A stretch of 64,000 nt of DNA from Polychytrium aggregatum (taxonomy: Eukaryota > Chytridiomycota > Chytridiomycetes > Polychytriales). The translations under genes were made by a program, and so were the position numbers. Within the stretch, counting starts at the first letter, position 1. Each line of letters opens with the position of its first letter. The notes under the pieces were generated by a model, which had not been told where the DNA came from, did no database searches, and was given only the letters and a program-made list of their open reading frames with translations. Location: NCBI RefSeq assembly GCF_025602895.1, contig NW_026516282.1:1-64000 (forward strand), read 5' to 3'. Of this stretch, positions 1 to 64,000 are shown in pieces.

Positions 1-342
1 ACCAAGACAGGATGCGCCGTGCGGATCGGTGATGCGGCTGCCCTCCTCCTCCGCCCGCCCGCCCGCCAGCAAGTGCCTCCCGAAAGGGTATCCCCAACAC
101 CAAAAATGGCCGTGCGCACCCCGTCGCAGGCCAATCACATCGGTTTGGATCGCGCCATCGTGCGACTCACACTCCTTTGTTCTCCACTCGATCCATTTTT
201 GGAATCTGCCTCAACTCGTTTCAAAGCGGTCTTCATCGTGTTTCCCTAGCATCTTGCCACATATTTCATAGCTCGCAGTCTATCTCGTCACAACGTGTGT
301 GAACAATATGAGGCCGAAACCTCCCGATCGGGACCAACCCTT
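1..342. other. No gene seen; 3' flank of GTPase gene
   Basis: No coding exon could be supported here. The stretch lies beyond the stop codon of the minus-strand GTPase gene and probably holds its 3' untranslated region. The short open frames are GC-rich chance frames that start with GTG. Confidence 0.5.
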
Positions 343-2300
343 CTATCCGAATAAACTATACACTCCGATGCGGAAACTCCGGAGCGGTGCCTCGAGCTCA
401 AAGGCCTGGAAGACACCGCCTTCGTTTCTGAGGCTCTCCAGCTCACCAAAGACTGCAATTATATCTCGTTCGCTTGGGCCGCTGCCGCCTGTCGCATGGT
501 TCTCGGTCAGCAGCCTCTTCTCGCCTTCATGCAGTCGCCTGATTCTCTCGAGACCCTTGGTCTTGCTCTGCAAGCTTCCGTCAAGCCCAGGCGGCCCCGC
601 ATCCTTGGCATCATTGATGAGGTGATCCAGATAGTCGAGAAGGGCGTCGTTATAGAGCACGATGCTGTTGTGACGAATGTAATCTGCAAGGCGTGATCCG
701 ATCGAAATGATTCTCTGCTCCAGTCTCGAGAGGTCGTCCAGGATATTATGCAGACTCTTGATGGCGTTCTGGGCTTGATGAACCTTAATTGCTTCAGCTG
801 CGATTTGGTTCCTGGCGTGTTGGCTCAGGATAGGTCGCGGCTCGTACCGCACTTCGCTGTTGGTCATCATGTGGAAGTTGTACTCGTGCTGGCACTTTTT
901 GCAGCGATGGTTTTCCATCACTGGGAGATCGGCAAAGTGTGGATCGCCGACACGATTCAGTGGAACGTGAAACAAGTGGCATCGTTGCTGGCATCGAACC
1001 ACATAGTCGACCAGGGTATTTCCGTGCTCATCCTCGACATGCTTGACACAGTCGGAGTGGGTGCAAACAACAATCAGGGTGGACAGTTGATGCTTGACTG
1101 CGACTGGCACTGTGACAGTCAGGGTCTTTTCGAGATCCACGACGGCAGTCCGCAGAGAGTTTAAAGCCGCCGTCTGGTCGTCCACGGCTCTCTTGGTCGA
1201 GGCAATGTCGGCGGCGATATTGGCCAGTGGCTGGCACAGCGCCAAGACGGCTCTCCGAACTTCATACAGATTGATCGTCTGGTTGGTCGCATGGAACGGA
1301 ATGCTGGCAGCTGCGTTCAGCAGGCTCTGGCATGTTGTCGATGAGCGCCGCCACGAGTTGCGAAAGGCAGCAACATCTTCCGCTGCAAACTGGACCTTGT
1401 CTCGAGCAAGGAGAAAGCGATACGCCTCGTTGTCAACCATGAAGATGTTGGAGTTGTCGAGCGGGACGTGGACACCCGTATCCTGCTGGACGACGTCCAG
1501 CAGGGCGCTAAGAGATACCATGGTGTCGCCCGGACGATACAGTGTGCTCCGGGCATTCGTGAACATGAACATGATATTGCGGGCGCTGTCACGGTGCAGA
1601 TTCTTGAGGAGTTCCTTGATACAGAGCCGGAACCAGACCGTCAGGCGGCTGTTGTTGGGCTTGAGCAAGAACAGTATGGCGTTGATCTGGGGGTAGTTGA
1701 CAATGTACTTGATTATGAGGTCCATGTTGCTCTTGTCCTGTTCGACGCCGCGAGTATCGCCCATCCCTGGAGTGTCGATCAGCTTGACCCTGACAGGCTC
1801 CCCGTTGAGCAAACGTGCATCAAACACATATGTTCGTGGGTGCTGAGTGGACGACTGACCGACAGCATGTTTCTCGTTGTTGCGCGATGAGTCTGGAGAT
1901 ATGGATCCATTTAGGAATTGCTGTCAGGAGGACTGGCTCTGCACAAGAAGGGCAAGCCTCAGCCGCCAATAGAGACGTTGCTTCCATACTTACGATCCCG
2001 CAGCTTGTCCAGCAGTGACGCTTTGGATGTGATGGCAATCTCTTGGCTGACCTGCTCAGGGTCGTAGAGATAGAACTTTGTTGGGATGAGGGACAGGGCC
2101 TTGTCGGGCTCGATGTCGTCGAGGTTTTCGAAGATGAGATAGTTGGCCAGGGCGTTGATGAGGGTCGATTTGCCGACGCCGGTCTCGCCAAGCAGGAGAA
2201 ACGTGAGCTCCCTGACGGAGGTGATTGCAGAAAACCGACGCTGCTTGCTCGAGACATGCTGCTCGACGACAGCGCCCGCTTGGTGCTTGGGCTTGAACAT
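343..2300 (-). CDS. AIG1/septin-like P-loop GTPase, two exons
   Basis: Two exons, 2300-1994 and 1892-343, joined over a 101-nt GT-AG intron (GTAAGT donor), give 618 residues. The start is the first ATG (2300); the frame upstream opens only with TTG. The G1 P-loop GETGVGKST is at about residues 38-46. A GQSSTQ stretch near 115 fits the switch region, DTPG (G3) is near 142-145, and TNAR is a G4-like motif without the usual Asp. Behind the G domain come a Cys/His-rich segment (CTHSDC, CQQRC, CKKC) and a long helical tail. These features match the large AIG1-type G proteins common in fungi and invertebrates, whose cellular role is mostly unknown. GTP binding is well supported; function is not. 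It diverges from WAPL across a 595-bp gap. Confidence 0.8.
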
Positions 2301-2895
2301 GGCAAGTCGGCGTTTCCGTCGGTATGAGATCAACTGGCGCTTAGCGACAACCTATCCGAGAAAAATGGCGTGCAGACGACGCCCGGGCCATCGGATCGAT
2401 GGCGACAGTGCCTGTGCCCAGAGCAAGCATCTCGTTTCAGATCGCCGGGGATGGCAGGGGACAAGGCATTTGGAACATAGTTGTGCGACGGCTTTGCTCG
2501 TTCTGGGTGTTTGTGTTTGAAACACCACCGCCACCACCACCGCCACCACCACCGCCACCACCGCCACTGAAGCCAAATCCATGATCCACCACACTAGTCG
2601 TATCATTCCCTGCCGCATGAAATCAATCCAGTCCGCATCCGACCTGTATCCATCACAACCAGGGGCTTGGGCAGCATCGGGGCGACATGTTGAGCGTGGG
2701 CCATGACGGTGTGCAGCGTCGTTTTGCTGCGCTGTCTCGGTCGTATCCGACAAACCACAAAGCCAGAAACTGCCTTCGCCTCATCTCGATCTGCATCTCG
2801 CCCTGTTCGCATCGGCCGTCGACTCTGACACAACAACATCCCGCCCCGTCCTTCACGCCGCCACTCATCCGATCCGTTATTCTTCGGGCTCCCTC
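2301..2895. promoter_or_regulatory. Divergent promoter region, GTPase / WAPL
   Basis: The 595 bp between the two divergent start codons must hold both 5' regions. A CCACCG-type microsatellite lies in it. No TATA box or factor site stood out. Confidence 0.4.
2523..2567. repeat. CCACCACCG-type microsatellite
   Basis: A 45-bp run of CCACCG and CCACCACCG units. It is non-coding in any gene model I can support and lies in the GTPase/WAPL intergenic region. Confidence 0.85.
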
Positions 2896-5800
2896 ATGGA
2901 CTCGTCGCTGATCTTTCCGCTGGTGCAGCGACAGCGGGTGTCTGTTCAGTATGGCCGACGAGCCCCCGCTCTGCTCTCCCAGCCCGTTCATCCAGTCCAG
3001 CCTCCCCAAGTGCGACGGCTGTTCTCGTTTCTCTCCAGTGATGAGGAAGATGGAGATACCGATGCCAGCAATCGTTTGGCAACGCCCAGCACGCATCCTC
3101 GACAGGACCAGATCACTGCGCGAAGCAAAGGCGATCTGCAGCCTCAAGCCCCTTCTCCCCAACCATCATTGTTCGACTTTCCAGACGACACCCTCGATGA
3201 CGCCGCCGATGAGCTGCAGACTGTCAAGCCATCGTCTCGGTATCGTTCCAGCCGGACTGCAGCGGCACCTCCTTTCCTCACCGATGCCCTAGCCAAAGTC
3301 GCTCAGCCCGTGCGGCATGGCCCTTCCCAGATCAAATACCAGAGGGCACGCCGACAGCCTCAGACTGACGATGCTCCGCGGCCCCGAGAGAATAGCGCTC
3401 AGAAAACAGCAGCGAAAGAGCCGCTAGCAAAGGAGCCACCAATTTCAGTGCCTCTGCCGAAACCAGAGGAGTCTCCCGTTGCCGAACTGCCAACCGAGCA
3501 GAGACAGCCGGCTCTGAAACGGACGTCCGCCCGCCGATCGAGTCCTTCCAGGAACAGCCGTCCCAAACGATCAAAGTCGTCGGCAGCCAAAGAACACAAG
3601 GATACCTCGGCTGAAAGAACCAAATCTCGCCCGCAGCGATCCAGTGCCCGATCGTCCGTCGACACGCCAAGTGCCCAAATGCCCATCAGCGACGCAAACA
3701 ACACTCAACCATCAGACCCAGATACCCTCCGCTTGCCCGAGGCCATCCCCCCTCAGCTGGATTCCACCCCATATGATGCTGTCTCCCTCCCAGCTGAGGT
3801 TTCAATGGCCAACATAGTCGTCCAGCAGCACGACCATGCAGAATCGGATTCAGTTGAGCCACCACATGTCGGTGCGAAATCAACCGAGCCAGAAGGACCA
3901 GAGGAGCCAGTCCCTCCCATTCTGGTACTCAGTCCGCCTCCCCCTGCACGATCCAGCAACCGGACGCTGCAGCAAGCTTCGGCTCTGGCCGCAGTATCAA
4001 AGAGCAGGATCGCAAATATGAAGCACTCCGGCGCCAAGCGGGGCCCGTCCTTTGACGACGAGATTCTCAGAAACTCCAAGGTCGTCAAAGTCGATCTGGA
4101 CCAGCTGATTCCGGAAACCCCGGCTGATCCAATGGCGCTCAGTCTGTCGGCAGTGGCGGAAGCGTCATCCCTCGACAGCGATATCGCAGCCCATGACACT
4201 TCCTCGCTGCCTGTTTCATTGGACTCGGCAGTCTCGTATTCGCACAACCCGCCCTCGGTGCTCAGCCGTCCTTCCAGCTGGCCTGGTATGGCGGAGCCTC
4301 GCAATGACGTTTCAGCGCCAAAAGGACATGGACGGGGACACGCAGTCACATATGGCCGGGTGCGAAGTTTCAAGGACAGCCTGGAGAGCCTGCTGTGTCC
4401 CGAACACAAGACCCTTGCGCAGTATCAGCAGGAGCAGAGTCTGGACGAAAGCGACGATGAGGTATGTTTTGGATCAGCGGTTGCCAAAAGATCTCGCATA
4501 TCCGCCACAGTGTCCTTTCTTGGAGGTTGAGCTCGAAGGCTGTCTCGACTTGGCTAACATCACAGCCACATCACAACACTGCACTCTAGCAGGACAAGGG
4601 TGTCGTCAAGATGCATCAGTTGCGTCACGCTGGCAAGTGGAAGGCGTTCAAGGACGAGCTCGATTACATCTTCGATGGACTCTGCCGCACCCGAGCCGTG
4701 TCGGTGCGGCGCATCAGGTAGATTGCCCCATCAATCGAAAACCGATCTCCCACTGGATCCGCGGGCGATTCTGTCCTTTCGTCAAATGTACGCCATGCTC
4801 ACTTACCTGGCACTCAGCTACATCGATCTCTGCAAGAAACTGGCATCCGACGAATTCTTCCAGTTCATCAAGGTGCACGACATGGCACCCAAGGTCTTTG
4901 CGGCCATGGTCGACGAGCCAAGTCAAGAGCCGGTGCGTTGTCCACAACCGCAATGCCCCGTTGCACTGCCAGTGAATCGAATCAGTCCCGCTGACTCAAA
5001 GCCACACAACCATGCTGAATCACCATTGACACTCGTCCACTGTCTGCTGCACCCAGATCATCATGTCATGCATTGTTTTCATCTTGTGGATGTGGCTTCG
5101 AGACCGCCGCCTCTCGAGCTTCCTGGTCGCACAGGAGCCCTTTGATTCGATCATTTGTCGAGCCCTCAGTGTGTCCAAGGACCCATTTCGCGCTGCACCA
5201 TCGAATCGAATCGAGAAGAAACTGGTAGGCTGATTTGTCTGGTTTGCTCAATGTAGCCTCCGCTCATCAACGTCACGGCAGCTTACACCCACCACCACCA
5301 CCACTAGATGGATGCCGTCCGACAGATCGTTGACCAGAGCCCTTTCCAAAGCGAGGCCGGTTGTAAGGTGTGTATCGTTTGACTGAGGCAAGCAAGCATG
5401 CGATGGTGAAAGCGGACTGACTCTTCCTCGCCAATGCCGCGATTCCATCTGGTGTAGCCTGGGCTGCATGCCATGTGCTTTTGCATCATCTCGCACCTGC
5501 TCGAGGCCCATCGCCTGCTCGACAGCAACCGGTTCAAGGTCGAAATCCGGGACAACGAGTCTGCCTTGCGCTCCCTTGCTGATCTGTGGATATCCTGGAG
5601 TCCCCTGGATGATCACGTAAGCTGGAGCATCTCGGTGACGCAGGTGCCATCACAGAGTCCGCACTAACCCTTTCTGGTTTGATGAGGACAGAGCCTGCCG
5701 AATCTCTCCCGATCCACAAACTTCATGCGCCTCATCGAGTATCTGACTCTGCGCGTGCGCCGCCATGGCTTGGTTCTCGCTGAAGTCGATGGATTCGTCG

Positions 5801-7092
5801 CAGCCTGTGCTCGACTGTGCCGGATATCATGGGGTGAGGCCTCGAACTCGATCAAACTCTTGCTGTTGTTGAATGTACCGTCTAACACGACTGCCGCTTG
5901 GCCATTGCTCGATCGCTCAGACACCCTGAGTCGCGGGCCTCCTCAAAGTGTGTCTGGTAAGTAATTGGCTATTCCTGTTGTTCGACTCTTGCCTTTGCTC
6001 GCTCCTCGCTTCTGAGCATTCCATATCTCACACGACACCGTTTGACAGTCGCAGATCTCGGCGGCTGCCTGCTGGCTACCTTGTGTGCGCTACTCAATCT
6101 CTCCCACGACAACGAGGTGGCTGCAAGGGCGCTCTCGGAGCCTGACTGCTTGCGAGTTGTGTTTGACATCTTGACGATCAGCTGCGGCACCGACACACCG
6201 GATAGCCTCAGCCAGGATGACTCGGCCCCAAACGGGACTTTGGATATGGCACCTGGCCCTGCCAGCTTTGATGCCATGATAGCCGCAGCCGGGCTCGCCG
6301 TCAACATTCTTGTATACAACCCCGGCGCACACAAGAGTCTGGAACATACGGGTGAGGTGCCAGCGGTGCATGTGGCACTTCCTGGTTGCTCTGCAATTGA
6401 ACTGGGAATATGGGCAACAGACGTCGATGTTCCAGCTGAGAGAGAGCCCAGTGCTGACACCGAGCCGACGATCTCTCCGTTTCACTGCTGCTCCAGATCC
6501 TCCCTCGCAGCAGCGCAAGCAGAAGCAGTGTCGTGAGCGTTGCTCTTCAAGCAAGCCCATCCTGCACAAACTGTTGCAGACATACCTGCTGCGACAGCGG
6601 TGGGAGACAACGTGGGAGGAGGAGGTGGGTTTGCATTTGCATGTTCCATCGCCGTCGTGCCGTGCCATTCAATGAGGTGCATGCGAGTTGCGTATGACAC
6701 TTCTTCGCCACGGAGCGCTCCCGATGTGCTGATTTGATTATTCCCCCCCCCTCCAGAGCCTGCAAGACCAAGTCGGCCCCCGCGATGCTTCCCAAGATCC
6801 TGTTCTGATGGCGCAAGCCGAGAACACGGTGTTGTGTGGATACACCGCCCTGGTTCTGGGACTACTCTGTCAGCACAGCGAGGACAACCGCCAACTGGTC
6901 AAGACCCGGCTGGGCCGGCTCGATGGACTCGTTGCCAAGCTGACCGACTTTGTGCGTATCAGCCGCCAGATGATCCAGGCGGCAGCGACTGTGCCGAGCC
7001 CGTCGGCCACAGATGGCGGCAGCGTTGAATACTCACTGGTGGAGCGGGTCGAAGCCATCATCGGTGTGCTGCAGGAAGACAGTCGGCCATGA
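2896..7092 (+). CDS. WAPL: WAPL cohesin-release factor, ten exons
   Basis: Ten exons close exactly in phase: 2896-4461, 4593-4717, 4818-4932, 5135-5224, 5308-5367, 5458-5616, 5692-5956, 6049-6351, 6497-6624, 6757-7092 (1048 residues). Exon 1 encodes a disordered, basic/acidic N-terminus with Arg/Lys/Ser-rich nuclear-localisation-like patches and an SLFDFPDD stretch. From residue about 523 comes the helical WAPL domain. It opens with an RHAGKWKAFKDELDYIFDGL segment and VRRIS, the hallmark start of the family, and ends in HEAT-like helices (GYTALVLGLLCQ). WAPL binds the cohesin core with Pds5 and opens the Smc3-Scc1 gate to release cohesin from chromatin. All introns are GT-AG and short (75-210 nt). 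The start is the first ATG of a long clean frame. Identification is firm; individual minor exon ends may be off by a few bases. Confidence 0.88.
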
Positions 7093-7531
7093 ATGCGATT
7101 GCAGGGCGGATGGAGCTACTGGGCAAGCTCCACACCATAGACACGCAGATACTATGATGAAAACAATTCAGCAACAATACACATCGCTCTGGCCGTTGTC
7201 CTTGGGTCTGCCCAGCCGCAATGGTCGGTATCGACTGCTCTGTCGATCTGCTGTCGATCGGCCCGCTCTCATGTCGCTCTTCTCGGATGCACCTTCTCTC
7301 CTCGCCCCCAGCGAGAGCACATCCCCCACAGTCGGCCGCCGTCATCCGATCTCGCCCGCGCCTCCTCGCTCCTCGCGGCCGTCTCGCAATCCCCTTTTCC
7401 GTCTCTCTTGCCGCATCTTCATCGACCTGCATCGACCGGCATCGACCTGCATCGACCTGCATCGGCTTCCGTCGTGTCCATCCGTCTACCGCCGAGCCCT
7501 ACCCCCGAACGCTCGTCTTCATCCGCCCTCC
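7093..7531. other. Intergenic; 5' region of CHS5
   Basis: About 440 bp without a supported gene. It contains short direct repeats of a CATCGACCTG unit at about 7421-7465, just upstream of the CHS5 start. The WAPL 3' end must lie in its first part. Confidence 0.5.
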
Positions 7532-8911
7532 ATGCTCGACCAAGTCACCTCGGTGCGTCTCGCTCTCCAGCCTTGAGTCCCAGCGGGCGGGTTGGCTGTC
7601 GTCGAATAAGCGCCCTGTGCCGTTCATCCACATCCACATCTGCATCCACATCTGCATCTGCATCTGCATCTATATATCTGCCTCTGTCGGCGAGTCCATC
7701 TCTCAAGAATGGACTTGCACGGAATACGCTTCCGATATCTGGATCTGTTCGAGCAGCGTGCCCATCTCTCGCACTCCTTGCGACGCTCGCTGTCAATCCG
7801 GCGTGCTGGCTGGCGCTGTTGCTTCGGCTGTCTCTCCTGACACCACTTGCCCCCCTGCGATCCAGGTACAATTCACCATCGGCAAGCTGGACGCCGGTAT
7901 GGCCATTCTGCTCTCACCGGACCACCATCTGATCGAGTTTCCGGCAACGATCCTCCCGGTAAGGCAGGCAGCACAACCGCATCCCAGACAGCCCTCGCCG
8001 TCCATGTCGATCTGCTATCCTCACGATCTGGAACCCGGTCTCGATAGCTGGCGCTGGCATGGGCGATACCACCTATGCCACCGATGCCACCAATGCTGAC
8101 TCCTGGCACCCACACTGGACACTCGCACTCTTGATTCCCTGACCGTATGCTTCTCTTTCGTGTCGCAACATCGGTTTCGGCATTGTCTCTCGGCTCATCC
8201 ACGTACCATCGACCATTTACTCCAAAATGCAACACCGGCACACTCCAGGAGGGCGTCACCACGGGATCGATCGTCAACGTCACCATCGAGCGGAACAAGG
8301 AGGAGGAAACCCGACAGCGCGACGAATTCGAGTCCATCCAGGACTCGATCTTCCAGGAATACTCGACGCCCCCCGAAGCCCCCGAAATCAGCGTCAAGAG
8401 CGTCACGCAGACGTCGATCACCATCCAGTGGAAGCCGCTGGTCCTCCACTCGGCCTCGCTGAGGGGTATCGACGTCTATCGCAAGGCTCAGAAGCTCAAC
8501 ATTGCCGTTCCACCCGAGGCGACATCGTGCAAGCTCGGCGGCCTCGACGTCAACCAAGAGTACCAAATCTGGATCATCATCCGCACTTCGGCCGGCTCCT
8601 TCACCTCCAACAAGCTCAACGTCAAGACCCACACCCTCGACAACCTCACCGGCGTGAACGTTTGCTTTGGCATGTTTGCCAACGAGGGCGATGTCTCTTC
8701 GCTGGTCGACATGCTCTCCCGCATCGGCGCCACCTACACTGAGGAGCTGTCCCCCGACAACACTCATATGATCTGCACGATCCCCCGCGGGCCCAAGTAC
8801 GAGATGGCGCTGGAGTGGAACATCCCTGTCGTGAGCCCCGAGTTTTTGAAGGCCTGTGTCAACCAGGGCAAGATCCAGCCTGCTCACTCCTACTACGTTG
8901 CAAAGTCGTAA
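7532..8911 (+). CDS. CHS5: Chs5-like exomer core protein (FN3-BRCT)
   Basis: Three exons, 7532-7552, 7866-7958 and 8249-8911, give 258 residues. The first exon is only seven codons (MLDQVTS); the second carries the family's N-terminal signature TIGKLDAGMAILLSPDHHLI. A fibronectin type III domain follows at about residues 75-165, then a BRCT domain at about 170-258. In yeast, Chs5 is the scaffold of exomer, the trans-Golgi coat adaptor that exports chitin synthase III and a few other cargoes. The FN3-BRCT tandem binds Arf1, and the N-terminus dimerises and holds the ChAP cargo adaptors. The protein stops right after the BRCT, lacking the long Lys/Glu-rich tail of yeast Chs5 (671 residues). Intron 1 (313 nt) contains a CATCTG-type microsatellite at about 7626-7672. 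Confidence 0.9.
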
Positions 8912-9263
8912 GCAGCCTGTGGCTGGAGAGTGCGGCTTGTCCAGGATGATGTCGCCATGAACCACGGCGCAATACACCTTGCTTCGAAGGCACGTATTCT
9001 GGGATGGCCCGATCCACAGTGGCTGATTGGAACTGTCGTCTCGGGTGTGCGATGTGCAAACTGTCGACTGTATTGTCCCGAGTTCGCCCAGCGTCGGCGA
9101 GGACGGTGGTTGATCGGGGCTCGCAGCATCCGCCAGTCACCTCCTGGATGACCCATGCACTTTGGACCGCACATTCCACGATACCCAGGCACTCTGCTGC
9201 CATCACCGCCATCATCTTGCCCATCGGGCCATCCAGCCCTTCCAAACCCTGAAATGTCCGTCG
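8912..9263. other. Convergent intergenic region
   Basis: 352 bp between the stop codons of CHS5 (+) and the Shr3-like gene (-). No gene or strong repeat seen; it presumably holds both 3' untranslated regions. Confidence 0.5.
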
Positions 9264-10124
9264 CTACTCAGCCTTGTTGGACTTGTCGGCGGGCTTTCTC
9301 TTCTCGACAATGACGATCTCTTCGGCTTCTTCGGCTTCGGCAGCGCTGAGCGTGGCCAGCAGAGTCGCAAAGATGGCGAGGGCAGAGACGGCGCTCCAGA
9401 GCTATGGTATCATAAATGAGCATCAAGCAGAGCGTCAGTCCGCCATGCGGCCACCGAACGCAGCCCACAGAGCCGATCGAGCCATGCGGGTATGCCTCGG
9501 TCAGCTCGGAGGCATGTTTCATGTCGCTGAATCGGCGCAACTCACGGCAATGTCTCGGAGGGTCTCGGCCTCGCGCTGGTGCTTCAGCTTGAACAAGCTC
9601 GACTTGAGCGCCAGGACCTTGAACTGGAACACCAGACCCGAGAGAGCCGACAGGACAAATCCTGTGGCATGGTAGAGGCGACGGCGGCTGTCGCGGACGG
9701 CAGCGCCTCCAAGGGACAGCACCAGCAAGCCAAAGGCAGCCCAGAGAGCATACTGGTTGAAGCGCGGGTTGTTGATCTGGCCCTTGTAGAAGTTTACGGC
9801 ATAGGAGCGGTCTGCCGCCGTGACCTTGGACTTGAGGATCGAGGCGTCGGCGGTAAGATAGGGCCACCACACGTGCTCGTAGGCAAACGCCGAAAAGAAA
9901 TGGCCGATGATGAACGAGGCAAGGACGTTCTGGTAGCGGAAATGACGACCCGGTCGCAGCCAGATGACAGAAAGGACAGCGGGTCAGAAGCACGTCGATC
10001 GATCAGGGTGGGCAAGTGCGGCATGCTTCCATCCATGGATCACGGCCTGCCACCACAGGCACAGATGCATCGGCGAGTGGCGAGCGGCATCCATGTCGAG
10101 ACACACCTGGATCGTAGCTCCCAT
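9264..10124 (-). CDS. Shr3-like four-helix ER membrane protein
   Basis: Three exons, 10124-10107, 9929-9546 and 9401-9264, in phase 0 throughout, give 179 residues. The first exon is six codons (MGATIQ). Four hydrophobic helices are visible: one from NVLASFIIGHFFSAF, one around ALWAAFGLLVLSLGG, one around ATGFVLSALSGLVF, and one around LWSAVSALAIFATLLATL. The tail is short and charged (EEIVIVEKRKPADKSNKAE). Size, four-helix layout and the short N-terminus resemble Shr3/Psh3, the ER chaperones that help amino-acid permeases fold. The resemblance is of architecture rather than a diagnostic motif, so another small ER membrane family is possible. Confidence 0.55.
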
Positions 10125-10364
10125 TTGTGCTTGGTGTGTTCGAGTTGATGAATCGACAACAGGGCTGGCTGGATTTCGCAAGGGGGTGGACGCATATGAT
10201 TGGCGGCAGTGGCTGGCTCGAGTGCGGATCGAGTCGTGTGCATCCGAGCAGTACCGCTTTCGATTCAAAACTCCAAGACCCGATACATCCAGGGACGACA
10301 GTCAAAGGAGATCAATCAGGTGTATTTCAAGGCGGAGCTCCCTCGCACAGAGCAGCAACAGAGA
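10125..10364. other. Intergenic, tail of LRR gene to head of Shr3-like gene
   Basis: 240 bp between two minus-strand genes. It should contain the Shr3-like promoter only if that promoter is short; no clear core element was seen. Confidence 0.35.
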
Positions 10365-13300
10365 TCATGGATCGTCCTCAAAGAGATCGGCGTCCTGGCT
10401 TTTGCCCCCCGGTGTGTTTGCGCTCGGTGTCTGCGGATGTAAAAACTCATCAATCTCCTTCATCTGCACAGGATCGATAAAGGTTGGCAAAGTTAGCGTC
10501 GTCGCCCAATGCGTTACACTCCGGGACACACACACCCCCCCCCAGCCATCTCGATTGTGGAGCTTTCGGCATATCTCGCTGGCGCGACAGCCAGCCGAGG
10601 CTTACCTGTTCATCGAGCTCCTTGAGGAACTCTTCGGTCGTTCCATTGTCGATTTTGCTGCTCAGTGCGCTCTTTCCCACGGCCTTGCGCTTTGGAGACA
10701 GATGCAGCCCGGCTTCACTGGACTCGTCGCCGCTGTTCAGCTGTGGCGGGTGGCCGATCTGGGAGCCCGGCATGTACCGCGATTCAGGCTCGGCCACGGA
10801 CTCCACGCTGCCGAGGCTGTGCAGACTCCCAATGCTGTCGCTGCTAAAGTCTTGGCCAAAGGACGCACGGAGGTGCGCCGGAACTGCCGGTGATTTGAAA
10901 ACCGGCGTCGACCTCTTTGGTTTCTCTGGGGGCACTGTCGGGTCAACGGCGCTTTGCTGCCCCTGCTGCTCCTGCTGCTCCTGCTGTTGCAGAGCTTCGG
11001 TCACTACTGCTGCCTGCGCCGCCGCGGCGACACGGACCGGTGACTTGTCGAGCGACGAGCGCCGTGTGGCCTGGGAGAAGCGGCTCGGAGCAGGGTCCTC
11101 CAGATGCTCGGCGGACGCTTCCTTGCGAGATTGGTACAGCGCAAACGCTGCACCGAGGCGGTCGTTTAAAAGAAGGAGATGGCCCAAAATGGCCTCGTCC
11201 GTTATGAGGCCGCTTGCGATTCGGTCTTTGATGTTTTCTTGAAACTCGGCGAGCTCGCCGTTGAGTTGCTGCAGCGAGCGCGTATCGAGCCTGAGTGTGA
11301 GTGCTGGCCGCACGGTGCCGCGTATGTGTGGATTTGCGCCGGGATGCAGCATTCCCTCTCCGGCATGGATTGTGCCTCGTCCAATAGACCCAGACCAGCC
11401 CCATTCTTACCTCAAGCAGCCCATCCGAGTCGCCGCTGTTCCCAATCTCCTCCATAACTTCTTCGAACAGACCCAGGGTCTCGGTCGCGTTCGACACCCG
11501 CTCCATATAGTCGCCCTGATTGAAGGACGAACGCTGGTTGTCGCTGGTGGAGGATCGATCAGAGGTCGCTGAGGGCCTGGGAGAGCTGTCGGAGGATTGC
11601 ATGCCGGGGTCATTGTCCCAAAAGAGCTGCAGGATGTTTTTAGCGGGCGGTGGCGGTTTCTTCAAGCCCAAGCGCTGTAGCAGCCTTGGATTAGGCGGTG
11701 TCAACGGCTGTATGGATGGAAAGATGTCCTTCTGCTCGTCGCCGTCGAGTTCGTGTTTGGTCTGCAGAATGGCCTCGTTCCGCTGGCAGTAGATCGAGAT
11801 GTCGTTCAGGAGACGCGCCATATCGTCGCTTTGCTGTAAAGTCAAGTCAGTCGCAGATTGGGTTAGCCCGAAGGCATGTCGTCACAAGCAGCTCACCAAG
11901 CTACCGCAGGCCTTAATGCCGCACATACAGCGCATTGGATTTCGAGCTGGCCCTGGACGACCGATATCCATCCCGAGCCAACCGTGTCGGCACCTACATT
12001 CGAGATGACTCCGCGCTGGGGATCCAAGAACGGCGCCAGCTCCAGCATCGTGAAGCTGTTGTTGAGCTTCAGCGACACGGATATCGCGAGGACACCCGCA
12101 ATATCGATCGGATTGTAGGTGATGTCGAGCTTTTGTACCGACTTGATCAGAGGCATGGCTTCCGCAAACGCGATGGCACCTGCATGCAAGGCAAGTGTAC
12201 AATGTCAGGCAAGCCATGGGAGCGATTGGATCACAGAGGCAGTCGTGGCGCAAGCCAGAGATCTGACCTTCAGAGTTCAAATGGGTATTGGCCAGCGACA
12301 GCTCCTTGAGGGTCTTGTTCAGGACCAGGGCCTCGAGCAAGGCCGTGACCTGGCAGGAAGATCCGCACTCGCTCGATCAGTCGATTGGCCTGTCGCGGTC
12401 AGCTTGCCGTCGCACTCCGCGCCAATGAAGGCAGAGGGGGAGAGCAGAGCGACTTGCCACTATCGAATCGACTTTGGCAAGTGAACTGCCACGGCCGCCA
12501 CGCGGACCAGGCTTGGCCCGGGAGACTCACCCCATTTAGTGAATCCAAGCAGAGTGGGTTGCTGCTGAGATCTAGCACGGTGACGGTCCTGTTTGTTTTC
12601 TGTCGAGCCAGGGTGAAGAAGGCGCTGTGAATGTGTCGCCCGAGGGAAGGGCCGCATCGAGATCGTCCTCACGAACCGCTGCCACTCTGTGCATCGAATG
12701 GGTCGCCTACCAAGTGCTCCGAGAGGATTACGAGAGCAACATGGTCCATCTTGTTGTCGCGCAACACCAAATGCCGGAGCCACAGCTGATCGCCGAGTGC
12801 TCTCGCAATTTTATGAACCCCACTCTGGTTGAGCAGAGTCATAACGGCCGGACCGGTGTCGCCAGCACCACAAGTGTTGTTGGCAGCGTTGACAGCATCG
12901 CCGATACAACAGTTGTTGATTGCGTCATGAAGATCAGATATAGGAGTGTCGGCGATGCCGTCGAGGCAACGGTTGCACAAATAGTAACAGTTGCATCGGT
13001 GGCGGGAATGGCAGTGATGATTAGCCAGGGGGCTCCATACAGACAACCAACGAATGTGACCACAGGGCAAGGCAGGGAATGGCAAGGAAGCCCAGGGGAG
13101 CGGAGCAGATTCACTGCTGTGACTTGCCTTGAGTTCGTTGCCGCGCAGATCCAGCGACTCGATTCCGCGCGTTCGGGGCTGCTGGCGGATCGGTGTGCTT
13201 CCGTTGGCACTGACACGCTCGTTCTTGAGCAAATCAAAGAGATAGAGACCGCAGTCGGCGTTCATTTTGTTGTCTCGGAGGGATAGACGGATGACCTGCG

Positions 13301-15682
13301 AATGGTTGACTCCGATGGCTGCGTCGCAGGAGCGAGCAATTGGTGTGAGAGTGGGAGCAGGGCCATTTCTCGGTGGCCCGACAGGCATCAGGGCTCGGCA
13401 CGAATGGGCACTTTGCAAGACACACGCCATCGACGAGCTCGGCATACCCAGCACTTCCAGCAGCGGCGCTCGGAGCTGACACGAGTCCATCTTCAGGGTC
13501 TCCAGTGTCGATCCCACCGGTGGATTCTGCGATCCCTGCGCGAGCGCATGGCTGAGGAATCCCATGCCTTGCCGATCGATCGAGATTCCGGATATATCCA
13601 GGTGTTTGAGGGATTTGGTCTACGAGAGCAAGCGAATGGGCGGGTTTGGCTGTGTGTCCGTAGCCATGCCACTCCCGTGGTGCACCACAGCGATCCCTCG
13701 AGTCGATCCAATGCAGTTCCGAAGCTTACCTTCTTGATCAGTACAGCAACGTATTTGACGCCTTGCACCTTGATGCGCCGGTTGTTGGCCAGACTCAGGG
13801 ACTGAAGGGTGTTGGTGATGAGGACTGAGTGCAGTAAAACCTTGAGGATCTGCTCGTGAAAACACGGGAGCGACGGCCAGCGCGCGGGCTGTCAGAACAC
13901 TTGAGAAGTATCGAGAATCGAGCACAGCAAGCAGGGTCGATGGAATCGAACGGGCCGAGCCGGTTTCGGTCCGCGACGGCGTCACCGCTTGCATCTGATA
14001 TGATCAGACCATGCGCTCCGGTACAGTAGGACACACCAAACCATAGGCCGATGTGGACTCACCTCATCCTCAATGTTGCAGTTCTCCATGCTGAGCGAGA
14101 CCAGGCCAGTCTCGATCATCAGAATGTCGGCCAGGGAGGCGACGTGCTTGCGGTCGATTGTCGTGCCCGACAAGTCCATGCGTGTGAGGATGCTTTTGGA
14201 CTCGATGGCCGTTAGCAGCTGCACATTGAGCTTCTCGATAGGCTGCTCGCCGCGGCGCTGCCACGACTGCGTGTAGTATTGGTGCAGATCCTCGCTCGTA
14301 AAGCCGCCTTGGTCAAAGAGATGGACGACAGAGCCGTTTGTGGGAGCGATGGCGGACTTTTCCAGCTCCCAGTGCGCCTTTTCGTCAGCCTCTGGGTCGT
14401 TCTGTGCATCCAGCTGTGCTGAGGGTGATGCTGTCGAGGCGGAGGCCCCTGACGGCGACGTTTGAACCGGCGAGAACTCCTCCGGGTCGATGCGGATGTC
14501 CGGGAACGAGAAGCGCACGCGCTTTGGGAACTGGGGAAGTTCCAGCGAGCCCAGATCGCTGGTCCGCTCCGAGCCGCCAATGCTGGCGCGATAGTCCGTC
14601 CTCATGTCGTGGACGTCCTGGATCGACTGGGACTTTGGGGCAGGCGCGAGATTGCTTTCGAGACTCGACATTGAGCCATTGTCGATAACAAACGCTTGCG
14701 GGTCGGAGCGATGCTCGAGGGAACCCGCGGCGGGTCTCGCAGGAAGAGCCTCGGTGCCGTCAGAGGCGAGCAACGGCGGGGTGGACGAGCCGGAACCACC
14801 GGCGGGGCCGGCAGCAGTGCCGACGAGATCGTTGATGGTGTTGACGGCTTCGTTGGCCGCAATGGCAGCCGAGGTCTTGAACTTTGCAAATGCAATCGCG
14901 GCCGAGCCAATGCCCTTGGCGAACCATGACGGGGCAGCCGATTTGCCCGCAAAGGCAGTAGTCTGTTGAGGCGGGACAACGCCGGGCTTGAGGATGCCCT
15001 TGGTGGGCTGGCGCTTGGAGTTGGGACGGGAGGGCTTTGGGGACTGGGCGGGCGAGTCTGCGTGGACGATGCAGCCAGTGGGTCAGGAGTTAGTCGTGCG
15101 CACCAGAAAGCAGCGCAAGATGGCTAAGACAAGACGGATAGCGGATGGAGGGTGCAGCGACAGGAATGCGGGGAGAAAGAGCAAGGGGAGGACATGCAAA
15201 GCGAGGGAACACTCGGCTCAAAGGCCCAACGAGCCCGAGTATATCCCATTACATGTAATGGCGCGGGCATCGCCCTGGTCCTGGCGGTCCAGCATCCGGT
15301 TGAGAACGAGCTCAAAGAGGGACGACGTCGAGGCTTCGTTCTCGAGGGCCTCTGCGATGGCGACCTGGCACCACTGCGAGTCAAAGCCGAGCGAGACGAG
15401 CTGGGCCAGGACGGTCTCGGGGTCGTCCTCGTAAGGCAGGTAGCCGGGCTGCTGCGACGGCGAAGGTTCGGAGGATTCGCCGCGGCCAGCATCGTTGGGG
15501 TCGCCGCTGCCGTCGCTGCTGTCGTTGCCGTCGATGTTGTTATCGTTGCCGTCGCCGACGATGCTGTTGCTGGCGATGGCATTGGGGGCGAGAGAAGTCA
15601 GGGCGGGAGGGCCGCCGACACTGCTGGTGATGTCGGCCTCGTCCACGACAAGAGGCTCATGCTGGGTCTGATATGGGCTCAT
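10365..15682 (-). CDS. PPP1R37-like LRR protein with UBA-like and GAT-like domains
   Basis: Twelve exons give 1200 residues in closed phase: 15682-15253, 15057-14063, 13849-13730, 13619-13448, 13318-13128, 12824-12673, 12624-12531, 12349-12268, 12179-11998, 11833-11411, 11268-10606, 10463-10365. Residues about 88-132 look like a UBA-type helix bundle (PETVLAQLVSLGFDS). KGILK (about 163-167) and KRVRFSFP (RVxF, about 322-329) are protein phosphatase 1 docking motifs. From about 395 to 800 run ribonuclease-inhibitor-type leucine-rich repeats (LSLRDNKM, LDLSSNPL), as in vertebrate PPP1R37. A GAT-like three-helix segment follows near 915-1000, ending HLLLLNDRLGAAFALYQ, then a disordered tail ending FEDDP. 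Inference: a PP1 targeting subunit with links to ubiquitin/endosomal sorting. One intron (13127-12825) has a GC donor. The 48-nt intron at 12672-12625 is the least certain join. Confidence 0.75.
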
Positions 15683-16390
15683 TGCGGATATGCGCTGGAC
15701 CAAACGGGGCTGGGAGTCGGGCCGCGAGAAAGGGAGATGGCCAGAACGAGCCGACGATGTTTGGATGGACGTTCAGATGGATGTTTGGCGGCGGATATGA
15801 TTCAGTGCTCGGTCAGTGTCGATGCAGAAGCAACGGGGCGCCGGGCGAGTCGAAAGGCCGGATGGTCGGCCGGATGGTCGGCCGGATGGTTGATACGAGA
15901 CAGAGGCGCTGGGCAAGATGCGCGCGAGAGGAAAGGACCCTGTGCCGGCGCGATTGGCGATCGTTTGGATGCAAAAGCAAGCGCCGACGGGGACATTAGT
16001 TGCTGTGCATCGAATCGAAATGCATCGGATGGCCATGAGTAGTGTTAAATGGTGTCAATAGTGTTAAATGGCGGTGTTCAATTGTGGTGTTAAATTGTGG
16101 TGTTAAATTGTGGTGTTCAATGGGCTTGACCAGTGCCAACTTGATCACCGACGGAATCGAAACCACACACACACGCGTGCGCAGTATGCACGTGATGCAC
16201 TCCCTGGTCGCCGCCGCCGCCGCCGCTGATTGGCCCGTCTCGGGCAGGGGGGAAAGCCCGTCCTTCCTTCGCATCCCAATCCTCCATCGCATCCTGATCC
16301 TCCATCTCGTCCCGATCCTCCATCTCGCCTCCACCGCACCCAGCCGTCTCGCTTCCATCGCATCCTCAGAACTCCTGTCTTGCCGCTGCC
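15683..16390. promoter_or_regulatory. Divergent promoter region, LRR protein / RPN9
   Basis: About 700 bp between divergent starts. It holds three tandem GGCCGGATGGTC units (about 15858-15892), a TGGTGTTAAATTG repeat block (about 16038-16120), a GCC run (about 16208-16228) and a CCATCTCG/CATCC-type pyrimidine repeat (about 16274-16356). No canonical TATA box was identified. Confidence 0.4.
16038..16120. repeat. Imperfect tandem repeat, TGGTGTTAAATTG unit
   Basis: Several near-identical units, variably GTGTTAAATGG, TGGTGTTAAATTG and GGTGTTCAAT. AT-rich compared with the surroundings and located between two divergent genes. Confidence 0.7.
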
Positions 16391-18744
16391 ATGGAGATCG
16401 ATCGCGACGTTTCCAGCTTCCTGAACCAGCAGGCCCAGTCAGCCTCCAGCGCCGACGTCCGGGCGGGCTTGCTTGCCTTCAACGACCTCTACGAGAAAAA
16501 GTAACCGTCTTCCATCGTGTCCACCGTCCATCGATATCGGTGGCCTGGCACTTGGCCATCCTGTGCAAGATATCGTCCTGCACGATAGCATTTCCCTGCA
16601 CAGATACGGTCGCCGATCAGCGTTGCTCCGATCTGACCATGCATCTTCCTTCCTGATTCACCAACCAACCGACTCTCCGACCAACCAACTCCCCAACCAA
16701 CTCACCGGGTGATTTTGTTCAGGCTGTGGCATCAGCTGACCCTGGCGCTGGCCAAGTTCCAGGATCTGCCTGGCGCTGGCCAGTTCCTGATCCCGCTGTG
16801 CGAGCACTTCATCTCGGACTGGGAAAAGCACATCAACAAGCTCAGTCTGATCCAGTTTGCCGCCCGCGCCAGCAAGGAGCTCAAGGGTAATGATCGCTCG
16901 GGCGTCCTGCGAGCATGTCTGGCCTTCCACATGCCGACGGTTGGGACAGACGCCTGTTCGCTGCATCGCCGAGTGTGCTTCGCCATGCTTGTTGAGCCTG
17001 TAGTCGGGGACACCGACCAGCGCGCTCGGTGAAAGGATCAACTTGCGATACCAATCTTCGCCACTGACAGCCACATTTGCTCTGCTCGCAAACCCTCACA
17101 TCCTCACCTGCGCGCACCCCGTGCATCTGTCGCACCATCTGCCCGTGAATCTGCATCCAGATCCCAAGGCTTCGCTCGAGTTCCTGGCTGCCTATGCCGA
17201 GAAGCTCAAGGACAACGATCAAGCCAAAGATGCCTTTGTGCTCGCCACGATGGAGGCCGCCCACTACAAGCTCATCACGGACAATCTGGACGGCTGCCGC
17301 GCCGCCATCGATCAGTGCGAGAAGATCCTCGAGCAGCTGACCGCAACTGACCCAACCATCAATGCGTCGTTCTATCGCGTTTCGGCTCACTACTACAAAG
17401 TGCGTATCTCTCGCTCGCCTGAGTGGCACAACCCACTTGAGGACGCTCGAGCTGCCCAGCTTCATCGGCGTACATGGATACATCCATGTCCGGATAGCAC
17501 ATGTACCATAGCCTCGAGCGAACCCTGTGCGAGTATGGTGCCCGCTGTGCTCATCAGCCCTTTCCCTCGTCCCCAATGCAGGTCACGGCTGCGTATCCCC
17601 AGTACTATCACAGCGCCCTCCTGTACCTGTCCTCGGTCTCGCTCGACGACCTGAGTGTCCAGGAGAAGGTCGAGCGCGCCCATGACCTGGCTCTGAGTGC
17701 CATCTTTGGCGCTGGACTCTATAACTTTGGCGAGCTGGTCTGTATCTTGCTCAAGCGCATGCTGCATTGTGCGATGGAACCTGACTGAGGGTTACGACGA
17801 GCATCCCGAACTGACCCTGTATCCTCGCTCTTTGTCTCGCACAATCTCCTCGGGGCCATCGGGTCAACCATCTGTCGATGTACATCGTCTCTTGCTACTC
17901 GGGCTGTATCGCACACATCTCCTACATCGCTTCCCAGCTGATGCACCCCATCCTGGACTCGCTGAAAGGCACCACCTTCGAGTGGCTACGAAATCTGCTG
18001 TTCTGCTACAACACCGGTGACATTGACGGCTTCAACCGCATCACGAGCAGCGCCGAGTTTTTGAAGCAGGTATGTGTGCACCGTCATCCTACCCAGCAGC
18101 AGAGCCGCTCTGCCAACACACCTGCACCATGGGGGAACCAGCCTAATCAGCGTACCCTGCGGCCCTTGTAGACCCTCCTCTCCAACTCCCTGGCCTTCCT
18201 GCGCCAGAAGCTGTGCCTCATGACCCTCGTCGAGATGGTCTTCCGGAAATCGAAAGAGGAGCGCAGCCGCCTCACCTTCCAGCAGATCTCGACGGAGACA
18301 CGCGTGACCATGGACGAAGTCGAACATCTGGTCATGCGTGCGCTCAGTCTGGGGCTCCTGAAGGGCAAGATTGACGAGATCGATCGCGTCGTCGAGGTAA
18401 CCTTTGCTGGGCGGCAATATTGCATGGGCTGCAGTGCATCCTGGCATACGTGTGCGAGCGGCTCGTCCGCGTGTGAGTCTACAGCAGAACCGACACATGG
18501 CGCCGGCGAGATGGCTGATGGGTTCATTCAATCGCTAATGTATTCCTACCGACGTGTCCACACCCGTGCTTCGCTCCAACCACAACTCGATGCAATCCAG
18601 GTGTCGTGGGTGCAGCCTCGCGTCTTGGACATGAACCAGATCAAGACGATCAAGGCCCGTATCGAGGAATGGGCAGCCAAGGTCTCGGACCGCGTCGTGT
18701 CGCTCGAGAACGAGGATGGAGTCGTCGAGGTGTTTGCCAACTGA
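16391..18744 (+). CDS. RPN9: 26S proteasome lid subunit Rpn9 (PSMD13)
   Basis: Seven exons, 16391-16500, 16723-16886, 17161-17399, 17582-17737, 17938-18069, 18172-18396, 18601-18744, close in phase to 389 residues, close to the 393 of yeast Rpn9. The N-terminal helical repeats (LWHQLTLALAKF, LEFLAAYAEKL) lead to a C-terminal PCI domain. Family-typical stretches include HPILDSLKGTTFEWL, FCYNTGDIDGF, and the winged-helix segment ending in VSWVQPRVL. Rpn9 is a structural, non-catalytic subunit of the 19S lid that helps place Rpn11 and the ubiquitin receptor Rpn10. The only unusual junction is the exon 4 donor, GTCTGT, chosen because it alone restores the conserved NFGEL-LMHPILDSL reading. The ATG is the first one in frame. 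Confidence 0.9.
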
Positions 18745-19427
18745 GCAGCAGACTCATCATCAAGTGCACCCAATGTGGATCTATATGCTCGGCCATTGTC
18801 GGGATCGTAGATGCCTTTGCTTCTCCCTCTTGGCATATACATTCGTCTCGGCCAACGATCGCTCGAGAGTCCACATCCATCCAAAGTGTCAGTGTTGCGT
18901 CAGAGGGTGTCATGAGGGCGTGGGAGGTGCGGAGACAGCGATGCGGAGCCAGCGACGGCATTACTGCACAGCAAGCGCTTCAAATGAGGGCCGAGGTCAA
19001 TCAAGGCCGAGTGTCACCGCGGGAGACCGGTAGAAAGCGCATGGGCATCTCTTGCTGCCGATGGCCCGGCCGTGCAACTGGGACGCCGATGCTTGGGAAA
19101 GGACCCGGGTGTCAACCGGCGTGCACGCCAACGTGCAAGCTGGGGCTAATCCAAGTACCGTGGGGACAGGGGAAACTGGCTCTCAATCGAGGGCCGCCAT
19201 GCATCGGCTCACCCCGAGCCAGTTGCCTCAGTGCCTCGGGGAAGCAGCAGAGGCAACGTTGTGTGCGCGGCAGAGTCCGAGGGGGTCAATCATGCTGGTT
19301 TGCGGATACCCTTGATCGATGTCGGAGACACCAATCAGATCGGCCTGTGAGAGTGTCCGGCGCCGATGGTCATGGACAGCGAGAGCCGGTGGAGGACGGC
19401 AGGAGTGCAAATGCCAAACCAGTGAAG
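18745..19427. other. No gene seen; RPN9 3' flank up to retrotransposon
   Basis: About 680 bp with no supportable exon. A plus-strand open frame runs through part of it but has no domain-like composition. The outer LTR retrotransposon inserted at its right edge, duplicating TGAAG (19423-19427). Confidence 0.45.
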
Positions 19428-19846
19428 TGTAAGGAGTGAACAAGCGCAAGGACGAAGACCAAGTGCTTGGTATGAGCTTTATTAGCTTTTAGCCCCGAAC
19501 ACCAAAGAACAAGTTTTGTTCGAACTGGTGTTCAACATAGGCTCAGACATGCAGGGCTATTTATAGACCGGGAGAAGGTCGAGGGGCAAAAGTGGGCGAG
19601 AAGGGTGGAGCATCACAGAGAAGCGAGAAGGGGGTGCGAGAGTGGCTGGTGTGCAAGCGAGAGAGGCTTGGCACAGCCCGGGGACATGTGCCGAGCGGTG
19701 GGGGAGGCAGGAAACCAGTAGACGCGGGTGGCAACGGCGCGTGCTCATGCATGGGGGCAAACAAACACGTGGGGACTCATGATTGGTGCGGAGGGCGAGA
19801 GCATGCGGGACAATCTCATTGGTCCGTTGTGATGCTGGTCATCACA
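19428..19846 (-). repeat. 3' LTR of outer retrotransposon
   Basis: 419 bp, base-for-base identical to 31008-31426 by direct comparison. It contains TATAAATAG, an AATAAA polyadenylation-type signal (sense strand) and an AGTTCGAACAAA segment complementary to the primer-binding site. Confidence 0.95.
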
Positions 19847-19860
19847 CTATCTCCTCCTTA
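19847..19860 (-). promoter_or_regulatory. Polypurine tract of outer element
   Basis: On the sense strand AAGGAGGAGATAG lies directly upstream of the 3' LTR. This is the expected position and composition for the plus-strand primer of reverse transcription. The pol stop codon lies inside it. Confidence 0.75.
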
Positions 19861-22800
19861 AACTACGGCGTGTTCCATCTTGAGTTCTCCTGGGGCCAGG
19901 CTTGTCTGGGTAGCGTCGGTGGTACTCCGCGGCCACCGTTGGGGCAAAGACAATGTCGGCGGGCTCCCAACTTCGATCGGTGACCGGGTAGCCTTTCCAA
20001 TCGATGAGATAGTGCAGCTTTCCGCGCACGAACTTGGAGTCTAAGATCTCTTCGACCTCCCACTCCAAGTTCCCATCGATGACCACCGCAGGGGGCGGCG
20101 CTTGCACCCGACCCGGAAGCGAGTTCTTCTTGTAGGGCTCAAGAAGAGACACATGGAACACCGGGTGCACCTTTATGTCCTTTGGCAAGTCCAGGCGGAA
20201 AGCCAATGTCCCGACGGCCTCGAGGATGGTGAATGGTCCAATCCTCTGGTAATCCAGCTTCTTGCTTGGGCGAGTGGTGCTGATGTTACGAGTCAGCACC
20301 CAGACTTGATCGCCCGGACGCAAGTCGGGAGCCTGGGACCTCCGGAGATCTGAGAAGTGCTTGTAGTCAGACTTTGCCTTCTCAAGATTCTCCTTCAACA
20401 GTGCCAGGTTCCGCTGGAGATGTTCAACCCTCTCCGTGGCAGAGGGAACATCAGGGCCGCCAGCGACAACGGGGACTTCGAACCTTGGGTGGAACCCATA
20501 GGTTGCCAAGAATGGCGAGGCATGTGTTGACGAGTTCTCGAGGTTATTGTAAGAGAACTCGGCCAACGGCAGCAGCTCGGCCCAGTCATCTTGCTGATAC
20601 GACGTGTAACAGCGCAGGTATTGGTTGATGACCTGGTTGACCCTCTCAGTCTGTCCATCGGTCTGGGGATGGAAGGCCGTGGACAGACTGGTTTGGATCC
20701 CGAGCTGCGTGCAGAGTGCCTTCCAGAACCGAGAGGTGAACTGACTTCCTCGGTCTGAAACCACTGTGTCGGGGAGGCCATGGAGACGAAAGACATTGTC
20801 GAGGAACAGTGACGCAGTCTCCTCCGCCGACGGCAGTGAACGCCAGGACATAAAGTGTGCCATCTTTGTGAGGCTGCATACCACCACAAAGATGCAGGTG
20901 TGACCCTTGGACTTTGGCAGATCAGTGATAAAGTCCATGGTCAGTGTCCCCCAGGGTCGATCGGCTGTCTGGAGTGGCAACAGGAACCCAAACGGCTTGT
21001 GTCGCGGAGCTTTCGAGCGTGCACAGGTGTCGCACGTCGAGACGTACTCTTTGACATCTTTCCGATAGGTTTGCCACCAAAACTGTCGCGATACCAGAGC
21101 CAGAGTCCGTCGGATGCCTGGATGACCCACAGCGACTGGGTCATGGCACGACTTGAGCGCCGGAACTCGGCACGACTCTGGGACCACAATCCTGTTCTGG
21201 AAGGTGAGGTACTGGCCATTCCAGACGAACTTCGGGTCACGACGGTATTTGTCTAGACCGGGATCCCGAGCCTGCTCTTCGGCTATGAGCTGCAGCAAAT
21301 CCACAGGGTCACTGCGACTTGCAACCGAAGAGCGGGCGTCTCTGCTTCGGAGCACGCGTATCACCGCGGCAGGATCGAGAAGCAGAGGCGGATCCCTCGA
21401 CACGGAGGCCGACGAAGGGATGTAGTCCGAGCGACGAGACAGGGCATCGGCCTTGCCGTTCCTCGCACCAGGACGGTACTGGATGCGGATGTCGAACCGA
21501 GACAAGAACTGGGACCACCGTGCATGACGCTGGTTTAGGATGCGAGCCGTTGCCAGGTACTCCAAGTTCTTGTGATCGGTCAGAACGGCAACGGGATGCT
21601 GGGCGCCTTCGAGGTAGTGTCGCCACGCCTCGAAAGCCTCCTTGATCGCCAACAGCTCTTTCTCGTATATGCTGTAGTTACGTTCAGCATTCGAGAGTGT
21701 CCGCGAATGGAACGAGCAAGGATGAAGGCGATCATCAGCACCCCGCTGGGAGAGCACGCATCCAAGCGCAAAGTCCGACGCATCTGACTCTACGACGAAC
21801 GGCTTGGATGGGTCCGGATGCACCAGAACGGGCTCCGAAACGAAGGCATCCTTCAAGGATCTGAATGCTTTATCGGCTTCGCGGGACCACTGGAAGCCAT
21901 GCGTCTTCCGGAAGAGCCGAGTCATGGGCCCCGCGATCTTTGCGTATCCATCGATGAAGCGTCGATAGAAGTTCGCAAACCCGACAAAGGATCGAAGATC
22001 CGAGATGTTGCGCGGTATGGGCCAATCCAAGATCGCAGAGAGCTTGGATCGCTCCATACCGATGCCCTCGGGCGAGACCATGAAACCAAGGAACGAGACC
22101 GAGGTTTTGGAGAACTCGCACTTCTCCAGCTTGCAATACAGCTTTGCAGCTCGGAGCTTCGAGAGGACCTGCTTGACGTGCTCTACATGCTGCGACGGAT
22201 CAGCACTGTAGATCAAGATATCGTCAAGATACGCAATTGCGAACTGGTCCAACTCGGTGCGCAGGACGTCGTTGATGAAGTGCTGGAACGTCGCTGGCGC
22301 GTTGGTGAGCCCAAAGGGCATCACCAAGTACTCGAAGTGCCCATATCGAGTACGGAAAGCTGTCTTCCACTCGTCCCCGGAGCGGATGCGCAGCAGATTG
22401 TAGGCTCCACGAAGGTCCAGCTTAGTGAACACCTTCGCGCCTCGAAGTCGGTCCAGCAGCTCGCCGATCAGCGGTAAAGGGTAACGGTTCTTTACCGTGA
22501 TACCGTTCAGTGCGCGGTAGTCAACGCAAAGACGAAGTGAGCCGTCCTTCTTCTTGACGAAGAGGATTGGTGAGCCTGCTGGGGACGACGAAGGACGAAC
22601 GAATCCCTTGGCAAGATTCTCGTCGAGATAGTCACGCAGAGCGTGAAGTTCGGGCTCGGACAGTGAGTACAGAGGCCCGAACTTTGGCGACTTGCCCGGC
22701 TCCAAGTCAATGGGGCAGTCATAAGGGCGATGCGGAGGCAAGGAGTCAGCTTCCTGTTTAGAGAAAACAGACAGGAAGTCCTTGTACTCCGCAGGCACTT

Positions 22801-23426
22801 CGACAGTCGCAGTGCTCGGCTCGTCAGTGGGCAGGACATGGACCTGAAAGATGGTCAGGGGTTGCGTTCCATGCCTGCATGCATCCAAAGACTCGCGCAT
22901 CGAGCGGTAATCAATGCTGCAGACGCGGAGAGGAGCGTCCGAGCTGAGAGGAGGGGCGTGGACAAGGTCAGAATAATGTTCGACGGTTACTTTATTCTGA
23001 ACAATGTCCGAAGAACAAACAACAGGAGGAGGTACATCAAGGAGGGAAAGAGAACTGACAACAGAAGAAGGGGTTTGGGAAGAGCGAAGGGGTTCGGGAG
23101 GAACAAGACAAGAAGGGGAAGACGAAGGTGGGAGCGTAGGAGAGGAGCTTAGATCAATCAAAGGAGTGGAATCATCAAGAAGGGGAGTGACATTGGAGGA
23201 AGTGGAGCAAGACGAAAGAGAAGTAGTGCATGGAGAGGGGTCGGAATCAACAGAAGGAGGGAGACAAAGAAGACCGCGAGACCAGACAATCTTGGGCTCG
23301 GCGGTGCGCAACCAAGGAAAGCCAAGGATAAGTGGTTGATGTGGAGACCTGATCACATCGAACCGAAGGCGTTGCGAGACGTCCCCGAGAATCACCTCGA
23401 GTGGAGCAGTCTCGCGGAGGATGGGG
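19847..23426 (-). pseudogene. pol: Outer element pol, downstream part (protease end, RT, RNase H, integrase, chromodomain)
   Basis: This is the larger half of the outer element's pol, cut off from its start by the nested insertion. In order it shows the end of the protease region, reverse transcriptase with YLDDILIYS (the catalytic Asp pair), RNase H (TDHKNLEYL), an integrase zinc finger with the GHPGIRR motif and CDTCARSK, the integrase core (TMDFITDLPKS, VVSDRGSQFTSRFW, HPQTDGQTERVNQ) and a C-terminal chromodomain (WEVEEILDSKFVRGKLHYL, DWKGYPVTDRSWEP). The stop codon TAG abuts the 3' LTR and overlaps the polypurine tract. The 5' part is at 29344-29875. The reading frame is otherwise intact, so it is disabled only by the insertion. 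Confidence 0.92.
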
Positions 23427-23811
23427 TGTGAGGACCACGACAAGCAACGACACTGGACGACCAGGTGCTTGGCGAACAACGATAAGCTATATTACGACTT
23501 ATCAGATAACAACAAGTGTTGTTCGAACTGCAGATACAAAATGGGTGCAAGAAAGGAGGGGCTTTATAGCCAAGAGGGAAACCGAAGGGCGAAAGTGGGC
23601 GAGAGGGGTGGAGCGACAAACGAGGGACGAGATGGGGGTGCGAGGGAGGCGGAGCTGCTAGAGAGAGGGGCGAAGCACAGCGCAGTCGGAGGCGAAGTAA
23701 GAGTCATCGGCGCCAGCCAATCAGGGAATACACGCCAAGACAAACAAACATGACTCACGGTGCATCACGCGCAGCAGTCCACACGTGTTCCCAACGTGCA
23801 TGATCATCACA
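23427..23811 (-). repeat. 3' LTR of inner retrotransposon
   Basis: 385 bp, identical to 28959-29343 by direct comparison. It carries TATAAAG and, 39 nt downstream in sense, AGTTCGAACAA. Confidence 0.95.
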
Positions 23812-23826
23812 TCATCCCCTCCCCAA
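23812..23826 (-). promoter_or_regulatory. Polypurine tract of inner element
   Basis: On the sense strand TTTGGGGAGGGGATGA precedes the 3' LTR, with the pol TGA inside it. This matches the position of the outer element's tract. Confidence 0.75.
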
Positions 23827-26800
23827 ACTACGGCCACTCCTGCGAACAATAAGTCCAGGCTTGTCGGGGTACCGGCGGTGGAAGTCGGCTATCTTGTCGG
23901 GAGCGTTAACGTAGTTGGCGGGCTCCCAGCTGCGATGATCAGTCGAGTAGCCCTTCCAATCAACGAAATAGCTCAACTTACCGCGGACCAGCTTGGAGTC
24001 GAGGATCTCCTGGACTTCATACTCCAAGTGGTCGTCGACGCGGACTGGCGGAGGAGGGTCTTGGATGCGGCCGGGGAGGGTGTTCGACTTGTGGGGCTCA
24101 AGGAGGGAGACATGGAACACCGGATGGATCTTGAGATCCTTGGGAAGGTCGAGGCGGAAGGCGAGGGAACCGATGGCTTCGACGATCTTGTAGGGTCCGA
24201 TGCGCTGGTAGTCCAACTTCTTGCTTGGACGGGTGGTCTTGATGTTGCGTGTTAGGACCCAGACTTGATCGCCAGGAGCGAACTTGGGAGCGTCGGACTT
24301 GTGGGCATCCGCAAAGCGCTTGTAGTCCGCCTTGGCCTTCTCGAGGTTCTCCTTCAGCAACGCCAAGTTGTGCTGAAGGTGTTCGACTCGGTCGGTCGCG
24401 GAGGGGACATCGAGGCTGGAAGGAAGGACCGGAGACTCGAATCGAGGGTTGAAGCCGTAAGTCGCCAGGAACGGGGAGGCCTTGGTCGAGGTGTGCTCGA
24501 GGTTGTTGTATGAGAACTCGGCGAGCGGGAGCAGCATCGCCCAGTCATCCTGCTGGTACGAGGTGTAGCAGCGGAGATGCTGGTTGATGACTTGGTTGAC
24601 CCGCTCAGTCTGTCCATCGGTTTGGGGGTGGAACGCCGTGGACAGACTGGTCTTGATGCCGAGTTCTGAGCACAGGGCCTGCCAGAACCGCGAGGTGAAC
24701 TGGCTTCCTCGGTCCGAGACGATGTTGTCCGGGAGACCGTGGAGACGGAAGATGTTGTCGAGGAACAGCGACGCTGTTTCCTCGGCACTTGGGAGGGACC
24801 GACAGGGAAGGAAGTGGGCCATCTTGGTCAGGCTATCGACGACGACAAAGATGCAAGTCTTGCCGTTGGACTCGGGGAGGTCGGTGATAAAGTCCATCGT
24901 CACCAGAGACCAGGGTCGCGATGCCGTCGGGAGGGGCTGCAAGTATCCAAACGGCTTATGTCGAGGGACTTTCGAGCGTGCACAAGTGTCGCACGTCGAG
25001 ACATAAGCCTGGACATCCTTGCGGATTGAGGGCCACCAGAACTGCCTCGAGATCAGTGCCCGAGTCCGCCGAATGCCAGGATGTCCAACAGCGACAGGAT
25101 CGTGGCATGACTTGAGGACGGGGACTCGACACGACTCGGGCACAACGATCTTGTCCATGAAGGTGAGGAGACCATCCTTCAGGACATACTTGGGATCGTT
25201 GCGGAGCTGGTCCAGGGACGGGTCCTTGGGTTGCTCCTCGGCAATGAGCTTGAGCAAGTCCACAGGGCGAGTGGAACTTGCATCCGAGGAGCGACGGACG
25301 GCACAGGCGAACGACGAAGGTGGCAGCAACGGGGGAGGCTCCTTGGACACAGGTGCGGACGGAGGGACGTAGTCCGGGCGGCGGGAGAGAGCGTCGGCCT
25401 TGCCGTTCTTTGGACCGGGGAGGTACTGGATCCGGAGGTCGAACCGAGACAGGAACTGCGACCACCGGGCGTGTCGCTGGTTGAGGATGCGGGCCGACGC
25501 CAGGTATTCCAAGTTCTTGTGGTCGGTAAGGACTTGGACTGGGTGTTGGGCACCTTCGAGGTAGTGTCGCCAGACCTCGAAAGCCTCCTTGATGGCCAAG
25601 AGCTCCTTCTCATAGATGCTGTAGTTGCGTTCAGCATCCATGAGCGTGCGGGAGTGGAAGGAGCACGGGTGCAGGTGGCCATCGGAGCCGCGCTGGGACA
25701 GGACGCATCCGATCGCAAAGTCTGAGGCATCAGACTCCACGACAAAGGGCTTGGATGGGTCGGGGTGCGCAAGGACGGGCTCGGAGACGAAGGCTTCCTT
25801 GAGGGACTGGAAAGCCTTGTGGGCGTCGGGGGACCAGCGGAAGACCTGGGACTTCTTGAACAGGAGCGTGAGCGGACCGGCGATCTTGGCATATCCGTCA
25901 ATGAAGCGACGGTAAAAGTTCGAGAACCCAATGAAGGAGCGAAGGTCGGAGACATTGCGGGGGACGGGCCAGTCGACAATGGCGGAGAGCTTTGCTCGTT
26001 CCATCTCGATACCCTTGGGCGAGATGACGTAGCCGAGGAATGAGACCTTGTCCTTGGAGAACTCGCACTTCTCCAGCTTGCAGTACAACTTTGCAGCCTG
26101 GAGCTTGGCCAGGACCTGCTTGACGTGATTTGCATGCTGAGTGGGGTCAGCGCTGTAAATCAAAATGTCGTCAAGGTAGGCAATCGCAAAGTTGTCCAGT
26201 TCATCACGAAGGACATCGTTGATGAAGTGCTGGAAGGTGGCCGGAGCATTGGTGAGTCCAAAGGGCATCACCAAGTACTCGAACTGGCCGTAACGAGTGC
26301 GAAAGGCCGTCTTCCACTCGTCGCCTGCGCGGATACGCAGCAGGTTGTAGGCCCCGCGGAGGTCCAGCTTCGTGAACACCTTCGCGTCCCGGACTCGGTC
26401 CAGCATCTCATTGATCAACGGTAAGGGGTAACGATTCTTGACCGTGATCGTGTTCAATGCGCGATAGTCCACGCAGAGACGCAGAGAGCCGTCCTTCTTC
26501 TTGACGAAAAGGATCGGAGAACCGGCGGGAGAGGACGAAGGACGGATGAACCCTTTGACGAGGTTGTCGTCGAGGTATTCACGAAGGGCCTTGAGTTCGG
26601 GCTCTGACAGGGAGTAGAGCGGTCCGAACTTGGGGGTCTTGCCGGGCTCCAGGTCGATCGGGCAGTCGTACGTCCGGTGCGGGGGCAACGAATCGGCTTC
26701 CTGCTTCGAGAAGACTGAGCCAAACGACTTGTACTCCTCGGGGATCGACGTCGAGAGGGGCGTCGGATCCGGATCGGTGGCAGGAAGGACGAGGACTTGG

Positions 26801-27873
26801 AACACAGTCAGGGGGTCGGGGCTAGACTGTGTGTCGAGGACGGACTGCTCCAACGACTTGTACCTGATCGCTTGGACACGGACAGGAGCGGGGCTGGGAG
26901 CAACGGGACCGGGGAGACCAGGACGGACGGAGACGAGACCGGAGGGACCAGGACGAGCAGCACAGGAACAGGGCACCTCACTCGGAACACAATCAGAATA
27001 ACGTTGAGCGATCACTTTATTCTGATCATCTTCGCGAGTACAAACGGTGCGAGGCGAAGAAGCGAGCACCACAGTGGTGTCGGTAGAGGCACGAGGGAAA
27101 ACATTGGGTGTGTCGCCAACAAGAGGAAGGGGAGAAGGAGAAACGGAAGAAACGGAAGGGAGGGAAGAGGCATCCACAACCTTGAGGATGTGGTTTGCAG
27201 GACGGGGAAGGCAAAGGAGTCCACGAGCCCAGTGGAACCTGGGTTCGATGGACTGCAGCCAGGGATAGCCAAGGATAACAGGTTGGTGGGGAGACTTAAT
27301 GACATCAAAGGAAAGGTGTTGAGTGTAGTCCCCAAGAACAATCTTGAGGGGTTCCGTCTCAAAAGTGATGGGGCCGGAAGAAAGTGGCTGGCCATCGACA
27401 CCTTGGACAGGGAGGGGAGTGGATTTGGAAACGAGGGGGACCGAGAAGCGGTCAACAAAGCTCTCGTCGATGAAGTTGCCGGAGGCACCAGAATCGACGA
27501 GAAGTTGGCAAGAGAGGGAGCGACCAGAAGGGAGAACAAGAGAAGCGGAGAAAACGGGAGAAGACGAAGAAATCGACGAGACGCACGAAGAAGGCTCGGA
27601 GCAGAGATCAGTGTCGGCAGCATGGTTCGAGCAGATGACCAAGTTCGCAGGTGGTGTGGAGATCGGGAGCTCTGTCAAAGACATCTGGGAGCCAGATGTG
27701 CCCTTAGAAGAGGCGGGTTTGACAGAGTGCGATCCACCACCGACTACATTGATCATTCCACACATAGCCATGCGTTCGACACTTACCTCATGCTCCTTAC
27801 CATCGACGCTTGCTTCTGGAGGAAGGGGAGACGGCTCCAGATCTAAGCCTCCACTTAGATCTGGGCCTGGTCG
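23812..27873 (-). CDS. pol: Inner element pol polyprotein, entered by -1 frameshift
   Basis: A single open frame of the -1 phase relative to gag. It is open from the frameshift site (27873) and includes an internal ATG at 27771, from which 1319 residues run to the stop next to the 3' LTR. Domains in order: aspartic protease (LLVDSGASGNF, about residues 91-100 from that ATG), reverse transcriptase with YLDDILIYS, RNase H (ASDFAIGCVLSQRG, TDHKNLEYL), integrase with an HHCC zinc finger (GHPGIRR, CDTCARSK) and D,D-35-E core (TMDFITDLPES, IVSDRGSQFTSRFW, HPQTDGQTERVN), then a chromodomain (YEVQEILDSKLVRGKLSYF, DWKGYSTDHRSWEP). The chromodomain places it in the chromovirus clade, whose integrases are thought to steer insertion by histone-mark binding. 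All catalytic motifs look intact. Confidence 0.93.
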   Translation of the reverse strand, partial: RPGPDLSGGLDLEPSPLPPEASVDGKEHEVSVERMAMCGMINVVGGGSHSVKPASSKGTSGSQMSLTELPISTPPANLVICSNHAADTDLCSEPSSCVSSISSSSPVFSASLVLPSGRSLSCQLLVDSGASGNFIDESFVDRFSVPLVSKSTPLPVQGVDGQPLSSGPITFETEPLKIVLGDYTQHLSFDVIKSPHQPVILGYPWLQSIEPRFHWARGLLCLPRPANHILKVVDASSLPSVSSVSPSPLPLVGDTPNVFPRASTDTTVVLASSPRTVCTREDDQNKVIAQRYSDCVPSEVPCSCAARPGPSGLVSVRPGLPGPVAPSPAPVRVQAIRYKSLEQSVLDTQSSPDPLTVFQVLVLPATDPDPTPLSTSIPEEYKSFGSVFSKQEADSLPPHRTYDCPIDLEPGKTPKFGPLYSLSEPELKALREYLDDNLVKGFIRPSSSPAGSPILFVKKKDGSLRLCVDYRALNTITVKNRYPLPLINEMLDRVRDAKVFTKLDLRGAYNLLRIRAGDEWKTAFRTRYGQFEYLVMPFGLTNAPATFQHFINDVLRDELDNFAIAYLDDILIYSADPTQHANHVKQVLAKLQAAKLYCKLEKCEFSKDKVSFLGYVISPKGIEMERAKLSAIVDWPVPRNVSDLRSFIGFSNFYRRFIDGYAKIAGPLTLLFKKSQVFRWSPDAHKAFQSLKEAFVSEPVLAHPDPSKPFVVESDASDFAIGCVLSQRGSDGHLHPCSFHSRTLMDAERNYSIYEKELLAIKEAFEVWRHYLEGAQHPVQVLTDHKNLEYLASARILNQRHARWSQFLSRFDLRIQYLPGPKNGKADALSRRPDYVPPSAPVSKEPPPLLPPSSFACAVRRSSDASSTRPVDLLKLIAEEQPKDPSLDQLRNDPKYVLKDGLLTFMDKIVVPESCRVPVLKSCHDPVAVGHPGIRRTRALISRQFWWPSIRKDVQAYVSTCDTCARSKVPRHKPFGYLQPLPTASRPWSLVTMDFITDLPESNGKTCIFVVVDSLTKMAHFLPCRSLPSAEETASLFLDNIFRLHGLPDNIVSDRGSQFTSRFWQALCSELGIKTSLSTAFHPQTDGQTERVNQVINQHLRCYTSYQQDDWAMLLPLAEFSYNNLEHTSTKASPFLATYGFNPRFESPVLPSSLDVPSATDRVEHLQHNLALLKENLEKAKADYKRFADAHKSDAPKFAPGDQVWVLTRNIKTTRPSKKLDYQRIGPYKIVEAIGSLAFRLDLPKDLKIHPVFHVSLLEPHKSNTLPGRIQDPPPPVRVDDHLEYEVQEILDSKLVRGKLSYFVDWKGYSTDHRSWEPANYVNAPDKIADFHRRYPDKPGLIVRRSGRSLGRG

Positions 27874-27879
27874 TTTCCC
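27837..27879 (-). promoter_or_regulatory. -1 ribosomal frameshift signal, inner element
   Basis: In the gag frame the slippery heptamer G GGA AAC (27879-27873) is followed by an 8-nt spacer GACCAGGC. Then comes a perfect 11-bp hairpin, CCAGATCTAAG paired with CTTAGATCTGG across a 6-nt loop (27864-27837). The gag stop TAA lies in the first arm. Pol is open in the -1 frame from this point. Heptamer, spacing and stem all fit classic -1 frameshift sites. Confidence 0.85.
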
Positions 27880-28838
27880 GACTCGAAGTGTTCCTCCTCA
27901 CCATCATCGTAGACGATGGTTCGGACAACCTTCGAACGGGGACGGGAGCCGGGAGCCTGAGGACGGGAGCCGGGGAAGCGGGAACCAGAGGCGGGAGCAC
28001 GGGAGCCGGACTTGAGGGGGCAGGACTTGGCGACGTGGCCGGGCTTGCCACAGCGGAAGCAGAGGCGCTCCTGGAAGCGGCGGTTCTTCTCCTCGGGGGT
28101 CAGGCGGCTGACGACGGCGGCGTCGATCTGCATCGGCTCGGAGTAGAGAACCGGAGGCTCCTGGGCGGGCGGCTGGAAGGACGGGGTGCGGGAGTTGAAG
28201 GCCTGGGTGCCGAAGGAAACAGGGCCAGTGTTTCGGAGCTCGTTGTTGAGCTCGATGATGCGTGCATCGATCTTGAGGCAACGCTCGACGAACGGGACCA
28301 AGCGGAGAGGGAGAGGGTCGATGAAGGAGAGGCGCTGCTTGATCTCCCTCGACAGGCCACGGCGGAAGGCGGAGATCTTGGCTTCGTCGTTCCAGGGAAG
28401 GTCGGCGGCAACGCGGAGGAACTCTGAGGCATAATCCATGCACGAGCGGTTGCCCTGTGCCATGGAGGAAAGGAGCAGCTCGGCAGTGTGGGTGCGGTCG
28501 GGATCGTCAAACGCTTGGCGAAAGCGTTCCATGAACGAGTCGAACGAGTGCAGGATTTGATCGTTCGACTCGATCAAGGGAGTCGCCCACTGGAGGGCCG
28601 GACCAGTGAGCAAACTCAAGACGTAACCCACCTTGACTTGCTCGGACGGGAACCTGGATGCCTGGAGCATCATGAGCAGGCGGCACTGGTTGACGAAGGG
28701 GCGGAACTTTGACCTGGTGCCGTCGAACTTGTCCGGGGTCGGCATGTGCGGGAGCTGTGGGGCGGCGGAAGAATGTGTGGTCCGGAGGAGAACCAGTTCC
28801 TCCTGGAGGGCAACGATTTGGGCCTGGAGTTGGTCCAT
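27855..28838 (-). CDS. gag: Inner element Gag
   Basis: The ATG at 28838 opens 327 residues. The central capsid-like region carries the Ty3-type retrotransposon gag pattern (FRPFVNQCRLLMM, LTGPALQWATPL, FRQAFDDPDRTHTAELLLSS, YASEFLRVAADLPW). A CCHC zinc knuckle CFRCGKPGHVAKSC is near residue 265, followed by a Gly/Ser/Pro/Arg-rich stretch and an acidic end. It forms the particle shell and binds element RNA. Translation either stops at TAA (27857-27855) or shifts -1 just before it into pol. Confidence 0.93.
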   Translation of the reverse strand: MDQLQAQIVALQEELVLLRTTHSSAAPQLPHMPTPDKFDGTRSKFRPFVNQCRLLMMLQASRFPSEQVKVGYVLSLLTGPALQWATPLIESNDQILHSFDSFMERFRQAFDDPDRTHTAELLLSSMAQGNRSCMDYASEFLRVAADLPWNDEAKISAFRRGLSREIKQRLSFIDPLPLRLVPFVERCLKIDARIIELNNELRNTGPVSFGTQAFNSRTPSFQPPAQEPPVLYSEPMQIDAAVVSRLTPEEKNRRFQERLCFRCGKPGHVAKSCPLKSGSRAPASGSRFPGSRPQAPGSRPRSKVVRTIVYDDGEEEHFESGNDQAQI

Positions 28839-28945
28839 GTGGGCTTTGAAAGTGGGGAGCGAGGATGCAGGGAAGACAACAGAGAATAGAAGGATGAGGG
28901 CAGCAACGAAGCCTCAGCCAAGCAGGTGGTCAGACAGAGAGAGGG

Positions 28946-28956
28946 AGTTCGAACAA
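28946..28956 (-). promoter_or_regulatory. Primer-binding site of inner element, self-priming type
   Basis: In sense, TTGTTCGAACT begins two bases after the 5' LTR. It is the exact reverse complement of AGTTCGAACAA inside the same LTR (29061-29051). It does not start with TGG, as sites for tRNA primers do. Confidence 0.7.
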
Positions 28957-28958
28957 TA

Positions 28959-29343
28959 TGTGAGGACCACGACAAGCAACGACACTGGACGACCAGGTGC
29001 TTGGCGAACAACGATAAGCTATATTACGACTTATCAGATAACAACAAGTGTTGTTCGAACTGCAGATACAAAATGGGTGCAAGAAAGGAGGGGCTTTATA
29101 GCCAAGAGGGAAACCGAAGGGCGAAAGTGGGCGAGAGGGGTGGAGCGACAAACGAGGGACGAGATGGGGGTGCGAGGGAGGCGGAGCTGCTAGAGAGAGG
29201 GGCGAAGCACAGCGCAGTCGGAGGCGAAGTAAGAGTCATCGGCGCCAGCCAATCAGGGAATACACGCCAAGACAAACAAACATGACTCACGGTGCATCAC
29301 GCGCAGCAGTCCACACGTGTTCCCAACGTGCATGATCATCACA
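28959..29343 (-). repeat. 5' LTR of inner retrotransposon
   Basis: 385 bp. Sense TATAAAG (29100-29094) serves as TATA box; the segment AGTTCGAACAA starts 39 nt later. Identical to the 3' LTR. Confidence 0.95.
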
Positions 29344-29875
29344 TGGGGCCAGACGACAGCGGCTTACCATCCACGCCTTCCACTGCCAAGGGCGAAGCCT
29401 TGGAGCAGGTGGGGACAGAGTGTCGAGCAACAAAGTCCTCGTCGATAAAGTTGCCAGAGGCACCAGAATCGACAAGTCCTTCGCACGACAGAGAATCACC
29501 AGAAGGAAGACGAACAGCGACGGGAACAACCAACGAGCAACGACGAACAGACGAAACACAAGACTTTGGTTCGGTACCAGCTTCGGCACCAGGGTTGCGG
29601 CTAGCACAGACAGTTAACTTTGCCGAGGGTTGGCAGGACAGCTCAGGTATTTGCACCTGTGGATGAGGTGCAGTTCCCAGTGACACCAGAGGTGCCACGG
29701 GTACTATGCCAGAGCTGAGAGTGTCCGCCGGTCCAGAGGCAAGGCGAAGCTGTCCGCACATCACTGCTTCCCCAGTACTTACCAAAGGCACCTTACCAAT
29801 GTCTTCACTTTCGGAAGGCGGTGGGCACGGCTCCGGTTCAAGGCCTTCACTTAGAACCGGGCCTGGTCGTTTCCC
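29344..29875 (-). pseudogene. pol: Outer element pol, upstream part (linker and protease)
   Basis: The -1 frame is open from the frameshift site at about 29869 and holds a linker and the aspartic protease motif GLVDSGASGNFIDEDF. It ends where the inner element inserted (29344). Across the insertion the codons of the two halves join in frame once one copy of TGGGG is discounted, so this was a continuous pol before the nested insertion. As it stands it reads into the inner LTR and terminates. Confidence 0.9.
29833..29875 (-). promoter_or_regulatory. -1 ribosomal frameshift signal, outer element
   Basis: The same heptamer G GGA AAC (29875-29869) and the same 8-nt spacer GACCAGGC are followed by a hairpin CCGGTTC(T)AAG with CTTGAACCGG (29860-29833), one T bulged. 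Several stem pairs differ from those of the inner element yet still pair, which supports selection on structure. Confidence 0.85.
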
Positions 29876-30828
29876 GAACTGAAGTCTTGCACTTCTCCAT
29901 CTTCGTAAACGATGGTGCGGATGATCCTCGGGCCGGGAGGTCCAGGGGGCGGTCCGGTAGCTCTGGTAGATCCAAACTTGACGGGGCAGTTTCGTACCAA
30001 GTGGCCCTTCTTGCCACAGTACAGGCAGAGTCCAAAGCGGCGGCGGCGTTGTTTCTCCTCGGCGGTCAGGGGTCCAGAGACGGCAGAGTCCACTTGCATG
30101 GGCTCGGAAACAATGTAGGAGGGGTGCGGCGGAGCGAGGACGGGCGCGGGAGCGATGGCGGGAACGGCAGCGGAGGCGGAACCAAAGGCGAACTGGGAAG
30201 ACCGGTAGCGGGCAGGCGTGCTTCGGCGCTCTTGACGGCGCTCGCGGATTCGTGCATCGAGCTCGTTACAAAGCTCGATGTACTCCTCCAGATCTCGTGG
30301 CAGAGGGCGAACTCGCGAAAGTTCGTCTCTGACATCATCCGACAAGCCAAGTCGGAAGAACGAGATCTTTGCACCGTCGTTCCAAGTCGTATCGGCGGCA
30401 ATACGAAGGAACTCGGATGCATAGACTGCGCACGGGCGGTTGCCCTGAGACAGTGTGGTGATCACTGACTCGGCAGTCCTGGCCCGATCAGGGTCGTCAA
30501 ACACTTTGGAAAAGCGTTCTAGGAAATCGCCAAAAGAGTTGAGTCGGGGATCACCCATCTCAAGCATCGGAGTCGCCCACTGGAGAGCCGGTCCAGTGAG
30601 CAGACTAATGACGAATCCGACCTTAATCGGGTCAGCAGGGAACCGGTGGGGCTGCATTCGTATATACAGTTTGCACTGATTTACGAATGCCCGGAACCCT
30701 TGCCGGTTACCGTCGTAACGGTCCGGCATCTGCACGCTGTACCCAGCGGCAGGAGCATCGCGAGCTGTCCGGAGCTCGGCGAGCTCGGCCTCCAAGGCAC
30801 GGAGGCGGTCCACGAGGGCAGGATCCAT
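29851..30828 (-). CDS. gag: Outer element Gag
   Basis: The ATG at 30828 (MDPALVDRLRALEAEL) opens 325 residues. Retrotransposon gag signatures parallel the inner copy (FRAFVNQCKLYIRM, LTGPALQWATPM, FSKVFDDPDRARTAESVITT, YASEFLRIAADTTW). A zinc knuckle CLYCGKKGHLVRNC follows, then a Pro/Gly-rich end. The frame is open further upstream through a poly-Phe-coding run, but the Met after it fits the gag N-terminus best. The stop TAA lies in the frameshift hairpin. The capsid part is clearly homologous to, but diverged from, the inner Gag, so the two elements are different families. Confidence 0.92.
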   Translation of the reverse strand: MDPALVDRLRALEAELAELRTARDAPAAGYSVQMPDRYDGNRQGFRAFVNQCKLYIRMQPHRFPADPIKVGFVISLLTGPALQWATPMLEMGDPRLNSFGDFLERFSKVFDDPDRARTAESVITTLSQGNRPCAVYASEFLRIAADTTWNDGAKISFFRLGLSDDVRDELSRVRPLPRDLEEYIELCNELDARIRERRQERRSTPARYRSSQFAFGSASAAVPAIAPAPVLAPPHPSYIVSEPMQVDSAVSGPLTAEEKQRRRRFGLCLYCGKKGHLVRNCPVKFGSTRATGPPPGPPGPRIIRTIVYEDGEVQDFSSGNDQARF

Positions 30829-30849
30829 GGCGGGACTGGGACTGGGACT

Positions 30850-30868
30850 GGGAAAAAAAAAAAAAAAG
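30850..30868. repeat. Homopolymer A tract (T on sense strand)
   Basis: An uninterrupted run of about fifteen A lies in the outer element's leader between primer-binding site and gag. Confidence 0.85.
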
Positions 30869-30994
30869 CGAGGAGGTTCAAGAACAGGAGAGCGAAGAGG
30901 GCTCAGACACAAGTGTGCTTGAGGTTCGGACAGGACTAGGAAAGGGGCGGGGCTAGGAGCGGAAGATACCAAGCAGGTGGTATCAGTAGAAGAG

Positions 30995-31006
30995 AGTTCG
31001 AACAAA
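30995..31006 (-). promoter_or_regulatory. Primer-binding site of outer element, self-priming type
   Basis: In sense, TTTGTTCGAACT begins one base after the 5' LTR. It is the exact reverse complement of AGTTCGAACAAA within the LTR (31106-31095). Confidence 0.7.
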
Positions 31007-31007
31007 G

Positions 31008-31426
31008 TGTAAGGAGTGAACAAGCGCAAGGACGAAGACCAAGTGCTTGGTATGAGCTTTATTAGCTTTTAGCCCCGAACACCAAAGAACAAGTTTTGTT
31101 CGAACTGGTGTTCAACATAGGCTCAGACATGCAGGGCTATTTATAGACCGGGAGAAGGTCGAGGGGCAAAAGTGGGCGAGAAGGGTGGAGCATCACAGAG
31201 AAGCGAGAAGGGGGTGCGAGAGTGGCTGGTGTGCAAGCGAGAGAGGCTTGGCACAGCCCGGGGACATGTGCCGAGCGGTGGGGGAGGCAGGAAACCAGTA
31301 GACGCGGGTGGCAACGGCGCGTGCTCATGCATGGGGGCAAACAAACACGTGGGGACTCATGATTGGTGCGGAGGGCGAGAGCATGCGGGACAATCTCATT
31401 GGTCCGTTGTGATGCTGGTCATCACA
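31008..31426 (-). repeat. 5' LTR of outer retrotransposon
   Basis: 419 bp with sense TATAAATAG (31145-31137), an AATAAA signal (31063-31058) and AGTTCGAACAAA starting 39 nt after the first T of the TATA box. Identical to 19428-19846. Confidence 0.95.
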
Positions 31427-33163
31427 TGAAGAGACCAGATCAGCGAATGATTCAAATGAACAAAGTAACCGAACCGAAAGGACCACAGGAGCGCAATGAC
31501 CATATGAGCGCCGCCATGGCACTTTCACAGCCCGCAATCACAGCTCCGAAATTGCCACAACAACGGCAAAAACACATATTTGCATTTGGCGTGCCACTCG
31601 AACGGCCTGTCGATCCGACTCGACATCACTGATTCCACCGCTTTCGTCAACTACTCCCCGCAATCTGATCGACCTGTTCGCACACGACTGATCCGCCTGC
31701 GCGCTCGCCGATTGTCTCACTCGGCCATCCCCTGATCATATGGCGGCCTCGGATGGAATCTCGAGCCTTTGCATCATTCGCAACTTTCCGCTCATTGCCA
31801 CTACGCTGGAGCTGGCGATTGGGGATATCCGTCTTGCAGTCGCACGGGCGGGCCAGCCGATGCCATATCGCACTTGACTCGACTTGACACTGCAATGCAA
31901 AGAGAGTTGACCAGTGCCAGGGACCCCCCTTCTCCATCTCTGTTCTTGCAGTAGATATGTCCTTGGACAGCCGCGAATCACTCTGTCGCAGACACTCTTG
32001 CACATCCCACCGACAGACTCGCGTATTCGCTTCGAACACCTTCGGCTCAACTGGCTCGCACATATATACACCATCCTTCGGATCATCGTGTGAGGGTGGA
32101 GCGCGAGAAATCCGTCTCATCCCCACTTCGATCGTGCCGTGGTTCCCTTCCTCCTTTCGCTCCTTCGCCGACTCCTTTCCTCCTCAGCTGCTCTCGAAAA
32201 TATCACGATCATCCACCTCGTCCGATCCAACCCAACCGCCTCCGATATCAACACTCGACGTCGTCAGCGACAGGCTTTCCTCGTGAGTTGTGGTCTACCT
32301 CACTCTTCAACGACTGAATCCTGCATCATCGCCAAGGATCCACCGCCTCGCATTCCCACGCGGCAAATCGGCACCAAGACTGGCACATTCCCGGCACTCG
32401 CCTTCCCAGCGGCTCGCCACATTCCCACGCTTGTATGTGTATCGCATTCGACTTGCGCCCATTACGCCCATTGCCCCGTTTTCGCATGGACACTGCAATA
32501 ATCTGGCTGACCCTGAAATCGCTCTCGGATCCAGGTTGCAATCTCAAGTTGAGCCCAGCCCCCCTCCCACCAGACACATCCATTGGCATCCAAGCCCAAG
32601 AAGGCAGAGGCGACACTGGCACCTCCACCCATCTCCCGGCCGCAAGTGGTTCTGCACGAGAGCACCGATGGCCAACTCACCCTATTGGACGCCAAACTCA
32701 GCCTTGGCTCACGAAATCATCATGGCTCTGGTCACGCTAATGTGGACGCTGAGGTAGGGAGCTTACTTCAAAGTCATATTTTTGCGCCAGCGGCGTCGGC
32801 AGGACTTTGGCGATACCCCAATACCAATGGCCCAGCCCCCACATTGGGCTGGGATGAACAGCGAGTCCGTGCGGTCGACAGTCCGCGGCGAGTACCAATC
32901 GACGCAACGCTGCCTTCGACGGCCGAATGCACTTTTGGACGTCGATACCTTGGAAGCGACTGAACGGGCAAATCTTGGTCGTGGGGCATTGTGCACCCGC
33001 TTTCGGTGTGGTGGCCGTCGCTGTTCACCCACGGTGTTAGTGTCGGCAAATTGGATTGGCCAGCGCAACTCCATCAGCCACATCAAACTCAATTGTTTGA
33101 GCTTCTCATGTCTGATCAGCTTGCATCTGACGCTCGACCCATTTCCTGCCTCTCTCATCGCAC
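31427..33163 (+). other. No gene firmly seen; upstream region of RGS gene
   Basis: About 1.7 kb in which no exon could be supported by domain content. One candidate is an open stretch from about 32583 that ends at a GTAGGG donor-like site (about 32754). It could be a 5' exon of the downstream gene, but it has no ATG and no recognisable motif. Confidence 0.3.
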
Positions 33164-35346
33164 ATGCCCATCGCCGGTACCTTCGTCCTACAAACGATCT
33201 GGTCTGCCACGATATCATCAATCAGTCTCTTCATCTTTATCCGCAACCGCAATGACGCGCGCATCGGCTCTCGGGCTATAACCTTGACAGTGTTCAGTTC
33301 ATGTTGCGGATTCATCAGCACACAAGGTACACCTTTCTTGTCGATATCTTTGATGCTGGAAACCACTGGCGTCGGACTCGGTCAGATCGAAGCAGTCACC
33401 TTTGTTGACCTTATACCCCGTCGCTCGCTGATTGTGCTTCTGAACCAACCTCTAGGCATACTCATCATGATTGCCTTTGAGAACGTCTCATGCCATATCA
33501 CCACATGGATGATCTTGCTGGGCACGGTAAGGGCTCGGCAGCATGCTGGTCCGGGAATATTGGAGGCTCGGACACAGAACCAACACTGCGCTTGATTCTT
33601 GCTGCCCTCGATGTTGGATTGATTCTACAGCGTGGCTGCTGTTCTTGGTGGCTGGAGTGATCATCGGCTCGATGAGAACAGTTCGCTGATGCGGGCGGCT
33701 TTTCTCGCCGCTGGGCCGTGTTTGTCTTGCTCCTGCGCTCTCCCAGAGCGGATATCTCAGCTCGATATTCTACAGGTTTCTGCGGCTGATCTCGATGGCC
33801 CACATCGCCGAGCTGCAGATGCCCTCGGCCGCCAGATTGCACGACCTGGAGGCCCTGCGGCCCTCAATCGGCCGCACTTCATCGACCTTGAACCAGCGGG
33901 CCACCGCCATCCTCGCCTATATTCGATCCAACTCTCTCGCCCTCAAGAACTACAGCGGCCTCGCCTTCATCATCGGGGCAGTGCTGCTTACCGTCGGCGC
34001 CCAGCTCTGGCTTTCATTTTCGGCAGCCGCCCTCAGCTCGCCCGACACGGTCTGCGTCGAGGATCACTCGACATATATGCTGCCGTTTGTGTGCTTCTGC
34101 CTCCTCTACGTCTTTGTGCTGTTCCCGATCGTCATCTGGAAGATCCATGCCCTCAAGATCGTGCATCCGATCCGTGTCGAGATTCTCCGGGCGGCTGTAA
34201 CTGCCATGGTGTGCACTCCGCTCTTTGCAGTGTGGCAGCGAGCGGTCATGAACAACTTTCCGCAAGTCGGGTATTACTTCCGGGCCTTCATGTGGGTAAA
34301 GTATCGTCAAAGCCAAATGTGCCGCTATCGATGTCGATCGAGAATTGCGCCATTAAATCCTGGTTGTGGGTCGGGATTGGGTCGGTTGCATCGGTGATGT
34401 CGACAAGTCTGGCTCCATCAACAGCTTTCATCGGGCTGTGTGGTGTGATATGGTCAACGTATGATAATGGTCGCTGTGCTGTCAGTCCCCCATTGATGTT
34501 AGTTGTGCTGAGGATGAATGTTAACGCAGCTCGTACTCCGCATCATCCGATCCACAACCCTGTCTCGCGATCCACCCAATCTCCCCCCACGCCGATGCAC
34601 CCCGTGCAACTAAACCAACACATGTGCAAAAATGGATGCGACTCGAAATGACTTTGGCACCATATCAAATCACCATGTTCTTCGCCATACTGACACTTAG
34701 CTGGTCATTCAGTGGGTCGTCATTCATTTCGTCACTGTCGTGCTTCCATTGATTCCCGTGCTCCGGAAGCGAAAGCTGAGCGAGTATTCGCTCGAAAACG
34801 TCACGTTTGAGCGCTGTCTGTCCGATCCTTATCTCTTCAAGGAGATGTGTGTGATCTCAAACGAAGGTAGGTTGAGATTGATGCAACGGTATGATGTCGC
34901 CGCTCCAGTGCAGCACCTTGCTGTGGAATGTGCCAGGTAGAACCGTCTCTGAGACGGCCCAGTGCCCAAGCTTATCGTTCCGCCGGCATGGACGCTCCTC
35001 GCCAGTGTTTTGTGTCGAAAATACGTCGTTTATTGCAGCCATCAAGAAGTTGAGGGCACGCAACGCACGGGCTTATGAAGAGTCAGAGTACATCCGTCCC
35101 GAGGACCACGTTCAGTTCAATGACATCTATCAGCGCTTCATCCGCAACGATGCGCCATTCGAGCTGAATCTGTCGGCGGACCATCGTATGCAGCTCAAGG
35201 ATCTGTTCGAGACCACCGGCACAACCAAACGCATTCCATACAACTGCTTCGAGAATGCAAAGAGAGAGATTGAGATTCTGCTGTACCAGGGCGTGTATCC
35301 GCTCCTGATCGAGCGGCTGAAGTCGACCCAGTCCTCTCCGACATAG
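33164..35346 (+). CDS. Seven-transmembrane RGS-like protein (model incomplete in the middle)
   Basis: Supported exons: 33164-33526, 33747-34295, 34713-34866, 35006-35346. The first holds a likely TM1 (TFVLQTIWSATISSISLFIF) with short basic loop. The second begins SGYLSSIFYRFLRLISMAH and has several helices (YSGLAFIIGAVLLTVGAQL, LPFVCFCLLYVFVLFPIVIW). The last two form an RGS-type domain: LSDPYLFKEMCVIS, VFCVENTSFIAAIKKL, YQRFIRNDAPFELNL, YNCFENAKREIEILLYQGVYP. RGS domains speed GTP hydrolysis by G-alpha; fungal 7TM-RGS proteins act at the plasma membrane. Between 33527 and 33746 a helix-coding stretch (WLLFLVAGVIIGSM) is present, but no donor/acceptor pair fits the phase and an in-frame TGA follows, so one exon is missing or mis-joined. 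The 5' end may extend upstream. Confidence 0.62.
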
Positions 35347-36018
35347 CGCGAAGGCGACGCTATTCCAATCCATCTCCAGCGAAACCCGGCCACAAATGCC
35401 GGGTTGTCAGCGTCCAGCCCGCTTGCCGATCTGGACATCAAGCGTGCCTCATATTCGACCCGCATCGTGCGGATCCACTGAACACAGCCCTGCGACCATT
35501 ATCTCGGGAGCAATTTGCCGCTCTCTCACATCCACATCCACACCCACCCCCTTGTCGGCTCTGTCCGCTCGGCTGTCACACCGCCTCTCCGCACAGATCC
35601 ATGTTGTCGCCTCTATACCTCGGCTCACCCGGCATCCGATGGATGTAATACAGCTCCTTAGATTGACTCCTGCTTCGCCCAAACGGACGAACGAACTTGG
35701 TGTGGAGAGGAGCGATGGATCGCTTTGTATTGGCGCATATGATGCACTCTCGCTGCCACACAACGGATGGCGCATCCATGCGCCGCTACAGCTCGGTTGC
35801 CGATAGTGTGGATGTGAGTTGATTGATTGATGTACACGCCGTGGCTCATTGGAAAGGACAGGGGTCCAAGACACGGGCACAGGGTCCTAGCGGCTCGCTT
35901 GGTTGCGTTGAGTGTGGTATCGGCCAAAGTAGATCGCAGCCAAACAGGATTGGCGTCTGGCAGCAGCATCATCTGGCTCGCCGTTGGGCCGATGGCTTTC
36001 TCCAAGGCTTTGCCACAC
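35347..36018. other. Convergent intergenic region
   Basis: About 670 bp between the stops of the RGS gene (+) and HSC20 (-). No gene, repeat or RNA seen. Confidence 0.5.
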
Positions 36019-37606
36019 TCAAGGCTGGTCCCATTCCTTCAGGGCTTTCTCCATCGTCACTCGATACTGCAATTCGATGGTGAGGGCTTTGGCGAGCGTC
36101 AGATCTCCAGCGCCGAAAGCCTCATCCAGACTGGCAATGGTTTCGTTCATTTTGGCTGCAGTGTTTTCAGCGGCGGAAACAAAATGGGCATGAGCGTGAT
36201 GACAAGCAGACCCCATGCCGATACTCGCCCAGTTTGTCAGCGCACCGTAGCGTACTCCCAAGTGTTGCCGTCAACTTCATGGGCGGCCAGCAGTTGAAGA
36301 CGGCTTTTTCAACATCCTTCATGGAATATCCACCGCCGTGGCTTGTGGTGGGCTCCTACCTTTCGTCTCCTGGCGAACCTCCTCCAGATCCTCTTCTCGC
36401 TCGGCCTCTTCGATGGCCTCTCGAACTTCCATCACCTCCATCAGCAGCTCTTGATTGACTGGCGCTTCACCCTCCTCGACTTTGACATTGTACAGGCCGA
36501 GCTACAGCCACACGCGCGAGTACAGATATACGCCGCTTAGTCCAGCAGCACCACAACCCACCAGACGATCAGTCGGCCATAGCTGAATCTCCAAAACCAT
36601 CCTGAATCCGTTGGGTTGGAGCGAGTCGGTCGGTCGATCGGTCGGTCGCCTGACTGAAGCACCGATGCGCCAAATTGTGGTGCCATTGCGATCGCTGTTG
36701 CTCCCGTTTGCGACACTCGCAGACCAAGGTTCCAGGATGAGGGACGAGCACAGCCTACGGACTCACCATATACTTTGCTCGGGAGAGTGGTTCCCGGAGA
36801 GTTTGGTATGCCTTGTTGATCAGCGAGGACTGAACTTCGGAGTATTTGCGCTCCTCCTGCGAGTCGCCCGAATGTTGGTTGGTCGTCCATGGTGGTGCAA
36901 AACGATTCAACCACAACAGCAAGCAAATCATGATCAGAACAGACCCCGGGTCGATCCGTGAGCTCGGCTCGCTCCAAGCACCGGTGGCATAGCAAACGCG
37001 ACGATCTCGGATCTGGTGGACTCTTCTCCATCGGCACCATGTATCCGCGACAGAAACGGCCCTGGCGGCAAGAGCCCCGCCCCATAACCCACAAGATGCG
37101 TGCCGTACCGGGCTCTTTTTGGTGAATCCATCGGGGTGGACGGACTGCTGGAGAGTCAGAAAGTTCCGTCGGAGCTGCTGCAGGTCGAGGGCAAACTTGG
37201 GATAAAAAATCGAGTCTTCGGCCGAGGCGCCGTCGCAGTCACCGGGTTGACACGACAGACTGGTGTGGGCTGATAGCAGCTCAAAGTATGACGTTCCGAG
37301 GGCGACGGGCTGGATCTTGGAGCAGGACCGGCAAAAGACATCGGCGGCGCTCAGAGCGGTATGGCAGGACCAGCACTCCTTGTGTCTTGGAAAGGGACAG
37401 AGTCCGAGTGGCGGCGACGGAGGTCGCTGAGGCGCCGAATAGAGGCGCACGGCACGGGCATTGTGTGAAGGACAGCAGCAGGACGATGGGAGCGTCGCCG
37501 GGACAGCGCGACTGCGGGTGAGGACTGGGCTGAGAGGCGATCTGGACGACGATAGGCCGCGGAGGAACCGGGCAGCGCCGGACTGCTGCATGGGCAACGA
37601 TTTCAT
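36019..37606 (-). CDS. HSC20: Mitochondrial iron-sulfur co-chaperone HSC20 (Jac1) with zinc finger
   Basis: Four exons, 37606-37109, 36856-36767, 36501-36360, 36155-36019, close in phase to 288 residues. The first 65 residues are Arg/Ser-rich without acidic residues, like a mitochondrial presequence. A four-cysteine zinc site follows (CWSC about 78-81, CRSC about 92-95), as in metazoan HSC20 and unlike yeast Jac1. The J domain carries HPD at 157-159 and SLINKAYQTLREPLSRAKYM. The C-terminal three-helix domain that binds the scaffold Isu1 shows LLMEVMEVREAIEEAEREED and LTIELQYRVTMEKALKEW. HSC20 brings Isu1-bound clusters to mitochondrial Hsp70 and stimulates its ATPase. The start is the first ATG before the presequence. 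It diverges from the TPR-like gene. Confidence 0.92.
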
Positions 37607-38284
37607 GAGCTGTGCGCGACGGCTGAGTGTGATTGAGCGACCGGGGCGACGGGTGATAGGCGATCGACAATCAAGATGGCCGAGGCGATAGATGGAAGGT
37701 GATGAAAGGTGATGAAAGATGACGCTCGGAAATGCAAGACCGAAACGAGCGAATTCGAAATGGCCGCCGTGTGTGTGTGTGTGTGCAGACGGCGCTGATT
37801 GGCCGGCCGCCGCCGCAGTCTCTGTGCAGGATCCAGCTGCGATGGGGCGCGCAGCACTGTCACACATGTGGCACGTTCCTGTGATGCACTGCCGCAGCGC
37901 ACTGCCACGAGTGGCTCGAATGCACTCGAGCCGGCTGCGTCGCCCAGCCCAAGGCCGTCGTCGATCGCCTCCACCAGGGCCGCCATCGCCTGCCTTGATC
38001 CAGTCTGCGACGCCGATCCTGTCTCGGACCTGCCGATCCGCACACCCGCCACGGCTTGCTCCTCGCTGCTCCTGTGTCTGCGTGTGCCGTCTTCCCCCAA
38101 CCTTCCCGGCACCCGCACGCCCACACAGCCCGTCGCTGTCCCCGCAATCCGCGCCAACTCACTGGCCTGAGCAGATCTGCAGCCGCCCTGCACTCGGATC
38201 GTGCCCAGCTTCCCCTCCTTCATCACAGACGCTGCGGCGGACACTCCCATTCCTGCCGATCGCCTGTAACCCGAGATCTGGCAC
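37607..38284. promoter_or_regulatory. Divergent promoter region, HSC20 / TPR-like
   Basis: 678 bp between divergent starts. A (GT)n microsatellite lies at about 37769-37785. Open frames cross both strands but look like GC-rich chance frames. Confidence 0.4.
37769..37785. repeat. (GT)n microsatellite
   Basis: Eight to nine GT units in the divergent promoter region between HSC20 and the TPR-like gene. Confidence 0.85.
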
Positions 38285-41200
38285 ATGGCTGATCCCGAAG
38301 AGAGCCACCCTAACCCTGGCTTGGACGACGAGGACATCATAGAGCTGTCCTCGTCGCCTGTCCACGGCCTGCATGGCGGAGAGCCCTATCCCGACAACGA
38401 CAACGACACAGATGACGCAGATACAAGCCCCCATGGAGACGACTACGACGACGATGTCTACGATGACGATGACGATGACGGCGATGATGAAAACGACGAA
38501 GATGACGCCGAAGACGAAGAGGGCGAACTTGACGCCGACGACGGCGATGTCATCGACGAAGAAGATGAGTTTCATGGTCGCGTCGAGCATGATGATGCCG
38601 ACGATCTCCCGGGTGCTGAAGACGGCCCCGATACCCAGCCCGATTATGGCGTGTCTGCACTGCCGCCCATTCATGACGAGGACGACGTGGATGGCGAGGG
38701 CGATAACGGCCATGACGGCCGCGACAACGACGATAGTGGAGGTCACGGCAACGAAACTGGCGATGAGATCGCTCCCCAGGATGATGACAACGCGCCCGGC
38801 AATGTCCCAGAGTCGCAGCAGATTCATTTTCTCGCCGGCGGATATTCGTTCGGGACTACCGCCGCCGGCTCTGCACTCAGCCACCTGATGCAGGGCCACC
38901 CTGGATTCGACCTGCTTCCAGCGCACGGCGTCGGGGATATGGACTCGATCCCGGAAGACATCGATTCCATCCACGCCCACTCCGCGGCTGCCCGCGATGA
39001 CCTGCACTCGGATATCCCCGTTGTTCCCAGCGACGAGCGCCAAAGCCCATTGCCCGATGCGATTCATCCGCTCCATCACGGCGGGTCACCCTTCCGCCAC
39101 GAACCAGCCGCTCTCCAGGCCGCCGAAATCTCTGACAGCCTGGGTCTGCCGCCCATTCCCGATATCGAGGATTTCGAGGTCGAGTTCCGCGAAGAATCCG
39201 CGCTGGTGGCGTCCCATCTCGATGCCTCTCTCGACGATATAGTTATGGGACAGTCACCCGACGAAACCCTGGCCGATGCTGCCATGAACGAGCCAGCGAC
39301 AGAGCTTCCAGTGCTGCACTTTGCCGCCGGGCCAACGGCGCAGATGGAAGTCGACCGCGAGCCCAGCCCAGCCGTGCTTCCGTCTCAGGAACCGCCGACG
39401 GTCGCAATCGCAGCCTCCTTGGACTTGGTTGCCGCTCCGGACGATGTCGGCCACGCACCAGAAAGTCGTTCACCGATTCGACCCTCGCCACGGCCTCAAG
39501 ATATCCGGCCAGAGTCCTTGTCGCCCCAGACGAGAGCAGCCGCAAGCCCTGTGTCGAGCCGGTCGCCGACTCGGACACACCCACGTCCTGATTCTCCCAA
39601 CAAGCCAGAGCCCGAGACCCACGAAGCCATCCACACAACCTCTCCGCCTGGCCCAACGCCCAACCTTCACGCTTTGATTCACTTACTCACGGCCACAGCT
39701 CTTCCGACGGCTCAGTTTCAAGACAGTATCACTCGTGCGATAAAAACCTCGCCGGAGCTGGCCCAGCTTCTCGCGCGCCTCGATGCTTGGCTGCATCCTT
39801 TGCCTGGAAAGGACGGCGAGCCTTCAGACCCAACAGCGACAGAAATGCGGGCTCGCCTCGAAGAAGCGATCGCCGAGAAAGCACTCATGGAAATCAACTA
39901 CGGTGGGTACGCTTGCTCGGCCTCTGACTTTGGATGTAGTCACAGTACTGGGGCTGCCGTGATCTCAAGACTCCGCTGCCAATTCGACATGTGTGCCGCT
40001 CGTTGATGTGCTTATGTACCAGGATCCCCGTTTTCACCGCTTGTTTCGCGCTCACCACACCGCAACTCACTGTTCGTCGTCGCTCATCCATTCGTCATTG
40101 GACGCTCTCCGTATCTCCAGAGCAAGCAGCTCACCAATCCGAATCCCAGAACCAGACACTACGCAGCCAGCTGCATAGCGCCAGAGATACCATCGGCGAG
40201 CTCGAAAAGCAGGTGGCCGCCAAGAGTATGTAGTACATTGAATGTGTATTGGTTGCTCTCTTGCTGTCGTCATTGATGGAGATCAAAGTCTAGCTCTAGC
40301 TGACTCTGACGACGTGCTAATTGGCGATTCCGCATAGATGCCGCTCTGCTCCACATGCAGATGGGCCCCACCAGCGAGAGCCGTGACATTGCAAGCCACA
40401 AAGAAGTTGCCAGGCTGAAGGAGGTCGTCGCCGAGCTCGAGGCAGACAAGCGCAATCTGGCCGCCATCATTAGCAAGTCCCAGGAGGAAAAGGACCGTCT
40501 GCAAGGTGACTGGTGCAGCCGTGGCCGTCCTATACTGCGTGTTTTGCCATTCGGAACAAGGGATGCCATCGAAGCAACCTTCCAGCGACGCCGCATGTTG
40601 GCTCGAAACGGCGGCGCTATACCCACAATCCGACTGTCAGTGCTGACGATGCCGCATCCATGGCGCTGATGCTTATCTCTCTAGACGACAGCACAGCGCT
40701 GCAGAAGCGATACGATGCCCTAAGGGAGGAGTACAACCGTGTCGAAGACAACTTGACCACTCTCCAGCTGAGCGAATCCAACCTCCGCCACGAGGTACAG
40801 ATCGGCCAGCAGGAGCTTGACCAAGTGCGCAAGCACAGCGAATGGAGCTACTCGGAGCTGGTCAAGAAAACACAAGAGTTTTCCAACTACCGCAACGAAA
40901 AGGCATCACAGATCAGCGCGATGCAGCGCGAGATCGAGGAGCTGCAGAGCGACAAATCGTCCCTGGAAATCAAGATGCTCGTTGGAAGCAAGAGAGCCGA
41001 AGAGCTGGAGATCAAGATCGAGGATCTTACCCAGCGACTCAAAGAGGTATAGTCGTGTCTGTGCCCCTGGGACTGGTCCATCGTGGTCGATATCTCGTGT
41101 GCGCATACCAGCTGGTGGGCGGGCGTATCGTCTCTCTTGCCCATCGCCTCACATGTGCTTGGCCTGACATCTGCCGCGTAACTTGCGCATCAATGACATC

Positions 41201-44200
41201 GATGGCATCGCTGTCACATCGAATCCATCGCACCAGTCCAACGATCGCCAGCTTCTGTCGGAGCAAATGTTCAAGAACGAAATGATCTCGCAAAAGAAGC
41301 TCGCTGATCTGTACAAAGCCAAGGCCGAGGAACAGCTCCATCGACTCGACGAAGTCGACCAGGTCATCGAGACCCTCGAGACGGAGAAGCGTCGCAACGA
41401 GGAGATCTTTGCCGCCAAAGAGCACGAGTTCATCGAAAAGTTCGAGGCCATCAAGAGCGAGCTTGAAGAGCGAGATCTACAGGTGGAGAGCATGAAAGCG
41501 GAGCTGAAGGTTGTGAACGACGAGATTGCGAGAAACGGCATCATCAACCAGGTCGGTACCTTGCAGGATGCTAGGCTTGTGCATGGTTCGGCAGCGCTGT
41601 TCGTCATTTGCGTGTTATCGTCAAAGATGCACAGGTCTGTGGCGCACTCACTCTAAGCCGTGTCCCTGCGTCTATCCGTGGGCCGCCACTCATCGCTCCC
41701 TGCCATCCAGCTCGGCGTTCTCAGCCCCACAGCTGCCGCTGCCTCGCGTCTCCAAAAGTCGGGCAAGACGTTCACTGAAGTGGTAAGCAAAGGGATTCGT
41801 GTGTGCTGCGGCGCAATGATCTGCAGCATCGTCCCAGGCCCTGCTCCTCGGCGCCACCATGCACATTTAGGCGCGACTCCTCGCTTGGTTCGTTTCTCAC
41901 GGACATCTCCTCAACGGCGTCACTGGCCGTATTTTAGTATGCCGAATACTCCAAGCTCAGGGAGGAGCTCCTGGCCGAAAAGCGGGAGAATGCTCGTCTC
42001 ACCGAGTGCCTGGATCACATTGTCAACGAACTTAACGAGCGCGTAAGCACATATAATCAGCGTACTCTCCTCCTGCACACCGACTCGTGGCTTGTGCATC
42101 GATCTGCAAGGATACTGACGCAACGATATGATTTGTGGTGGAGCAGGGCCCTGCCATAGCCAGACTGCAAGAGGATTATGAAGCTGCTCAGCAGAACGTC
42201 GCTCGTCTCACTAACGAGCGGGAACTCCTGGCGAACGAGCGACACGCCGCTGTTGATGAGCTCCGAGCCGCCGCTGTCAAGTTGGACCGTGTAGAAATGG
42301 ATGCCCGCACGCTGACACAAGGTGTGTTGTCCATTGAGCACTCATCGGTAGCATCAAAACACTCGATCACGCCACAGACCTGCTGGGCTGTGTTGGGTTG
42401 CGCCTGGATGCGCTGGAATCCCACTCAATCGACCGACCCTCGGCGGATGTGGTGTAGCTTTTACTCACATGCATTCTCAATGTCCGTGCGTCCACTTTCT
42501 CCCCTCGCTCGTTCGGTATGACTTGACCTCTCGCTCTGTCAGAAAATTACGATTTGTCCCGACAGGTGCAGCGGCTGCTCGAGGAAGCCCATCTCGCCAA
42601 GATGGGTCCCGGCGTACCCCGAGACTTTGATGGCACTCGCCTGCTGCCTGCACAGCCCGAGCCCCTCAGCAGCGCCGACGCCGTCATCGACGAGCGCCTC
42701 GTCGTCTTCAGCGATATTCAGGTGCGTCCGACGCTCGCTCGCGTCTCTGTCGATGCTGTGTACTCCGCGCGAATGCATCAGCCAACCCTACAGTCGCTCC
42801 AATGATACCTCTAGGAGATGCACCAGCAAAACACTCAGATGCGCAAGTCGCTCCGCACCCTCTCGGCCAAACTCGAGGAGCTGGAGGAGTCCGCCAGCAA
42901 GATTCAGGAAGACACCGAAAGCAAAGTCTATGCCAAGGCCAAGCAGCAGATCGACGAGCTGCTCGAGGAGATGCGTCTGCTCAAGCTCAAAGTCGAATCC
43001 TTCAAGATCGAGCGTGATCAGTGGAAGAAGATTGCCGAGAGCCGCTCCGGAGCCCCTCTGGCCTCTCCCACGCCGGCTCGGTCTGCTTTTGGCGCCAACG
43101 GCAATCCGCTCGGCTCGGCGCATGGCTCTCCTGTGGCCCAGCGGGCAAGCCTCGGCCTCGACTACGAGCATCTATTCAAGGAGCTGCAGCAAGAGTATGA
43201 CGCCTTCCGCAAGGAGTCGGGCGTCGATCACCGCATGCTGAAGGAGGACTTTGAGAAGCTGCGCGAGGAAAAGAACAGCCTGGTGATGCAAGTCAACCGC
43301 GCCAACAACAACGTCAAGCTGCAGGAAGGTGAGGAGCCCGCGATTGCTGGTCCCTACTGCAATGGAACTTGCGGGGACATGGCAACGGTCCTGCGATCCC
43401 CCCTTTCGCAGTCCCGCGGCTGTATCGATCTACACGTACTTGCCACTGACGTCCCGTCTTTATTATTCGTCGCTCGGTGGCTTGGCTTGGCCGACATCTA
43501 GAGCGATACCAGCTTCTCGTCGGAACTCATGATACTCTGACCAAGAACGCGACCCTCCTGCGCGAGCGCATGGCCCAGATCATGGAGCAAATGTCAAAGC
43601 AAGACCAAAAGTCGCAAGAGCTGTCCGACCAGCTCAGTGAGGCCCGGTTCAAGTGCGACCAGCTCACCAACCAGCTCCAGAACCTGCAGATCGAAAAGCA
43701 AGTCCTCAAGTCGAATGAAGAACGCAAGGTTGCCGAGATCCAGTCTCTTGTCGTGGAGCGCAACCGCCTGAATAGCCATCTGCGAGACCTCCAGCGAGTT
43801 TACGACGAGCTCGAGCGAAGCTCGCGGGACAAGACCAAGAAAATGGAAGACAAGATTACGGAATTGGAGCGTGAGATGTACGTTACTTGTCGTGTGACAT
43901 GGTCATAACCGATCGACGTCTCATTGTCGTTGCAGCGCACCAGCTGGACTGCGTGCCATCGTTGTGTGTTTGCTCGCCTGGATATGGAGCGTCCACTCGA
44001 CCCGTGCAATTCCATCGATGCGCTGCACACTTATACGATCATAGCACTGCATCTGCTCGATCCGCTCGATTGACACCCACCGTTTTCTTTGGCGGCTATA
44101 ATAAGGCAAACTGCCCGCAAGCAACATGGCGACCAGATCTCCGAATACCGTGCCCTGGCAGCCAGGCGCGAAACCGACATGCGCGACCATCAGTCCAAGC

Positions 44201-47200
44201 TTGAGAAGGTCACGCACGACCTGAGCCAGACACGAGAGGCCCTGGCCATCAGTAAGATCAAGGAGGAGACACTTTCGCTCCGCACCAAGGAAGCAGCCGA
44301 GCGCCTCGAGTCGGCCGAGGAGAAGCTCAGGATGTATGAAAAGAAGCTCAGCCTCTCGAGCGACCCTGCCTCGGCCCTGCACGAGGTCAAGACCTTGGAG
44401 ACCGAAGTCGTCCGGCTTCGCGGCGAGGTCGCCGGGCTCAAGGAAGAGCTCAACTTGGAGCGCGAGCGAGTCGAGACATATCGCGCTGTTGCCCAGGCCA
44501 ACGAGCAGGAACTGGCGGGTCTCAACTCGTCATACGAGGCGTATCGGGCAGAGATGGACCAGCAGCTCTCCGATGCCAAGGTGTGTTCCGTGGCTTGTGC
44601 ATGATACCGGGTGTCTCGTGCTTTCTCAGTGCGCTCCGGCGCTGTGCTCTCTGTTCTCGGTCTTGTTTCGCATCAAAGCCAAGGGCGACGAAAGTCGGCG
44701 CGCATGGCCATCCCATTCGTCCACCCATTGACCCAGCTCCTCATATTGCTCCGGCCAGACCCGCATCGCCGAACTCGAAGCCAAGCGCAGCGAACTGGAA
44801 GAAGGTCTCTCGCGCGCCACTGCCGAAGTCTTGCAGGCTCAAGAAAAGCTGGATACCGAGGCTGCAGCCTGGGGCAGCGAGCGGGTTGCCCTGCAGGAGC
44901 TCATCGACTGCCTCAAGAAGAGCGAAGAGGAGGTAATTGGTAGCCACCACGGCCATGCACTGTCAGAGCATCCTTCGACTCTGCCGAACCAGGCACGAGC
45001 CATAACCCAGCAGTTGGAGCCATCACGTCTGACATCTGTCCTTGACGAATGCACCGTGCCTCCAGAGCATGCGTCAGATTGCAGCCCTACAGGAGGATGT
45101 CAGACGCCAAGCCCGTGTCGCTGACGAGACCCAGAGCAATTATGAACGCGAAGTCATGAACAATGCTAACAACATCCAGGCCCTCGGCAAGGTCAAGGAG
45201 GCCATGGCCGAGCTGCGAGATGAGCTGCTCACCTCCAAGGTTTGTCGGAGAACGAGCGATTTGCCAAGCAGGACGCCTAAAGCAGAATTGTGCATGTGCC
45301 TGCACGACCGAGACCAGCCGCGCAGAACACGTTATTATGGCGGCATGCTGGGCTGCTGCTGAGCTGTTGCTGATGCCCGACTGTGCCGTTGCCTCCCGAA
45401 CACCGATTCCAGAACCGCGCTACTGCTGCCGAGAGCAACCTCAAATCGTCCGAGCTGTCGTGGCAGAGTCTGCGCGAGGGCTTGCACAAGGAGATCGAAG
45501 AGCTTGGAAAGCGCTGCGAGGACCTCACCCAACAGAACGAGAACTTGCATGATCGCCTTCAGGAAATCATGCGCCCGGTGCTACAGATCCGCGCCGTGAA
45601 CGACAGCCAGGCCAATGCCGAAGCACATGGCAGCGACGCAGCACTGGGTGAGCCCAGCGGAAAGGAGATGGTCGGCATCGTCAACTATCTCAGAAACGAA
45701 AACAAGATCACCCAAGCGCAGTGCGAGCTCGTCAAGCAGGAATGCGCCAGACTGCAGCAGCAATCCGAGCATCTCCAGAAGGACCTCGACGAAACACGCG
45801 CTCTGCTCTACGAGGTGAGGGGCTGCCAGCAAGAAACTCGCTGAGTATGGCGAGCGCTTCTCCGTCTCTGTCTCCGCCCCCTGTGTGCCTGTCCTGACGC
45901 CTTCCCCTGGTTGTAGGAGCGCAACCGCGCGCAGAACGCCCTCGGCGATGAGAAGAAGCATGTCGAGCTGATGGAGAAGCTCAACCAAATCAACATCCTG
46001 CGCGAGTCCAACATCACCCTCCGCGATCAGAACGATACAAACTCGAAGCGCGCAAGTCATCTCGAGGCACAGCTGCGTGTGTCGCAGGCTGAGATCATCC
46101 CGCTTAAAGGTATGTGGCAGCTTTGCTAGGAGCGGAAAGGCGCTATATTCCGAGGGCCGTGCCGCAATGGCATCTATTACTCGCGAGTGCATACTAACGG
46201 GCTAAATGAGGATCTTGGCACCGACACTGATGCTACTCAATAAGCGGACCCACCGTTGACTGCCGTTGCCGCTGAGACTGACGATTTTCATACCACCCAC
46301 TCGCAGAATCGCTTGCCAACCTCAAGGCTGATCTCGAGACCAAGGCCGCTGAGATCAAGTCGCTCGATGAAGACAATAAGCGATGGAAGGCGCGCACCCA
46401 GCAGATTATGGCCAAATACGATGTAACGACCTTTCCAATTGCACCGCTTCTTGTTCATTGCTGAATGCTCTGGCCAGGCACCTCCTACCACGCCCACATC
46501 GCTCCCGCCGTGTGCTGACGCAGATTTGCCGCACCACACAGCGCATCGATCCGGTGGAGCATCGTCAGCTCCAGGAAGAGGCCGTTGCCCTGCGCGCACA
46601 AGTATCATCTCTGCAGGAACAGGTCGGCGCCCTGACGGCAGACAAGGACAAGATTGCAGCCGATCTGGACGAGGCCAAGAAGCAGTGGGACAACAGGGTA
46701 CGCCAACGATCGATGAATGTGGGACCGGTCGCGACAGCCCGTGCCGCTTGATCAGCCACAGCAGCCGCTGATCTTGTGATATTTGCCTTGGCCCGCAGGA
46801 AAAGTTCCTGAAGAACGCCGCCGGCAAGCACCAGCGCGAGGCGCGCGAAGCCCTTAAGCGCTGTCAAGAGACCGAGGAGTCTCTCAAGGCCATCCAAGCC
46901 GAGCTGACCAAAGTCAAAGAGACACCCAGCGTTGCCCCCGAGGAGAAGGAGCGACTCGAGGCTCAGCTCAAGGAGAAAGACGCCGAGCTCGACCAGCAAC
47001 GAGAGAAGGTAAGCGTCCCTTTGGCCCACTCTCATGCCATGCGATATGTGGGGATGCTGCTTCTGTGTCGCCTTGGCTCGTCCTGACTCTCCGGTCCATC
47101 GTCCAACCAGATCAAGAGCATCACCGCTCAAGCCAACCAGACGGCATCGGGCCTACGTAACCAGATGGCCATGTTCCGAACCCGGGCCGGACAGCTGGAG

Positions 47201-50006
47201 AACCAGCTCAAGGAGAAGGAGGCCGAGATTGCTGCAGCCAAAGCGGCGCCCGCAGCCGCCGCTGAAACCGCCGGCCAGCTTTCCTCCCAGGAGGTCGATG
47301 CCAAAGTCAAAGAATCCGTGGCAGCCGCTACCAAGGCGGCGGTCGACCAAGTCGAGCTGCGCTATAAGGCCAAGATCACTTTGCTCGAGAGCGTCAACAA
47401 CAAGCTCCGGGGAACCCAGGAAGGGCTTCAGGCCAAAGCAAAGCTTTACGAGCAGACCCTTACCTCGAACAACATCAGTATCCCTGAGCCTTCGCCAAGT
47501 TCGACCGGGACCGGGGCCGTGGCTCCCGCTCCTCCCCGGCCTGCAACTGCCCCGCCTGTGAATGCAGCACCCTCCACAGCCGTGCCCGCTGGTGCCGCTT
47601 CTATCGTCAGTCCGACCCACCCTCATCCCCAGGGCCACGCTCGCCCTGCGTCGGCTGCAGCCATCCAGCGAAGAGGACTGCCCGCCAAGCCCACACCTGT
47701 TAGTCCGGCCCGCGGTGTCGGCCAGCCACCATCGACAGCCCCAGCCGCTGCCGCTGGGTCTCCGGCCAGTGCATCTGAGGCCCAAGCACCACCCCAGCCT
47801 CGCCTCGCAAATCCATCCGTCCGCACTGTCCCTACTGGTGCAGTCGCCGCTCCTCTTGCGGGCCAGCCCAACGCAACGACTTCAGCGAAGCGATCTCACT
47901 CAGAGTTGCAGACACCGCCAGCACCAAACGTGGCCGAGGCCGCTGGCGCCTCAAGCGAACAGAACAAAGCAGCTACCATCGAGCCAGTCCCTGGACAAGA
48001 CGCGCCGACCCCGGCATCGAAGAAGCTGCGTCTGACGCCTGTACCATCCGCCACCGCGAGTGATGCTTCTGTTGCGCCTGCGGATACACCATCTCAGCAA
48101 GTGAGCACCGAAGGCCATCTCCCGGCAGATGAACAGCCTGGCGACCTCATGGAGGGTGTCGAAGGTATGTGTTTTGCTCAAGCAGACCGCCCGACCCAGC
48201 TGCACGAATCGATACGCTTGCTCACTGGCGACATCAATCGCAATCCAAACACAGTCACCAGCGGCGCTGCCACCGAAGCATCTGTGGCTGGGCCTGAGAG
48301 CATCCAAAGGTGAGTGCCGAGTGGATCGTCCCCGTCGGATGTCATGCAGCCAATGTCCATGACCGCACTGGCATAGCTCTCCGATGACCAGATCCACCAT
48401 TGGCGTGCACTATCGCTGACTAAAATCGCCGACGATCTTGGCCGTCTCTTATCATTCTGCAGAGAACCCATTGTTCCCAAAGAGGTCGGTGAAAGTGCGT
48501 CTGGAAAGCAACTCGCCGTCGTCGCGGTGCTCGTCTGTGCGTTGCTGATGTGTTGCTCGCTCCTGCCGGTTCTAGATTCCGCCAACGACACAAGTAGAAT
48601 CAGCAGCGGTAGCAAGGTTCGTTCATGTGCGAGTTGGAGCTTCCATGATGTGCTGTGTTGCCTTGTATCCGTGGAAATGGGTCGATCCGCCTCGCCCCTG
48701 CTCATTACCACGAGCTGAAACAGACCCCTGTCGCTCCACAACAGTGAGCCTCAGACCCCCGTCATCCCGGCGGAGGCTAGCAAGGTCTCGACTGCCACCT
48801 CACAGGAAAATGCGGCCGCATCTGCCTCCACGGTGCCGCCAAAGATCATCTTGAAGCGGCCATCCTTGCAACCCGCTTCCGAGGCGGCTCCTGCAGTCCC
48901 GGCCCCGGATGCATCAGCATCTCCTGCGTCGAGCGGAGCTATTGTTCCATCAACAAGCGACGCTGTGGATTCGAAACCAGCTGCGACACAGCCTGAAATG
49001 CCAGTCCCAATCGCCCCTGTACCTTCGGTGCCTGGTAAGTGTCCGTCGGACTCGCCTTTGCTCTGCTTTGGGTCACGCTCAACAAAGGTTTCTAACCGTG
49101 TGTGCTCTGCAGCTCCACCAGCAGCCCAGAACTCTGCCCCCAATCCCTCTGACCGATGTAAGTACCGTGGTCCTGCCCAGCGGTTGTGACGACGCTTTTA
49201 TTGTGTCCGGGCTCATCATTGCTGACACCGTGTGTGCTTGTCCAGTGGTGAAGCTCGAGCTGCTGCGTCAGCGACTCGCTGCCGAGAAGGCTTCCAACGC
49301 CCAAAGATCGACCGAGACATCCTCTGCCGGCACCAACGCCAACTCGGAGCCAGGTGAGTCCGGCGAGACACTCACAGACCTGCCACATGCTCTTGCTAAT
49401 GTGCGTTCTGTGCCCATCCAGCGCCGCCAAGCGCCACTCCAGCATCAACTCCTGCTGCCCCTGCACCCGCTGCGTCAGCTACCGATGCCCCGGCAGCGGC
49501 ATCCCCGGTTCGCAGACCCAAGCCGATCGTTTGGACACAGAACACCAAGGCTCCCGAAATTGGTGGGTGGCATCGATTTGATTCACTTTTCAGGACTCTA
49601 CCTGTGTCTTTCACAACCGAATGGGTCTGCAAATGCATGTGTGCACAGTCGCAGTTATTCATGCTCTGAACTACTGTGTCTTATAGCCACGGCTGCAGCC
49701 CCAGGGACTGCCCCAGTCCAAGCCACGGCCCCAACGGCCCCAGCAGCTACTCCCCAAACCACCACCCAGGCTCCCCGAGGAGGCCTGTCGATCCGCGGCC
49801 AGCAAGCCAACCGAGCCCGCGGTGGCGCCAACATCGTCAATCGTGCCCTCTCTGCCGAAGGCCAGCAAGTACGTGCGGGTCAGCCCGCTCAGCGTGGCGG
49901 CCCCGGCGGCCGGGGTCGAGGACGAGGCGGCATGCGAGGCGGTGCTGCCGGTGGAGCAGGCGGCCACCAGCAACCTGCGGCACGAACCGATGGCTCGAGC
50001 AACTAA
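38285..50006 (+). CDS. TPR/Mlp1-type nuclear basket protein with acidic N-terminal extension
   Basis: At least 26 exons, over 2600 residues. In-phase exons: 38285-39902, 40121-40225, 40338-40505, 40685-41046, 41237-41551, 41711-41782, 41938-42042, 42147-42321, 42543-42721, 42815-43328, 43502-43877, 44106-44580, 44759-44932, 45066-45239, 45413-45814, 45917-46109, 46307-46422, 46542-46697, 46799-47008, 47111-48164, then 48745-49034, 49113-49157, 49246-49353, 49422-49562, 49687-50006. The exon around 48461-48600 is unresolved. Residues 1-490 are acidic and disordered, with Asp/Glu runs. A very long coiled coil follows with TPR/Mlp landmarks: LSPTAAAASRLQKSGKTFTE, DKRWKAR-type NKRWKARTQQIMAKYD, and CEDLTQQNENLHDRL. 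The C-terminus is Ala/Pro-rich with an RGG stretch. TPR/Mlp proteins build the nuclear-pore basket and act in mRNA quality control and chromatin tethering. In animals the acidic tract is C-terminal, so its N-terminal position here is odd. Confidence 0.85.
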
Positions 50007-50160
50007 AGGCGGATGCCAGCCGCTCTCAAACCACCCGATTTGACCGGCTGCCCCGCTCGTGTCCACAAAATGAACTCCCGCCGAACCCAAAGCGCTCGAT
50101 CTTGTCCAATCGCCGATACGCGAGGAGCAAATGCAATACATGTTCAATCGATCGATCGAA
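50007..50160. other. Short convergent gap
   Basis: 154 bp between the TPR-like stop and the stop of the minus-strand membrane gene. Nothing else seen. Confidence 0.5.
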
Positions 50161-52953
50161 TCAACTGCTGAGCAGATTCTGGACGGTCCAGATCCAGTAC
50201 ACGCCTGGATCCGGTTGGATGCTGAAAACATAGTAGAATTCCGTGTCCCGCTTCTGGAGCCTGTGGCGATGTCCGTTGCCGACGGAGTGCTGAAGTGGCT
50301 GCTCGAGGATCTGCTGGTATGCAGCGACTGGACAAACCGAGTGGGTGGAGCATGGGGTTGCTCCCGATCCCGATGAAGTCGCCGTTGCCGTTGTCGCCGT
50401 TGTCACCGTTGTTGCTGAGCCCGTGCCTGAGCTCTGCTGGCTTGCATATTGGGCCAGTGTCGAGGCGCCTGTTTCCGTCTGTGAGGCCGATGCAGTGCTC
50501 GGTGTGAGAGGGGATGCTGAGGCGGTGCTCGACTGTGCACTTGAGACCGTCGTGGCTCTGTATGTGCCGTTTGCATACGGCAGCTGCATGGTGGTGTTGC
50601 TGGGAGGCACCTGCGACGGAACCTGGCCTGCCGGCAGGGCGGCGTGAGGCAGGATGACAGCCGCAACGGTCGATGTTGCCTGGGTGGCGGTCTGGTTCTG
50701 CACGGCAGTGTTCTGGCCGGCCATCTGGGGCGACTGCGGGATATAGACCGAGGAGACAACGATGCCGGTCGAGGTAGTGGCGGCCGTGGTCGGGGTGTTG
50801 ATGCACGGCAGGGCATTGCTCATGTTATTGGCGATGGTGAAGCCTGTGCGCTGCAGCGATATCGCAACCAGGATGAAGAAAACGGCCTTCTCGATGCTGA
50901 TGTAGCGGGCACACATGGCGGCGACCGAGATTGGCACTGGACTCGAGTCTGCCAGCGGTAGTAGATGAAGTGCCTCGGTGGTGTCGTGGTGCGGCTGTAC
51001 ATCAATGCGATGGGTTTTGTTCTCACGCAGGCCCGGGCGGGCTTGATCAGCCAGCTGCATCGCGGACACATCCTCTGCCGTCGAGACAACAGCCAGGGCT
51101 CGGCTGAGACGCTTGAGCCGCAACTTGAGGTACATCAGGCTCAAGATGTGAAAGATTGATCTGGCGAGGAGAATCACGCCGAAGCGCTCGCCCATTTCCT
51201 TGCCAAAGCTGGCGCCGTACCGCTCTTCCTCGATATGGAACAGGCAGTAGTTGAAGAAATCGACAACCAGCTCGGTCTGCAGGACCCCAAGAAAGATTGC
51301 TGTGATGTAGTACGTGGACGAGATGGAGAAGCAGACGAGGATGTCGGCAAGCAGCGACTGGCCAGCCTGGAGGATGCGAGTCTGGATGCCCTTGAGCTTG
51401 GAGTCGATGCTGGATGGCTCGACGGCGAGGAGAGTATTTTGCATATACCGTCCTCGGAACCAAAGTAGCGCACGGGTGCCGATGTCCGTGTCGGAAACGA
51501 TGATACAAAGCCCTTGGAAGAGAAGCAGCAGGACAAAGGAGACCATGTTGCCGGTGGAGGCCCAAGGGTCGCTGAACTGATCAGATGCCCGAGTCAGTCT
51601 CGAGAAACGGTGACGGCGACGAGGCCGGCTTGGAAGACGATGGCTCTGGCGTCTCTATAAACGACCCCTCACCTGGAAGAAGATACACGAAAAGAACTGG
51701 AGCAAGCGTCAGTCCAAACTGGATGCGGCATAGCATATTTGAAAGGGCATGTCGCTGAGAGGCCGAGTGGGCTGAAAGAGCATGCCGCTGAAAGCCTACC
51801 TGCTGTGCGAATTGTACCGGAAACAGCAGCGCAGGCCCGCCGCTCTCGTCCAGAGATGCCCATTTGTATCTGGAGTTGGTTGCGACGACAGCATGGTACC
51901 CCAAAAACATACCAGCAGATCCCTGCACATTAGCACAAAACATTCGATCGCCGGCATTTGCCCCGATAACATCCTGGCCGAGGGGACACATCGAGATGGC
52001 CGAGTCCTACCCGTATGGGATGAGGCGACGGATGACTTGGAAGACAATGTGGAACACGACCGTCATGAGAAAGTAGTAGCCCGTCCCGTTGCTGCTGAAG
52101 GCAAACAGGACCGAGCCGCCCATCTGCGGCATCATGGCGACGACCCACAGATACATAACGAGGTATCCGGGAGCCCGGGCGATGGTGCGGCCGTGTTTCT
52201 TGGTCCCGTGCATATCCACTAAGGTTACTGCCGCGGCAAGCACAAGAAACCCCCAGATTGGCCCGCTCATGAGCGCCCAGTAGGCATACAAGTTGCCCGA
52301 GAGATCCAGCAGCTGGAAGCACAGCAGAAGACCAAACCAGGCTGTGATCCAGACGGCCATCAGAGCTTCCATGGCACGGCATCGAGTCGGCTTGGCGACG
52401 GGATGAAAGCGGCCAAGATAGAACGCGAGGGCGAGCGGGAAGCCGACAAATTCCCAGCACGAGCTCACAATCACCGAGACGAGCACCCCTGGCAGATAGA
52501 TTGAGTGCGAGAGCGTCCCGTAGACGGAGCCGACCTTGTTGGGGAGAGCCAGGCCGACCCGGATCAATGCCGCCAGCAGCGAGAACACAATGGCCATGCG
52601 GCGCTGGGTCGGCGGCGACGGAAACATGATCATGACGGCAAGGGCCTTCCACAGGAAGTTGAAGTACATGTTCATGAGATCTGGATGCACATCGGGCGGA
52701 GCCAGCGTGAGGGCCAGAGCACTGTCGGTGTGCCGATGCCCTGCGAAATCAGAAACGACGATTGTCGAGCCAAGCAGGCGCAAGAAACCATACCCCATGT
52801 GAGCGCCTCGAGGATGCTATTCCCAGCGAATAGCGTGTAGAAGATGGTGATATCGAGGTTGGGCCAGCCCACAGATACCAGCGTGATAAGGGCCACGGCG
52901 AGCAGGAGCTTTGAGCGGGGGCCGTAACGACCCATGGCGACCCCAAGTGCCAT
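50161..52953 (-). CDS. Multi-pass membrane protein with Ser/Thr-rich loop, function unknown
   Basis: I do not recognise this family. Exon 1 (52953-52794, MALGVAMGRYGPRSK plus one helix) joins in phase to exon 2 (52740 to about 52009), which has about seven hydrophobic helices (for example YLPGVLVSVIVSSCW, WALMSGPIWGFLVLAAAV). The long last exon (about 51593-50161) starts SDPWASTGNMVSFVLLLLFQ. It has two or three helices with FFNYCLFHIEEERYG between, and later a stretch of about 170 residues very rich in Ser, Thr and Ala, possibly O-glycosylated, before the end. Between 51991 and 51660 two more short exons seem present (GMFLGYHAVVATN; FGLTLAPVLFVYLLP), but I could not make all phases agree. 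It may therefore be one gene or two. Shared strand, composition and lack of a promoter-like gap favour one. Confidence 0.5.
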
Positions 52954-53471
52954 CGAGCGATGCGATCGATGTGCAGTCGCCGTTGCTCTTGATGGCGCCT
53001 GATGAACAACAACGAGTCGGCTGAAAGGCTTTCCAATCAGGCCCGGCGGGACCGATCGCCTGCGACGGCGTTTGAGAATATCGAACCGGGTCCGACACTG
53101 CGCATCGACGATGGTGCGAAAGTATGTGGGAATGTATGTGCGAATGAATGTGCGAATGGATGTGAGAATGGATGTGCGAATGGATGTGAGAATGTGAGAA
53201 TTAATGTGGGAATACCTGCATGCAAAGTTCATGGGCACTGCATGGTTGTCGCAGGGATCACAGCCAGCCCGAGACAGCAGCCCATGTCCATTTCCCAACA
53301 CCCCTGGCCCGTCCGAATGGCCATGTGCGTCCCGCACTCATGGTCCCATGGGCAGCCAAAGGGATTGCTTGCTGGCCGAAAATCGCCCGCAATCCACCTC
53401 CCCGCCATCGCATCGCTCCCGTCCTCGATCATCTCAATCATCTCGATTATCTCGATCTAGGCACTACCAGG
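52954..53471. promoter_or_regulatory. Divergent promoter region with minisatellite
   Basis: 518 bp between the membrane gene (-) and the kinase gene (+). It contains a GAATGTGCGAATGGATGTGA-type tandem repeat at about 53113-53212. No coding exon was supported. Confidence 0.4.
53113..53212. repeat. Minisatellite of GTGCGAATGGAT-type units
   Basis: Roughly seven to nine degenerate units of TGTG(C/A)GAATG and GATGTGAGAATG. It lies in the divergent promoter region. Confidence 0.75.
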
Positions 53472-54347
53472 ATGAGCGACCGCCCTGCTGAACAGGAACC
53501 TCAAGCAACGAGACGCTCGCTGGAGCTCAACCAGAGACCCACCGGCCTGACTGGCATTGCAGCCCTGCCCCAGAGAGGCACCCTTGTCCCGGCCTCGCCC
53601 ATGACGCCCATGGCATCCACCCCGCCGCTGATCCCGACGATCCTGGGCCTGACGCCGCAGGGCCTCCCGCTGGATATGCCGGCGCTCTCGTCCAGCTTTT
53701 GGACACCAAGACTTGAGCCCGACGAGGCTGCCGAGGCCGGCAGAGACCCGATGCTCATCTTTGTCCTTGGCGGGCCAGGCTGCGGCAAGGGAACGGTCTG
53801 CAGCCGCTTGATCTTGGAGATGGGTCTGATTCACTTGAGCATGGCCGAGGTGCTCCTCCAGGCCGCCGACGCTCATCCTGAGAGCACCACGGCCGACGAG
53901 ATCCGCCAGTGCATGGCCCAGGGTGTGCTCGTCCGAGACGACATTGTCATCCGCCTGCTCCGCAACCGAATCTACTCGATGCCTGGAGAGACTTTCCTGA
54001 TCGACGGATTCCCGCGCAACATGAAGCAAGCCTTGATGTTTGAAGACCAGATCGCCGCCCCCGACCTCGTTCTCTGCCTGGACTGCCCAGAAGCCGTCCT
54101 GGCCGAGCGTCTCCAGGCGCAGATGCAAATGCAGACGCCAACGGAACCGGCTCACCCGAATGCCCGGGCTGTCATAAGCAAGCGGCTCAAGAGCTTCTAC
54201 CAAGATGGCGTGCCGGTCATCGAACGTTATCAGAGTCTGGGACTAGTTGTACGGGTCGATGGCCAGCAGAGCCGAGCCGAGGTCTTTGCCAAGGCCAAGG
54301 CTGCCGTTGAGGGACTTGTGCAGACCGCTTTCGACACAGAGGCATAG
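53472..54347 (+). CDS. Nucleoside monophosphate kinase (adenylate/UMP-CMP kinase family)
   Basis: Intronless, 291 residues. The first 90 residues are Pro/Ser/Thr-rich and disordered. The kinase core starts with MLIFVLGGPGCGKGT (P-loop about 100-108). It continues with LLQAADAHPESTTADEIRQCM (NMP-binding helices), FLIDGFPRNMKQALMFE (DGFPR about 178-182), VLCLDCPEAVLAERL and a C-terminal RYQSLGLVVRVDGQQSRAEVF. It transfers phosphate between ATP and a nucleoside monophosphate. The DGFPRN and LCLDCPE wording and the GCGKGT loop are closer to UMP/CMP kinases than to long adenylate kinases, but substrate cannot be fixed from sequence by eye. The start is the ATG at 53472; no other in-frame ATG gives a better fit. 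Confidence 0.88.
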   Translation: MSDRPAEQEPQATRRSLELNQRPTGLTGIAALPQRGTLVPASPMTPMASTPPLIPTILGLTPQGLPLDMPALSSSFWTPRLEPDEAAEAGRDPMLIFVLGGPGCGKGTVCSRLILEMGLIHLSMAEVLLQAADAHPESTTADEIRQCMAQGVLVRDDIVIRLLRNRIYSMPGETFLIDGFPRNMKQALMFEDQIAAPDLVLCLDCPEAVLAERLQAQMQMQTPTEPAHPNARAVISKRLKSFYQDGVPVIERYQSLGLVVRVDGQQSRAEVFAKAKAAVEGLVQTAFDTEA

Positions 54348-54494
54348 CAGCAGTCAGCAGTCAGCAGTTGTATTCAGAGAAGTATTGCGAGTCGAATCGC
54401 TGGCTGCACAGAGCATCCTTATGACTCCATTTTGTTGGCAGAGGCAAATCATCCATAACAAAACGGATACCAAACATCGCTGGCTGGAGTATCT

Positions 54495-56088
54495 CTATGG
54501 GTGGGAAGCTTTGATGCCGTGAGTGAGTGTCGGAGTGAGTGTCGATGTGACCATGGCTCCCGATCCAGCCGATGACTTCTTGGAGTATATGAAGCCCAGG
54601 AGTCCGGCGAGGGCCGTCAGCACCCCGATCAGCTGCAGCGAGTCGCCCGCAAACCGGGCATCCTGGTCGGAACGATGGACCAGGACAAGGGCCGTGAGAA
54701 CGATCAGGAGCGACTTGAGATGGCCAACCTGCCGATGGGCAAAAGAGGTTCAGCAGGATGGAGCGGGGCGTTACATCCACAAGCTACTGTGCTCTTCCGA
54801 GGCTGTTTCAATTCGATGGACCCGATGCGATGCTCTGACGAGGATGCAGTCCGTCTGAGCCATGGTCAAGCAGCGTTCGTGGTCCCGATACTCACCAGAT
54901 AGAAGGTCGGGGTGCTGCACAGATAGACCAGGCCAAAGTCCAGACTGTTGGCAAGGACAGTAAGGACACAACTGAGTCCAACGACCCAGACAGTCTCGCC
55001 CGGCCGTGCTGGGCAGGCAAGATCGTGGTGATGGTGGCTGTCGGTGCCGGTGGCCTCCTTGATGCGAATGTACTCATAGGTGTTGTGGGAATGAGTCGCG
55101 GCCCCGAGAAACGCACTCCACTCGGATAGAGCCAGGGCCGAGGGCATCTCAAAGACAAGGCTGCCAGCGAGACAGATAATGGCAACATATGGCGTCACCA
55201 ACTGGATGGTTTGGAAACCAAATCGACCGAGCCGGGCATGGATCGGCCGCGAGGGCGCCGTGTTGGTGAGGGCGGTGGCAACGGCCCCGAGTAGGCCCCA
55301 CACAATGCCGACCACGTTGCGCCAGTAGTCTCGAAAGGTGGCCAGACCCACGCCGGCGAGGATCAGGGCGATCGAGACGGCCGTTCCGTTACTGCGGCGA
55401 GTGCAGGTGTGGGCTTGCAGGAGCGCCGTCAGCGGAATGCTCAGGATCCTGCAGATGCGAGTGCGAATGTTGATGGGGGGAAGGATCAAGCCAGAGTCAG
55501 CAGCGCGCAGACAGAGGTATCGTGGACATCCGCTGGCGATGTCAGGAATCTCGATCGACAGCGTCCGTCCTGGAAGCATATTTTCCCAGACAGTCGTCGT
55601 TCCAGCCCAGCAACACCACGCAAGAATCGACGATGCCGGTGAGAATGCCAGCAGAGGCACCGCATCCTGTCTGACCTCAGTGCCTGAGATGTCCCAACGG
55701 TGTTGAAGGCCAGACTGCAGTTGGTCGACAGCGTTCCGACGGCAAAGGTCAGGGCCAGTCCAAGACCGCCGGTGATGTTGGGCAGCCGCAAACATCGCTT
55801 CACCGCCCTCCAAAGCGAGAAACGCGCAGTCGAGAGCGGGTTGTCCAGAAAGTAGTCGCGCAGGCCCCTGGAGGGTCCAAAGGGCTCAAAGTGATCAAAG
55901 TCAAAGGCGATCGTCGCGAGCGAGATGGTGGCCCAGCGCAGGGTATGCTGCAACGAGGTCAGTGCAAGTGGGAAGGGGAACTCATGCAGGACGCGTTTGT
56001 TGACGATGACCAGGGCCGCTGCCATCACCAGCGATACGGCCGCCCACAGCAGTATCAGCACGGGCGAAAGGTCGGGCTTGAGCGCCAT
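54495..56088 (-). CDS. TPT/SLC35-type nucleotide-sugar or sugar-phosphate transporter
   Basis: Three exons, 56088-55676, 55448-54896, 54728-54495, close in phase to 399 residues. About ten hydrophobic helices are visible. Family landmarks are LVIVNKRVLHEFPFPLALTS in the first helices, NCSLAFNTVGTSQALRILSI across the first junction, SIALILAGVGLATFRDYWRN (the GVG-A-T/V motif), and VGHLKSLLIVLTALVLVH at the start of the last exon. These are typical of the triose-phosphate transporter family in the drug/metabolite transporter superfamily, mainly Golgi antiporters of nucleotide sugars. The C-terminal tail carries a KK pair (YSKKSSAG). Substrate cannot be assigned. The first exon join uses a GTCAGA donor, chosen because it restores the conserved segment. 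Confidence 0.85.
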
Positions 56089-57010
56089 AGCCGGGAGGAT
56101 GCGGAGCTCTGGCAGGGATGAGGGATGGCCCGATGGCCGTGGATATTTGGCAGCAGCTGGCGATTCACAACAGCAACAGCAAGGGCTTAGTGATGCTGGG
56201 TGATTTGATGATGGCACAGGACACACTGGCGAGCTTCGACGACAGCCTGGGGCAACTATGGCACTGATTTGGACAGCAGAATGGCAGGCATCAGCAATGG
56301 GACGGGGAAGGGCAGCCGGCCGCGTTGCGACGACGGCATATCGATCGATGGCGTGATCATCCAACATACCATCTGGCCAGATGGACGACAGCGACAAGCA
56401 GAATGCACTTGCGGGGAAGCCATTTTGCTGCTGCCAGGGCATCCGCCGTCGTCACATGGACTCTTGGATTGGGTCGATCGATGCCAATCAACTGCGTCTG
56501 CCATCCATCGGCCGTCTTGGGGCAGTGCCAGGCAGCTGAGCCGGGCGGTGAGGCAGCCGGAGTGCACAAGTATATGCGGGCGAGAGGACGGCCGCTGTGG
56601 GACTCTCCCGCTCTCGAAGACAGCACCACCCGCAACGGAGGTAGGTTGGCCGAGGAGTCGACAGAGTGCTGCCGCCGCCAGGAAGGTGTGATGGATGAGT
56701 GGTGATGGATGCGTGATGGATAGTGGCAACCAACGGAAGTACTTGCAGACAGTCTGGGTTGGTGTCCGATGTGCGATTCTGCATATCCGCCGTTGCGTGC
56801 GCCGCAATGTTCACTGATTCTGCGCTGTATCGGCTCGGGTGGATCCGTCGGATGTCCCGACGCAATTATCAACGGCGATACTGTTTATGATGATAAAATG
56901 GCAATCCCTGCGACGATGGATGCCGGCAATGTTGGGACGATAAAACGGCGATATGCAACAATCAACATCGGCAATACCCGCACTGATGAACATCACCAGC
57001 AAAGCCCGCA
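56089..57010. promoter_or_regulatory. Divergent promoter region, transporter / ankyrin protein
   Basis: About 920 bp without a supported gene. The antisense frame continuing upstream of the transporter ATG has no membrane segment and is treated as non-coding. Confidence 0.4.
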
Positions 57011-57778
57011 ATGCTGCACGACCTGCCTCCGGAAATCGTCATCCAGCTGCTGACCCGGTTCACACGGCTGCGGGATCTGTACATGTTCTTGACGGTCTCC
57101 AAGCGCATCCGCTCGCTCTACCACAGCGAAGTCCTCCGCAACATCCGCCGGATACTCTCGTCCCTCCCGCCTTCGACCCGAAGCCAGCTCTTGGTCTGGG
57201 GCGCCGAGAAGGGCAACCTCGGCTTCCTGCGGCACCTGCTTTCTTGTGACATCCTTGTCGATTCCCCTGTCAACTCCTTGGCCGACTCCTCACAGCTCAA
57301 GCATCCAACCCTTCGAGGCGACAGCAAGCTCGGGGAGGAGCTCTCTGAGCAGAACCCGCCTGTCCCCACAGTCAATGTCCACGAAAACGACGATCAGGCA
57401 CTCCGGATTGCTGCCGAGAATGGCCATGTCGATGTCGTCAGGTTCCTGCTCAAGAGCGGGGCGAACGTGAGAGCCTGTTTTGACCATGCGCTTCGATGGT
57501 CAGCAACCTTTGGCCACACCGAGGTGGTCAAGACCCTGCTGGACCACGGCGCCAACATCCATGCCTGCCAGGACTATGCCCTGCGCTGGGCCTCGAGGTT
57601 TGGCCACTATGATACAGTCATGGTCCTGCTCTCCAGGGGGGCTGATCCCCGGGCCAAAGACTCTGAGGCCCTCCTCAACTCCAAAGAAGCTGGGCACTCC
57701 TCCATCGCAAAGCTGCTGATGCTCTATGACCGGAGAGACGAGGCCGACGACAATCGACCCGCCATCGACGCCGAATGA
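57011..57778 (+). CDS. F-box-like ankyrin repeat protein
   Basis: Intronless, 255 residues. The N-terminus LHDLPPEIVIQLLTRF with following helices resembles an F-box. Ankyrin-type repeats follow from about 60: LLVWGAEKGNLGFLRHLL, ALRIAAENGHVDVVRFLL, ALRWSATFGHTEVVKTLL, ALRWASRFGHYDTVMVLL and a weak last one. F-box proteins link substrates to SCF ubiquitin ligases; ankyrin repeats bind partners. Such single-exon ankyrin genes are numerous in chytrid-like genomes, and their functions are mostly unknown. The F-box assignment is tentative; the repeats are clear. Confidence 0.8.
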   Translation: MLHDLPPEIVIQLLTRFTRLRDLYMFLTVSKRIRSLYHSEVLRNIRRILSSLPPSTRSQLLVWGAEKGNLGFLRHLLSCDILVDSPVNSLADSSQLKHPTLRGDSKLGEELSEQNPPVPTVNVHENDDQALRIAAENGHVDVVRFLLKSGANVRACFDHALRWSATFGHTEVVKTLLDHGANIHACQDYALRWASRFGHYDTVMVLLSRGADPRAKDSEALLNSKEAGHSSIAKLLMLYDRRDEADDNRPAIDAE

Positions 57779-58077
57779 CCTTGTATATTGCTTCAACATG
57801 ACGACTGTACCTGTGGAGACGGCGCATGGTCGCAGCTCGTTGTCGAGAGGACCAGAGATGGCATCGAATTGGCGATAAGAGTGGTGCTCGGATTGTGTGC
57901 GAATGGTGATCGTGCAGCTGTCGATCGAGTGAGCTTGAGAATCCGTGGCATTGGAGGTGGGGTGACTATGGCTGAGACGGACCATCGACAAATCCATTGC
58001 CCAACTCTTGGTCGACAAAGTCAATGTCCAGCAACGAGGTGGGATGCTTCAATCATCGATGGCTTGATGGCACATGC
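57779..58077. other. Convergent intergenic region
   Basis: 299 bp between the ankyrin gene (+) and the mitochondrial exchanger-related gene (-). Nothing else seen. Confidence 0.5.
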
Positions 58078-59382
58078 TCACGACACAGCCTTGCGATCGG
58101 GCACAAGGTGATAATTGTACAAATAGTACTCGGTGCGGGTCCGGCGGTAGGAGCGAGAGAGCTCGACGGCCTTGAGGTCCTGTTCGAGCCTCGTGACCAC
58201 CTCGTCGTCCATATCCTTCAAGGGATGGAACTGCAGCGGCTTCAGTCCATTGGCGACGTTCGTCTGCGAGACCTCGTCCGTGATGGTCTTGATGGCGCTC
58301 TCGAGCTCGGGCGACGGGATCCACGCCACCTTGCGCTCGTCGATGAGCTTGCGTAGGGTGCGAAAGCCGTAGTGGGCGCGGTAGTGCGAGTTGACCCGGA
58401 AAACGTTGTAGGTGAAAAACAGGTTGGCCAAGGCAACATGGACCTTGGCGATGTAGAGCGAGCCGGGGAAGAAGATGGACCAGATCACGAGCATCCGCCT
58501 GTGCTTGTCGTCTGAAGAAAGCGTAGAGAGGGCCTGGTCAGCGCTTGGTCGCGGCGACGGCCGCAGAGATGCCAGTGATGGCCGCAGAGATGCCAGTGAT
58601 GGCCGCAGAGATGCAGGTGGCCGTCGTAGAGATGCAGGTGGCGAACGCACCTTGGATCCAGTTTGAGATTTGGCTCTTCAGCAGAGCCTCGTTGAGGCTG
58701 GGCGGATAGAGGAACTCGATCTTGCAAGGCAATGGTGACGGTAGCATACCAAGAGGGTCGAGACGATGCAGAGGACGCACCGATGGAGGCAGAGGCAACA
58801 GCGTCATGTCAGCTACTACGTTCATGTTGCTTCGAGGCTCAAGCGGCTGAATCGCAATGCCGGATCAGCGATATCCATGACCGGGTCGCCAGATCAAGTC
58901 ACAGAGCTGGATCGACAAACAGAGCCACAGTATGACCCATCATCTGCTGCTGGCTGTGCACAGCGGCCGAGCCTGTTGAAATCCTCAGCGATGATCAGCG
59001 CCAGCTTCCTTACATTCTGGGTGATGCTCGGGACCGTCTTCAGAAAATACTCATCGACGGATCGGCGAGTGACCCAGCGACTCACGGTCTTCCAGAGGCC
59101 GAGAGCGGCTGGCGACGCCAGCGAGCACGAATGGCCCAGCCGGTTCCAGTAGGCGGCAAAGAAATCCGAGATCTGATAGCGCCACTTGCGGAAGACGTAG
59201 CCCAGGACGAGGGCCGAGCGCTCAAAAGGGGTGCGCGGGGTCAGGAATCGGGAGTGGAAGACGACATTGCCGTTGATCGTGGGCAGCACGATAACCTGCA
59301 GTGTCAGAGGGCTCGCGGGCTTGGGCAGCGGAAAGCGTGCAGGCCTTGGGACCGGCCGGGCGATCTGGGGCAGACGGAACAT
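58078..59382 (-). CDS. Mitochondrial K+/H+ exchange-related protein (Mit_KHE1 family)
   Basis: Three exons, 59382-59014, 58720-58651, 58511-58078, close in phase to 290 residues. The N-terminus is rich in Arg and Pro and lacks acidic residues, like a presequence. Then come a Trp-rich stretch (WNRLGH, LWKTVSRWVTRRSVDEYFLK), IEFLYPPSLNEALLKSQI in the short middle exon, and a membrane-associated region HRRMLVIWSIFFPGSLYIAK plus FFTYNVFRVNSHYRAHYG. This order matches the fungal Mit_KHE1 family, proteins reported as needed for mitochondrial K+/H+ exchange and volume control (relatives of yeast YDL183C). Biochemical role remains uncertain. The intron at 58512-58650 holds a 21-bp minisatellite. Confidence 0.78.
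58559..58644. repeat. 21-bp minisatellite inside an intron
   Basis: Two exact units of GGCCGCAGAGATGCCAGTGA(T), a third that diverges after 14 bases, and a fourth weaker unit. It fills most of the 139-nt second intron of the K+/H+ exchange-related gene. Confidence 0.85.
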
Positions 59383-59570
59383 GGCTGCGGCCGACAGCAC
59401 CTGAGGCGAGCAGATGGATAGATGCAGATGGCGATTGATTGCGGAGGGCCAACAACGAGCACAACAGATTGACCGCGAATGGCGAGAAGACGGCGAGGAG
59501 GCCTCTCGCCGTCTCGGAGAGTACATTCGCAATGAACGAGACCACAGGCCCCACATCTTTGTATTCATTA

Positions 59571-59601
59571 CAGTCAATCCAATGAAAAACGGGACACCAG
59601 T
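59571..59601 (+). repeat. Left terminal inverted repeat of Fanzor remnant element
   Basis: CAGTCAATCCA near the outer edge and AAAAACGGGACAC at the inner edge. It pairs with the right end and resembles the end of the second Fanzor element at 63098. Confidence 0.85.
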
Positions 59602-59659
59602 GATTTTGAGCATTGGCGAGTGTTGTCACTCAACACATCGTGTGCTGGCCATGACCATT

Positions 59660-60312
59660 CTGTGTTTTGAATCAAGGACGCCATGTATTCGATGGAGACA
59701 TGCTGGACAAACAGCTGTACTTCAGCCTGACCCGGCAACGGCGATTCAAGCGACTCGATCTCCACAGCAAGCGACAGCACACTGTCCACGAGATGTGCAA
59801 GCAAGTCATCGACCAGGCACCACCGGAGACCGAAGTGGTGATTGCCTTTGGGAATGCATCCTGGAAGCAAGGGAAGGGATATGCTTCCAGTCCCAGGAGA
59901 CTCAGGTTTGCCAAGTACTTTGAGCAGTTCCACCACCAGAGACGACCACCAGAGACGCCCACCAGACCGATCCATCTCCAAGATCCATGTGTGCTCTGTG
60001 AACGGGTTCAACACATCCCAGGTGTGCTCACATTGTCGGGAATTCAAGCGACTCGAGTCACCCGAGCATCTTGATATCGAGAAACCACACTTTGTCCGGA
60101 GCTGTGCAAGCTGCCATACGCTGTGGGATCGAGACATCAATGCCTCACGGAACATGATCTCGGTATGCCAGTCGATCATCGCCACAGGAGATCGGCCGGG
60201 TGTATTCAAGACTGTGCTTCCCAAACCAACCAAAACCACTCGATTGCCAACCAGGACGGGAAACAATCTCATGGCTTGCTCACTGGGCCTACCGTCAGTC
60301 AGCGGGCTTTAG
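59660..60312 (+). pseudogene. Fanzor-type RNA-guided nuclease, 5'-truncated and frameshifted
   Basis: Only the C-terminal part remains. The first frame reads DMLDKQLYFSLTRQRRFKRL, then VVIAFGNASWKQGKGYASS and FAKYFEQF. After a frame change the protein continues FNTSQVCSHC, FVRSCASCHTLWDRDINAS and ends at 60312. FGNASW is the RuvC-II region, the four cysteines form the zinc finger, and DRDINASRN holds the RuvC-III Asp. RuvC-I and everything before it are missing. The frame change is explained by a 13-bp tandem duplication, CCACCAGAGACG(A/C) at 59933-59945 and 59946-59958, which also accounts exactly for the extra length relative to the copy at 63.2 kb. It is inactive as a nuclease. Confidence 0.9.
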
Positions 60313-60331
60313 ACATCTGAAGCCAGAAAGG

Positions 60332-60362
60332 GAAAGTGTCCCGTTTATTTCTGGATAGACTG
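60332..60362 (+). repeat. Right terminal inverted repeat of Fanzor remnant element
   Basis: GTGTCCCGTTTA at the inner edge and TGGATAGACTG at the outer edge, the reverse complement of the left end with a few mismatches. Confidence 0.85.
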
Positions 60363-60572
60363 TATTCAAGGTGTGGCGAACGATTACTTCAGTGCCACGG
60401 ATTCCCAATCGCACAAATAGGGTAGTCGAAAACAATCCAACGGAGGGAATGCGCATTCATGGTGCAGACGGATGGACATTTCCCTGGAGTTTGCTCTTAC
60501 ACATGAGGTGATTTGACGGCGCATGGGCGACTGATCCGCAGTCGACCATACCTTTGGAATATGAGATGCAGT

Positions 60573-60620
60573 CACCAGCACCAGCACCAGCACCAGCACC
60601 AGCACCAGCACCAGCACCAG
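60573..60620. repeat. (CACCAG)8 microsatellite
   Basis: Eight perfect hexamer units between the Fanzor remnant element and the LtrA-family gene. Not in a supported exon. Confidence 0.95.
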
Positions 60621-60703
60621 TATCAGCACAGAGATTGTACAGAGATTGTGCAGATGGGTCAGTACTGCACCAAGGACAAATGACATACGCAGAGCACGAC
60701 CAG

Positions 60704-60748
60704 CATGACCAGCATGACCAGCATGACCAGCATGACCAGCATGACCAG
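60704..60748. repeat. (CATGACCAG)5 tandem repeat
   Basis: Five perfect 9-bp units that end six bases before the stop codon of the LtrA-family gene, so it lies in that gene's 3' untranslated region. Confidence 0.95.
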
Positions 60749-60754
60749 TAAAAC

Positions 60755-62920
60755 TTACTCCTCAAACAGGGCCAGCGACATCAGGAGGCCAACAATCGTG
60801 CCCATCAGCGCCAGCATCGACAGACTCTCGCCCCAAACCGCCAGGACGACCATGGCAACGGCCACTACAGTGCGCATGACGAACCGAATGGTGTCGGACA
60901 CACGCCGGTCGTGGCACGGATAGAGCTCGTGGGCCAGCGACATCAGAGTGAGACTGATGATCGCGATGCTGCACCCAGCAGCGAGGATCCAACGATGTGC
61001 AGCGGTCACGGCGGGAGCCGGCAGGTCCGCATTCACAGCGTTGGCATGCTCAGTGACGACGTAACCCATGGCCGAGCCAACCGCAATGAGGGAGGAGTGG
61101 AGCGGAATGTGCAGCAAGTACCATGTCCATCCGGCAATGGCCTTCCGGCGAGCCGCATGCACGTAGTAGTTGCTGCTGTCGATCGCAAAGTAGATCCAGT
61201 GGAAGAAGATGGCGATGAGCACTCCAAAGATCGTGGCCAAAAACGACGTCGAGATATGAGGCGAAGGCGAGTCCCAAAGGAACCCGACGACGATCTCGCC
61301 GATGACGATCAGAGTCAGGGCACCGTATCGTTCGGTGTTGTGCTCGATGTTGATGGCGAGCCTGTGGCTGATTTTTAGATACCGTCTGGAATGGCGATGG
61401 ATGCGTTAGCTGACAACACGGCCCATGAATTCGAATGTATCCATGTGTCCGGCGATCGAGCAGGTTTCCACAGTCCTAATCGAGGCCAAGAGTCTTGGCT
61501 GCGAGAATTGGTGCTCCTGATGGGTGGATGGACATGTGCTGGAATGATGCGACGGACTTACCGAGTGGCCAGCGCGCACATACTTGGAAGAAACAGGTCG
61601 CAAAGTGACGATATCCACCACAGCGGCGTGCGATAGGCAGCAGGAAGAAACACCGATGCCAGCCAGGGAATGGTGGAAAAATAGTGTCCGAGCTGGTAGG
61701 GAAAGACATCCTTCCAGAACTGATTTGCACGGAGCCGAGCCGGCAAAGAGGGCGAGTAAACCGTGTCAAGTCGAGGCTGTCGCAGCCGCCTGCATCGACG
61801 CTTGTAGCGGCCACTGCAGCCAGTCGCCGCAGCACACACCGGCTTACCTGTCGAGAGTGATGGTTGCCCATGATCACAAAGACAAAGTTGAGGACCCGGA
61901 GAATGATGAACAATATGATGAAGATATTGGCGGTGGAGCTGTCGCCTTGGTCAAAGATGTGGACAATGTTGATTCCCATTGCCGAGACGAGCACGGTCAT
62001 GGCCCAGGTGAAGAGACGGTGGACGAAGCCATCGGCTCCGTAGCGGTTGACGTTCATGTGGATCATGGACCAGGAGCTAGTCAGAAAGTGTGTGCGCACG
62101 GTTGGGTGTCAGGGAGGGGGCAAAGTGGATGTGAGCTGGCTTGGACGAGGAAACCGAGTTTGAGCGATATCGGCATGACGGCTGGCGAAAGCGTACTTCC
62201 AGACAACAAGGAATGCCAGCATGTAGCTGTTGACAGCGATGCCATCGACATTGTCGTGCTTGAAGAGATAGCCTGGGTCGCAGAGGGGACGGATTGCCGA
62301 CGTGCAGGACGCTGTCAATTGGTGGTGCGGCGAGCCGTGAACGGCGGATTGTTGCTGATGCATTTTGGGCAATCGCCATCGGGCGACCCAGCCACATACC
62401 AAGCCGGTCAAAGGCAGCAACATAGACCAGGTCGAGGAACAGCTGATATTCAAAGGGTCAATTATCAGTGGTGCGAGCCAGGCGCTGGCTAGTCGTTCGG
62501 TTGGATGCTTCTTTGTGGCTGCTCCACTCGTTGCCCACCCTCGCTCGGTACGAAAGCTGCTCATTGACGGCCACCCACCTCGTCCCAGGTGACCTTGCGA
62601 AGCGATTTTTCCCGGTAGAGGACGCCATCGATAAAGTACTGGCGAGGGCGGATGGCGGGAAACAAGCTGTGGAGATGCTCGTCGACTTCAGGCAGGAATT
62701 TGATTTGCCCTCGCTGGCCAAACTCGGTGAAGGTGTGGTGGTGCTCGACGGCGACCGCCTCGAGATGGTGCAGATTTCCGCGGCGATCTGTCTCGGTCAC
62801 GACTGCGGTGACATTGGTGCTCGAGTCCTTGGAGCTGAAGGGCTCCTCGGAGAAGGGCTCCTCGGAGTAGATCTCCTCGGGATCGTTGCCGATGTAGATG
62901 CCTCCTCCTTCGGTGTCCAT
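60755..62920 (-). CDS. LtrA-family (low temperature requirement A) membrane protein
   Basis: Six exons, 62920-62579, 62442-62400, 62272-62197, 62076-61848, 61719-61562, 61385-60755, close in phase to 492 residues. After a hydrophilic, acidic N-terminus (TEGGGIYIGNDPEE), the family hallmark spans the first junction: KVTWDE then LFLDLVYVAAFDRL. The second hallmark is AINIEHNTERYGALTLIVIG. About eleven helices follow in total (INIVHIFDQG, IFIILFIILRVLNFVFVIMG, TIFGVLIAIFFHWIYFAID). LtrA proteins occur in bacteria and fungi; the name comes from a Listeria mutant, and the transported or sensed substrate is unknown. The frame is open upstream of the chosen ATG into the Fanzor element, but Met at 62920 is the first outside it. 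Confidence 0.85.
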
Positions 62921-63097
62921 CGGCCGGGGATGCAGGCGAGACGACGGGGGCAGATGGGGCGAAAGCCGAGGGCGGTCGGCTGGCGGTGGTTCAGCCACTT
63001 GTTTGGGTGGCACAGGCAGCCCCAGCAAGGGCGGCGGTTGCACATGTGGCACAGGTTGGGGTGGCTGGGCTCTGATTCCAGATCGACGGTGGTGATA
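62921..63097 (-). promoter_or_regulatory. Upstream region of LtrA-family gene, bounded by transposon end
   Basis: 177 bp between the LtrA-family ATG and the end of the second Fanzor element. The core promoter must be here or inside the transposon. Pro-coding repeats appear, but no TATA box. Confidence 0.35.
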
Positions 63098-63195
63098 CAC
63101 TTTATTCAGAAAAAAACGGGACAATATAGCCGTTTCCATGAACATGTAGTATGTGCTGTGCTTGCGTCAAGCAAAGCCACAAGAAATAAAACAGA
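63098..63195 (-). ncRNA. Candidate guide-RNA (omega/fRNA) region 3' of Fanzor
   Basis: TnpB and characterised Fanzors use a guide RNA made from the region spanning the 3' end of the gene and the element's right end, with the guide taken from flanking DNA. By position this 98-nt stretch between stop codon and element end is the candidate. It contains a small hairpin, TGCTTG/CAAGCA with a 3-nt loop (63159-63173). The natural guide would start just outside the TA, reading from 63095 downward. Location only; no covariation was checked. Confidence 0.4.
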
Positions 63196-64000
63196 TCACT
63201 TTGGCAGCCTCCGAGTGAAGACCGCCGGTCGCTCTCCGGTCTCCACAATCGACCTGCACACTGTGATCATGTTGCGTGCCGCATTGACGTCGCGATTCCA
63301 CACTGTCCGGCAGCTGGGATTCTTGCAGCTCCTGACAAAGTGGGAATTCGCAACACTGGGCGCATCGAGTCCTTCCAACCGAACTGGCTCCAGGCACTTG
63401 GAGCACACCTGCGAGGTGTTGAACTCGTTCGTCGAGGCCACCTTGACGCTTCCATGATGGTGATTGGGACGGCGTCGGTGGTGCTCGAATTGCTCAAAGT
63501 ACCGAGCAAACCGCTGCCTCCGAGGGCTGGATGCATAGCCCTTGCCTTGACGCCATGACGCATTGCCAAAGGCGATCACCACATCGGTCCGTATCGGGGC
63601 GTGCTTCAGGACGGCCTTGCACATCTTGTCGACGGCCACTTGGCGCCTCCTGTGGCCCGTGAAGCGATGGTGACGGGCCTTCTTGCCAAGGTGGAAGTCG
63701 AGCTGCACCCGAAGCTCCGGTTGCAGGACATGGGTGAGATGGACCTTGAAAGCCTCCGAGGACGACACCTTGGGCGAGGGAGTGGTCGACATCCAGGTCT
63801 CGATGCCGAGTCGATACTTCATGGTGTTGTGCCACTTGGTGTTGGACGTATGGCCACACATTTGCTGGTAGTGGCCATTGGAGAACGAGACCACCTCGTC
63901 TTGGTGGCCCGGTGCTTGGATGACCGCCGTGAAGATGGAGCCGACTCCAGGATCGATGCCAATCCAAGTGGTGCGATCGGGGTCTGGGTCGCTGATGTGG
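63196..64000 (-). CDS. Fanzor RNA-guided endonuclease, C-terminal 267 residues in window
   Basis: The open frame enters from the window edge and stops at TGA (63196-63198). RuvC-I is TTWIGIDPGVGSIFTAV with its Asp at 63952-63954. A helical insertion follows (FKVHLTHVLQPELRVQLDF, RRRQVAVDKMCKAVL). Next is the RuvC-II region TDVVIAFGNASWRQGKGYAS, which lacks the Glu found there in bacterial TnpB. Fanzors are known for a displaced Glu; ARYFEQFEHH is a candidate. Then comes a zinc finger with FNTSQVCSKC and SCKNPSC, and RuvC-III VWNRDVNAARNM with its Asp. TIR/TA ends fit Fanzor1, the group carried by eukaryotic DNA transposons. Fanzor cuts DNA guided by an RNA from the element. No stop or frameshift is seen. 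The N-terminal half lies beyond the window. Confidence 0.92.
   Translation of the reverse strand, partial: HISDPDPDRTTWIGIDPGVGSIFTAVIQAPGHQDEVVSFSNGHYQQMCGHTSNTKWHNTMKYRLGIETWMSTTPSPKVSSSEAFKVHLTHVLQPELRVQLDFHLGKKARHHRFTGHRRRQVAVDKMCKAVLKHAPIRTDVVIAFGNASWRQGKGYASSPRRQRFARYFEQFEHHRRRPNHHHGSVKVASTNEFNTSQVCSKCLEPVRLEGLDAPSVANSHFVRSCKNPSCRTVWNRDVNAARNMITVCRSIVETGERPAVFTRRLPK

Follow-up and report, generated by a model that had tools for sequence, protein, structure and literature searches.

A Fanzor1 gene carried by a multicopy Tc1/mariner transposon of Polychytrium aggregatum, and a one-sided (W)TTA flank motif as its candidate TAM

Among described systems, the Spu-1 element of Spizellomyces punctatus, which encodes the Fanzor1 protein SpuFz1, resembles the element analysed here in having a Fanzor1 gene, terminal inverted repeats (TIRs), a TA duplication, ghost copies and a conserved dinucleotide that precedes the 5' repeat beside the TA (PMC10432273 and PMC3627910, accessible parts). 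In Spu-1 this dinucleotide is CA and the TAM is CATA, the upstream motif matching the TAM, and the guide consists of 14-15 nt beyond the right end (PMC10432273, accessible part). According to the same part of that source, Spu-1 is found at 42 loci, 19 of them full length, no transposase lies between the repeats, and the biological role of Fanzors is unknown. Unlike Spu-1, the element described here contains a mariner transposase, is present in far more copies and is flanked by the motif (W)TTA.

The combination of mariner and Fanzor1 is itself already known from PUl-1 and PGv-1, in which a mariner-like transposase and a Fanzor1 share one TA-flanked element, as they do here; the PGv-1 group also joins the same transposase part to a different 3' cargo (PMC3627910, accessible part). 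Unlike the present family, PGv-1 and three relatives are single-copy, and the accessible part of PMC3627910 mentions no flank motif. The TnpB proteins of IS200/IS605 elements belong to the same nuclease superfamily and share the right-end guide and the recognition of TAM and target (PMC10711439, accessible part); these elements differ in being prokaryotic, with the HUH transposase TnpA and the Glu in its canonical position. In the Fanzor literature covered, with subscription journals thinly represented, no Fanzor family as large as this one was found, nor a one-sided motif combined with a mariner transposase. The one-sided flank motif beside a mariner transposase is the new part of the present finding.

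The window, a stretch of 64,000 nucleotides, ends inside the Fanzor gene. The 267 codons that the earlier note had described as open up to the window edge were confirmed on the minus strand, and the extension past position 64000 that it proposed was carried out on the contig (C398, 217,723 bp; assembly of 64.68 Mb in 418 contigs). The full frame comprises 872 codons from stop to stop (C398:63196-65814, minus strand) and, from an ATG within it, encodes a protein of 790 aa without stops and with the N-terminus MPPKRKG...; the 267 residues are the C-terminal third of this longer gene. The contig supplies an open N-terminal half, and the refutation foreseen in the earlier note, a missing or stop-filled half, therefore does not apply. 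The start of the protein (MPPKRKG...PRPKKAK), which we take to resemble a nuclear-localisation signal, precedes a CCHC-like motif (C74, C77, H82, C90). Such motifs at Fanzor starts number one in this family (family A) and two in a sister family, B (L181 208-2772; L009 6199-8568).

In the 872-codon frame, residues 790-849 matched Cas12f1-like_TNB (PF07282) with E 7e-9, which passes the curated Pfam cut-off. A profile of 12 Fanzors was compared with all PDB sequences; these proteins come from the same genome, and the A copies were picked by a recognisable MPPK start (12 of the 21 elements examined), so that intact A copies are favoured. SpuFz1 ranked first (8gkh, E 0.0015) and the next matches were weak (GtFz1, 9cer, E 0.099; LaTranC, E 0.10); with modest scores, the protein was closer to a solved Fanzor1 than to other TnpB-like chains. 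Described hallmarks of Fanzors are a DPG motif, a relocated Glu that precedes the first zinc-finger Cys by six residues, and an Asp that follows shortly after the zinc finger, 4-8 residues away (PMC10711439, accessible part). Here RuvC-I reads GIDPGVG, with D539 in 12/12 proteins, the relocated Glu is found in E715-FNTSQV-C722 and the Asp after the zinc finger in C753-RTVWNR-D760. PMC11423790 (accessible part) puts the Fanzor Glu in the loop that links the fifth strand to the TNB domain, and E715 lies in this loop. In the profile alignment, E715 and D760 correspond to a Glu and the WNRD Asp of SpuFz1. These two are separated by 65 residues, as are E541 and D606 (PMC10432273, accessible part). 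The triad D539/E715/D760 matches that of SpuFz1 and, like the four zinc-finger Cys, is identical in all 12 aligned proteins; the relocated Glu and the C-terminal WNRD...RPxVF tail are further likenesses to the described part of SpuFz1. The partner gene is DDE_3, and not the serine recombinase of Fanzor2/IS607.

The Fanzor identity proposed in the earlier note is supported by this ranking and signature. All the motifs that it named (RuvC-I, FGNASW, a Cys4 zinc finger and RuvC-III) were found, and both catalytic Asp residues were seen, at D539 and D760. Its reading of FGNASW as RuvC-II holds for the position, which is that of the canonical RuvC-II strand, but this strand has no glutamate, the catalytic one being E715 in NEFNTSQVC. 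For a fungal host, the sole support was the chitin synthase domain PF08407, with 13 matches.

Homologues were searched for in a set of 5.8 billion proteins, and none was found at E ≤ 0.001 among the 7,997 candidates scored; consequently the alignment was shallow and the fold model poor. The AlphaFold2 model (12-row alignment) had a mean pLDDT of 48, too poor to use; of the bilobed REC/WED/RuvC/TNB fold expected of a Fanzor1, it showed only a RuvC-like order of strands and helices. Single-sequence PDB searches with a threshold of 0.1 found nothing for the transposase or the full Fanzor; the C-terminal part of the Fanzor had weak matches. Elsewhere in the genome, a 477-codon frame (L003 280-1713, on C124) has, as read from its sequence, an IS607-type HTH/serine-recombinase-like start, which a TnpB/Fanzor2-like RuvC and zinc finger adjoin without a break, a possible fusion; C124 and C379 carry frames of the same size in inverted pairs some 5 kb from each other.

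The Fanzor gene sits inside an element of 3,633 bp (63096 to C398:66728, both TA copies counted). The TIRs claimed in the earlier note were located on both sides of it, as inverted repeats of about 27 bp with arms at C398 63093-63123 and 66701-66731. The ends, TA-CAGGCAATCCAATAAAAAACGGGACAC at the 5' side and TA-CACTTTATTCAGAAAAAAACGGGACAA at the 3' side, differ in sequence, and both standard ends with TA were present in 11 of the 21 elements examined whole. Upstream of the Fanzor, on the same strand, lies a Tc1/mariner (DDE_3) transposase (Pfam, E 5e-21), truncated in the copy at the window edge (283 codons versus 325, about 105 bp shorter than many others); full-length 325-codon frames were found at many other places in the genome. 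Judged from its sequence, the element is a Tc1/mariner cut-and-paste transposon with a Fanzor1 gene as cargo, in hundreds of copies. The copy at the window edge may be active: its Fanzor frame is intact, yet its own transposase is truncated, and its guide RNA is predicted. The coordinates of the features are detailed in Table 1. The internally deleted relative in the window has C-type ends (family C, below) and a T preceding the TA on its left flank. Between the two elements lies a gene fragment for an LtrA-like membrane protein (60758-61405, minus strand; PF06772, E 1.5e-17).

Table 1. Features of the element and its surroundings within the window (residue numbers refer to the 790-aa protein; literature-based entries follow the accessible parts of the sources).
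Feature	Position	Strand	Basis or remark
Host flank, would-be guide of the edge copy if SpuFz1-like	63081..63095	-	Inferred from PMC10432273
Predicted guide-RNA scaffold, stop codon to element end	63096..63195	-	Fold prediction, two hairpins
3' terminal inverted repeat and TA target duplication (63096-63097)	63096..63125	-	
Window portion of the 3,633-bp element	63096..64000	-	
Fanzor1 C-terminal 267 aa and stop codon (63196-63198)	63196..63999	-	Remainder outside the window, to C398:65814
D760 codon (RuvC-III, NRDVNAARN)	63289..63291	-	Aligned to SpuFz1 aspartate (D606 by spacing)
E715 codon, relocated catalytic Glu	63424..63426	-	Aligned to SpuFz1 glutamate (E541 by spacing); expected position, PMC10711439, PMC11423790
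D539 codon (RuvC-I, GIDPG)	63952..63954	-	12/12 aligned; coordinate calculated from the frame
Internally deleted relative: 5' TIR fused to broken-frame Fanzor C-terminal remnant and 3' TIR	59569..60364	+	

The C-terminal stretch of the Fanzor matched at least 144 places in the genome at 94-100% (scored among 1,327 candidates), far beyond chance. Of the 143 Fanzor frames counted, 101 were uninterrupted and reached 750 codons or more, 35 fell below that length and 7 contained stops; allelic contigs enter both copy and frame counts twice. Exact 5' ends numbered 175 genome-wide and exact 3' ends with TA 316; with up to one mismatch the 5' ends were 250, a number in which B and C ends, different by one base, can be included. 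Among 100 listed 5' ends, 66 were compared with listed 3' ends of the same contig, and 53 were paired and 13 unpaired. The paired elements were 43 of 3.4-3.9 kb, two of 1.2-3.4 kb and eight short ghosts (284-1,115 bp); at the site of the edge copy, the allelic contig C246 carries a ghost of about 308 bp with identical flanks. The median pairwise difference between elements was 4%. The pN/pS ratio was 0.31 for the Fanzor (12 frames, chosen among 21 elements by their recognisable start), lowest in RuvC and zinc finger (0.20), and 0.23 for the transposase (5 copies). These ratios indicate that the Fanzor frame is evolving under purifying selection.

The flanks of family A were compared at distinct sites (74 left flanks taken and 12 duplicates dropped; 41 right flanks taken and 15 duplicates dropped). 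On the left, T preceded the TA in 60/62 sites and A or T stood one base further in 53/62; on the right, the 26 sites had neither a clear base preference nor a common sequence. Within the window, T precedes TA in 14% of cases. Genome-wide, T was found before 169 of the 175 exact 5' ends, and A after 59 of the 316 exact 3' ends, slightly above the 14% expectation (p 0.013, allelic copies counted twice). The difference between sides was significant genome-wide (p 4e-71, allelic copies counted twice) and at distinct sites (60/62 versus 7/26, p 1e-11). The copies without left T occupy five sites (six places). Two of these sites (C101/C376 and C119; L041/L045 and L042) end on the right in TG instead of TA, non-TA right ends being 9 against the 316 with TA (by slightly different search patterns). 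In two further copies, on C358 and C371, an A follows the TA on the right, which looks like TTA used in the opposite orientation.

At ten places, family B (5' end TACAGCC) encodes a transposase with 94-97% identity to the query sequence, and its Fanzor was 42% identical in the single copy compared (C63, transposase 95%), which suggests that the two halves were exchanged or evolved very differently. The left base was T in 5/10 distinct sites of family B and in 8/11 of family C (5' end TACAGTC). The 21 B and C flanks were counted by eye, starting from 31 rows minus two A-type ends, three of one TA-less site and six duplicates, with the second element of the window added and L133 (damaged end) left out. 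Their T frequency, 13/21, exceeds the background (p 5e-7) and differs from that of family A (p 2e-4), as does family B alone (p 3e-4); the comparison covers the Fanzor-bearing families A, B and C. A motif set by the Fanzor or by the right end of the element appears to fit these counts better than one set by the transposase. As a separate observation, 14/21 C-type Fanzor 3' ends share the same following flank (ag[tc]at...; L137-L140, L162, L163, L165, L166, L168, L170, L172, L174-L176), which is either a piece of a larger repeat or a common fixed insertion site and guide.

The T may belong to the target DNA. A B element on C157 is inserted in a repeat, and seven unoccupied copies of this repeat (L001-L003, L005-L008) match its left flank at 94-98% over 62 bases and carry both T and TA, in support of T and TA as target DNA; its right flank was unmatched. 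An A copy on C26 borders a tandem repeat, in whose units T occupies the equivalent place. These units read TTGCTTACT-TG where the insertion reads TA, so that the agreement may be chance. These two partial cases are the result of the empty-site comparison among all DNA fetched. For nine joined flanks, neither a true empty site of an A copy nor an excision event was seen among the matches (best 40 of 456 candidates). Against the alternative that T belongs to the element speak the two partial cases, the non-T flanks of the sister family and the fact that mariners usually duplicate TA.

A guide RNA from the right end is predicted and plausible, with weak structural support. The fold of 63096-63198 had -24.2 kcal/mol and z -1.94, and 7/200 shuffles folded equally well. 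Its last predicted hairpin is closed by UACAU/GUGUA and includes the duplicated TA; in the SfAV Fanzor1, the target site duplication is likewise incorporated in the RNA scaffold (PMC10711439, figure legend). The tails of families B and C have an 8-bp hairpin without mismatch in 14/21 cases, and no base pair with changes on both sides was found when RNA covariation was examined in these tails.

The best reading of the left-sided motif is that (W)TTA is a candidate TAM of the Fanzor, for which the precedent of SpuFz1 counts. The T excess of families B and C, the slight excess of A on the right and the two reversed-looking sites count against it. On this reading, the Fanzor would bind an RNA that spans the element's right end and the adjoining host DNA. 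Removal of the element by the transposase would leave a vacated site consisting of the left flank with (W)TTA and the right flank; the Fanzor would then cut this site, (W)TTA serving as TAM, and repair from the sister or homologous chromosome would put the element back. Insertions that lack a TAM would disappear once excised, and this loss would produce the left-sided bias seen here. Taken as a whole, this account, with Fanzor1 as mariner cargo, RNA-guided re-cutting of vacated (W)TTA sites and repair restoring the element, is considered somewhat more probable than not. Its stronger form, in which the left-sided (W)TTA would be a genome-wide record of natural Fanzor activity and only TAM-adjacent mariner insertions would persist, is put forward tentatively, with a probability short of even. 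Allelic copies weigh against retention, as copying from the homologue should equalise them. At three sites with both alleles, the flanks differed in 0/1,658, 2/1,768 and 4/1,767 bases (the last pair also in several gaps) and the elements in 40/3,743, 115/3,626 and 49/3,597; the differing states were also found in other copies in 33/40, 85/116 and 27/49 cases. These elements (L043/L058, L041/L045, L052/L056) look like mosaics of other copies. Their divergence reflects either sequence exchange between copies in fixed sites or mis-polished assembly inside repeats.

The same bias would arise if the transposase itself preferred TTA and set the orientation, the Fanzor being a passenger or acting otherwise and the motif being no TAM. 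The T excess in families B and C, of which B shares the transposase, the right-hand A of the non-T copies on C358 and C371, as expected from a reversed TTA, and the unlike sequences of the two element ends are in favour of this explanation. Mariner target preferences are usually symmetrical around the TA, which counts against it, as do the contrast between right A (59/316) and left T (169/175) and the change in bias between families with near-identical transposase and 5' TIR (60/62 against 5/10); we regard it as somewhat unlikely. Alternatively, the Fanzor ribonucleoprotein could help to select where the element inserts, through the opening or marking of (W)TTA sites for example, instead of acting after excision. 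The near-absolute bias (169/175), beyond what a partial survival advantage might give, suits such a role, but the 26 distinct right flanks have no common sequence and no mechanism of this kind was found in the accessible parts of the literature; this role is held to be improbable. Finally, the elements could be decaying repeats with a Fanzor no longer functional, whose open frames merely reflect youth. The short and stop-containing frames (35 and 7 of 143) and the low divergence between elements agree with decay, against which stand the pN/pS of 0.20 in RuvC and the triad intact in 12/12 aligned proteins, intact A copies being favoured by choice; this possibility is judged very improbable.

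Returning to (W)TTA as candidate TAM and to the retention of elements by re-cutting, the element joins a transposase and a Fanzor in one unit with many intact copies. The same transposase accompanied by another Fanzor in a sister family, together with the one-sided motif, makes the role of the Fanzor testable. If the retention record is true, it would give Fanzor a biological role, that of transposon retention.
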